A stretch of 64,000 nucleotides of DNA from Coffea arabica (lineage: Eukaryota; Streptophyta; Magnoliopsida; Gentianales; Rubiaceae). The DNA lies in NCBI RefSeq assembly GCF_036785885.1, contig NC_092312.1, positions 21,160,001-21,224,000 on the forward strand, in the 5' to 3' direction. Each line of letters begins with the position of its first letter. Position 1 is the stretch's first letter. The position numbers were made by a program, and so were the translations under genes. A model generated the notes under the pieces. That model had not been told where the DNA came from. It did not search any database and saw only the letters and a list, made by a program, of their open reading frames with translations. This document shows, one piece after another, positions 1 through 64,000 of this stretch.

Positions 1-99
1 ACATGAGCTTTCCAAGCCATCAATTTCCTTTATTGAAAAGACAATTTATAGCTCTGGTACAAGGAATTAGAATTTTCATCCTTTTGGTTTCCCCTGCAG

Positions 100-5468
<5,369 letters not shown>

Positions 5469-6759
5469 TTTAGAAATAATCTCGAGTTGGCAAAGACATA
5501 AGATGTACTTGATGCCTATTGGCCAAAATGTATTATTTCCTATATTGAATCTTGTATAATTTGTCACCAGAACAATTGAGAATTTCTTTTGTGGTCAATG
5601 TGTAAGTAGCAAACGTCTGGTGACAACATAGTTAGATAATGTGGAATGATCAATACGTTTATCATCCCCGTGTAAGTGGGATATATCAAATTATATAACA
5701 CTTGTCATATACTTGATCAATGATCAGTATACAATTTACTGAAACAAATGTACAGAAAGCAGGGGGTTGCAGACGAAGGGTAAGAAACCCATTGCATGTC
5801 CTGCTGCAAAGGCGAACTCTGCATCTACCTCTTTTTGAATCTTTCACTGACTTTTGCCTCAAGAACGCTTCAGGGATATGTAGCTAAAAATCACGAGTGT
5901 GATGTCCCAACTCCCAAGTCCTTTCTTCCTTCTTTGGTTGTCAAGCATTGTAGGCCTTTTTTTCCCCCCTCTCTGTGAGTTTGAATTCTAAACTTAATGT
6001 AGTTTACAAAGAATTTGAGGTGAAAGACAATTTAAACATACTTCTCGGAGCAACGCCGGACCTCCTGTACCTAGCTAACACAACCAACTCAGGTCAGCAT
6101 TCGCTTTCGGTTGTGACTCTATTTGATGAAATAATGGCGACAATTCGCAATTGGACGGGCAAGGGATGCAAGCTTGTCGTAGAACTGGTAAGTTGGTTCA
6201 GCCTCCATTCGTACCAAGTTCTGTATTATCCATTTCTTGGGATATTTTGTTGCTAACAAATATGTCAGATTATCGTATGGGATATTTTGCAGCTTCTACG
6301 TCGCCGCATAAGGTTATTCATTCCGTCTATGATTATCCCACTGAATGGTTTTCCTGATTTTTCTCCAATCATGATAGTATGAATCCCAATTTATCTGGAT
6401 CACCAATAGTTCTCCTCACCCAAGTATCATAAGTGAAATAACAGTCCCAAAACTTGTACAGCTTTGTCCTTTCTTTGAACAGAAAATAATAGGCAATATT
6501 AATCTTCTGCTGGTGTTATCACAAGGGTACTTTCTTTTTGAGGGCGGTTTTTCATTGTATGGAAAACCGCTTCTCTTTTCAATTTCCGTCGCATTTCATA
6601 TTTTGTATTAGGTAACTTGTCCCTGTAGGAAAGATCAAAACTGCCCTTTTTCTGTATGAAAATCTCCTGTTGTCTGTTGTCTTTCAATTGCCAATTTAAG
6701 GCGCAGAAGGCAAAGTTTGTGTACAAAATTGTAGGAAGAAGAGATCAAGCGAAATAAAA
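5469..6759. other. Intergenic: GBA2 3' end and kinase upstream region
   Basis: This 1.3-kb spacer holds the GBA2 3' UTR and the upstream region of the kinase gene. Short ORFs at 5796-6357 have no recognisable domain. No transposon ends, RNA gene or clear promoter box were seen. The sequence just before the kinase start is purine-rich and gives a good context, AAAAATGGC. Confidence 0.5.
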
Positions 6760-7812
6760 ATGGCTCACGAATGTCAGTGCGTATCTCCTCAACCAACTGA
6801 TTGGGTGAAGGGAGAAGTGGTAGGATCAGGATCATTTGGCACCGTCCATCTGGCTATAGAGAAAGCTACTGGGGCACTTTTTGTTGTAAAATCTGCTGAA
6901 TCAGAAATCGGAATTCAATCACTGGAAAATGAGGCTGATATTCTTGAGAATTTGGATTCTCAATACATTATTAAGTTCTTAGGAAAGGATTTCTCCAGTG
7001 GAGCAAATCGCTACAGGAAACTCAATCTTTTCATTGAATACATGGCCGGGGGTAGTTTAGCTGAGGTTGTAGAGAAATTCGGAGGGGCAGTTGACGAAAA
7101 ATTGATTCGATTGTACACCAAAAAAATTCTCCAGGGTCTGAAGTATCTCCACGATAATGGGATAGTGCATTGTGATCTTAAGTGCAAGAATGTGCTTCTA
7201 GGCCTCTCAGGAAACGTAAAGTTGGCAGATTTTGGTTTCGCCAAGAGATTAAATGACCGGAAAAAGGATAAGAAATCAATGCAATTCCACAAGCCTAACA
7301 TTGGTGGAACTCCCTTTTGGATGGCTCCTGAAGTTTTAAGGAATGAAGGGTTGGATTTTGCTGCTGATATTTGGTCTTTAGGGTGCACAGTCATTGAAAT
7401 GGCTAATGGCTGCAGGCCTCCCTGGGGGGATAATTTTTCTAATCCAATGTCAGCAATCCTGAAGATTGCCTGCGGTAACGGGGTTCCTGAGTTTCCATCA
7501 AATCTTTCCCACGAGGGAAAAGATTTCTTGAGCAAATGCTTGCAAAGAAATCCTAAAAAGAGGTGGACGGCTGAGGAACTGCTTCAACATCCATTCCTCT
7601 TAGGAGAGTCGAGTCAAAGAAAGGAGGAAACTTGCTCACCAGCAAGTGTATTGGACCTGAGATTTGTGCATTATGATTCAGATGGCTCATCTGTTGATGA
7701 GGAGTTCAGCAGCAGAGTTAATCCATTTTCCATGAGGTGCCAGCCTATGAAAAGCTTGGTATCAGAATATCACTTTGTCTCATCAGACGAATGGGTCACT
7801 GTAAGAAGCTAG
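6760..7812 (+). CDS. MAP kinase kinase kinase of the MAPKKK17/18 type
   Basis: Predicted cytosolic/nuclear Ser/Thr kinase at the top of a MAPK cascade; Arabidopsis MAPKKK17/18 act in abscisic-acid and stress signalling. It has a single exon and 350 residues, typical of this intronless subgroup. The Gly-rich loop GSGSFGTV is at residues 22-29, the ATP lysine is Lys44 (FVVK), the catalytic loop HCDLKCKN starts at residue 137 with Asp139, DFG is at 157-159, and the activation segment GTPFWMAPE ends at 191. All key residues are present. The C-terminal tail of about 60 residues (SPASVLDLRF, then an acidic SDGSSVDEEF) is outside the kinase fold and resembles the regulatory tail of this clade. The Met is the first in frame and has a good context. 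The exact paralogue (17, 18 or a relative) cannot be fixed from sequence alone. Confidence 0.92.
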   Translation: MAHECQCVSPQPTDWVKGEVVGSGSFGTVHLAIEKATGALFVVKSAESEIGIQSLENEADILENLDSQYIIKFLGKDFSSGANRYRKLNLFIEYMAGGSLAEVVEKFGGAVDEKLIRLYTKKILQGLKYLHDNGIVHCDLKCKNVLLGLSGNVKLADFGFAKRLNDRKKDKKSMQFHKPNIGGTPFWMAPEVLRNEGLDFAADIWSLGCTVIEMANGCRPPWGDNFSNPMSAILKIACGNGVPEFPSNLSHEGKDFLSKCLQRNPKKRWTAEELLQHPFLLGESSQRKEETCSPASVLDLRFVHYDSDGSSVDEEFSSRVNPFSMRCQPMKSLVSEYHFVSSDEWVTVRS

Positions 7813-8171
7813 TTGAGAATGAATTGGGAGGGGGAAGGCACTTGTTTTTCTTTCCCTCTTATTCGTCTTTCTTTAGCAGACAGACAGATGGAAGCTTTTC
7901 CAGTAAAACGGAAAAGAAGAGAGTTGTAGGGACAGATTGATTTTGTAAATGTAAAGTTTAATTAATCAACAATGAGAAATGTTCTGGATTATCTTCTTCT
8001 TTTCTTTTTTTTTTCTTCTTTCCTTATAGATATTGGGAAGGAGGTGAAGTTTGAATCCAAGTACATAAACGCGATTCCCTTAGGAAAAAAAAAGCAAAAA
8101 AAAAAAGAAAATAAAGGGATTTGGATGTTATAAGGGGCTTTATAACTAAGGTCACGGAGTTGGCCTCGTGT
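7813..8171. other. Intergenic: kinase 3' end
   Basis: A poly-T tract (about 7997-8023) and a poly-A tract (about 8086-8112) with the kinase 3' UTR. No gene was seen. The left 9-bp target duplication of the neighbouring Mutator-like element starts at 8172. Confidence 0.5.
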
Positions 8172-8180
8172 TACAATAAA

Positions 8181-9424
8181 GAGCAAATTATCCAGATAGT
8201 CACTAAATTTTTACGATCATCAAGTTTTGGTCACTCAACTATTAAAAGTTTGGTTTTGATCATTGAAATATCTAAAGTTAAGATTCGAGATCATTCCGTT
8301 AGATTTAGTCATTAAGTATGCCAGTTCGTTGCCTCCCAGAAAGAAAAAAGAATTGTACTGGGGTATGAACATTCCTGTACTCATGAATCGAACCCTTTAC
8401 TCCTGCCATCATCCAACTCACCACCAACAGAAATTCTAGTAATAGCCCAATTCCTATCCTGTTCATCAAGCACCTCAGATCAAACAAATGTCTCTATCGG
8501 TATCTCATTTCCCACCTCTCTCTAGATGTGTACAAATCTGATTGATTATTTGATTATAGAGGAATGTGGATAAAATTTTGCTGCAAAAGGCCAGTTCTTG
8601 GAAGCTCAAGAAAGGGGAAGAAAGAGAAAGAGGTAGTTGAAAGAAGAAGATGAAAGTGATAGTCGTTGTATTGGTATTTATATGCTCTCACTCTCGGTCG
8701 TCTACTGTGTAATAGCAGGGTTGAGGTGTTATTGTACCCAATTGGGTGTTTGGAGTTAACTTACGAACAAAGAAGGTACGGAAGTAATTAAATATGGGAT
8801 CTGGGAATTCTGATTTTGAGTGCTCGAGGGAGATATATCCCGTTCTGTTTTTCTTACACTTTCTGTCGTTGGAGCTGGGCTCATGGGACAGTAAGGCACC
8901 CCACTACCAATCTGCATTTTTCTTACCATTCCAAGAATAAGACCGAGCGGAAATAAGGGATATAGAGGTAGTTTATCGCCAACACTGGTTACTGATGTAG
9001 GCAATTGGCTTGCTGGTTGTGCGGAAAGTGGAGTAGCTGCTGACACCGCAAATCCACTAGAAGAAGCTGAAGCAGAATGAAATTGTTGGGCGTGGCAATG
9101 ATGGTTGCACTAGAGGGACTAGTTTGTCTCGGTATTCTTGATCTGGCAATTTTATAAGAAAGAAGAAGAGGAAAATTTTGATACCATTGGATTTGAGGAG
9201 TAGGGATAATTGGAAGAGCAGATTGAGAGAGCAGTAAATTTGGCATTTTTATGCTTTGGCAATCGCGCAAGCACTCAGATCTGACATACTTAACGACTAA
9301 ATCTAACATAATGGTCTCGAGTTTTAACTTTAGACATTTCAGTGATCAAAACCAGACTTTTAATAGTTCAGTGACCAAAACTCCACGATCGCAAAAGTTT
9401 AATGGCCATCTGGATAATTTGCTC
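8181..9424. mobile_element. Non-autonomous Mutator-like element (MULE), 1244 bp
   Basis: The terminal inverted repeats are each about 144 bp (8181-8324 and 9281-9424) and start GAGCAAATTATCCAGAT. The element is flanked by a perfect 9-bp direct duplication TACAATAAA at 8172-8180 and 9425-9433, which is the size made by Mutator-family transposases. The internal 950 bp contains no transposase. Minus-strand ORFs at 8756-9046 and 8989-9309 have no recognised domain; if they derive from host exons this would be a Pack-MULE, but that is not shown. The arms have diverged by several substitutions and small indels, so it is not a very recent insertion. Confidence 0.88.
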
Positions 9425-9433
9425 TACAATAAA

Positions 9434-9669
9434 TGAAAAACTCATAAAATAGAACAAATTTCTCTTTAACTTAATTGATGAAACGGTCCAATGCATGGTT
9501 AGAAGAACACACATATACTACAATATTTAGCACTGAATATATTAATATTGCATAAAAATGTAAACCACAAATTCATGGGTCTATTTAGGAAATTGAAAAT
9601 TAGATGAATGAGTCACAAAAGTGCTCCCCAGCCAAACACTCACTAATCCCCAAAGAAAGCAAAAACAGA
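9434..9669. other. Spacer between MULE and AT-rich element
   Basis: AT-rich unique-looking sequence with no ORF, inverted repeat or RNA gene seen. Confidence 0.4.
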
Positions 9670-11275
9670 GGCTCCGTTTGGATTAGCTGTTTTTGGGGTT
9701 TTTCAAAAACACCACTGTAGCATTTCGAATCTGAAAAACAAATCCGTTTGGATTAGTTGTTTTTGGGGTTGTTTTTCAAAAACTATATGAAAAACTTTTA
9801 CTGTAGATTTTTTTGGATTATTTTTAGAGGTACTTTTGAAACATATTTTTGAGTATTTTTAGAATATTATAATTTTTATATTTTTATATAAATATACATT
9901 CATGCATTTATAATACATTTATATTTACAAATGTATAAATGTATATTATTATAAATTATAAATTATAAATGAATATTATATAAATGTATAAATTATAAAT
10001 TATAATTTTTATATAAATATACATTTATGCATTTATAATACATTTAAAAATAAATATATTTATATATTCATATATAAATATATAAATGTATTATATTCTA
10101 TATAATACATAATATAAATATATTTATAAATGTATAAGTGTATATTATTATAAATGTATAAATTAATATATTATAAATATATATTAATATTATGTAGAAA
10201 TGTATTTATATAATTAATATAAATGTATATATGCATTAATATTATGTATAAATGTAAAATTAATATTATGTATATTAATATAAATGTATAAATGTATTAT
10301 ATTATATATAATACATAATATAAATGTATATTTAAATGTATAAGTGTATGTTATTAAAAATGTATAAATTATAAATGAATATTATATAAATGTATAAATT
10401 AATATATTATAAATATGTTTTAATATTATGTTGAAATGTATTAATATAATTAATATAAATGTATACATGTATTAATATTATGTATAAATGTAAAATTAAT
10501 ATTATGTATATTAATATAAATGTATAAATGTATTATATTATATATAATATATAATATAAATGTATATTATAAATATACATAAATATTTATATATTATGTA
10601 TAAATGTATAATATATTATATATTATACTATATATAATTTATATAACATATAATATTTATGTAAATATATTATAAATATATAAAAATATATTTTAAATAA
10701 ATAAAATATTTATGATATGTATATGTAAATATATAATATTAGAAATGTATAATATATATAATATACATTAATATTAATATAATTTATATATAATATACAT
10801 AATTGAAATATACATATTAATATATATTATAAAACAAAATTGCATAAATATATTTATAAATTTATATATAAATAAATGTATTTATATAAATATATAATAT
10901 TTATTTCAATTGACATAATATATATAATATTATACATAATTGAAATAAATATATTTATATTAATATAATATATATAATATACATAATTGAATATACATAT
11001 TAAAATACATAATTGAAATATACATATTAAAATATATTAAAATATAATTGAAATATACATATAAAATACATAATTAAAATATACAAATTGAAATATACTT
11101 ATTAAAATATACAAATTAAATATGCATAATTGAAATATATTTGGAGTTGTTTTTGATATATTGTTTGGATTGGTGTTTTTGAAGTTGTTTTTGAAATACA
11201 CATTTACTGTAGCATTTAGAATGTGAAAAACAGTTTTTCAAAAACAGGCTCAAAAACACCAATCCAAACGTACCC
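9670..11275. repeat. MITE ends enclosing a 1.3-kb AT-only tract
   Basis: The left end has two direct copies of CCGTTTGGATTAG (about 9674 and 9743), followed by TGTTTTTGGGGTT. The right end, 11160-11275, is a small palindrome beginning TTTGGATTGGTGTTTTTGA and ending with its complement AACACCAATCCAAAC. Both carry the ACTGTAGCATTT motif found in many plant MITEs with CGTTTGGATT ends. Between them, about 9850-11140 is almost entirely A and T. It is built of irregular repeats of TATAAATGTATAA and ATTAATATTATGTA, with copies of a 100-120 bp higher-order block around 10140-10270 and 10340-10520. No ORF is present. It may be one element with an expanded interior or two MITEs flanking a satellite-like tract. 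Confidence 0.65.
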
Positions 11276-12393
11276 AGAATACTTTGAAAAATTCTTGATT
11301 TTCCATGATGAGCAATAGAAGTTGAAAAAGTTGTCTTGTATCCCAAAAAAGTGAATTGTGGTTGAATTTAAGATTTTAAGTGATAAATTTGCTACATTAG
11401 AAAGAAAAAATTTTTTTTTATCAAAGATAATTTTGCGCCGGCTTAGACGGTGAATTTTTTCAGGTGTTTATGTAAAATTTTATTTTACTGTAAAAATTGT
11501 AAAGAAAAAAAATACTTTTGTGTATTTAAGGGTCTATAATTCGATGTAGGACTTGTAAATTAAATCCAAAGGAGGTCCAAACAGAACAAGAACCCGAAAA
11601 AAAAGAAAAATTGTAAGCATTGCTAGTTGCTGCTCTTCCAAAAGCATTTAAAGACCGGAACTGGAGCCACCAAATTTTTCTGAAAAAAAGAAAAGAAAAG
11701 AGAAGCATTAGCTTTTTTTTTGAGTTTGAGGCTTTGAGCCACTCCGCTACCTACCAGACCAGAGCTCCAGTCTCCCGCTAGAAAGTAGCAAACAATGCAC
11801 ATTCTTATTCTTTGCAAGCCCCAAAAAGTCCAACAAACCTTCCAATAATCTGTTTCCCAAGGCCGAGACCAACAAAACTTCTTTATTGAGCTCTCTGCCA
11901 CTGTTATTCTCCATAGAGGTACTGCGACATTTTCAGCAAAAATTACTTGTCCAGTTCTCTTGAAGCGGATCATTTTGATGATCACTTTTTGGTTGTTGTT
12001 TTGTGCATGCCTGAAGCTATTTTTTTTTTTGGCATTATGGGTCTTGATTCTTTCACTTTGCATGGTCCGATTGCATTCTTGTTTTCGTTTTCCCAAAGAA
12101 AAATAAACTTGGGTTTTGAAAAAAGCTGCATTCTTGGGCTGAGTATAGCTTGGATGATTGCTGTTTGTGAGAAAGTTCCGTTATTGGGATGGTCCGATTG
12201 TAGTTTAGGTGAGAGCATTTGTGGAAGAAAGTTGCCATCTTGGGTTAACTATAATTGAGATGATAGTCATTTGTGAAAGAAGTTGCAATCTGGGGTCAAG
12301 TATGATGCTCTTCTGTTGATGTTGCAGGAATCTTGCTGGAAGGAGAAGCGGACAGCAAAGTCGAGGTGGGTTTTGGGTAAAAATACAGTTGAG
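11276..12393 (+). promoter_or_regulatory. Upstream region and 5' leader of the PHD-SWIB gene
   Basis: This is the non-coding stretch before the ATG at 12394. A plausible leader-intron acceptor (TGTTGATGTTGCAG, ending 12327) precedes the exon that carries the start codon, so the 5' UTR is probably spliced. Many T-rich runs are present. No confident TATA box was found. Confidence 0.4.
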
Positions 12394-15300
12394 ATGAAGA
12401 GCAAAAGCAAAAAGGCTCCAAAAAAGGAAGATACTGCTGAAGATTGGTGCTTTGTGTGTAAAGATGGTGGAAATCTTTTTTTATGTGATCACAAGTGAGT
12501 ATTTCTTTCTTTTTTTTATTTTTTATTTTTTATTTTTGCCCCTTTCCACTTTCCTTGCTGGCTTTTTCATTCATTCAATTTTCAGCGAGGACTTTCTCTC
12601 GTATTTCTGGAGAGATTCTTCACTGAGCTCATCTTTGCATTTGGCTGCGTGACGTTGTAACGAGCGCATAATAATTAATAAATCGAAAAAAGTACATTCC
12701 GAGGAGCTCCACTTTAGTCAAAAGTTCCTCCTTTGGGTGTTTTGATTTTCCTTCTCACGGGAATAGGTTTATTTGCGTAACTCTTACTTTCGGTAAGAAA
12801 ATGTAAGAAAAGAAACCTTCTCAAGGGGTGGGTCAACAGGATAGGGTTCGTGGGGGGTCTTTATCCTCTAGCAGAGGCGGCTCACTGGGCTTGCCCCTGT
12901 GGGGGTTTCCAATCCCACATCGGAGGGTTGGGGGGAATGGGTTGGGTAGATAAGTCTTTGTGAGGACCTCAAGAGTTCCGGCTTTTGAAGTTTCTCAGGG
13001 GAATAGGTTTATTTGCGTAACTCTTACTTTCGGTAAGAAAAAAAAGGGTGTTTTGATTTTCCTTTCTTTCGTTTTCTGTGGGCACTTTTGTCATTTCAGA
13101 GATCTAAATGGCTGAGCGATGAGGAAATAATGGATTGCTCTCTCTCTCTCTCTATCTCCGTCTAGCTGTTTTGCTTTGATAGAAAATCCTGAATAGTGTA
13201 CCATCATTATTATGATCTTTGACTGGATTCCCCAACAAAACTTCATTCAAGCTATGCACAAGGAAGAGTAATTTTATGATAGCAACCAATTTTGGCCCGT
13301 ACAAAACTGAATAACACAGGACTCTTTTCTTGTCTTTATTAGATTCTAAACTGGCGATCGGAAGAAAGTTGCGGTTTAATTTGTTGCGTTCTTTCGATTT
13401 TCGAGGTCCTTTTATTTTTGTTTTAATCTTCTTGGTGTAAGTTGAGAGAAATCTGATTTTTGTATAAAGATTTGGCAAGGCACATGCTGCAACTCGTGAG
13501 TTTCTTGAATCAACAATGTTGTATCTGTAGCCAAGTGCTGACACCTTTGGTAGCTTGTTAGGGGCAGTATCTGGCAATCTGCGGCTTAGTAGGTGCTCTT
13601 TTATGAGGGGAATCAAAAGGTCCACTTCAGCATTCCTGGTTTTGTAGTAAATTTCTGGTATTTGTGGTCCTGACGAATTAAAGGTCATTTGACTCTTAAA
13701 CCATGAAAAGAAGTTAGAATACTCGAATGTTTTTTGAAGTTGTTTTGGAAATTATCACATGATGCTGCTGACGTTATTTCTTCCTCAAATTTTGTATTGT
13801 CTGGTGTATTTTGTTTGGTGGTGCAGAAATTTTCTAGGTTGTGGGAGTAATTTTCCTGTTACTGCCATTATGATGTTATTGTAGATCTGCCTTTTGCGCT
13901 TCTTCTATGTGAACCTTTTGAGGAGTAAAAAATCAGAGATTATATGTTTTACCTCAAGTTGCAAGATTTTCATGAAGTATATGACAATATTGTTGTCATC
14001 ATTAACATTGTCATTATTTATTATTATTATTGTTCTCAGGCAGTGCCCAAAAGCTTATCATTCTCATTGTGTTGAGAAGAATGAATCTTTTATGACAAGC
14101 GAAGAATGCTGGAATTGCAGTAAGCCCCTCAAAAGCTTTCCTTCCTTAGCCTTTTCATTTCCGTGTCCAATTCTTCAATGTCTTGGTCATTTGTTTGTCC
14201 TTATTTTCTATATATTCTTCATTTTCCTTATCTAGTACTCCAAGTGTCAAGCACGTTGTAGCATGTTGCATAATTGAGCAAACCATCAATTTTTCTGTAC
14301 TAGGTAGTTGGTATTATTTATGTATATTAACACCTTCGAGTGCAGACTGTTATATTGGTTGGTCTTTTTTTTTTTCCGATGTGCTCAAATGTCTTATTCC
14401 ATTTTTTTGCTGTTCCATCGTTATTCTTTGAGACTTTTGGTTTGTTTGCATGGGATTGTTCTGTTTGAAAAAGCAAGAAGAAACAAGTATTGAATGCAAA
14501 ATAAAGGTGAAACCCGCTGCTAAAAGCACCAAAAAGAGGAAGATACGATCCTTACCTTTTTCTGTTCTTTTTTGTGTTGTTGAGAGGGCGAGGTGTGGTT
14601 GTTTGCATAGATTAGACTAGTAAAGCAGAGTAACTGCACTGGTTTATAAGTCATGGATCTTAACGGTGTCAGAGTGCTCAAATAGGTTTTTGTTTATGTC
14701 CTTCAATTTTTCTTTTCACTCAGTTAGCTCCTTAGTTTATCTTATTTTGCTTTACTCTTATCTAGTGCATACGTCATGGCAACAAATAAAAAGTTATGCA
14801 ATATTCCTGTTTCAGATTGGCATTCTTGCTTCATGTGTGGGAGAAAAGCTCATTTTCATTGCTACTGTTGTCCAAATGCTCTATGTCGCTTCTGCATTAG
14901 TGCTGCCGAGTTTTGCCGTGTTAGAGGGATGAATGGCTTCTGCAATAGTTGTTTAAAGCTTGCAATACTGATAGAAGAAAACATGGATGTTGACTCTGAT
15001 GGGGTATGATTAATACAGATTTGTAATGTTGGTTTTCAAATGTCATTTTATGCTCTTGAACATTCAGTTGGTACATATCTGACCTGCTCTCAGAATATTA
15101 ATGGATTAAGAAAGCTTGCTCTGGTGCAGTAAATTAGCTTAAAACAGTTACGAGACACTGTATTGTGAATAAATTGCGACTTTAGATCAATTACCAGGCA
15201 AAATTGGATGTGAAAATGAGTTACGTGAGAAAGTTATTAGATAATAGATTGTTATATCATTTCATCCGATGATTGAAAATTATAATTGACATGTCAATGG

Positions 15301-18300
15301 AAAGCATTCTTCATCCCATATCATTTCATATGACTAGTTATACAAGATTTCAGAAATTTGTGATAGGATGCATGACAAAAACCAGATTTGAGCAGGAGCT
15401 CATTCATAAGATCTATTTATCTATTTCTTTATCATGATAAATCTGAAACAAGCAAGATCTAGCTATCTATTTCTGCATCATGATAAATCGGAAACAAGTT
15501 GAAGATTAACAACATTTTCCTGAAGCATATTGGTTCAAATGGTTCATCCTTTTGGCAACCTAAATTGGCTCTTTGCAATAATCTTCCTCAGCATTTATGT
15601 ATAAATACCTTTTCATTTATGTTGGAGTACATCTGCATTGTAGTCTAATTATATTTAATCCTTGATATATCTCGAGTTATATCCCGGTATCAAAATCATA
15701 TTTTGCTACTCAAGTTTGATTTTAAACCAACCTGAATGCATATACTGAACTTTTATTTATTCTCTTTTACAGAGAAGAGATTGTGACCCTGTCTTAGAAC
15801 ACATCATATTGGCTTAATTGTGCATGTTAGAAATGCAGCGATGTGTAGCTTAATAATTAACGTTGGTGGATTATTTCACTGCAGGACAGATTAATAGATC
15901 AAGGACTCGATACCGAAATTGTTACTTTTTCCTTCGAAAGGTTTATATGCTCTGGCCTTACTGGACTGGATAGCATAATCGATTTGCTCTCTTGTGTGGG
16001 AGGATGTGCATGTTTGTGAATTGAGTAATTTAAGTTTCTGTGAAGCCAATAAACTATTACCCCAAGCAACCCCCTCAGAAAAAAAAAAGAAGAAGAAGAA
16101 AGTTCCTTGTGTATATTAAGAAGGACAAACTTGATGCTTATGTTTATATTTTTAACTTGATGTCAAATAAATGATCAGATTTGCTTTACTTAGATGTGTC
16201 ACCAATCCAGATATGAAGCACATGCATAGTCGATAGATAGGTTACATCTGTTGCTTGTATGGAACTTACACATGGAATTTCTTGTTTGGTAAATTGGTCT
16301 TGCATTCAATTCTACAAGCATCATCTATATTTGGGTTTGTTTTTGCACATGCTAGACTTCATCGTATTCATTCTATACATCTGGTTCATCATTATAGCTA
16401 ATTGTATTGTTATTCATGTTGTCCATTAGGGTAGCCAATAACGTACAAACTGAAATCTTTTGTTACCTCCGTTTTTTTCAATGTATGGAGGGGAGGGACT
16501 TCTCAGTTTTATTTCAATTAATTTTTTTGGTTTATTTTATTTATGACAAAGAGCTTTTTTTCCCAGGAGAAAGTGGACTTTAAAGATCGGGAAACTTATG
16601 AAGGTCTTTTTATGGAATATTACAAGATTGTTCAGGAAAAAGAAAGATTTAAGATAGATGATATCCGTGCTGCTACAGACAGAAAAAAGACGGGAAACTC
16701 TGATTCAGATGAATTTGGCAATGATGAAGTAGTGTCTGAATATGAAAAAGAAGAAGACCTTAAACAACATCTTAGCAAGAAGGCATTCAAGGGGAAGCTA
16801 TCCTGGAAACACAAGAATGCTAGATCGAAAATTATGCAGTTCACTGGTTGGGGATCAACTTCTCTCATTCAGTTTCTGCAATCAATTGGTAAAGATACCA
16901 CTGAAAAACTATCTGAACGTACTGTGGAGGCAATAATTCATAGATATATTGCAGAGCATAAGCTCTTTCAGCCAGAGAAGAAGAGAAAGATAATATGCGA
17001 CGAGAACTTGCGAAGTATTTTTGGTCGGAAATTTGTTAACAAGAATAGAATTTATGAGTTGTTGGAAGCTCATTATTCTGATAATCTGGAGGATTCAGAA
17101 GAGGATGAATGGGAGGAAGAGGAGATGTATTTTGCAGTATACAAGGATAAAGATGCCTCTGTGGCTTGTGGAACAAGAAGAGAGTTAAAAAAGAAGAGAG
17201 AGTCCCAAAAACATGATACAGAATTAGAAAAGGAGAAAGAGTCTGAAAAACATGGTACACTACTCACCGCACCACAAAGTCATTTTGCATCTATTACAGC
17301 TGAAAATATTAAGCTTGTATACTTGAGGAAGAGCTTGGTAATAGAACTATTAAAACAACCCAAGTCATTCAAAGATAAGGTGACAGGAAGCATTATACGG
17401 GTCAAGTCCGATCCAGATGATTATCGCTGGACAAAAAATTCTCATCAGCTTGTGCAAGTTACAGGTCTAGATGCAATCTGCTATTTTGATATTCTGCATT
17501 AAACTTTGCTTTCTGATTATCAAGTGCTATTGGATGTTTCTACCTGAATATTAATCAATTACTTGATCATGAAAAGCACATCTATTAAGCAATTTTTAGA
17601 TAATTTGCATCCTTTTAAGTGTAAGATTGTTTTGTCAGCAGGTAATTGATGTTACATTAAGCCTGAGGCAACAAAAAAGTTCTTACGCTACTGTGATTGT
17701 TTTGGATTTCATCCATTCAAAATAATGGTTTGTGACAGTTTGCAGCAGAATATGATTTGATTATTGTGTGAATTTTAGTCTTTGGAACTGTAATTTAGAT
17801 ATGAACTCTAGACATATGAAAAACAGAGACAGTTAACAGATTAGTGCTACAATAAAGTTATGTGGTAAAAGGGAAGATTAGGCACTGAAGTCGACTGTGT
17901 GGGTGAAGTTTATGAAACCGCTCATGAGAACATATAATTGCATGAGAAGTTAAAGTGCTTTTGTTAAACTTTTTACAATGCATGGTAGAAAAAGTTCATA
18001 TTTAGTGATCTACATGTCTGACAAACTAAAAAGCTAACATCTGACACAACATTTTCAGCTTCCACAAACTATTGACATCTTGTGCCTGTATATTGCTTTC
18101 TGGATAGGTATTTATTTGTCTTTAACTTGTATCTTAGGAATAAAGGAAACTCCAACTGGAGAAAACAATAACGACATGATCCTTTGCGGGTCAAATATGC
18201 CACTAGGGATTCAAATCAGTATGCTATCAGATGGTGACTTCTCACAGGTAACCTACATGCTATTATTGATCTGATCCATGTCTTTAGCTTGGATGTTTTC

Positions 18301-21300
18301 AGTAATTTGATCCTGCTCTTTTTCTGCTATAACTGTGTGATATGATTTTTTTAGTTGCTGCAATAATGTAAGGAGCAGCTTTTAACTGTACTTGATTGAA
18401 GTTCCTACATGTAGTTATAAATGAGCAACACTGTTAGATTGAGATGACAGGAAGAGATATCACTGATCTCATAAATTGCAATGCACAGGAGGATGCTTGA
18501 TTCCTTGAAACTGAGCTCCAAGTTCTTGATCCACATTTTCTGGAGTCAATACCTCTAATATCATCTTTTGTGTTGGTTAGACTGTCGAACTGATGTGGGA
18601 AGGTTAATTTTCTTTCTAATGCCTCCTAAAGTATCGACTAAAGGAAAAACTAACTTTCCCTGTATCTAAATGCACGAACTTTCTTGATTTTGCCTTTATT
18701 ACTGCTATTTCCAGCACTAGTCATACAAGTGGTATCAATAGAGCTCAACAGAGTCTAGGATGTGCTCTTAAAAGCTTGTGAATTTTTCTATAGATACAGA
18801 CTGCAATAAAAAAATCTGTATGCACATTCATGACTAAGTTCAAATTCTTTTCTAAATGAAGTCCGTTTTGTTATGCCTTGCTACACTGATAGCGTTAGCA
18901 TGACATAGCAGACAGCACTAGTTTTCTACAACTTAATGTATTAAAGATTTTGAGAAAATGCTTGGGGAAGTTGTGAGGTGGGAAAGCACTTTTTTATCTC
19001 TCAGAATGATGTATAATTGATCTATCATGTGAAACTATCTTGACTTGTCATGCTTTGATTATAAGGAGCCCTTTACTTATTTTTCAAGGCAGAATTGGTA
19101 CCCCTGTTTGGTTATCCTAAAACTTGAGAGGAGAGAAGCTGAAAAAGGAGGTATTATTCTTGTTGACAAATGAGATAAGTCATTAACCATTAACATCCTT
19201 GTTGACAAATGAAAAAATGAGATGGTTGTTATGGGTTAACATAATATTCTAAGCTGGAAAGATCTGCCAGTGCTAATATGTTGCAGGGCTTGGTTAACCT
19301 AAAACTTGAGAGGAGAGAAGCTGAAAAAGGAGGTATTATTCTTGCATGAATAGGGTCTTCAGGAAGTGAGATAAGTCATTAACCTTTAATATCCTTGTTG
19401 ACAACATGAAAAAATGAGATGGTTGTTATGGGTTAACATAATATTCTAAGCTGGAAAGATCTGCCAGTGCTAATATGTTGCAGGGCTTTTTGCTTTTAAG
19501 GATGCATCAATTCTATGTATTCTTCATTACTCATTATGTTAAATAAGAAGGAAAACTTCAAGTTTGCATACTTATGCTTCAAAACAATGCTTATTAAGTA
19601 ATTAGTTAACCTCGATATGTCCTTTTCTAAAGAAGTTTAAATTTGAAGAATTTTTTTACAATTTTTTGCCTCTATCTGTTGTAGGAAGAATGTAATGATT
19701 TGAGGCAAAAAGTGAAAGATGGCCTCGTTCAGAAGCTTAGTGTAGTAAGTAATTGACACGTCCTTAATTCCTTTTTGTGTAGTTTTCCAAGTATATTAAA
19801 AAGTTACTCATTCTTTTGCATGTGACTGTGGTATGGTGGGTTGGCATCTTATATAAGAAACTTCTTGACTAGTTATAAGTAGGAATTATTTTTTTACTCT
19901 ACTTTTCATTTTCTAGTAATATCACTAGTATCTTCTAAAGATATAATGCAAAATGTTTAAAATTGCTGAACATGGTTCTACTTAAGAGAGTAAATTTAGG
20001 CTAATCTTTTGAATTGTCAACAGATTCTTTCTTATCTTTCTTACATAAATCCTTTTCAACTTTCACAATGGACCCAAGTACTTAACATTCTCCGTCCAAC
20101 CTTCTCCTTCCAACCTTCTACTTAGATTGATAGCCTTTATATTTTTTGCATCTATATCCATATTTATGTTTCTCATTTTCTACCAAATAATTGGCAAAAA
20201 CCTTTTTTACCAATAAAAGAATAACTCAATCAAGAAGAATCACAACAGAGATTTCTTACATTTGGAGGATTCTTGACCTCGTTTACTACAGGTGGAGCTT
20301 CAAGAGAAGGCCAGAAGTCTGCATGAGGATATAGCAAACCATGTATGCATTTCATTTTCTGCTTTTCGTGTATTTCTTTGCAAATGCATCACATCTCTGA
20401 TACACATTTTATTTTGAAGAAGCTTTTTTTTTTTTTTTTTTTTGTAATTTAATGGGTTCTTACTTATTGTAAGTATTATCTAACAATTGTGTGACGCTTT
20501 CCACCACAGGTCCCAGTATGTTGATGTACGAATACATATATTTCATATATTTACAGCGATGAAAAAATAAAAAATTGTATACTTATTTATACACACACAC
20601 ACACACACACTCACAGCGAATAGGCTAAATAAAACCATAACGAGGAAGAAGCCATTTGATGACATTATTGGCAGTTATTTTTGTTCCAACATGTATTATG
20701 ATCAGGTCTGAATGTTTGTTTATCACCCAGTCCTGTCAAGATGTAGTTTGTTCTTCTTTCGTTAACCGTTTTTCCGTTATCTATTCATCCATGCCTTCCG
20801 AGCCAATGTCAGGAAATTTCTAGAGAGCTGAAGATCCTGGATGGACGCATCATTCAAGCAATTGAGAAAGGACGGAGACAAGAATATCCTTACACTGAAC
20901 TTACTTAAGTGAAGCAGGGATTAAGTAGCTTTGTAATTTTTCATGATTGCAGTTCTAGTCTTAGTAAATGAAGTTGTTATAAAGGAACTGGAAGGGAAAA
21001 CTTCTTGTCGCTTTTCTCAACCAATGTGATAAATGTGCTTCAAACTTAATGGTCCTTAATTAATTGATGATGCAAGATAAAATGTTTCTTTTTTTTTCTA
21101 TTGATCTCCAGCTGTCATTCTCTTATCCTTCTGTTTTTTGGACATGTAAAGGGTATAGGGTCACTAGATTTTACTCTCTGCATTATCTGTAATAGTGTCA
21201 AGCAATTTGTTCTTGACTGAGCTTTGCAATGTTGGTGTTTCTTGTGCTTGCCCTTATAAACTGACTCATTTGCCTCAACAATTAAGTACATACAAGTTTA

Positions 21301-23515
21301 ATCTTGTATGCTGTGATATGTGGCATTATAATTTTGCCATTTCAATCTACAATGAGCTGATCAAGTGAATGTAGGATAATGTGCCTTAACTTAGGAGGTA
21401 TCTCTACATTATTCGAGCACATGGAAAGAAGGAACCAGTTGCAAACACCGTCAGAACGGTTACGCTTACTAGAATATCATCATGCTGTGATTCCTGAGGA
21501 GCTTGAACCTGTTATAGAAGAAATTGGGCATGATCAAAAAGGGGCTGAAATGTCACATGAATCAACATTTTCAATAAATCTCAATTGGAAGTGGGGAGGC
21601 AATTGTACATCAAGTAAGATTGATCTTGATTTCAGACATTAAGAAGCTCTAGAGATATTTCTGTTGCGTCTTTAACTTCTCTCCTTTAATTTTAACATTT
21701 GGAGCATCATTAGTCTCATGTCATGGCGTGGTAGTATTCACATTCAATAAATTTATCTAGAATCCTGGTGGTTTTCTTGCTTTTCTGAGGGAATACATGT
21801 TTTTCTTTTGCAGCCAATGCATTTTCAAGTCAATAAGAACACCAACATGTTCTCTCTCCTTGAACAAAATTCTTGTGCTTATGTTTTGAGCTTTTCTTCT
21901 TATATAACTGCATATAATCATGATCTTATGTGTGTTTGCATGTCAAACATCCATCTGCGTTTGCCTTGTGGCAGTTCTCACGAACCTTGATAATGAAGAA
22001 CTGCTATAAAGCCCGTCTGTTTTGATCTTCTTTACATCTCACCACTTTTTGCAATCCCTGTATCTTTTCTCTGTGGTTCTATTATTGGTTAGGCTATTTT
22101 TCTATTTTTCTTTTCAACAAAGCTGACCCTTTTTTAACATAGATAGTTTTGGTCTTTCTGTTGCTCTATGACGCTTCTACCTAGCATTGTATGCCTTTGG
22201 ATTTCACCTTTCTTTGGGCAAGTTTAATTAATACGTTCAGCCTTTTTTTTTTTTTTAAATTTAACTGCATCATGCGCAGTTAAGAAATTTTTCTTATTTC
22301 AGTTTCAGGATGATTTGAGTATATTAATGTTACATCTTGTTGGATGCAGGAGAAAACAAATTTCATGGTCCTCTTTCATGTCAATATGAAAAGCAGAATC
22401 TTCCTGAAGTATCTCTCAGTGTATCACCTAATCAATCCGCCTCAAAAGAAAAAGACAACAAAATGATGGCATCAGCACTCGAAGTATCCCCAGAGCCGTC
22501 GCTTGCTTGTGAAGATCAATGTAACATGATGCTCCAAGCAGATGCTGAGTTATGTAGTTCTTCTGTAGAAGTCACGAAGCAGAATCTTCCGGAAGAAAAT
22601 AACAAAGCATTTGAAGTATCCCCAGGGCTGTCACTTGCTTCTGAAGATCAACGTAATGGGATGCTCCAAACAGATGCTGAGTTATGTATTTTGACTGTAG
22701 AAGTCACGAAGCAAAATCTTCCGGGAGAAAATAACAAAGCATTTGAAGTATCCCCAGGGTTGTCACTTGCTTCTGAAGATCAATGTAATGGGATGCTCCA
22801 AACAGATGCTGAATTATGTATTTCGACTGTAGAAGTCACGAAGCAGAATCTTCCTGAAGTTTCTCTCAGCATATCACCTAATCAGTCTGCCCCGAAAGAA
22901 GAAAATAACAAAGCACTTGAAGTATCCCCAGAGCCATCGCTTGCTTCCGAAGATCAATGTAATGTGGTGCTCCAAACAGATGCTGAGTTATGCAGTTCTC
23001 CTGTGGAAGTCGCGATGCAGAATCTTCCTCGCGCATCTCTCAGCATATCACCTCGGCAGCCTGCCTCAAAAGAAAAAAATAACAAAACAGTAGCATCAGC
23101 ACATGAAGTATCCCCAAGGCCGTCGGATACTTGTGAAGATGGACAGAATGCAATGCTTCAAGTTGAAACAGATGCTGAGTTAGATGGTTCTGCTGTAGAA
23201 GTCACGAAGCAGAATCAAGGGATGGATGCTGAAGGAGCCACATCCAAGAAGACTGTCATTGTGGTGAGTAGTGATGATGAAAGTACTTGGAGTTATGAAC
23301 CAAGAAAGCAGCATCTCGAGGACCCATATAGCAGAGAATGGCTTATTTTAGGTCCAAATGGTGAAAGGAACGAGGAAAAGTATTCACTTTCATTGCTAAA
23401 GCGTTGGAGCGATGCAAGTTCTTATGCATTGAAGTACAAGGCTTGGAAAGAAAATGGAAGTGAAGAACTTGCCATCCCGTTGGCTGATGCTATTAAGAAA
23501 GCGTTTATGAGTTGA
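12394..23515 (+). CDS. PHD-SWIB/MDM2-Plus3-GYF protein (AT5G08430/NERD-like chromatin factor)
   Basis: Predicted nuclear chromatin/RNA-silencing type protein. Ten exons chain in phase: 12394-12494, 14040-14119, 14816-15003, 16567-17464, 18138-18247, 19685-19744, 20292-20342, 20813-20883, 21408-21613, 22350-23515; 976 residues. Order: PHD finger ([16 protein letters not shown], then [10 protein letters not shown]) with a second Cys/His-rich part ([18 protein letters not shown]) at about 12-120; SWIB domain around [16 protein letters not shown] at about 220-300; Plus3 domain from about 375 to 470; a linker with [16 protein letters not shown]; a low-complexity tandem repeat; and a degenerate GYF-like C-terminus (REWLILGP to LLKRWSD). 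The ATG at 12394 is chosen over 12283 because [11 protein letters not shown] fits the family and 12283 lies before a likely leader acceptor. The intron 20884-21407 has AT-AC borders; all others are GT-AG. Relatives take part in RNA-directed DNA methylation or chromatin control, so this role is inference. Confidence 0.88.
12754..13045 (+). mobile_element. SINE-like retroposon with 48-bp terminal direct repeats
   Basis: It lies in intron 1 of the PHD-SWIB gene. It is flanked by a perfect 19-bp direct duplication GGGTGTTTTGATTTTCCTT at 12735-12753 and 13046-13064, and ends in a run of A, as expected for LINE-driven retroposition. Inside are a tRNA-like A box (GGCGGCTCACTGGGC, near 12887) and B box (GGTTTCCAATCCC, near 12905). 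The unusual part is a 48-bp block starting CTCACGGGAATAGG that forms the first 48 bp (12754-12801) and recurs with one mismatch at the 3' end (12994-13041). The motif TCCCACATCGG next to the B box resembles the plant snRNA upstream element, possibly by chance. Family name unknown. Confidence 0.75.
13136..13155 (+). repeat. (TC)n microsatellite
   Basis: A short CT dinucleotide run in intron 1 of the PHD-SWIB gene, downstream of the SINE-like insertion. Confidence 0.8.
13152..13688 (-). other. Antisense 178-codon ORF in intron 1 of the PHD-SWIB gene
   Basis: An open minus-strand frame of 178 codons with a Lys/Arg-rich middle ([17 protein letters not shown]). I recognise no family and see no promoter or splice context. 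It is long for an AT-rich intron, but I would not annotate it as a gene without transcript support. Confidence 0.15.
19109..19487 (+). repeat. Tandem duplication (about 182 and 197 bp) in an intron
   Basis: Copy 1 (19109-19289) and copy 2 (19291-19487) both run from TGGTTAWCCTAAAACTTGAG to ATGTTGCAGGGCT. They are nearly identical except for a short insertion in copy 2 (GCATGAATAGGGTCTTCAGG). The duplication lies in the 18248-19684 intron of the PHD-SWIB gene. Each copy ends in a pyrimidine-poor TTGCAG that could act as a weak cryptic acceptor. Confidence 0.88.
20590..20610 (+). repeat. (AC)n microsatellite
   Basis: A run of about ten AC units in intron 7 of the PHD-SWIB gene. Confidence 0.85.
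20884..21407 (+). other. Predicted U12-type AT-AC intron
   Basis: The exon ends GACAAGA, and the intron starts with the exact U12 donor ATATCCTT (20884-20891). A CCTTAAC branch-site motif (21384-21390) lies about 18 nt before a terminal AC (21406-21407). Splicing here keeps phase 2 and joins KGRRQE to LFEHMERRN, matching the KGRRKEL segment of related Plus3 proteins. Reading on instead gives a stop after six codons, and no GT donor lies before that stop. Confidence 0.85.
22391..23214 (+). repeat. Coding tandem repeat, five units of 44-64 residues
   Basis: In the last exon of the PHD-SWIB gene, five units begin KQNLP or MQNLP and contain EVSP, SL, EDQ.N, DAEL and VEV(T/A). Units 2 (22577-22708) and 3 (22709-22840) are both exactly 132 bp and differ by only a few substitutions, which points to a recent in-frame duplication. 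Units 1, 4 and 5 carry an extra SLS(V/I)SPNQSA-type insert. The segment is acidic/Ser-rich and probably disordered. Confidence 0.9.
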
Positions 23516-24237
23516 TACAAGTTTGGTGAGCTTAGATGCCAAGAACCTTCTTCTGTCCTAGTTTTGAAATACAGAAATCCCTTGTATCTAAACTCAAATC
23601 ACTTTCTTCTACATATAAAGCATGAGACATGGTTTTGGTGTTAAAAAAAAAAAAAAATTTGTTAATCGTTATTTTTCAATTGGGATAATTTCAGAAACCT
23701 TTCTTGAAGTTTCTGATTATTGCAGTAGCTCTCCTCTAATTTGAAAAATGACACCTACCTCCTCTATTGTTAGCATTTCAGTAACAATATAGATTCAATA
23801 TGCTAAATTTGTACCCAAAAATCCTAAAATATCCTTTTGTTATTTAAAAGGGAGATAAACTCACTCATGAATTTCTTTCACGCTATAACTATTACAAATG
23901 ACATAACTATCACTTTAACGAATTTAATAAATCATTTCAACTTAATCTTTATATTCTCACAATTTTGATGGTCCCTTTTTGTTACCCCAGAGCTTCATAT
24001 GTAAGCCAACTATGACAATTAAAATTTGCAATCAACATAATTTTTAGCCTCAATTTTTTTTTTGGGTCTAAATTCAACGTTTGAATTAAACAACATCACT
24101 ATCTAGATTCAATCCAAATAGTTGCAACATTGTTGACGCTAAAATAATTTAACACGCCAAGAATACCAGCACAGAGCACCCAAAAGCAACACTAGAGACC
24201 ATGTCCCATGTCTCTAGATAAATCTTTGGATTGCTGG
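23516..24237. other. Intergenic: PHD-SWIB gene 3' end and MITE fragment
   Basis: Holds the 3' UTR, a poly-A run at 23643-23655 and, from about 23676, one end of a GGGATAATTTCAGAAACCT-type element. That end is related to the MITEs at 42-46 kb, but no matching opposite end was seen. There is no gene. Confidence 0.45.
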
Positions 24238-24812
24238 TGAAGAGGTGATTTTCGACCCGCAGGAGTGAGTCACCTCAACTGGAGGAATGTCTTTACCTTG
24301 GGCAACTCTCTTGGACGAAGTCACCTGCTTGGATAAGAAAAGGGGTTGGATCCCCCGGTATAACTCCGAAACTTAAGTCAGTTCGGATATAGAGAAGTAA
24401 GAAAGTAATGAGTGGAGATAGTGTCCTACCAGAAATTGGTCATCCCCATTTCAGTAGAAGTGTCGTGTATTTATAGGGGACTGATAGGAGAGAGGAGATG
24501 TTTGCACGGGTCCCTAAAGATCTGAGATAGTCAGTGGATCAGGTGGACTTGACCGGTCTCTATGAAGAGACGTGATGAGACATTCTGTCCGATTCAGGCG
24601 GCGGGTCAGAGCAGCCTTTGCTCAAGTGTCAAAGATCACATCTCCCCTTTTTGTAGTTGTCATTCAATGTCCACCTCGGTGTCACGACCCCACATCGTAG
24701 CCGAGGTGGTAAATGGGCCGCGATCGCCTTCCGGGATGATGGCCGGTGTGGCACTTCAGGAAATGGTGGGGGACTAGGCCTCGGGCGATCCGAGCCTAAA
24801 TGGCCCTCCTCA
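24238..24812 (-). repeat. 3' LTR of the retrotransposon
   Basis: 575 bp, pairing base for base with 33147-33721 at a constant offset of 8909. On the minus strand it starts TGAGGAGGGCC and ends in CA. It carries TATAAATA (24468-24475, minus). A purine-rich tract on the minus strand (AGCTTGGGGAGCTTAG), the likely polypurine primer, abuts it at about 24813-24828. Confidence 0.92.
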
Positions 24813-25034
24813 CTAAGCTCCCCAAGCTTTGGGAAGGACGAGATGGGTATTCGCCGAGGTCGTTACTTCCCGAAGCTGAGAAGCGTATAAGACACGGAAC
24901 ACGGACACGTCATGACCGCATAGATGGGACTGAGTGAGAACTGAAGGGACGGCAGTCAGCTGTGTGGGCAGACGAACAGTCCTCCCATTAATGAGGAGAG
25001 AGGGTGCCGTCTTTTGGGTTTCACCCTGGTGGCC

Positions 25035-25042
25035 TATAAATA
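25035..25042 (+). promoter_or_regulatory. TATA box for the antisense gene inside the retrotransposon
   Basis: TATAAATA lies on the plus strand about 165 bp before the ATG at 25207, followed by a C/T-rich leader. It lies outside the LTR and points against the direction of the element's own transcription. Confidence 0.6.
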
Positions 25043-25206
25043 GGGGTCTCTTTTAACCGTTTTACTCTTCACCAAAAATCGGGAATCACCCCAGAACTCT
25101 GTTTCTTTCTCTTTTCACTTCAGCAACCTTTCTAAACCACATCTACTTCAGCAACTTCTTCAAGTCGCAGATTCTAAGTAAGTTCACTTCTTCCCCCTTT
25201 GATACA

Positions 25207-27393
25207 ATGGCTAGAACAGCTCGCACGCACAAAGAGACAGTGAGGCCCGACTTTACCGACCCCTCCGAGGAAAGAACGGCGTCTGACGTCGGAGAAAAGG
25301 GTGCAGAGGCATCTCACCAAGCCGGGGCGTCTCACCGAGCCATAACTCCAGAAGAGCAGGCCGAGGAGATCGAAGTCGATCCCGAGATCCTGTATAATGA
25401 TGACCTCGGGATGAGATCCCTAGGGACGAGGGTGTTCAAGAACCATCCACTCCTCCGAACGTGGCGACGCTCAACTATGGTCAGATGCCGACCTTCAGCA
25501 GTGCTGTGGGACAAGCCGCCGTCGCCGAGGTGATCCGCAGATATCCCTGGAGGAAGGACTACAGCATCTATGTACCGCAGCCACATCAGTCCGCCACCCT
25601 GCCATCAAATGATAGGGTGGCCATCTATGTGGACCAACTAGAGGTCGGGCTCAGAGTGCCCATGACGAGGTTTTTTCGGGATTGCCTAAGGTATTGGGGG
25701 GTGAGAATCACTCAGCTCACCCCTAATGCCATTTGGGTCCTTGTCGGCTTCTAGCTACTCTGCCGACATCAGGAGATAGAACCCACAGTCAACCTCTTTC
25801 GTCGCTGTTACTCACTCAAAAACAGCGGAAGTGAAAAGGGGTGGTTCTACGTCGGGAATAAAGTTCCGAAGCTGGTGGTCGATGCTCCGAGCTCAATAAA
25901 GGAGTGGAAGAGGAACTTCATTTTCGTCCCGGCCCAGGACTTCCCCAGGGGATTTTGGTGGAGACCTCCCACCTCGGTTAAAGAGGTGTCCCCGGGTAAG
26001 CTGGAAGAACGCAACTTCATGAAGCTAACGGGGTCGGGCCTCAAGATTAACTGCTGGGATTTTTCCGAAGTGGTTCTAGTAGAAGGCGGAATCAGCCGAG
26101 CCTTGATCAGTTCGGATCACCCCGTCCTCCTCTCTACTAGGCTTCACTGACCTTGTACTTTTCCATTTCCCTCTTTTAGTTTGTCCTTCTTGAATTCTAA
26201 CTGACTCTGTTTTGCTCCTTACAGTGACGAAAGTTTCCGACCTGATCACCACGGGAGCGTCCGGGGTAAACAAGAGGCCATCCAAATGCAAAGACACGGC
26301 CGAACCGTCCACCCGGCCGAAAAAGAAGAAGACCTCGGCCCAAATCACTACGGCCACGGCGAGCCGAAGATCTCCCGTGATAATCACAGGGGAGGGTTCC
26401 CGCACTTCGGCCATCCCAGTCGGGGTGCCTATCAGGGGTGTAACCATAGCTTCTCCACCCCGGGGCAAAGGAACAACTGCGTTCCCCGAAATCCCCGTGA
26501 CGGGGTCCTCGCTTTTTAACCTCCACAATGTGTCTTCAAAAGAGGCCGGAGAGAACAAAAGGCACTCCGGCGCGCAATAGTGTCCGGAGTGGGAACTCAA
26601 TGTGAACGACCGCTGCAAGAATCCCTTGGTTGCTCAAGAACTCCTGGTCCACTCAGTTCTGCCCAGGGATAACACTTACGCCAGGAAGCTCACTCCAGGC
26701 GAACTGATGCAGAGCGCCTCCGTCTCCTGGACCTCCACCACGGCATTCCTGGCCGAACTGACTCAACGCTATACTAGGCTGGTCGAAACCTATCAGCCTT
26801 CGTCTGAGTTTGAGAAGAAGGTCTCCGAGCTGGAGGAAAAACTCAAGGCGACCGAGCAGGAACGCGATAAGGCCGAGACGGCGCGAGAACAGGCCGAGGC
26901 TACCAAGAATTCCTTGATGACAGCCCTGGAAGAAGAGAAAAATAGGCGGGCCTAGGAGGAACAATCAAATAAGGTGGCCATTGAGAAAGCGGGGACCTCG
27001 GCACTGGAGGCCTTCCGGAAGTCAGAGGGTTTCATCAATGACTTGGGCGAGCTCACGTTGCCGAGTTTCATGTTCGGGTACACCTCTACAGTCCATGATG
27101 TGGCTCCTTTCCTCACTCCGGAACAGCTGGAGTCCCTTCACAACAAGGATAATTTCAACGAGGATGCCAAAGAATTGTTCGACCGCATGGCCGAAGGCAT
27201 CCGGACTGGAAGGGACTTGGCCGAGGTGAAGGTAGAGTTCAACAAATGGCTGTCTGAATTTAACCTGGACGGTGTCGAACTCCATGGCGAAGACGACGAT
27301 AGTGATGGCGGACATGACGACGGCGCTGATGTCGGAGGTGGTGGAGCCGAGGCTACCGGGGACAACCAGGGAGCCGGGGTAGGGGGTGCTTAG
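25207..27393 (+). pseudogene. Antisense ORF (aORF) of the Tat retrotransposon, gypsy-type transposon domain
   Basis: Plus-strand coding remnant opposite to gag-pol. Part 1 starts MARTARTHKE (25207). It changes frame near 25450-25470 into YPWRKDYSIYVPQ and VAIYVDQLEVGLRVP, which matches the Pfam family called putative gypsy-type transposon (PF04195). It then hits an in-frame stop at 25752 and continues through GWFYVGNKVPKL and PRGFWWRPP to 26150. A short intron-like gap ending in CTTACAG (26224) leads to a Lys/Arg-rich, nuclear-signal-like region, a coiled coil (KKVSELEEKLKATEQERDK, about 26810-26950), and a C-terminal helical part ending in an acidic/Gly tail. Further stops lie at 26578 and 26953. 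Function is unknown even in intact relatives. Confidence 0.75.
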
Positions 27394-27443
27394 GAGCACT
27401 CCCCTTTTGTAATAGGGGGCCGGCCTTTCTCTTTTTGCACTTC

Positions 27444-27449
27444 AATAAA
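27444..27449 (+). terminator. AATAAA poly(A) signal downstream of the aORF
   Basis: A consensus AATAAA on the plus strand about 50 bp after the aORF stop at 27393, in a T-rich context. Together with the TATA box at 25035 it outlines a self-contained antisense transcription unit. Confidence 0.55.
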
Positions 27450-27609
27450 ATTAACTTTTTGTTTTCGCATATTTTTGCCTTCTTTTTGATCGAATTGAAT
27501 TCAACTTTTCTTTTGAATACTGCTTTGTCCCCTTATCTTTCACTTGAAGAAAATAAACTGAGATTTGAAACAAGTGAGAAATAAACTGAAATTTGAGAAC
27601 ACGTACCCT

Positions 27610-28617
27610 TTAAGGGTAATACAACTTAAGGTTTTCAGCATGCCAAATCCGGGGCACTCGAGAGCCATCTTGGTAAGCTAATTTACAATATCCATTTTGG
27701 CTGGACTCAACAACACGGTAAGGTCCTTCCCACTTGGGGGCTAGCTTACCCTGAGGTTCAGCTCGACTAACTGAGTTCTTCCGGAGAACAAGGTCTCCCG
27801 GATTGAACCGTAAGTGCTTGACCCGAGCATTGTAGTAGCCAGTTAGGATATTTTTGTAAATAGCTACTTTGGCCGCGGTCATGTCGCGCTTCTCTTTGGC
27901 GAGGTCGAGGTCGACTCGCCGTTCTTCTTCATTGACTTCGGCTGCATATGCGGCCATTCGTGGGCTCGGGATAATGAATTCGGCTAGGACGACAGTCTCG
28001 GACCCATAGGTTAGGGAAAATGGGGTCTCCTGAGTTGCTGATCTCAGCGTGGTTCGGTAAGACCACAGCACACTAGGGAGCTCTTCCATCCACGACGATC
28101 CAGCCCAGTGTAGCCTGGTCTTGAGTCCATGGAGGAGAGTTCGGTTGAAATTTTCAGCTTGTCCGTTGGCTTGAGGGTGTCCAACCGAAGTGAAATGCTG
28201 CTTAATCCTCAAATTTTCACACCACGATTTGGAAGGATTATCTGCGAACTGCCTGCCATTATCAGAGATGACCACCCGGAGCAGGCCGAAGCGACAAACC
28301 ACGTTCTTCCAAAAGAATTTCTGAACAGCAGTCCCGGTAATGCTTCTCAGGGGCTCGGCCTCAACCCATTTGGTGAAGTAGTCCACTGCTACCACCACGT
28401 AAGCATAGTTGCCTGGAGCTCTGGGAAAGGGGCCAATTATGTCAGTTCCCCATTGCTCAAACGACCATGGCGAGGTGATAGGGATCATTAAATTGGTCGG
28501 CTGGTGGTGCTCAAGAGCGTGATGCTGACAGGAAGGGCAGCAAAGGACTATGACCTGGGCATCCATCCTCATGGTGGGCCAGAAGTACCCGAGCAACAAA
28601 ACCTTTTTTACGAGCAT
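27610..28617 (-). pseudogene. Retrotransposon integrase domain (3' end of pol)
   Basis: 335 open codons on the minus strand. The C-terminal side of the zinc-binding region (CPSCQHH) is followed by the catalytic core, with Asp in WGTDIIGPFP, Asp in VVISDNG and Glu in NGQAENFNR, and by a C-terminal GPYRVV-type chromodomain-free end. The core residues are present. The 5' side is cut off from the rest of pol by stops between 28618 and 28977, so it could not be made as part of one polyprotein. Confidence 0.88.
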
Positions 28618-28977
28618 CCTGTAGCCGACGTGGGCACCGCAGAGCCCCTTATGGATGTTTTGGAGGATCCTTTCACCTTATTTGGGCGTTATACATCGCA
28701 ACCATGGGCCGAGGTACGACCTCTTATACAATAGATCTTGCCGGAGAGCGTACCTAGCTGCTTTATGTTGTAGCTTTCTCGCCTCAGCTCGGTCCTCGGG
28801 TAGCTCTCCCCTGCTAAGAAATCAAATCAGAGGTCCCATCCAGGTGTCCCCGGGATAGATGGGGTATACGACCTCTCCTTCGTACCCCGGCTCGGCTAGG
28901 ACCTCTACGAGAACCGTCTTATTCAGGTCGGCAAAAGAAGTAGAAGCGAGCCGGGAAAGAGCATCAGCCCTCCGGTT

Positions 28978-29316
28978 CTATGACCGCGGTATCCTTTGAA
29001 TTTCGAAGGATTCGAAGTGTGCCACCAGCTGGAGGACCTTGGAGAGGTAGCGATGCATCATCTCGTCCCTGGCCTCGTATTCGCCTAATATCTGGCACAC
29101 GACGAGTTGGGAATCACTATAAACCAAAATGTGTGCGGCCCCGAGCTTGTGAGCTAGCTGCAATCCAGCAATGACAGTTTCGTATTCGGTTTCATTGTTT
29201 GAAGCAGCGAAATCAAACCTCAGGACGTACGAGCACACATCTCCTTGGGGGTCTTCGAGGAGCAAGCCTGCTCCACTACCCTCACTGTTGGACGAACCTC
29301 CATATGCAGAATCCAC
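28978..29316 (-). pseudogene. Second (archaeal-type) RNase H domain of the retrotransposon
   Basis: The minus-strand frame has SSNSEGSGAGLLLE, ASNNETEYETVIAGL and VYSDSQLVV, the pattern of the extra RNase H in Tat elements. The upstream frame reaches RWILHM and then shifts: one base is missing at about 29298-29301, within the codon where the first catalytic Asp is expected. The domain is therefore separated from reverse transcriptase and lacks that residue. Confidence 0.8.
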
Positions 29317-31573
29317 CGCTGGAGCCCAGCGGTGGCCACTTCAACGGTGGCCGGGGTGGCAGCCGGGATGGGCTCTTTTGCCTCATCAAAGGTGAGTTCG
29401 GCTAGGAAGTCCGCGAGAGCCTGGGTCTTGATTGCTGTGCGGGGTTCATAAGATAAATCATACTCCCCCAGCTCAATGGCCCATTTGATAAGACGTCCTG
29501 AAGCCTCGGGTCGTGTCAAGATTTGCCGGAGTGGTTGATCAGTCCTCAAGCAGACGTGGTGAGCTAAGAAATAGGGCTTGAGTCTGCGGGCTGCATGGAT
29601 CAGGGCCAGCACAAGTTTCTCCGCTTGTGTGTACTTTGTCTCTGGATCTCGGAGAATTCGGCTAACGTAGTAGACAGGCATCTGGACTCCTTCATCTCTT
29701 ATCAGCACGGCACTCACGGCTTCGACCGCGGCAGAAAGGTATAGAATCAATTTGTCTCCTGGATGAGGTGAGGTGAGCGTTGGAAGGTGGTGAAGGTAAT
29801 CTTTCAGCTGTTCAAACGCCTGTTGACACTCTTCAGTCCAGGAGAAATGATCAGCTTTTTTTAATACTTTGAAGAAGGGCAGTGCCTTAGCTGCCGACTG
29901 CGATAGAAACCGGTTCAGGGCGGCTAACCGCCCCGTTAGCCTCTGGACGTCTCGGACGCACCGAGGTAGAGACATCTCCTGGATGGCTCGCATCTTATCC
30001 GGATTTGCTTCTATACCTCGCTTTGAGACGAGATAACCCAAAAATTTCTCCGAGGTAACCCCAAAGACGCATTTCTTGGGGTTCAGCATCATTCGCGTCT
30101 TCCGGAGAATATCAATGACCTCTTTCAGGTCGGCCAGAAAGGCGGAGGTCGTTTGGCTTTTGAGGAGGATGTCATCTACATAGGCCTCAACATTCCGGCG
30201 GATCTGAGACTTGAATGCTTGGTTGACCAAGCGTTGGTAAGTGGCTCCGGCATTCTTCAGCCCGAATGGCATGGTAGTGTAACAGTACGTGCCGCGATCA
30301 GTGTAAAAGACCGTCTTCTCCTGGTCTTCTTGGCTCATACCAATTTGGTGATAACCTTTGAATGCATCCAGGAAACAGAGAACCTCGTATCCCATTGCCG
30401 AGTCTACCAAGGTATCGACCTTGGGCAATGGATAGCAATCCTTGGGGCAGGCCTTGTTGAGATCGGTGAAATCGACGCACATTCTCCAAGCCTCCGTGTC
30501 CTTCTTGACCATGACCGGGTTGGACAACCAGATCGGATATTGGACTTCCCGGATTATTTTAGCGGGCAAAAGCTTGTCCACTTCCTCACCAACAGCTCGG
30601 CTTCGTTCAGGGCCGAGGTGCCTTCTCTTCTGTCTGACCGGACGGACTTGGGGGTCGACGTTTAGCTCATGCATCATGAGGTGGTGCGGGACTCCTTGGA
30701 CCTCTTCGGCGGCCCAAGCAAAAACGTCCTGGTATTCTCTGAGAAGGTCCACCATACCTCTTCGGATAGGACCGGGCAATCGGGTACCAACGCGGACTGT
30801 CTGATCGGGCTTCGTAGGGTCCAGGAGAAGCTCTTCCACCTCATCCCCAGTCTCCAGCCTCGGGACCTTCTCAACTCGCTGAGGATCGATGCTATATATT
30901 GAGAGGATATTTGACCTCTTCTCGGGTCTCGTTCCGGAGATTGATGGGGAGGCCGCTTGTAGAGTGGCGAGGTAACACTCCCGGGCAGCGCAGACGTCGC
31001 TACTGACCTCGGCCACTCCTGCGGGGGTAGGAAACTTAAAGCTTAGGTGGTATTTAGAGTACACCGCTCGCAGAGCATTAAGAGTGGGTCGACCCAAGAG
31101 CAAGTTGTATGGGGAGTCAGCCTTAACCACTACAAAGTTCACTGGGATAGTTCGGCAGCTGAGGTGGTGCCCCACGGTCACCGTCAGGGTCACCATTCCC
31201 TCGGGGTGCACAACGTGCCCCCCGAACCCTACAAGAGGGGTTCTTACCGGGGTCATGTGCTCCCTGGGCAGTTTAAGACTCTCAAAGGTGCGGAGGTACA
31301 TGAGTCAACTGAACTTCCCGGGTTTATGTAGACCTTTTTCACAATGTAGTTGTTGGTGAGGATTTCAATCACCAAAGCTTTATGACTGCTGGAGACGGCT
31401 GGGACGGGATCACTGGGCCCGTAGGTGATCACCTCGGACAGGCGAGAACTCGACTCGGCCTGATCCGGGTTAGTTTGTCGGTAGGTCCTCTTCCGAGAGT
31501 TCTGACTATCCCCTCCCATCGGACCTCCAGCAATGGTGTTAATGATTCCGGCAATGTTTGGCCCATATCCCAA
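29220..31573 (-). pseudogene. Retrotransposon protease, reverse transcriptase and RNase H
   Basis: Two overlapping minus-strand frames. The upstream one (31573 to 31253) ends in the protease active-site motif, read here as INPGSSVD. The expected first Asp is Asn at codon 31322-31324, and one base is lost soon after (near 31306). The downstream frame (693 codons from 31301) continues the protease flap region and NLLLGRP, then reverse transcriptase with PLPKVDTLVD, FLDAFKGYHQI, MPFGLKNAGATYQ and the catalytic YVDDILLKS, then a Ty3-type RNase H (LYLSAAVEAVSAVLIR). The YVDD box is intact. The break and the Asp-to-Asn change argue that protease is dead. Confidence 0.9.
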
Positions 31574-31579
31574 CCCATG

Positions 31580-33109
31580 TCCTGAAAATCCGTCTAGGGG
31601 GGCCTTTTTGTCTCCCTGGGATCCTCAGGAGGTCGGCAGCTGCTTCTGGAGGTCGGCAGCTGCTTCTGGAGGTCCGCCGCTCATCTCGGTGTCGGTCACC
31701 TCGTTTGTCTCGCCGGTTTTCATCTCGTTGGTGGCGCCTCCAACTCGGCGGATGAACTGTTTTAAGTGCCCTTGTTTAATGAGGTTCTCGATCTCCCTCT
31801 TGAGATCGTTGCAATTCTCAGTCTCATGACCGATGTCCCGGTGCTATAAGCAGTAGAGGTTCGAGTTCCTCTTGTCTCTGCTTCCATACATCCTCGGTGG
31901 GGCCTTTCTGAGGTTGTTTTGTTCCATCACGGACAACACGTGAGATCGGGTAGTATTCAAAGGAGTCAACTCGGACTCGGGAATAGGTGACTTCCCCTTG
32001 GATATCCTGTCGAACATGCTGCGGCGGTCTCGGCCAGAACTTCGGAAGCTACTTCCCGACCCCACTTCAGTTCGGCTGGCGTCTTTTCCCTTTCGGGGAT
32101 CAGCCCTTGGACGGGTGGCTTGGACCTCTTTCTTCATGCGGTGGAGGTCTTCGGCCTGTATGCCCTTTTCGACCTTCAACCACAATTCATGCAGTGTGCG
32201 GGGGTATTTCTTATGGATCCCCGTATTGAACTCCCCTGCAACGAGTCCATGGGTGAAGGCAGCGAGGGTTACCTGCTCATTGGGATCAGGTATCTGAACG
32301 CTTTCCTCATGGAACCTCCGGACGTACGACCGAAGTGACTTTCCCGGATTCTGCTGCACGGTGAGCAGGTAAGCCGAGGTCTTGGTCGTAGGTCGGGAGG
32401 AGACAAACCGGTGGAGAAACTTCTCCACTAATTCACCCAGGGTTGAGATGCTCCTAGGTTCTAGAGCCCAGAACCATTTTCGAGCAGTTTCTCGGAGGAA
32501 TACCGGAAAGGCTCGACATATGACAGGGTCTGGGATGCAGTAGAGGCGGAAGGCCGAGATGAAGGCATGGATGTGGTCTTCGGGGTCACCTCGGCCATCA
32601 TAAGATTGTACTGCGGGGAGCTTAAAATTGGGAGGAAGCCTTTCCTCGTTTATATCATCTGTAAACGGTGGAGCCCTCATGCAGTCCACCCCGGGTATTT
32701 CTAAGGGCCGAGGTTCTTCCTCGGGTCGTCGCCCCAAGAGCCCTCGAGAAAACGCCTTGGTCAGGGAGGCTACCTTAGAGGTGGCTTTAAAAAATGCTCG
32801 TTTTGAGGCACTTCGGCTTAAGCGCCTTCCATCCGACTCCTCCTCAGATGAGTTTTCAGGAGACCCATCTGACTTCCTTTTAGAGGACTCGACTTTTTGT
32901 TTGCCTTGCCTCTTCAGGTATCTTCCCAACTCTTCAAAGATGTTGGGGTTCTCAGTTACAAACTCGGCCATACGAGTTATGGCTTTTTCGTTTGCGAGCT
33001 GAGTTTTCGGGGACTCCTGCCCTTCAGAAATATTTTCTGGTTGAGCTGCATTGCTTTGCTCAGCCTCTATAGTGAGGGCTTTTCTGCTCCTAGAACGCGC
33101 AGGCTTCAT
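31580..33109 (-). pseudogene. Retrotransposon gag
   Basis: 421 codons from MKPARSRSRKAL on the minus strand, with the plant retrotransposon gag domain (FRLYCIPDPVICRAFPVFL, ARKWFWAL, SLRSYVRRFHEE). The frame closes at a TAG (31841-31843) exactly where homologues run on into the C-terminal Cys/His segment. The same frame continues after the stop as HRDIGHETENC and further, to a second stop near 31615. This is a nonsense mutation rather than the natural end. Confidence 0.85.
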
Positions 33110-33126
33110 TTTCTAATGTCTTTGCG

Positions 33127-33144
33127 TTCCCACAGACGGCGCCA
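33127..33144 (-). other. Primer-binding site of the retrotransposon
   Basis: The minus strand reads TGGCGCCGTCTGTGGGAA, starting two bases inside the 5' LTR. TGGCGCC-type primer sites are usual in plant Gypsy elements. It fixes the element's orientation. Confidence 0.9.
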
Positions 33145-33146
33145 AT

Positions 33147-33721
33147 TGAAGAGATGATTTTCGACCCGCAGGAGTGAGTCACCTCAACTGGAGGAATGTC
33201 TTTACCTTGGGCAACTCTCTTGGACAAAGTCACCTGCTTGGATAAGAAAAGGGGTTGGATCCCCCGGTATAACTCCGAAACTTAAGTCAGTTCGGATATA
33301 GAGAAGTAAGAAAATAATGAGTGGAGATAGTGTCCTACCAGAAATTGGTCATCCCCATTTCAGTAGAAGTGTCGTGTATTTATAGGGGACCGATAGGAGA
33401 GAGGAGATGTTTGCACGGGTCCCTAAAGATCTGAGATAGTCAGTGGATCAGGTGGACTTGACCGGTCTCTATGAAGAGACGTGATGGGACATTCTGTCAG
33501 ATTCAGGCGGCGGGTCAGAGCAGCCTTTGCTCAGGTGTCAGAGATCACATCTCCCCTTTTTGTAGTTGTCATTCAATGTCCACCTCGGTGTCACGACCCC
33601 ACATCGTAGCCGAGGTGGTAAATGGGCCGCGATCGCCTTCCGAGATGATGACCGGTGTGGCACTTCAGGAAATGGTGGGGGACTAGGCCTCGGGCGATCC
33701 GAGCCTAAATGGCCCTCCGCA
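33147..33721 (-). repeat. 5' LTR of the retrotransposon
   Basis: 575 bp, partner of the left LTR. The minus-strand TATAAATA at 33377-33384 is the likely promoter of the element's genomic RNA. The outer end reads TGCGGAGGG on the minus strand, where the other LTR has TGAGGAGGG. Confidence 0.92.
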
Positions 33722-34378
33722 CTTGGTGTACTTCCTCCCGTTGCTTAGATGATTTTGTCTACTGGATTGCTGGGGATACCCATAGCAGAAGTCATGGGAA
33801 GGACGGTATGAACTGGCCTGACTCCGGTATTGAAACCTTATATATTGTCATTTGATATCAAGAAGGAAGAATTCGACCTTTTGCCTCACCCCGGGTCCCT
33901 CCCTGCTGCAAAACTAGGAACAATAAGTGTCTATCCACTGTTGGAACGTTGCTAGTGGCCTCTTGTCCGTCTGTCAGTGATCAAGAAGGTTATTCGGCAT
34001 CTGGGTCTTCAAGAAGGAATCTGATCATCATCAGGGAGTGTGGATTAAGACGCATAACTTGATTGCGCCTGACCTGAGCTCTTCACTTCTGAGTTTTCTA
34101 ATAAAAAAAAATAGAGCTCTGTCGGTATTTTCTTCATCCAATAGGGGTGCTAGAGGGAGAATTGCTGCTAGCTAGTGCATTGGTTTGCTGCAGGTCTCTT
34201 CGTGCATGATCTCAAGCTGGGCACCACTCGCCTCTTTGACATCTCAAATGGAAATGATGACATTGCTGGCCTTACCTTCCTTCCTAATATCATACCCACT
34301 CCTTCCTCCCCCATAAGGGGATGGGGAAAGGGCAGCTTCCGCGACTCTGAAATTTTTGTTTCTGGAGACGAGCATTAA
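33722..34378 (+). pseudogene. F-box-associated (FBA) domain pseudogene fragment
   Basis: Immediately right of the retrotransposon, pieces in different plus-strand frames resemble the C-terminal domain of plant F-box proteins. In order they are DDFVYWIAGD (from 33748), YILSFDIKKEEFDLLPHPG (about 33838-33900), IWVFKKE followed by GVWIKTHNL (about 33997-34060), GELLLASA (about 34157), and GLFVHDLKLGTTRLFDI (from 34191). At least three frame changes and a stop separate them. The F-box itself is absent. The match is by pattern, so the family is likely but not certain. Confidence 0.5.
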
Positions 34379-35217
34379 CTAATTACCCAGGTCCAGTTCA
34401 TTATCATCCTCAACTTTTTTCAAGGTTTCAGTCGTTCAAAGTTCCCCATTGTCTGCAGCCATTTTGGCCGAAAATCGATTCGCTGTACAATCTCCCTCAG
34501 CTAATCAGAGTCCAAGGACTCCAAATATGAAGCTTTGTATATTTTGAAACATGTTTAAAAATGATCATGGTTGGAATGTACGTGAGCGTTACGATCATAT
34601 TCGTGCTGATTCAGAGGCAACAGCCAAATTTCCTGCCTATTCACTCCAATTGCAAATAGCTTAAAGGATAAAGACTTCTTTTTGCGAGAACTCAGAAAGA
34701 TAAATGAAAGAAGCGATCAATTATGGGGTCATTTACTTCTTTTCTACAAGTTTAAGATGATTATGAATTAGACTATTTTAAAGTTGATGCCGAAAATTTC
34801 AGAAGCCTACGAAAATTCCATAACTGTGATCTCACAGTTCTAGTAGCCTTTTACAGGTCAAGAGTCCTCTGCAAGCAAGCCCAGCAAATATTAGCGAATG
34901 AGGATTTTAGAGCAAATTTTCAGCACAGACCAGAAGGCGAACAGAAAATGCAAAATTTCGCTCTTTTCTTTCTTCTGTACGTGTTAATCGACGAGACAAG
35001 TTTGTGCTAGAGTAATTACAATCTCAATAGAACTACAAAAATGTCAAAGCAAAAAGCATCTGCTAACAAGCAAGCTACCAGTTAGTACCTTACAAAAGCA
35101 AGCTTGTATTCTAATTCTAACTTTACAATTTAGGGAACGAAAAAGGAACCAAGTTGATTCTTTCCTCCCTGAAGCAATAATCTTAAAATGTGCCAAATCA
35201 ATATACGTTATAATATG
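34379..35217. other. Intergenic and FRS11 3' UTR
   Basis: Contains the 3' end of FRS11 (minus strand), AT-rich. No gene, RNA gene or transposon end was seen. Confidence 0.45.
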
Positions 35218-38200
35218 TCAGTGATTTCTAGGATTGGCGGAGTTTTCTCTCGTGCCTTGTGGACAAACCGGAACTGGATGCTCCCTTATTCGAGATAGAA
35301 GAATGGAAACTTGCTCAGTGGCTATATCAAGACGTTCTCGTGACTTTGCACATTCTGTAATCAGGGAGGATAGTATGGTCTGCAATAACTGAATCCTGTC
35401 TGTGTGCTCACTTGGAGTCGTCTGATGGAGTTTGGCAGACGGCGTACTCATTCGAAGCCATCGGAGAGGAAGGTAGCGATCTGGAATTTGGAAGCAATTT
35501 CCTGTGGACAATACACGAAGAGCATGCCGACAAAGGATTCCTGAGAACTCAAACTGATGGCAGCTGCAACTTATAATGCCTTCCCTTGGAACCCAGTAAA
35601 CTTTCCGACCTCCATCAAGTTTAGTGTGGTGTCTCACCAGGAAACAATCTTCCATCTGAAACGAGGCATAGTGAGCAGCCAAAACCAGCTGTTCCTGGAG
35701 CTTAGAAAAAGCAAAAGGTGTAAGAACAGTAGCAGCATGAGATTCCATTGGTGCCCCCGTTTTCAAGCAAAGGTTCTGAAGATTCTGCTGCATTGTCTGC
35801 TGTTCTCCCATTTGATCCTTGAAATCCACTGTGACGGCTGCCTGATTATCCAGAATAATATTGCCAGTCAGAAAGAATCTAACTTCACTTTATAAGCACA
35901 CGTGAATAAAGCATGTCCAAATAAACAGAACATTTGATTTATAAACAGATCTTTTCTCTTCCCTTTCACAGAACCAAGTCATCACACATTCAGCGAAATA
36001 CAGCTAGTAAGAGGAAACTCAACAAACCAGTAAATGCAGAATGTTCTGAACTTTGGACATAGAAAAAATATGCAATCCTATTAGAAGGGTAACTCTTGGG
36101 AAGATGCAAAAACTAATATCAAAAGTTAAACAAAGTGGAACTCCTCAAAGTAGCATATACTAAAAATTTGCTGAGATAAGGAGGAAAACCATATACATGT
36201 AGGACATCAATTTTGTGTTAATCATCTTCTCTGATGCAAGTCTTTTTTTTATTATTATTTTTACTCAGTCATGTTTTCTCTGTTTAAGTAACAACAGACA
36301 AAAGAATTGTAACTTCTAATGCCAAATGGGAAGCTCTAGTCATGTAGTATCAATTTAAGTTTGACATAAACAACAGAGTGAAACCAATTCCATTAACAGT
36401 AATGGTACCAGAATATCAACCTGCTCCACAAAGTGTGCAAGCCTGGTTTGTGCACTCAAAAACCGTTGAATAAAAGCATTAATTGATTTTGAGTGGACAG
36501 TAGTGGTCATTCCTGCAAAGAAATGGCTTCTCAAGTACGGCAGAGCCCAGAGTGACCGTAAGGCAAACAGACTAGCAATGTGCCTGTTACTGTGTAAGCC
36601 AAAGGAATTCACCATGTCTCTCCAACCCAATTCGAAATCCTCAGTTGACTCCAGATTATATAGATGGTAAAATTCAGCCTTCCACTCATTGTAGCGTTCT
36701 CCTAAAACTGCATTGAACCAGGAAGGGAACTTTGCCACGATTAACCAAATGCAAAGTGCATGCTTGGCACTTGGCATCTCCAATTCTATTGCTTCCTTGA
36801 GACACATATTTTGATCAGTTAATATTGTTTGTGGGGCCTTCGCATTCATGAATCCTAAGAATGCCTGTTCCATATTAAAAACAAAAGAAGATATCAGAAG
36901 AGTACCAGATTAAAGGACTATGTAAATGTATTTGGGATCTCTACAACCAGTTTTGCAAGCCTCTGTGTTCTTTTTTATTGTTTTATCTCTTATTTGGGTG
37001 GGGTTGGGAGGCAGACGGAAAGACTGGGGGTAAATGAAAGAACAACTATTGACACAATTCAGAAACAACAGAAACCCAAATCATCCAACACCAGGATAAG
37101 CTCAAAAGATCATTCAATAGACAAAGTAAACATGATGCCTACTCTGCAACCCTTGGCTGAATGTCTTTAAGAAACTCCCAACACTGACAGAATTTAGTGA
37201 TCTCACTGCACCAGGATAGCAAAAGATGCTTGACAGAAGAGAGAGGACAGAAGCATCAACAAAATTGAAACACCATTACCAGCATATTGTGTCAATTATA
37301 TGATACAAGATTCTCATGGAAGCACCTTCTCAGAATTGCAAGAAATGGTATGGCTGATATGCTATATAAGCCATTTTACTCATAGCGGAAAAAATAATTT
37401 TTTGTTCGTCCTCCAATTTTTTTCTTTTCTGGTTATACTTTGAAAGTGCCAGCCCCCACCCACCCCAAAAAAAAGAAAAAAATATAAGAGATTATAAGTA
37501 TTCAGAAATTGGGTAGCTGGATTATGTTGGAAGTAGCCAGATAAAGAGGGTTAGATGACAGCTATATGTTATAGAAACTAATATTTCACTACTTTACCTT
37601 CAAAGCCCATGAATATGTCCTCAAATTTTCCTCCCTTAGAAGCACACAACCAAAGAAGCAAGGCATACCATAATTGTTTATTCCAACCCAAATTCCAAGA
37701 GGCATGTCAAAAGCAGTCAAGCGGTGAGTCGTGTCAAAAACCACAGCGTCACCAAAAATTTCATAAGACTGGATTGATGAGGCATACGACCATGCAATAT
37801 TCTCCAACCTATTGTCCAAATCCAGTGTAAAATCAAACATGAAGTTAGGGTCTTTATCCTTAATGTTTCTACACATTCTCAACAAGTCTATGCTCTCGTC
37901 CTCTGGATCCACTTTCCTACATGACTGGAGCAAGTTCCTAACATCTTTCTCTGTGAAAGGCAAATATCCTGGCTCAACACATTTCTCAAGCTCCATCAGC
38001 CTCATCATCTGTTGCACTGAAATTCCTGTTTTAGCAAACATCAGGATTCTGCTCTTGTCTGCATCAGATATGGTCCGGTATGCAGGAAGAAAGCGCACTT
38101 GGTTTGGTTCTAGGAGTTCATGATTATGGTGGTTTACAAACCCTGTGACTCGCCATTCAGGTAGTCCCAATTCAGTTGTCTTGCTTATCCGCATATATGC

Positions 38201-38575
38201 TTGACATCCACATCTAGAAGATTTCCTATTTCTCTGAGGTTTATTGTCATTGGTGGTTTTGACAGGAGTATTGCCAGCACGATGGCAAACAAAGTAACGC
38301 CTTGTAAGCCCTTTGCCTACACCATCTTTACCCTCTGTGCGATGGCGCCTGATAGAAAAACCACAGCGTTTTGCAAAATCACTGTAAAACTCATATGCAG
38401 CATCATGAGAGGCAAACCTTTGCCCAATGTAAGGTACCACATCATTACTAGTTTCTATGGATAGCCTTGTTTTGTCTGGAGATTCCTCTGTGCTACTTGT
38501 ATCCTCAAAAGATAAAGATCTTTGATCTGAATGGTCGTCATAAACCACCATCATCTGTGCAGCCTCTTCAGACAT
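35218..38575 (-). CDS. FRS11: FAR1-related sequence 11 (domesticated MULE transposase)
   Basis: Predicted nuclear DNA-binding regulator derived from a Mutator-type transposase; relatives FHY3 and FAR1 activate light-response genes. Minus-strand exons 38575-37598, 36864-36421 and 35841-35218 join in phase 0 to give 681 residues, versus about 680 in Arabidopsis FRS11. The FAR1 zinc-finger domain spans about 50-160 (FAKRCGFSIRRHRTEGKDG, then CGCQAY, HHNHEL). The MULE transposase core at about 270-370 has Asp in VVFDTTH and Asp in TILTDQN. The SWIM zinc finger at about 555-575 has the CxC...CxH pattern (CSCHQFEF to CRHA). The N-terminal MVVYDDHSDQRSLS and STEESPD segments are the FRS11 signature. 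No disruption was seen. Neighbouring GRP23 and Core-2/I genes match the Arabidopsis neighbourhood of FRS11. Confidence 0.95.
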
Positions 38576-38628
38576 GGTAGCCTACACAACTTCTCAATCA
38601 ATGAGAGAACCTAAGACCATTTTGTACC

Positions 38629-39990
38629 CTGGAAACCATTAAGGGAAAAGAGTATCATTAAGCACCATGCTTGCACGAGATAATCTTTAGCAAAAGATTA
38701 GTAAACTACAAGATATACAGATACCCATACAAAAGGTAAACTTATACTTATATTATCCAAGATGGTAAAATCCTCTTGTTTCCATCATTAGCAGAAACTC
38801 TAGTACTAAAAATAGTAAAATGAGGCCGTGAAAGTAATTGCAGGTTCATTAACAACCCATGGAAAGTGCAGATATGCAGCCATCAGCCTGTTGCGCCCAA
38901 GATTAAGGCATATTGTGTCCCACAATGACATGGGCTTTTGAGAAACTCCAAGAGCACAAACAAGAAGACAATGCATGACATTTTAGATGCTTAAGTTGTT
39001 TTTTCCACCGATAAAACTGCATTATCTCTCAAGGAGAGAATCAGCGCTTTCTTTTTATCAGAAATTCCATTTTCTGGATCAAATGGAATAATTTGGTGGA
39101 TGGTGGCTAACTTCTCATCAAGCATTGTTGCCTTTCAGTGTAATGCTTTTCCATGAGCAATAGATACAGTACTAGTAGGTTAGCAACTATCCATGCCTGT
39201 GGAATGCAGACATGTACAACAGAAACATAGCTCGGTTCTAAAAGCAGTGATGACATAAAACGCCAAATAGTCTTCACATTAGTCTACCGTGGTCAGGATC
39301 ATTAGCGTTAAATGCCTTCAGAGATATGGTAATACTCATGTCAATGGCAATAGGATGTAGAACTGTTTAAAAGCATCTCTTGTGATTAGTTCTTCCACTA
39401 AGAGCCTGGCAAAACCCATTCATTCTTGAAACAATCAATTGCATTCTTTACCCCCCCCCCCCCCCGGCACTTATTTTGTTGTTGATTGCTCGTTTTCATT
39501 AATTGCTCTTCACATATAGCCCTGTACAATATGATACATTATTATATGCCGCCTGATAAAATTATTGCCAGCGGAGGAAGCCATAATTGGGAACTCTTAA
39601 TGCAACTAGGATTGGGACACAAAGCTATTACCATACTCAGCACTTCCACTATTCCAATTAAGTAATTCAAGTCAAGGTATATCACCTGAAATATATTACT
39701 ACAACTTATTCCTAAAATAACTAAAAAATGTCCAATCTTAAAGCAAATACTCATAGTTGGAAGGAAAAAAAAATACTCTTATTTGGGTTTTCCAAGCATT
39801 ATTAGTAAAAATCATCTTGATTATTATTGCATTTTTTGTCAATGAATTATCAAAATGTACTGACTAAATTGGACACATAGCTTGAAAGATGGCAACATGA
39901 TAAAACATGGTCCTAAATTTTGAATCAGTAATTTGATTTGAAATACTCACCGAATAAATTATGAGTATCAAGGATGAATAATATACAGAC
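38629..39990 (-). other. FRS11 5' UTR intron
   Basis: On the minus strand a donor (CATTCCTTCAG, then gtctgt, at 39991/39990) and an acceptor (gtttccag at 38629) bracket a 1.36-kb leader intron. The second leader exon (38628-38576) runs straight into the ATG. Splice sites are inferred from sequence only. A 15-bp poly-C run lies inside at 39451-39465. No coding content was seen. Confidence 0.6.
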
Positions 39991-40143
39991 CTGAAGGAAT
40001 GAGAATAGGCGTTGTGAGATTTTGCCCGCCTGGGTTTGAAAATTTTGAATGCTTGTTGTGGGGGTTTGATCCGTTGGTGGAAGGGGGAGTGAGTGTGAGT
40101 TAGTGAGGACGAACCCTAATTTGCGCGGGGGTGTATGGGAGCC

Positions 40144-40151
40144 TTTTTATA
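40144..40151 (-). promoter_or_regulatory. TATA box of FRS11
   Basis: TATAAAAA on the minus strand, about 30 bp upstream of a GC-rich stretch. Nearby is AATTAGGGTT, a telo-box-like motif in the likely 5' UTR. It fits a transcription start around 40115. Confidence 0.6.
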
Positions 40152-40329
40152 TCGCGGCGCACGATTATATCCGGCGCCTTTTCTGTGTCCAAATTCCGCT
40201 ATCCATTCCTGCCCGAGACACTACTTTCTTTTTTTTCCGTACCACCAAACAGTACACTAGATTCAACAAACAAGCAAGAGCAGCAGTTGGCTACCAAGAA
40301 AATTTTAAATCTCCTTAATACAGGTCAAG

Positions 40330-40510
40330 GAATTTTTAAAACTCTACTTATTTGTAGGTCAAGAAATCAAATTTCCTTGCCTACATTCTAAAAAATTTCA
40401 GGCTTTTCTGGCATAGGTACTCATTTGAACCGGTGGTGATTCAGTCGCTTTCGAATTGTTCTTGACCTTCTTCAGATTCCTTCTCCCCTTAGTGTAGAGT
40501 AGTGTATCCG
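40330..40510 (+). repeat. Dispersed repeat, copy 1
   Basis: About 180 bp shared with 44760-44950. Landmarks in order are GTAGGTCAAG, CCTACATTCTAAAAAATT, GCATAGG, TTTGAACCGG, and CTT(C/T)(A)GAT(C/T). The copies are diverged (roughly three quarters identical by eye). It may be part of an old transposon; family not recognised. Confidence 0.55.
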
Positions 40511-41894
40511 GCAAAAAACAAAAAAAAAGTAAAAAATTTCTTTCCCTCCTTGATTTTATTTTTGTATCTTCTCTTATCCTTTGTATAGCCGTAGTTCCAT
40601 CAAGGAAAGTAGCAAACTTAAGCCGGTTTGCATTGCTCTTTTTTTTGGGGAAAACAATTTAACGTTTTTGTAAATATTAGTTTTAAATATTTTTCAATCA
40701 CCTTTTTTATTTCAGATCCATCATATTCTAAAAAAAATGCTATATTAGTTTTTCTCCCAAAAATCTTGAACAATTACAATCCAAAACAACCACTTATTTT
40801 GTCTAAATAAAAGAATAAAAGAGTTTATTATAGTTTTACTTGATTGTACAAATTTAGAAGATTCAAGTAATTATTTATATTTGATTTGCGAGTAAATCAT
40901 ACTTAATGTAAAAGGTTCAAATTCCGACGCAAATGGTGCACTCTTAAAGCCATAATTTATTAGTCTATGAAGGAAATCTATTTGATATTCGTAAAGAAAA
41001 TTTATGGTAATTGGCATACCATTACGATAGAATTTACTTGTTTCACCGAGTGTACGTTCTGAATTCTTTTGCTTAAATAGTAAAAAAATAAAATCTACAA
41101 ATTACCAACTAAAAACTTGTGTTGATTCAGTGTAATTCGTCGAATTATGTAGGGGTTGGAGAAAAAATTTATTTATTTTTTCTTTCTTTTTCTTCCTCCC
41201 ATTCTCTTTCTTCCCTCCTCATCGTCGGTCACTAGTTGACACCATCGCCAGTCATCACCACAATCTCACCCCTCTTTTTTTCTCTCTCCTTCTCTTCCCT
41301 CTCATTTTTCCTCCTTCCCCTTCCTCCTTATTTTCTTCCTGCCCCATTCCCATTCCCTCCCCCTGTCCCCTTCCCCCTCTCCCTCTGGTCGTGCAACTAA
41401 AAGGAGAGAGGGTGGAGGGAGAGGCAAAAGAGGAGAAGGGAGAGAAGAAAAGGGAAAGAGGAAAAAAAAAAGGAAAGGAGCCAGAGCTAGCGGTTGGCAC
41501 GCCGGTCGGCAGTTGTGGGCTAAAGTCAGGAAGGAGGAAGAAAAGATGAGAAAGACGAAAAATGTTTTTGGATATTTCAAAACATATTTGTTAAGAATTT
41601 TAAGCTATTTTTAGATGGTTATTGTAGATAAAATTGTAAAAAAAAATTCTATTAAAAATATGATAAAAAATTCCGATGCCAAACAAGCCCCTAATTATAA
41701 GGACATGATTATATATCTACACTTAGGTAGTACTACGTTTTATAAGGACATGATAGTCCTTTCCTAAAGAGGGATAAAGGAGATTGGAGGATGGTACCGC
41801 ATTGTTTGGATTGTAATTTTTTAAGGAAAATTTTTTAATATTTTTTATAAACATATTTTTCAAACACACTTTGATTTCATGTACATTAAATCAT
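40511..41894. other. Gene-free stretch with a pyrimidine/purine-rich block
   Basis: AT-rich sequence. The block 41160-41480 is first strongly pyrimidine-rich (TCTTTCTTTTTCTTCCTCCC) and then purine-rich (GGAGAGAGGGTGGAGGGAGA), so the strands can pair back. The minus ORFs there are low-complexity. GTTTGGATTGTAATTTTTT at about 41805 is another MITE end. Confidence 0.45.
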
Positions 41895-42072
41895 GGTCTG
41901 TTTGGATTGTAAGTTATTTGGGATTATTTGGGATATTTTTACTGTAGTACTTTTTATGATGTGATGTATGTGAGATAAAAAGATATTGGGAAGATAAAAA
42001 GGTGTATTGGAAATTGTAAAGATGATGTAAGCAAATAAAATTGGGGAAATATGAAACAATCCAAACAAACCC
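41895..42072. mobile_element. Small MITE, 178 bp
   Basis: The ends are inverted: GGTCTGTTTGGATTGT on the left, and on the right the complement of GGGTTTGTTTGGATTGT. There is no ORF. Flanking duplication is unclear. Confidence 0.6.
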
Positions 42073-42476
42073 AATATGGTGCATTTTTTTTTTTCAAAAA
42101 AAAAATTCAAACGGAATTTTTTAAGTATTAAAAAAGTTTCGTTCCAATAGTAGTATTAAGCAATGCAGAAGGTCAAGGAGACGAGTCCGTTTGGATTACA
42201 AAATTCCAATAGTACAAGTTCGGTGCTTTATAATACCGTAGTTGTTCACGTGTTTCTTCTCTTGTTGATTGACTTCCGACAAAATGGTGGAACGCCTGCC
42301 GTAAAAAAGTTGTAGTACAAGTGTTTCCCGTTGGTTTAAGGTAATGCCAAAAAGTCCTGAATTGTGCAAAGCATCGGGCAAAGCTGGCATGCAATGACGT
42401 AATAAGATAGAATTTAAAATTCAGAGCTTAGTACTTCGGCCAGCAACGGTTGATATTCATGTTTACATAGAATTTA

Positions 42477-43108
42477 GGGATGATTTCACAAACCTCTGCT
42501 GAGGTTTATAACAATTTCAGGCAGTACCCTCCAAGTTTAAAAAATTACACATACCTCCCCCTCATTGTGTAAAATGACAAAAAATGACCTTCATCCATTG
42601 TTGAATTTATAGTCTCCACGAAGAGAACTAATGTATCGTAAATTAAATTTAGTAAATCCTTTGCAAAAAAGTAAAAGATCAAAAAAAAAAATTTAACAAA
42701 AGTGATGAACTTGTATCTTGTCATAGACACTCACAAAACATAAACCCAGTCTTACTCCATATAGTAGTGGTTTTAGAGTAAATAAAAACTTTAGATTCCT
42801 CTACACATAGATTTTTACTGAATTAGTTTCGTTGGTCAAGCAGGTATCAGCATTTTTTTAGCGGTAGAAACAAATTTACCAAAGAACTTTATAAAAAGTA
42901 CTTGAGTTATGTTTTGAGTTTTAACATTACTAAGGAATTTTGTTTTTCTGGAAGGTAATCATCTGAAGGCATTTTAGGATTTTTAATGGGGATTTTTTGG
43001 TTACATCGGCAAAGTTAGTTTCAAAGGGAGGTTTCTGTAATTATTTAGACCTAAGGGATACTATCTACAATCATCATAAACTTTAGAGGAGGTTTGTGAA
43101 ATTAACCT
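42477..43108. mobile_element. Mutator-like MITE, 632 bp
   Basis: The inverted ends of about 110 bp start GGGATGATTTCACAAACCTC on the left and AGGTTAATTTCACAAACCTC on the right. A perfect 9-bp direct duplication TAGAATTTA lies at 42468-42476 and 43109-43117. No coding capacity. Confidence 0.78.
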
Positions 43109-43135
43109 TAGAATTTAAATAGATAATGAATACTA

Positions 43136-44437
43136 AGTTTAATTACAAAACTCCCCATAAAGTATATTTATTTCCATACTTTATATCCGAATGTTATTTT
43201 TTTTTTACTTTATCTCATAAATAGTTAGTTGACTCTAATGTTGTGTAATGGTAATGTTCAAAATACATTTATACCTTTAATCATCAAATGCACTAATTTC
43301 CCTATCTTATTTTATCCTTTAACATCATGCTTTTACAGTTTGTCTGTTTGTCACTAAATTCATTAGTTAACTCTAATATTTTAAAACACACAAGACAAAT
43401 AATGCCCAAAAATTTAATATCCCTAATATAGTAATGAAAAATAATATATTTATAGATATGGCTCTCATTAAATTTCATCCCATAATTATATATTTTTTAG
43501 ATTGAGAGAAGTATCTTGGTAATTTCACGTAATAATGGGAAAATATAATAAAATTTGTTATTGAAAAATTAATATGTGAAATCATTATTAAATTTCTAAA
43601 AATGCTCGAATATTGTCAGTTTCTTTTCATTAATATGCATATTGTTGGGATTTTCTTTTAATAGGTAGATATTTTCTTTATATGGCAGCGGATATTTTTT
43701 TGTTGGTAATACTTGAAAAAGACAGAAATATGGTTGATTTGGGCTTCAAAGTTTACGTAGTTGTTTTTTTTTTTTAATATAGCATGATTTGATGCTATTA
43801 AAAATTGTTTGGATTGCTAAATTTTTCTTTAAAAATTTTTTGTTGCGTCATAAGCAGATTTCTCAATCATCTTTTTATTTTTTTCAACCACCTTTTTATT
43901 TCACAAATATCAAATCATGAAAAGTATTACAATATTGTATTTAAAAAATTCCAAATAATCTTCAATTTAAACAAACCTAATCTATAGATCTTTAATAATA
44001 TTTTTATAGTTTACTTTTTTTACTATTAATTTTTATTTTTCCCCTTATCATGTAAAATGAGCGAATTATTTTTCTCTATGTAAAAATCTGTAATTATAGA
44101 GATAAAAATTAACAAGACCTATATCCATACATATACAATTTTTTTATTATTATGTTAGGGATACTGATATTTTTAAATATTATCTGTCTTGAATGGTTTT
44201 AGGGACAAACAGACAATTTAAGAGAAAAATAATATTAGAGTATAAAGTACAAAACACACTGTACCTTAAGGGGATTTATTGGAGTTAACCCCTAGGGACA
44301 TAAATGTCTTTTCAACATTTTCATTGCACAAGGCTAGAGTTGACTAACAATTTAAGAAATAAAGTGAGAAAAAATAACTTTAGAGGATAAAGTACAAAAA
44401 CTGGTTAAACCTTAAGGGAAGTTTTTGTGATAAACCC
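43136..44437. mobile_element. Second Mutator-like MITE, 1302 bp, with a nested insertion
   Basis: The inverted arms are about 300 bp long (43136-43440 and 44140-44437). They begin AGTTTAATTACAAAACTCCCC on one side and GGGTTTATCACAAAAACTTCC on the other. Flanks are TGAATACTA (43127-43135) and TAAATACTA (44438-44446), a 9-bp duplication with one mismatch. It starts only 27 bp after the previous element. A smaller MITE with TTGTTTGGATTG and AATTTAAACAAACC ends sits inside at about 43803-43980. Confidence 0.7.
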
Positions 44438-44759
44438 TAAATACTAATACTCAATAGATAATAAATACTATTACTCTCGTTTCCAAAATAGCAACAACAG
44501 CTATATCATAATCAAGAAATTAAACTGATCGTGGATTGAGATTGACAGAAAAGGACTTGATTATGAATGCTGAAGGCATGTGTGATGGGATGATTTTTCT
44601 TTGGATTAAGATGTAGTCAGTAACTTTTATCACTGCCTTGTTCACTGGGGCACTTTTCTTTACTTTTTACAAATACTACAAGTTAAACTTGCACTGTCTA
44701 ACAAGCATCATTCAAATCCAAAAACTGAAAAGCCAAATCAAAATGCTACCAAGAGAGTT

Positions 44760-44950
44760 TTAAAATTATACTTAAGTGTAGGTTAAGGGATTAAATCTTT
44801 TTACCTGCATTCTAAAAAATTCAGATTTTTCTGAAAAAATTTGCCGCATAGATGCCCATCTGAACCGGAGATGGTTTAGTTCCTTCCGGTTCTATTTGAG
44901 CCTCTTTAGATCTCAAAATTTAGAATAGATTCAATCGTGTTCGGGGGAAA
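44760..44950 (+). repeat. Dispersed repeat, copy 2
   Basis: Partner of the 40330-40510 repeat, in the same orientation. The best conserved parts are GTAGGTTAAGGGATTAAATC and TGCATTCTAAAAAATTCAG. Confidence 0.55.
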
Positions 44951-45801
44951 AAAAAAATCAAAACGCCACTGGACATAGGCTTGGAAAAAGCTTGAGTATC
45001 TCCAGATATGTCCAACCAAAGTTTGACTTTATGGGAGAGGAAAAATAGACATTCAAGACAACAAAAGTCTGATTCAGGCTGTTGAAAAAAGAAAGATAGG
45101 TGTTATAAACAGTTGAGAATTGGAGAATTACTAAAGAAGTATTAGGAAGGTGCTAACGGTCCCTTATATTCCGGGCTATGCTGATTCTTCACGTTACTGC
45201 CAGACATAACCCAAGAGCAAGAATAATAGATGTACTGATCCACGTTCAGTTTTCCCGTCCCGCGTCCCACGTGGATCTGTTGGGGTCTGTGAATTTAGGA
45301 TTTAAGTTTCATAGGAGACTTCAAAAATTAGCGCCTTTTAGGGTTCTCCTGTGGGGTTAGTTTAGATGTTAAGTTTATCGATTTTGGTAGAAAGTCACAT
45401 TCAATTTACCTAGAGAGTGTGTTTATAACATTTTTTGTTTTTGTAATGTAATGTATATAAATTTTAAAAAAGTAATTAAAAATAAAATTATGATTGAAAA
45501 TGTTAAATACACTTTTTTTTCACTGTATATAAAGTTAAAAACATTTTCTTCAATACACATACATACGTATAATTGAAGCTCGAAAAATCAATAAAGGCAT
45601 GATTATCAAAAGTTAATTCTGAGTTCCAAGTGGGCCCAGCATCGCAATCATCTGGTCAATAAATTTCATTAAAGCCAATTTTGACAAAAATAAAAGCACA
45701 ATAATGCCCCACTAAGATGCCACCATGAGGCCAAACTGTCACACCACCCTATTCCCTATTCAATTCAACATACGTTCCTCCAGTATATATACTATTTTTT
45801 A
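44951..45801. other. Gene-free AT-rich spacer
   Basis: No gene or clear element. A GC-richer patch at 45160-45360 has a short ORF without a recognisable domain. Confidence 0.4.
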
Positions 45802-46585
45802 GGGTTAATTACATTTACCTCCCCTGAGGTTTGATCATATTACTAATCGATCCCTATAATTTGTCTAAATAACGGTCTCACTCTTTGAATGATCAAACAT
45901 TTAACAAAAACCCCCTTAATGCCGAAAATGCCCTTATTGAGGCCATGTTGCATTAAAAAAAGAACATATTTTTATTTTATTAACCCTGAAACAATAAAAA
46001 AAATAGAAAAAAATTTTTGCTTATTATTTTATAAAAACCATATTTTTGTTTCCATAAATAGTTTTGAATCAATAATTATTTTAAATCTTAAAAATGAATA
46101 TTAAAAATTAGATAAATTGAAAGAAAAATAAAAAAGAAGCAATTATTTTAATTCCTGGAGTATGGTTCGAATTTGTGGTTCAAGGCATGTTGCGGAGAGC
46201 ACAAGGCATGTTTTCCTCAATTTGAACCATACTCCAGGAATTAAAATAATTTTTTTTATTTTTCTTTCAATTTATCTAATTTTTAATATTCATTTTTAAG
46301 ATTTAAAATAATCATTGATTCAAAACTATTTATGGAAGTAAAGATATGATTTTTATAAATAATAAGTAAAAACTTTTTTCTATTTTTTTGGATTGCTTAA
46401 GGGTTAATAAAATAAAAATATGTTCTTTTTTTAATGCAACATGGCCTCAATAAGGGCATTTTCGGCATTAAGGGGGTTTTTGTTAAATGTTTGATCATTC
46501 AAAGGGTGAGACTGTTATTTGGACAAATTACAGGGATTGATTGGTAATATGGTCAAATCTCAGGGGAGTTAAATGTAATTAATCC
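45802..46585. mobile_element. Long near-perfect foldback element, 784 bp
   Basis: Two arms of about 370 bp (45802-46173 and 46219-46585) are inverted copies with only scattered mismatches, around a loop of about 45 bp. Outer ends are GGGTTAATTACATTTACCTC and GGATTAATTACATTTAACTC. The inner stem is TTCCTGGAGTATGGTTC. The ends resemble the Mutator-like MITEs at 42-44 kb. Flanks are T-rich, so a target duplication cannot be judged. Confidence 0.88.
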
Positions 46586-46793
46586 TTTTTTTAATCTTTC
46601 CTCAAAATTTTTTTTTCTTTTATCTTTTCGTCAACATTCCTCAAAATTAAATAAGCTAAAAAAGAATCAACACAGATTTTCTGTCGCAACTCACCAGACT
46701 CATCCCACAATTTTAAAATTTCCCCTCCCTCCCCCCAAAAAAATATTAATAATATAAAATATAAAACAAATAATCACCCATAATTCATAATCA

Positions 46794-46801
46794 TACGTGG
46801 C
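46794..46801 (+). promoter_or_regulatory. ABRE-like motif upstream of the DUF707 gene
   Basis: TACGTGGC fits the abscisic-acid response element core (ACGTGGC). It lies about 600 bp before the predicted start codon, upstream of the leader. A single site is weak evidence. Confidence 0.35.
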
Positions 46802-47416
46802 AGCCCAGATAAGCGAGTAGAACACACTTGCCATACTGGCGCGAATACAACTCACGCACGTCGCCACGCACGACGGCTGAAGTGAAGTTTGGATTCCAAG
46901 GCTTCAAACCTTAACTTCGACATTCCACCGCCTTATATGCTTCCACTCTCTCTCCACCTATACATACGAAAACAAAAAACTTTATGTATATCTCTAAAGG
47001 GCCGAAAAATTTTCAGTTTCTGAATTTGGGGCGACGTCGTTTTTGGGTCAAAACGAAGTTAATGAAGATACGGGAGAGAAGGAGAGTAGAGTAATAGTAC
47101 TGTGTATTTCCATGAATATGACAAGCAGCATATCTTTTATTGCCATCTTTCACTAAACTTTCTTCTTTCTCTGTTTATTCGTTACTTTTTGCATACGGAC
47201 TGCTGTTGGACTTTTCTTGTGATTGCGACTAAAATTTATTTAGTTTATAAGGAAAGAAAAAGAGCCCAAAAGTCCATTTTCCACCTTCATTGCTCTGAAA
47301 GTTGCCTTTTTGTATCAAGGCTTCCTCCTCTTCTTCTTCTTCTCTGTCTTCACCTACTTCTGTCATCTGGGGGCCTGTCGTTTCTGGTGGACGCTTATGA
47401 AGCTTTGCATGCAAAG

Positions 47417-50400
47417 ATGAAGTCTTTCAACTTTGTAACTCCTCTTGTTCTTTATTCTCGTTTGTGTCTTAGCCACTTGATAGCAGACTTTTTCTGGGAT
47501 TATGTAAATGGGATTTTGCATTTGAGTTCATGACGTTTTCATGTTGTATTCTTGCTTTGATGTTTATTGTTAATAAATTTAATTTTCCTGTGTGTTGGAA
47601 ATTGAATGTTTGTCTGCTTTGATTTTGGTTTTCTGAGGAAAACGAATGGGATATCAAAAAGTTTGAATATCTATTCGTTTCTATCGGTTTTATTCCGGGA
47701 AAATTAGTTCAAAGACCGTATTACAGAACTGAATAGATGGTTTCTAACAGAGTTAGATGTAAATTGAAGTCAATTTCGTACTTATGGTTCTTCCTCCGTT
47801 TCACTTTTCCTGGAAAAGAGAGAGATTTGACTATCTTTCATTGGGAACGAGAATAGAATTAACTTTTATCTTTGCTGTTTGATAGCTGAGATTGAAGGGG
47901 AAAAAGAAAGTAAGAGAGTTTGATTAGAAGCAAAGAGGATTTGTAGTATGGTGCTTATTCTGGTAGGTAAAAATTTGAGTTGTTTGATGCTTCTACATCA
48001 GTTAATTCTTTGGAGAAGTAGTTGTTGCCGATGAAAAAAAGCAAGTGGATAGCTTTAAATTGAATGCTGCCAAAATTTTGGTGTACTTATCTGAGTATAT
48101 ACTCTGTTTCTCAGTGAAAGTTGAATTCTGATAATCAGCACATGAGACACTTTTTGCTGATACCATGGTGACATTTGCATATATGCATCAATCTACACGT
48201 GTGCATATGCGTATTATACACACACACACAAACACACACACACACGTGTGTGTGTGCGTGTTTGTACACGTGTGCATACATATCATGTACAGGCAAAGAT
48301 GCAAAAACAAAGTGAGCGTGTGCATAGATATGTATAGGAAGTGCAATGTAGTGTTCTGGGTACAGCCTATTCACCTTGCTTATATGCTCATATTGTCATA
48401 CATGCATTAAGGTTAAATAGTTAAATTTTGTTACTAATTGCAAGGGAATATCTTTGAAACTCTGAATTTGTCAGGTACAGTTAAAAGCTATATAATTTAC
48501 ACCCGTGGTGTATTTGAGATTTTTGAGGGCCCATTTTCTGTTATATTTTAAAATTTCTTTGTTGTTACTAGCAATAAAAGATGTTTAATATTCCAAATTC
48601 TGTAAACAACCTGCTATATTGCTGAATAATGTTACAGATAGAAGTGTTGAAGTCTAGAGGGGCAACCCTCTGTTTTGTTCTGTACTTTAGTTGCTGCCTC
48701 TGATGCTAAGTGGATTTTGTTCTGATTTTAGGCTTCTGAAGAGCTTAGCTTTTTTGCAGCTGACAAGAGCATCTTTTTCTGAAATAACTGGCTAATGTCT
48801 ATCCTTGCAACCATTAAGGACTGTAAAATTGTCGTTTTCTGAATGCTTGTTTGATGCTCCCCTTTATCTTTGAGGATTTCAGAAACCTTTTATTGGCCTT
48901 GACAATTTTGGAGCCAGAGGGGTTTTTTGGACTCTCTGAAGTTTATTTGGGACGGTTGACTATGATAACTTTTGTTATAGCTGAAGAAATTATATATGAT
49001 GTTACAATTTGATACCTTCTTATTAACTCTAGACGGGAATGATACCTTTCTGTCTCTAGGGTACTGATAGTTAATTTGTTGCCTATTCAGGTTTCACTCA
49101 TGCCAGATCCAAAAGCTAGATTGTATTTATGCAGCCTCTTTGTCACTGCTTCTTTGATTTGTTGCGTATACGTCATCGGAACTGCATTCCTTGCAAAGGA
49201 TGACATAGTAAGTGTCTTTCTTTTAGTTCTTTTTAATTCATTCCGTTTTGTAAGAAAAGCTAGTTACACAGAGACATTTTTTTTATCGTGTCAACGTGTC
49301 CATCTATAATCTGTGTCTCATTTATGTTCGTTTGAAAACTTTGATACGCTTTGATTGTCTTGGTAAATTCTCCCTATTCAATGAGATCCTTCTAGGATTT
49401 TGAATGTTTCTGATTTTTCTCTTTTGGTGTTTCTCACTGCAAGCTGTCAAAAAATGTACTGAGATTTCTGTTTAATTGGTTGATTGGTAACTATTTTTGC
49501 CTAGAATGTGTATTCTGATGTCCAAATTTATTGGTGGCAACTATTTTTCAATGTGGAATTTGCAGATATTTTCTGGATTCGGAATGAATGACACGCAGCA
49601 TGATGCACAGGTTGACAAATGCAAGGTTCGTTGTCTCAGAAAGATTGCATTGCTTTCCGCTGCATAAATTATTTTTGTTCTTCCATTATCCTCTTTGTGT
49701 TTTTCATTCCTATATTGCATCTTATCACTTGTTATGATGAAGTTTTACAAGCACCTTTCTCTTTTGTAATGCTACATTATTTATGTATTAGGGAATTTAG
49801 AGTTCTAGGAATTACAAAAGAGGCTTTTGGTGCTTTTTTTGTGTGTGTGTATTTCTAAGGACAGGTGGATATCTAGTTGTCTTTCTATTTTGCAAGGTTT
49901 CATGTCAGGTTTTCAACTATAGTACTTGGTTTCTCTCTCTTTCATCTGCTTATCCTTGTTGACCACCAAGGTTGTTTTTCCTTGTATTTTATAGATCTTG
50001 TTGGGCATACAATTTACACTTAGAACTCAATCAATTCTTACATGAAACTTTCAGAGAAATAGTATGTTTTGAGGATTTATCCAATTATAACCTGTTTGTA
50101 GGGCAACTTATATACATGGATTAATCGTGAAACCTTTAATTCAGACTCTAGTAAGACCAGAATAAGAAGTAAACTATATGTTTGCGACTAGGCATTAGAT
50201 AAGTGTGTTTGATTTTCCCTATACTTTCCGCATGAAGTCCAGTTTGTGTTGATTTTCGACTTTGTGAATTCATACTATTTTATCTTTTACCACAGGAAAA
50301 GTGCCGGCCACTTGGTAGTGAGGCATTGCCAGACGGAATTGTATCTAGAACTTCTAACTTGGAAATGCGCCCTTTATGGGGAAAAATTAATGAAAAGGTA

Positions 50401-51813
50401 CATGAGACTATGATGAATTTCACTGAATTTTATAACTCATTCTTGCACCTTTTAAGTTATTTAATAGTGCATCAAGAGTCTAAATGTTTTCTGGTTTACA
50501 ACTTGTCATATGAGACCATGTTCTGGCAATTACAACTGCATTGCTACATTTAAAAATTGCATTATGCTTTTTCTAGGTGGTAGATACTGATCATTCCTTC
50601 TTCCTCAGATTTTCTTGTTCTTTTTCTCTGGTTTGTAATTCTTCTAAATTCGTTCCTTTTAGTTTCTTGTGTCCATGTTTATCTTTGAATGCACTTCTAT
50701 TGCAGACAAAGGTTAAACATTCAGTAAATTTGTTGGCTATACCAGTTGGAATTAAGCAGAAAGAATTGGTGAACCAAATGGTTGAGAAGGTAATGGCTCT
50801 CCACGCTTGGTTAATGTTAATGAAAGTAAACTTGTCATCTTTGTGCTTAATATTTATTTTTTCCTTCTTTTTTCCCCTCTTTTTGCTAGGGTCCAGACAA
50901 CTCTGATTTTTGTTTATCTAAGTTAGGTATTTACTATTCATGGATATTGCAGTTTCTGGGAAACAACTTTGTCGTCATGCTTTTTCATTATGATGGTATT
51001 GTGGATGAGTGGAATGATTTGGACTGGAGTGGTCGGGTCATACATGTCGCTGCCACTAATCAAACAAAATGGTTAATATCTGATTCTAAGTGCTCGTTCT
51101 TCATGCATTTAAAATCTTTAGTTGTCTAAATTTTCTTCTGATGGTGCAGGTGGTTTGCAAAACGTTTCCTACATCCAGATATAGTTTCCGAGTATGATTA
51201 CATCTTTTTGTGGGATGAAGACCTTGGAGTTGAAAATTTTCATCCAGGAAGGTAACTGAGACACACTCTGAGAACTAGATCTTCTTCGTTGTATTGTGCT
51301 TTGAGAGTGCTAGTTATTTTGCACATATTGGTGTATTAGAAATTTATCATATTTAAACAGAGAATAAAGTTAAAACAAAATAAAAATGTTGGTAACTAAG
51401 GTCTTGTTTTCTAGTAGATATTTATTTTAATTGTTCTTGGTAATGAACTTTTGGCTGAATTATGGTTGCATCGCCATTTACTGAAATTGGAATATTAGCT
51501 GGCTTGAGCAGAAGAAAGTTGCTGCAAAAGAGTCTCAAGCATAACTTAACCGCCTTTTGTTGGATGGAACAATGAAATAATTGTCTACATGAGAGACCAA
51601 AAGCGTACGTCTTGTATACCCGATTATGCAAATTACTAAGTTCCTCTCAACTCTTTGTTGTGGTGTAACCAATGATGGAGCCAAGGGAGGACAGAGGGGG
51701 GCCATGGCCCCTCCTAAGTTTTGAAAATTTTAATTCATAATATGTAAATATGTGTGTAAAATAAAATTGGTCCCCCCTAAATTTTTACAATTTTAGTTTA
51801 TATTATGAAAGTT

Positions 51814-51847
<34 letters not shown>

Positions 51848-54800
51848 TTAGTCATCTTTGAATTAATTTTTTTCTTCAGAAAAAGTTATTTATTTTTTAT
51901 TGTACTAATTATTTAACTTTCAAAAATTAAATATATAATTTGATGTTCCATAGTAAATTGACCCAATGTGATGTATTAGAATAAAGAGACCCAATTCATA
52001 ATTGTTAAAAACAAGAACTAGTATGTCTAAGAATAGAACTTCAATATTTTGAGTTCGACATTCCAAATCATCATGAATTGCAAGAATTATTTGGTATTCA
52101 GGAGTTATGTCAAGACTTGGTGAAAATAAGAAAATCAGTGATATATTCTCTTATTGACAGATTTATTAGACTTGTTGTTACTCTTTCTATATCAATTGCA
52201 GCTACAAAGTGGGCATTTTCAATTATGAAAATAATCACGACAAAGCTCCGAAACAAGATGCAAGATAATTTTTTGAATGATTGTTTAACTGTGTATATAG
52301 AAAAAGAAGTTGCTGAAAAATTTAGTAATGATTCAATCATAGATGAATTTAGTTCTATGAAAGAGCGTAGAGCTCAATTACTTCTAAGAAAAGATATTGA
52401 AATTTCAAATTATGTTAACATAACTTTTATCTTTTTTCAATTGAAAAATAGTTACATTTATATTATATGGTTATATATATATATATATATATGGTGTAAC
52501 TACAAAGTTTAGTGCACAGCTTCCTCATCCCAGCCATGAGTGGGCTGCAAACAGCTATACTGCTTCATCCTTACTGGTAATAATGGTGCAAAATCGTGTA
52601 AAACTGTGACCTTATGCAACCTAACTGTGGACAAAGCAGGAGCATACTTTTTGTTTGACCCTTTATAGTCAATTAATTTTCTACCAAAAGTACACTTTGT
52701 TAGTTTTCAAATAATCCATACTTTTAATGAATTATAAGAGTTTGTGGTTCCTAAACATGTATCATCTTCATACTTAAAGAGGCCATGGTGTGATTGGCTG
52801 AGAAAATCTAGAGAGTGGCTCAAGGAGCATGTCTATCATCATGAAATGAAAATATTTACCATCTCTCTTTGTATGTTTTCCAGGTACTTGTCGATTGTTA
52901 AAGAAGAAGATCTTGAAATTTCGCAGCCTGCATTGGATGCTGCTAAATCAAAGGTTCATCACCAAATCACTGCACGCAGGAGGAAATCGAGAGTGCACAG
53001 GTTGGGTACATGCTTTATTAGTAGACAAATAGGAAAATGTTATGTCAAGTAAGTTGCTGGTTACTAGTTTTGCCACTGTATATGCTTCCAGTGTATTTGC
53101 TGGCCCTGAAATAACTGATTGATGTCTGCTAGTGGACTCTAAAACATTTTAACTAAACATGAATAACCAAATAGATTAGGGCATAAAGCTATGTTTGTAA
53201 ATCCAACTTTAGAGTAATGTTCATGGAAAAGTATCACTATGCTACTGGACAGGCACCAGTTGGAGAATATAACTATGGCCCTCTTGTTTTGGGATGTAGA
53301 CACTGTCTTGCTAGAGGCTTATTTTCTTTGGTCTTTTTATGCTGATTTTGACCATGAGATATCTGTCTTAGAACCATGAATTCAGAATCTGCAACTCCTA
53401 ATCTTGTAAAGTTTACATTAGTGTAATGTTTGTATGTATTTTTATGCTTCTAACAGGAGGTTCTTTAAGTTCAAAGGTGGAGGAAGGTGTTTTAGCAACA
53501 GCACAGCTCCTCCTTGTGTTGGGTAAATTTGCTGCTCTAATTTTCTGTACTTCATTTATGACTTTTCTCTAGCTTGAGACCACAACTTGTTGAACAGACT
53601 TTAGTAATTATGTCTAATTATCTTTTACAAAAGTTGGAAAAGGACCTCTTCTTACAATATGAGATTTACATGTAGTTGGGTGGAGATGATGGCTCCTGTA
53701 TTCTCTAGAGCAGCCTGGCGTTGTGCCTGGTACATGATTCAGGTATTGGAATATGAGTCTTTTGAAGAGCTAACAACCATTCATGTCTTTTGTGATTCTT
53801 TATATATTATGGTTATCAGATAATTGTGCATCAAGTATCTAGGTCAAACAAGCATGCACACGCAGATATGTGTACACCCGCTCTCTCTCAGGTCCGAGTG
53901 GCAGAATGTCACCGAATGGTGTTCAGTAGGACAGGGGTCTATATAGGTTACATGCAATAATGCTGGTCTAAACAAGATAAGTAGAAAAGAAAACTTTTGA
54001 GTGAGGTTCTTCTAGGATGAGTGAAATAACTTTCAGTCATTTTGCTTATGTTCCTTCTGTTTTTTCCTTCTTCCTTTCACAGTCTTTTCCTTCTGTGCTG
54101 GAAAATAATGGGTGCTAAAACCTACTGTTTCTGATAAATAACTTGGTCTCTTCTTGTGTATGACCTTGTTGAATTATGTTTTTTGGAAAGACAACCTTCA
54201 GAAATAATACAGTAGCCCCATTTCACAAGTCATACCCACATCTTTAGGGGAATTTCAGTGAGCCTTCTTATGGGGTTTTCATGTGCAGTAAGTTTCACGA
54301 CTGTCAGCTGCAGCATCTCCCAGTCTGCTTTTCTATATTGGCAACTGTGTTTTACTGGTGGTTTTTTTCCCTTCAACAGAATGACTTGATCCATGGATGG
54401 GGCCTGGATATGCAGCTTGGTTATTGTGCGCAGGCAAGTTGTTGTAACTAGTGCTAAAGGCACACGCGATGTGTGTGCAATTCGAAAATGCTTTTTGACG
54501 AATCAATTTTATATAAAATTTTCATTACTAAAGCAAACTGTGGTATTTTAATCTTTTCTCCCATCAAATGATGGTTTTAGTAGTTACAATGCTTAGAGAG
54601 TTAGAAGCAGTCATTTTGTAGAGATGTGTTTAGATTAATTATGGTTAAAAATAGTTACAGGTAGTTATTTTAGCAATTTGTGTTTAGGTAGTAAAGTAAG
54701 AAGTTATTTTAGTGAGGGTAAAATTGAGAGTACATAAAGTGATGGAAAATGTTTACCCCAAAACATCTCCTCTCCCTTTATGTATAGTATAGATGTTATT

Positions 54801-55609
54801 GACCTGCTTACATTGTTTTCTGGTAATGATCATATGTTGCTTTTGTGCTACTATGTATCAGGGTGATAGGACAAGGAAAGTTGGTGTGGTCGACTCAGAG
54901 TATATAGTTCACATGGGTCTTCCTACACTAGGTGGTGTTTTAGGTGGACACAAGGTTAGTAATCTCACAAAGCCTGTTTGTTTCCCTGTTTTTGTCTTGG
55001 GTAGGGAAGAGAGGAGATTCTATGTTTTCTTAATTGATCCGGCCACCACTAGCCACTAGGCCAGTGAAGTTGTACTTTTCTGCTTACCTGATTTTCTGCT
55101 GCTTTCCTTGACTTTGTGCAGCTGACTGATGAATCTCCTGAATCTTCCACACAAACAGAGAATTTAGCAGGCTCGGATACTTTGGTATGGCAGTGAAATT
55201 GAACTTATGTTAAAACTTCCCATCCCCTCAACGTTCCTCTCATCTAAATCGCGGCACATTTGTGTGAAATTGCAGGCAACTTCTGTACTCAACGAGTTTG
55301 ACAACAGATCTGCTGTAAGTCTACAATTCTCCTAGGGTAGTGTTCATGGTCAATTATTTAGCTGCTTCTTAGTCTTCAGCAGTCAACTCTATGCCTAGGC
55401 TCATACGGGAAAATTTACGATGCTTTTGTGGTGTGTCTCTAGCTTCGCCTGCTTTAACTTCCTCTCATCTCTTCTTTTCTTGCTCTCAGGTCAGAAGACA
55501 ATCCTACATTGAGATGAGAATTTTTAGGAGGAGATGGAATAAAGCTGTCAAGGCAGATCAATGTTGGGTTGATCCGTATAATAATCAAGTAGAGCAGACA
55601 GTTCATTAG
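47417..55609 (+). CDS. DUF707 family protein (lysine ketoglutarate reductase trans-splicing related)
   Basis: Predicted type II membrane protein of the DUF707 (PF05212) family, glycosyltransferase-like and probably in the Golgi; no reaction is established. Fifteen exons chain in phase: 47417-47434, 49091-49207, 49566-49625, 50296-50397, 50706-50789, 50953-51071, 51150-51251, 52884-53000, 53457-53522, 53676-53742, 54380-54433, 54862-54954, 55122-55184, 55276-55314, 55490-55609; 406 residues. The signal anchor is LYLCSLFVTASLICCVYVIG (about 16-35). Family motifs: VVMLFHYDG, YIFLWDEDLGVENFHPG, MAPVFSRAAWRC, NDLIHGWGLD, GVVDSEYIVH. The first exon (MKSFNF) is a proposal: it leaves phase 0 at a GT and precedes a 1.66-kb leader intron. 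Without it the first Met is at 49100. Intron 11 has a GC donor. Intron 7 holds a hAT remnant. Confidence 0.9.
48194..48275 (+). repeat. Palindromic (CA)n/(TG)n microsatellite
   Basis: A CA run up to 48245 turns directly into a GT run (junction ACACACGTGTGT). Outer copies of ACACGTGTGCATA flank it on both sides, so the tract can form a hairpin. It lies in the long first intron of the DUF707 gene. Confidence 0.8.
51670..52492 (+). mobile_element. hAT transposon remnant (TTF-type transposase C-terminus)
   Basis: Lies in intron 7 of the DUF707 gene, same strand. The left end GATGGAGCCAAGG followed by GGGGGCCATGGCCCC matches the usual start of this hAT group. The ORF region from 52078 reads LFGIQELCQDLVK, then TLSISIAATKWAFSIMKIITTKLRNKM and NDCLTVYIEKEV, with the hAT C-terminal dimerisation pattern (shown here only in part). 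The rest of the transposase is deleted. GGTGTAAC occurs at 51662-51669 and 52493-52500, a plausible 8-bp target duplication, although the right inverted end is eroded into an (AT)n run. Confidence 0.7.
52501..52883. other. Rest of DUF707 intron 7
   Basis: Intronic sequence between the hAT remnant and exon 8. Nothing recognisable. Confidence 0.4.
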
Positions 55610-56385
55610 AGCACAGCTCCATCCTAAAGACTTCAGGACAAACATGGCTGGACTAGTGCTGATTCTTGTACAGAAACATACACATCTCTGGAAACACCGT
55701 ACAGAAAATTTTTTCCTATACAATGCAAAGTTGTATAAAGCCTTGAAGAGCTCGGTTCCCAGGTGGTGATGATGATGATGATACTGGATACTGAAACTTT
55801 ACCGACTGAGCCAGGGAAGAAGCAGCCTTTAACATTTCTTCTTTGTAATTGTATATTTTTTTGATGTCACAAATATGCTAGTTTTGATTCTATAGGATTT
55901 ACTATTCCTTATACAGATCAAAAATAGATGTTTTTTTTTTTCCGAAATGTAACAATACCATTTTGTTCCTTTTATTTATTTTTTCTGGTGAGTTTGTAAA
56001 CTAATTTCAAGTGAAATTCTATGAGTCTTTCAAACAATAAGTTTTGTTCTTTTTCTTTTCTTTGGCAAGAACGTAGAATAATTAGTTGACAAATGAATTG
56101 GACTCGGCATTTTGTCCAAGTAAGAAGTTGTTTGCATTAGTTCAAGGTAAGATGTTAGATTTGATAGAAACAACAAGGGAGCAAAAACAATAATAACAGA
56201 ATTGAGGGGGTTAACATATAATTAGAAAAAGTTCATCTGGGAATAAATTGTAAAATCTTATATTATGGTGGGCAGGAGGTGCAAATTCTTCGAGTCCAAG
56301 AATTTCAAGGGTTTAAGCCTTTAAACCCTAGGTCCTCAAACTTCTTCTCCCTCGCTCATTTTCAGGGCACCACCCAACTAAACAC
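55610..56385. other. Intergenic: DUF707 3' end and GRP23 promoter
   Basis: Holds the DUF707 3' UTR with a (GAT)n run near 55767-55780, and the short promoter of GRP23. No clear TATA box was seen before the GRP23 start. Confidence 0.45.
56324..56331 (+). promoter_or_regulatory. Telo-box in the GRP23 leader
   Basis: AAACCCTA, 55 bp before the first Met. Telo-boxes are frequent near the 5' ends of plant translation and organelle-expression genes. Confidence 0.4.
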
Positions 56386-58953
56386 TTGACCTCAGTCTGT
56401 CGAACTCAGCCAACGGTGACCATGTATCGGACCCTCCTCCGTCATTGTCGCCGCTCCACCTGTACCTCCACCGCCGGGACGGCTCATATTCTATCCCTCA
56501 AGAGCCAACACCTCCCGCAAAACCCAAATCAATTGATCGCACTCCGATCCTATGCATTCACTTCCGCCGAAGAAGCCGCGGCAGAGCGCCGCCGGAGAAA
56601 GCGCAGGATGCGAATCGAGCCTCCGATGTGGGCCCTCCGCCGCGACCCTCCATCCCATTCCCAGCAGGGTAGTGCCCCGAAAGGTCCTCCGATGCCTGAC
56701 AGCACCTCAGCCCTAACCGGTCCTCGGCTGAACCTCCACAACCGCGTTCAATCCCTAATTCGCGCCGGGGATCTCGATTCTGCCTCTGCCATAGCTCGCC
56801 ACGCTGTTTTTTCCAATGTCCGACCCACTGTCTTCACCTGCAACGCCATCATCGCGGCTATGAACCGCGCCGGTCGCTACACTGACTCGAAGAACCTCTT
56901 CCAATACTTTTTCAAGCAATCAAGTATTATCCCCAATATTGTCTCGTACAACAATCTTGTCCTTTCCCATTTCGGAAACGGGGACGTTGAGGAGGCAACC
57001 AATGTTTATCACCTTATTTACCAGGAAGCCCCTTTTTTGCCCTCGTCTTTTACTTATCGCCACCTTACAAAGGGACTTATTGATGCTGGCCGAATCGATG
57101 AGGCCGTCAGTTTCCTCAGGGATATGTTAGCTAAAGGTCAAGGTGCGGACTCGTTAGTGTATAATAATGTAATTTATGGGTTTCTCGAATTGGGCAATTT
57201 AGATAGAGCAAATGAATTTTTTGAAGAGTTACAAGAGAGGTGTTTGGTTTATGATGGGGTCGTTAGTGCGACATTTATGGACTGGTTTTTTAAGCAGGGG
57301 AGGGAGAAGGAGGCCATGGAGGCGTACAAGTATTTGATGAATAAGCAATTCAGAATGGTCCCTGCTACTTGCAATGTGCTTTTGGAGGTATTAGTGAGGC
57401 ATGGGAAGGAAAAGGAGGCTTGGGAATTGTTTAATAATATGTTGGATAATCATACTCCTCCCACTTTTCAGGCTGTGAATTCGGATACCTTTAATATTAT
57501 GGTGAATGAGTGTTTTAGGTTAGGGAAGGTTTCGGAGGCCATGGAAGTGTTTAAGAAGGTTGGTAAGGCAGAAAAGTCGAGGCCTTTTGCCATGGACGTG
57601 GCGGGGTTTAATAATATGATTGTGAGGTTATGCGAGGTTGAGAAATTGGAGGAGGCTGAGGGTTATTTTGTGCAGTTGCAGAGTAAGTCTCTGTCACCAG
57701 ATGTTACGACCTTTAGGACTTTCATTGATGCTTATATTCAGGCGGGCAAGGTGGGTGAAACTTTGGAGAAGTATAGGATGATGGTGGTGGCTGGCCTTAG
57801 GGTCATTCCCGCTTATGCTAATAAATGGTTTAGTTTCTTGATTGAAAAAGGGAAAGTGGAGGAGTGCGTGCCTATTCTGATGAAGATGTGTGAGAGAGAA
57901 CCGAAACCTGATGTTACAACTTTTGAGATTGTGATCAGGGGGCTCTGCGGAGTCGGTGAACTGGAGGCCTGCTCTTATGTGGTAACTCAGATGATTACCT
58001 TTGGTGTTGGTGTCACCCCTGCGCTCAAGGAATTTCTGTTGCATGTTTTTGAGAAAGAGGGAAGGCTTGAGGTTATCGAGAGAATTGTAAATGCAAGATT
58101 TCCATTTTATCCACCCCCACAGGTGCCAGCATCCCAAATGCCCGGACAGGTGCCAGCATGGCGGGTACCATTAGCAACCCCTCAGTCGGGAATGACATCA
58201 TTTTCCCTGTCTCCTCAAATTCCAACACAGGTACCTCCTGCAGGCCCACAAAGCCCTTGGCAGTCCTCTGTTTCACCTCAACTGCCCAGCCAAGCGGCAG
58301 CAGGGGCTACTCAGATGTCGTGGCAGGCTTCTGCTTCTTCTGAAATGCCAGGACAATCACCGGCAGGGGCATCTCAAATGCCAGTGCAGGCTTCATTTAC
58401 TGCTCAAGCTCCTAGAGCTGCTCAAGGGCCATGGCGGGCTTCAGTTTCCTCTCACAATCCAGGGCAAACATCTCCAGCAGCTTCTCAAATGCCATGGCAA
58501 GCATCATCCGCTGCTCAAACTCAAGCTCCTAGAACGTCAGAAATGCCATGGCAGGCTTCAGTTTATTCTCGAATGCCTGAGCACGCATCATTTCCTTCTC
58601 ACTCCCCAGGAAACGCCCCAGGAGCTTCTCAAATGCAGTGGCAACAACCACCCGGAGCTTCTCAGATGCAATGGCACACATCGTCTCCACAAGCACCAGG
58701 AGCTTCTCATGTGCCATGGCAGACTTCATCTTCTCCACAAGCACAAGGAGCTTCTCCGATGACATGGCAGGCATCATCTTCTCCACAAGCACCGGCATCT
58801 TCTCAGATGTCATGGCAGACGGCATCTTCTGCACAAGCAACAGGAGCTGCTCAGATGCCATGGCAGACATCATCTTCTCCACAGATGCCTGAACAAGCAG
58901 CAGCACCATCTCAAATGCCAGAACAGGTAGTAACACATCAAATGAGGAAATAA
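56386..58953 (+). CDS. GRP23: Pentatricopeptide repeat protein GRP23
   Basis: Predicted RNA-binding PPR protein essential for early embryo development in Arabidopsis, where it has been linked to RNA polymerase II and to organellar RNA editing. Single exon, 855 residues from the first Met. The second Met at 56422 (MYRTLLRHCRRS) starts a better mitochondrial presequence and may be the true start. The family block SAEEAAAERRRRKRRMRIEPP lies at about 60-80 (basic, nuclear-signal-like; shown within the length limit as AEEAAAERRRRKRRMRIEPP). LNLHNRVQSLIRAGDLDSA follows. About a dozen PPR motifs run from about 115 to 575 (for example PTVFTCNAIIAAMNRAGR, PDVTTFRTFIDAYIQAGK, PDVTTFEIVIRGLCGVGE). From about 590 a low-complexity domain repeats (S/A)QMPWQ(A/T)S with Pro, Ala and Gln. 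No breaks. Confidence 0.94.
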   Translation: MTSVCRTQPTVTMYRTLLRHCRRSTCTSTAGTAHILSLKSQHLPQNPNQLIALRSYAFTSAEEAAAERRRRKRRMRIEPPMWALRRDPPSHSQQGSAPKGPPMPDSTSALTGPRLNLHNRVQSLIRAGDLDSASAIARHAVFSNVRPTVFTCNAIIAAMNRAGRYTDSKNLFQYFFKQSSIIPNIVSYNNLVLSHFGNGDVEEATNVYHLIYQEAPFLPSSFTYRHLTKGLIDAGRIDEAVSFLRDMLAKGQGADSLVYNNVIYGFLELGNLDRANEFFEELQERCLVYDGVVSATFMDWFFKQGREKEAMEAYKYLMNKQFRMVPATCNVLLEVLVRHGKEKEAWELFNNMLDNHTPPTFQAVNSDTFNIMVNECFRLGKVSEAMEVFKKVGKAEKSRPFAMDVAGFNNMIVRLCEVEKLEEAEGYFVQLQSKSLSPDVTTFRTFIDAYIQAGKVGETLEKYRMMVVAGLRVIPAYANKWFSFLIEKGKVEECVPILMKMCEREPKPDVTTFEIVIRGLCGVGELEACSYVVTQMITFGVGVTPALKEFLLHVFEKEGRLEVIERIVNARFPFYPPPQVPASQMPGQVPAWRVPLATPQSGMTSFSLSPQIPTQVPPAGPQSPWQSSVSPQLPSQAAAGATQMSWQASASSEMPGQSPAGASQMPVQASFTAQAPRAAQGPWRASVSSHNPGQTSPAASQMPWQASSAAQTQAPRTSEMPWQASVYSRMPEHASFPSHSPGNAPGASQMQWQQPPGASQMQWHTSSPQAPGASHVPWQTSSSPQAQGASPMTWQASSSPQAPASSQMSWQTASSAQATGAAQMPWQTSSSPQMPEQAAAPSQMPEQVVTHQMRK
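58500..58935 (+). repeat. Coding repeats of the GRP23 C-terminus
   Basis: Degenerate in-frame units of 14-20 codons centred on SQMPWQTSSSPQAPGA. The best copies lie at about 58650-58890. The same DNA is open in several other frames, including 147 codons on the minus strand, because of the short period. Confidence 0.85.
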
Positions 58954-61563
58954 GCAATGCCATCATCTCCAATGATAGAATGAATGGAATTTTCAGAAAG
59001 GCAGGTCAGGTGACAGTCAACTGTTAGGTACACAATCCCACTCAAGTCATATCCTTTCTGAGTTGGGCTTCAAACTATACGTCATACATCTATTCTGGTC
59101 ACAACATTGATAACGTAAATGAGATTAGTTTTGCAACTGAGTGTAGTGTATCAATTTCTTGTCGTTATTATAGAGTTATGTGCCAAGTACAAGGCATCTG
59201 TTTTATTAGATTTTTTGGTTATTCTGACCTCCTTATGATTAAAAATCTATTCGAGTATTAGCTTTGCAGCCCCACTTCCCCCTCCCTCCACCCCCAAAAC
59301 CACAATACACACACACACACACACACCGACTGGGTAAAGTAGTGAAATACCTAAGCTTCCTCAGTGCCAGACAAAGACCTTGCTTGCGACACTCGTAGCC
59401 CTCTCGATTAAACAACCGTCATCCCAGAGGATCCTGGAAATATTCAAAGGTGGTGGAATGAGGTCCCAATCTTCAACTGTCAACCTGTATTCACAGGTGA
59501 CCGTTATATCCATTTTTTATTGCCGGCAAAGTGTTTCCTATGGCTTTCCACTGGGGTTCATTATCTAAGGGCTCCATATCAACCACGAAATAGGCTTGTC
59601 TGTTAAAAGGTTTTATTGATTTGAGTTGTATCTGCTTCTACTCGCTCTATAGATGGATCCATCTTGGGGAAGGGATGTGATCTTTGTGGTTTTTAATTCA
59701 TTTGAGATGTCAATTGGCAGCAAAGTTTCCTTAGGTTGAAGCTGTTAAAATGCAGATTTTGTGGATGATTGCCCTTAGTTTGTTATTTTCTTTTATTTGT
59801 AGCTCTGGGAAAGAGGGGTAGAGGAGCAGTGATGACTCATGAAGCCACAGAGTAGTTGCTGGTGCTCCAAAACACTATAGTGAAGCCTGAGATTACTCAC
59901 TTTTACCAATCTGGACAAGTAACTGCAATTAGGTGGAATGAGTATCCTCTATCCTTCTTTACTTTCTGCAGGTTCTTACCGAATCATTTTGAGGGAAAAA
60001 TAGCTGGAGCTATAGGATTGGGTTTACTTATTCTGAGACATTGCTGATGTTGGAGTGACAATCTATACGCCTCTCCTTTTATTTCTCTTCCTATGTCCCC
60101 AGCTGAGTTGGAAGCTCATTATCAGCTTCCTGGCTCAGCACTCAGCAGCTCCTCCAGTCCTTTTTAGGGAATCAAGTAAAAGATTTATCAGTCTTTTCAT
60201 TGTCATTTCAATCTGAAGGCTCAGTAAATGCTCATAGCTGCAGTTCACTGTTGTATTTAGGAAGAACAGTTGTGTGTATATTGGTATATCGCGCCGAAGT
60301 TGGCTTACTCAATACTTGATAAATTAATTGCCAAGACGTACATTAACTCCAAGAATTATGCTGTTATATTCCTAAATGACAATCATATGGCATGTCAAGG
60401 AAATGCAACTATTGCATCTCCTTCTTGTAATTTTTTATAGCTACTAAGGATCTAAATACTATTTTCTCTTTTCAACTCTTCTTCCGTGGAAGTTGCAAAT
60501 CTACGTATTCGTGCTCATTCAATTTTAGTTTCTGCATCATATGTGGTTCGGAGATGACATTTTGCTCTTTTTTCATGTTAAGGAATTCCTTCAAATCAGG
60601 GGCAGAAGCAGTTTTCAATTAATAGGTACCTAAATTGGTGTTTGAATGGGGTGATGGCATTTCCGGTTTCAAAGATGAAGTTTTTGGAGATGCTGGAGAG
60701 GCTTTTTAAGTGGAAGCTGCGTGAAGGTGAGGTCGAAAGTAATAAACAACTAGAAGGCCGGATTCGTTGCTTGACATGGATTTGTTTTCCAACTATCATA
60801 ATGTCAAACCTATATTGGTGAATATTAGAGTAGATAGACCGCTGTCCGTCTCATTGTACCGAAATGAACTTGAGAAAGTTAAATGTAGGAGTGAAAATGC
60901 TGAAGGAATCCGACTTTCGATAGGCATTGAACCTTTTAGAAATCTAACATAACCTCCCTTGGAATTCTTTTTGTCCAGAATTCACTGTCAGGTTGGAGGT
61001 TTATCAGGGTCTCGACATATTTTGTAGTTTGGATTTTGTGTTGGAACAGCGAAGAGAGACCAAAAGCAAGTTCTGAAGTTTTTTTTTTTTTCTTCTCCCT
61101 TCCCTTCATCAAAGTAGTGAAGTTTTTAAAGTTGGATTAGGAGCTTAAATACTTAATTAAGGTACAAAATCTTACTCTAAACAATATGCAATTTATATGC
61201 AACACGAACATAAATTAAATAATGATCTATCTCCTTAATTTTAAGGATTCACATATTTATATCTATCGTTTTCAACGTGTAATTTTATAACTTACTCACT
61301 TTCTAGTAGGTAAGGTAACACAAAGTTACTTCAGATGAACAAAGCCAAAGGGCTATGAGTTCCAACTTATGCTCTCCTGCATCAATGATCCAGCAGATCC
61401 TGGGCCTGGTTGAGGACCATATCCTCTGCTGGCAAGTTCTGTACATTCAGCAGCCTCTTATCAAATGACAAAAATCTGGCAGAATTTCGGCCTAAGCACA
61501 CGAAAGGGTCTAAGATATAAGTTCTAAACATCACAACTAGAAACTCTACTTAAGCCACAACTT
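58954..61563. other. Intergenic 2.6 kb
   Basis: GRP23 3' UTR on the left and the 3' UTR of the minus-strand Core-2/I gene on the right. An (AC)n run lies at 59306-59326. Short ORFs (59380-60047, 60596-60952) have no recognisable domain. No transposon ends were seen. Confidence 0.45.
59306..59326 (+). repeat. (AC)n microsatellite
   Basis: About ten AC units downstream of GRP23. Confidence 0.85.
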
Positions 61564-62208
61564 TCAATATCTCATCACTTCCGAACTGAGATTCAATAAA
61601 GGCTCCAAAGCATCGGGAGTAAATTTTCGTGCAAAGAGGTAACAAACAGTTGTCGTACTTTTTAAATTGTAAGAACATGCTGTCCCGTTGTTCCTTATTG
61701 ATCGAATAAAGCCTTCCGTAACATTAACTGCAGTAAACGTCCCAGGATGTGGTGCAATTACAGACCAATCAACATAAGTCACCGTTCGGTTTGCATTCAT
61801 GGCTCCATAAAACTTGTGAAGGAATGTTGGGAGGTAGTGCTCATCTGGATAACAAGAAGGCCTGCAATGTTTCTTAAAGATTGAGTAGTATTTTGTTTCT
61901 GCTACAACAATAGCAGCCAAGTAGCGGTTAAGCTCAAACCACTGGGACCCTTTTCTCCAATCTGCAAGCCTAATATCTGGCTGCATCCGACGGCTGTAAC
62001 GGCCACGGCCATAACGAGAGGGATCATCATATGACTGAACAAAACTATGCATGGACCCAGTAAGGTATCCGTAGACAGCTGGGAAATTATACACAGGGAT
62101 ACAACTCTCAGAGAGAAGAACAAAACGTTCGTTGGAAAAGTCAAGCAATGCATTGGCTAAAAGCCGTTTTTCTGCATCAACGAGGGATACTGTTCCCCAT
62201 TCAACACG
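61564..62208 (-). CDS. Core-2/I-branching beta-1,6-N-acetylglucosaminyltransferase-like (GT14), last exon only
   Basis: Predicted Golgi type II membrane glycosyltransferase of the plant DUF266/GT14 group. The 214 codons form the C-terminal half. The exon opens after a good minus-strand acceptor (TTCCTTTGCAG at 62209) and reads RVEWGTVSLVDAEKRLLANA, ALLDFSNERFVLLSESCIPVYNF, YGRGRYSRRM, WRKGSQWFELNR, CYPDEHYLPTFL, ending EVMRY and a stop. These are the standard motifs of this family. Homologues are about 400 residues, so the N-terminal half must lie beyond position 62208. I found no second exon before the window ends. No damage was seen in the exon. Confidence 0.92.
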   Translation of the reverse strand, partial: RVEWGTVSLVDAEKRLLANALLDFSNERFVLLSESCIPVYNFPAVYGYLTGSMHSFVQSYDDPSRYGRGRYSRRMQPDIRLADWRKGSQWFELNRYLAAIVVAETKYYSIFKKHCRPSCYPDEHYLPTFLHKFYGAMNANRTVTYVDWSVIAPHPGTFTAVNVTEGFIRSIRNNGTACSYNLKSTTTVCYLFARKFTPDALEPLLNLSSEVMRY

Positions 62209-64000
62209 CTGCAAAGGAAGAAAATATAATGCTCAGGAAATGAAACAGCAAAGAGACTGGAGTTATGCAGCTGTATAATTATTTGAAGATACGCGCACCA
62301 TCATCTTATGTTTTACCAGATTTGTTTGCAAATTTCTGCTTAACCATGAAGCATACTATGAACTGTGTAAATACTAAAGAGGCTATGGCAGAGGAAGTGA
62401 CGTTGCCAATACAAAGTCAAATAAAATTCACCGACCGACAAAAGTTCACAAACAGAAAGGAAATTCCAAAGGAGCACACAGACTAGAGGACAGTGTAGTT
62501 ATGACTAAAATATGAAAGAAACAATTGAAGGAAAAAGACCAAATACTTGTAATGGCAGTAAGATCTAATTAAAAACTCACAAAAAATGCACAATTTAGTA
62601 CGTTCTAAATGGGATACGAGGTACCAACTCATATGTGCTGCACTATCCTAAAAAGACGATATTTACAAGAACTTGGCCAGATTATGGAAGGGAACCTTAG
62701 GAGAGTCGCCAACTCCAACTTCCATCCACGTACGTTCCATACTAGATCTAGCAAACTGCCCACCGTAACTCTTGTAAGTTCCTGACAGTCTATCTTTCTA
62801 ATTGAATAACAAATTAAAAGGCAATTGATAAGCTATTCCATGGCAAACTGCCCACTGTACCTCCTGTACGTTCTTGATAGTCTATCTTTCTAACCGAGTA
62901 CCAAATTAGAAGGCAATTTATAAGCTATTTCATCCAGGGATTTCCTGTTGAAGTTGCCAAGTTAACCTAAAAAATTACGATTAAATATGCAAGGGTAGTG
63001 TTGCGCACAACTGATAACCTTTAAAAGTGCAATAGTCATAAGATGCTTACACAGGGCGTTAACCATCAAAAGAGGAGTAAAAAACAGATAACGGTCATAA
63101 CATCCATGATGCAGCACAAAACATCTTCATCTGGCAGTTTTAGTGTCAAAAATATGAATGTAACATAAGGCTCACAACTAGATGATCCACAGAATACCAG
63201 ATGGGTAGCGAAAAAACCCTTAAACAAAGCACAGAATAGGTTTAGAAATGCCTCTTTCATTTCTTCTTCCCCCTTGTTTTCTGCATACAGAGTTACTCTA
63301 TCAAATGACAGAATTCCTATATCCTTATACTCGCCAACTTGAACGCTAGTGGAGAAATCCACACCCCATAGAAAATGTCTATTTGAGGTAAACCTTCCCC
63401 ACCCATAATTAGGGTAAGAAATCGTGAAGCAGATAGAGAAATAGCCATATTCACATTCTCTTTGTTCTAAAAGCATTCTCAGAATTATATTTCTTCATGT
63501 AAGAGCTGTTTCATGCATAAGTATGCACCACATCAAATCAATGCATTGTTTTCCAGCTAATTACATCACATAGACAAGCATCATGGTATTTACCACAACA
63601 TACATCTGACAATTTTAGCATCTTTCATTGTAAAGGCTATGTGAAATTACCAGGAAGTTTATCTTAGGAATAACAAGACTCTAAAGCCCTAAGCACATTT
63701 GCAAAATCAATGGCATCTACCCATTGTTCCAACACTTAGCTTGTCAAATATCAAATTATTGATTCAAAACTATTTCAGCAGTACACTAAGAATAAGGGCT
63801 GCAGTAGATGCCAGTATGAGTTTAGATCTTTAAAAAAGCCTGTAGTTGACCCTTATCACTTATTTTAAATACTTCCATAACATTCGACCAAGGTATTCAA
63901 CAAGTTCAAGCCTCAAATTTGAAGAAGGAAGTTCCAGAGCTCAATACAATTAGTCTTAACCAGGATAACCTGTCATGCACTGCACATAATCATAATGTCA
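62209..64000 (-). other. Intron of the Core-2/I gene, or spacer
   Basis: No exon of the GT14 family could be read on the minus strand here. A 136-codon minus ORF at 63066-63476 has no recognisable domain. The region also contains the 62751-62931 duplication. Confidence 0.5.
62751..62931 (+). repeat. Tandem duplication, two copies of about 89 bp
   Basis: Copies at 62751-62839 and 62843-62931. Both start GCAAACTGCCCAC, share AGTCTATCTTTCTAA, and end TAAGCTATT. About 85% identical by eye. Confidence 0.85.

Follow-up and report, generated by a model that had tools for sequence, protein, structure and literature searches.

In minor splicing U11 pairs with the donor and U12 with the branch motif, and U6atac replaces U11 at the donor. 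For U12 introns of the AT-AC class the consensus is ATATCCTT, TCCTTAAC, AC (PMC2831892). The first-pass annotation of the DNA studied here, made from the letters alone, described AT-AC introns as a very small minority in plants. This is correct for introns as a whole, with 66 AT-AC pairs (0.05%) in an A. thaliana gene set (PMC5716242), but it does not hold among U12 introns, where the AT-AC share ranges from 22% (rice) through 23% (soybean) to 26% (A. thaliana), maize being lower at 13% (PMC7367187, Table 2).

The A. thaliana protein ZMP (AT5G63700) interacts with Pol IV and carries PHD, SWIB and Plus-3 domains; for its family a four-domain ancestor including GYF was proposed (PMC9699677). The C-terminal GYF, being ancestral and lost in some ZMP-like members, is optional. 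Another ZMP-like protein, NERD, is linked to AGO2 and 21-nt siRNAs (PMC9699677). Our literature search found nothing on an AT-AC intron in the ZMP/NERD-like family; orthologous Arabidopsis introns may well be in catalogues of the U12DB type. Here we describe a predicted AT-AC intron in a coffee gene of this family. Judged from sequence, it is one more member of an established intron class, and what it adds is conservation in all five intron-bearing loci examined.

Results and discussion

Structure of the gene and its copy on C4

The window, that is the whole stretch of 64,000 nucleotides that was analysed, is C3:21160001-21224000 of a 1.198-Gb assembly with 131 contigs. At 12394-23515 on the + strand it contains a ZMP/NERD-like gene of the PHD-SWIB-Plus-3 type with 10 exons, set by eye from splice sites and reading frame. 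Eight of its introns are GT-AG, the only AT-AC one is intron 8, and the spliced frame is open over 976 aa. The features, with their basis, are as follows.

12394..12494, +, exon 1, coding part (start ATG; PHD); exon model, Pfam
14040..14119, +, exon 2 (PHD); exon model, Pfam
14816..15003, +, exon 3; exon model
16567..17464, +, exon 4 (SWIB, first part of Plus-3); exon model, Pfam
18138..18247, +, exon 5 (rest of Plus-3); exon model, Pfam
19685..19744, +, exon 6; exon model
20292..20342, +, exon 7; exon model
20813..20883, +, exon 8, ending KGRRQ-GA before the AT-AC intron; exon model, C4 copy identical at 71/71
20884..21407, +, predicted U12-type AT-AC intron (intron 8), 524 nt, phase 2; motifs, frame, copies
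20884..20891, +, 5' splice site ATATCCTT, 8/8 to the U12 AT-AC consensus of PMC2831892; identical in six copies (five loci, one with two alleles) and in the C4 copy
21382..21390, +, branch-site motif TGCCTTAAC, 8/9 to TTCCTTRAC, putative branch A at 21389; motif match
21406..21407, +, AC 3' splice site, 18 nt past the branch A; motif, frame
21408..21613, +, exon 9, starting A-TTA-TTC (L F E H M E R R); exon model, C4 copy identical at 204/206
22350..23515, +, exon 10 with a 132-nt repeat array, a degenerate GYF-like C-terminus and the stop; exon model, repeat search, PARA alignment

All three domains of the ZMP-like family (PHD, SWIB/MDM2 and Plus-3) were recognized by Pfam in this single protein, with 24.7 bits for PHD_NSD (cut-off 23.9), 45.1 for SWIB (25) and 51.5 for Plus-3 (27). 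The label PHD-SWIB-Plus3-GYF given in the first-pass annotation stands for these three, but Pfam called no GYF in the protein. Its C-terminal 56 aa align, with 37.5% identity and E 2.6e-6, to a segment of the paralogous locus PARA in which Pfam recognizes GYF at 52.1 bits (cut-off 25.7), and on this alignment the GYF of the window gene is a degenerate one.

On C4 lies a further copy of the gene (L003/L004), which probably represents the other haplotype and has an intact ORF and the same donor ATATCCTT, CCTTAAC and AC. Intron 8 is identical in the two copies at 513/523 positions, and the 90 bases around the acceptor contain one difference, located upstream of the branch motif. The alignment of intron 1 with the C4 copy has 352 gap columns; by eye, this intron contains at 12758-13040 a direct repeat of ~40 nt (GGAATAGGTTTATTTGCG...) with copies ~240 nt apart. 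For intron 5 there are 182 gap columns, which points to a tandem duplication in one of the two, and one stretch at 19117-19480 is seen by eye to be present twice in tandem. Exon 10 carries at 22474-23086 the in-frame 132-nt array (2.9 copies at 90%, with diverged neighbours besides); its alignment with the C4 copy has 132 gap columns with the frame kept, and therefore the number of repeat units seems to differ between the copies. On the 3' side of the gene, long ORFs at 24200-28700 make up an apparent LTR retrotransposon, within which an integrase-like frame lies at 27610-28677 on the - strand (both by eye).

Signals of the AT-AC intron

Exon 8 (KGRRQ-GA) is directly followed by ATATCCTTACAC, and the unspliced frame ends at TAA 20906. 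Just as the first-pass annotation had it, intron 8 opens with the exact U12 octamer (8/8 to RTATCCTT), no GT dinucleotide occurs between the start of exon 8 at 20813 and the in-frame stop at 20906, and a CCTTAAC core, placed there about 18 nt before a terminal AC, is located at 21384-21390 with its A exactly 18 nt from the intron end. After this AC exon 9 reads A-TTA-TTC-GAG, which restores the frame.

Possible GC donors and alternative acceptors were enumerated around the intron. Among 16 AG or AC ends in 21340-21450 only AC 21406-21407 follows the branch A at a distance of 9-27 nt, and it makes an in-frame junction with exon 8. Two AGs, 5 and 8 nt past the branch A, would shift the frame, and the five other in-frame ends are either upstream of the branch (two) or at least 39 nt beyond it (three). 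Pyrimidines occupy 11/20 positions before the AC versus 12-16/20 at the other eight acceptors, which is a weak contrast. At 18 nt, the spacing between branch A and acceptor exceeds the reported optimum of 11-13 nt (PMC3584512), and it is also long in two of the paralogs described below (17 nt in PARA and 15 nt in C14x).

The motifs by themselves carry little weight, because a strict combination of donor, branch site and terminus arises in 48 of 60 dinucleotide-shuffled windows, and motif statistics alone were therefore dropped as proof. The donor octamer occurs 6 times in the window versus 6.08 in the shuffles, and the branch heptamer 13 times versus 15.74. A rough chance of the motifs falling into the slots set by the reading frame (47 nt for the donor, 13 nt for the branch) is 8.5e-6 from window rates, a value that is indicative only, because the slots were chosen after the sequence had been seen. 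The decisive evidence for the intron, as far as sequence goes, is comparative and comes from the family loci, not from the motifs.

The same intron in paralogous loci

A whole-genome protein search with the stretch around the junction as query gave 15 matches, and a genome-wide search for the Plus-3 family gave 16. Besides the two copies of the window gene and a C3/C4 locus at ~11.4-11.5 Mb, four further loci with introns and three decayed copies without them were registered. The locus at ~11.4-11.5 Mb, perhaps RTF1-like, has a strong single-frame Plus-3 match (110.5 bits) and was left out of the intron comparison. The comparison covered PARA in its two alleles (C3:26.45 Mb; C4:26.87 Mb), whereas C14x (C14:42.56 Mb), C13n (C13:7.27 Mb) and C3m (C3:15.85 Mb) were each represented by a single allele. 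In viral contigs and in genome contigs 2 and 71 pattern matches, respectively, gave no confirmed relative, and PDB contained no relative of the region, with two matches at E 0.3 and 0.46.

All five intron-bearing loci, the window gene included, have an AT-AC intron at the homologous position, in phase 2, with the exact ATATCCTT, a U12-like branch site and a terminal AC (5/5). In each of the four paralogs the homologue of exon 8 ends with GA or CA immediately before this octamer (4/4), the branch motif fits TTCCTTRAC in 7-9 of 9 positions and the branch A is 10-17 nt from the intron end (10-18 nt across all compared copies). The introns of the paralogs are 509-2461 nt long, and their spliced junctions read GWRRE-MFEHLERK, GWRRE-LFELRNRR, GHKKQ-LRECIEKL and GRRKE-LRECVEKL. 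The last of them belongs to C3m and bears out the earlier statement that splicing of the window gene restores KGRRQE-L, similar to KGRRKEL of related proteins. Without splicing the frame closes 6-20 codons past the junction codon in 6/6 copies. Intron interiors cannot be aligned between loci (best E 0.033), the two PARA alleles being 99.1% identical, and therefore the splice signals outlasted the rest of the intron. These alleles have different variants of the branch motif at the homologous intron end, TTACTTAAC on C4 (L030/L031) and TTCCTTAAC on C3.

Local alignment scores at the junction are 167 for the window gene against PARA, 117 against C14x, 62 against C13n and 70 against C3m. The last two are most similar to each other, with 40/57 identical and a score of 223, and both may resemble NERD (AT2G16485). 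The Plus-3 match of C14x holds a stop codon, and therefore this locus may be damaged. The labels ZMP-like and NERD-like are provisional, being based in part on the domain order and on PMC9699677. With the intron shared by both family groups, parsimony suggests that it was already AT-AC in their common ancestor and has been kept since, the simplest reading being that it predates the split of the groups. It thus looks like an old feature of the family, not new in kind.

The three intronless copies (C5a, C5b and C6a; L032-L037 on C5 and C6) read through exons 7-8-9 in a single frame with both introns absent, and in C6a this reading, AKMLHEDITKH-ELQKELARLQNHINHYNEKEWLLE-FNECLDNTEEL, is uninterrupted. 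Their appearance is that of a spliced family transcript that was retroposed, and the three may originate from one event. Their identity to PARA is 50% over 56 aa versus 34-35% to the window gene, and none of the 15 genome protein matches is an intronless copy closer to the latter. At the nucleotide level C5b matches spliced PARA in 82/108 positions; the match spans the exon 7-8 junction and lacks the last 7 nt up to the exon 8-9 junction, so that the case for fusion at the AT-AC site is made by the protein alignment. A second short match of C5b to PARA (39/53) is found at about the spacing expected of fused exons. C5b is located downstream of Copia-like reading frames (weak matches, identified by eye).

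Proposed splicing and its alternatives

Taken together, the sequence, the C4 copy and the four paralogous loci bear out the U12-type AT-AC intron that had been proposed at 20884..21407. With a probability of about 0.96 this segment is a genuine U12-type AT-AC intron, belonging to a plant chromatin gene of the ZMP/NERD-like kind and presumably removed by the minor spliceosome. From the established biology of the latter one can assume that U11 snRNA would pair with ATATCCTT and U12 snRNA with CCTTAAC, leaving the branch A bulged, that U6atac would then take the place of U11 at the donor, and that exons 8 and 9 would be joined as GA-A in codon 520 to encode the 976-aa protein. If intron 8 were retained, translation would stop at 527 aa, close to the truncation at residue about 525 predicted by the first-pass annotation; such a product would keep PHD, SWIB and Plus-3 and lose the rest of the C-terminus. 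Among snRNAs of the minor spliceosome, U12 gave two matches in the genome (95.6 and 95.3 bits) and U6atac ten above the cut-off (best 90.6 bits). For U4atac no match came from the 49 candidates scored out of 95161, nor from any of 14 control genomes, which is not read as absence.

The major spliceosome might instead skip exon 8, joining the donor of exon 7 (20343) to AG 21416-21417 or AG 21437-21438 with products of 949 or 942 aa. Both junctions keep the frame (two of ten AG acceptors tried), but such splicing would delete a stretch that has counterparts in the four paralogs and in the three intronless copies, no clear pyrimidine tract is visible by eye ahead of either acceptor, and the conserved ATATCCTT would be left unexplained, so that we regard this route as very improbable. 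Slightly less credit still is given to the assumption that the gene normally ends past exon 8, the downstream ORFs being decayed or part of another transcript. The stop at 20906, 7 codons past the junction codon, and the presence of PHD, SWIB and Plus-3 in the retained form agree with it. Against it, exons 9 and 10 are still open in the C4 copy, homologs of exon 9 and of the C-terminus are found at PARA in the same order as in the window gene, and the acceptor side is kept in 4/4 paralogs.

The frequency of the strict motif combination in shuffled windows would even allow the motifs to be coincidental, with the exons joined by some other non-canonical event. The paralogs argue strongly against this, as the exact octamer is found at the homologous codon and in the same phase in 5/5 loci with diverged interiors, and of all the readings considered this one appears the least credible, to the point of being negligible.

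Possible role and consequences

If 20884-21407 is removed as a U12-type intron, it might persist in the role of a regulatory switch: whenever minor splicing at this one site was slow or failed, early-stop proteins or decay-prone mRNAs would result. Regulated retention of this kind is speculative, and we think it improbable; if true, it would couple the activity of the minor spliceosome to RNA-directed DNA methylation in all members of the family at once. The conserved intron also suggests that a mutated minor spliceosome could disturb several relatives of ZMP and NERD, both DNA-methylation factors, at the same time. On the practical side, ab initio gene prediction with no provision for AT-AC junctions would break each of the family members compared here at the same codon, and the AT-AC subtype, kept in both family groups, offers a clean set for studies of minor-intron retention.

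Comparison with known systems

Like plant U12 AT-AC introns already described (PMC2831892, PMC7367187), intron 8 of the window gene combines ATATCCTT, CCTTAAC and AC and is the lone one among GT-AG introns. It departs from this class in its 18-nt branch-to-acceptor spacing, longer than the optimal 11-13 nt (PMC3584512), and the AT-AC subtype is retained here in 5/5 loci of one family. With ZMP the window protein has in common the order PHD, SWIB, Plus-3; in contrast to ZMP, it retains a long C-terminus with repeats and a degenerate GYF. Local scores place the window gene nearer to PARA and C14x than to C13n and C3m. The latter two, which may resemble NERD, carry the same AT-AC intron as the window gene.
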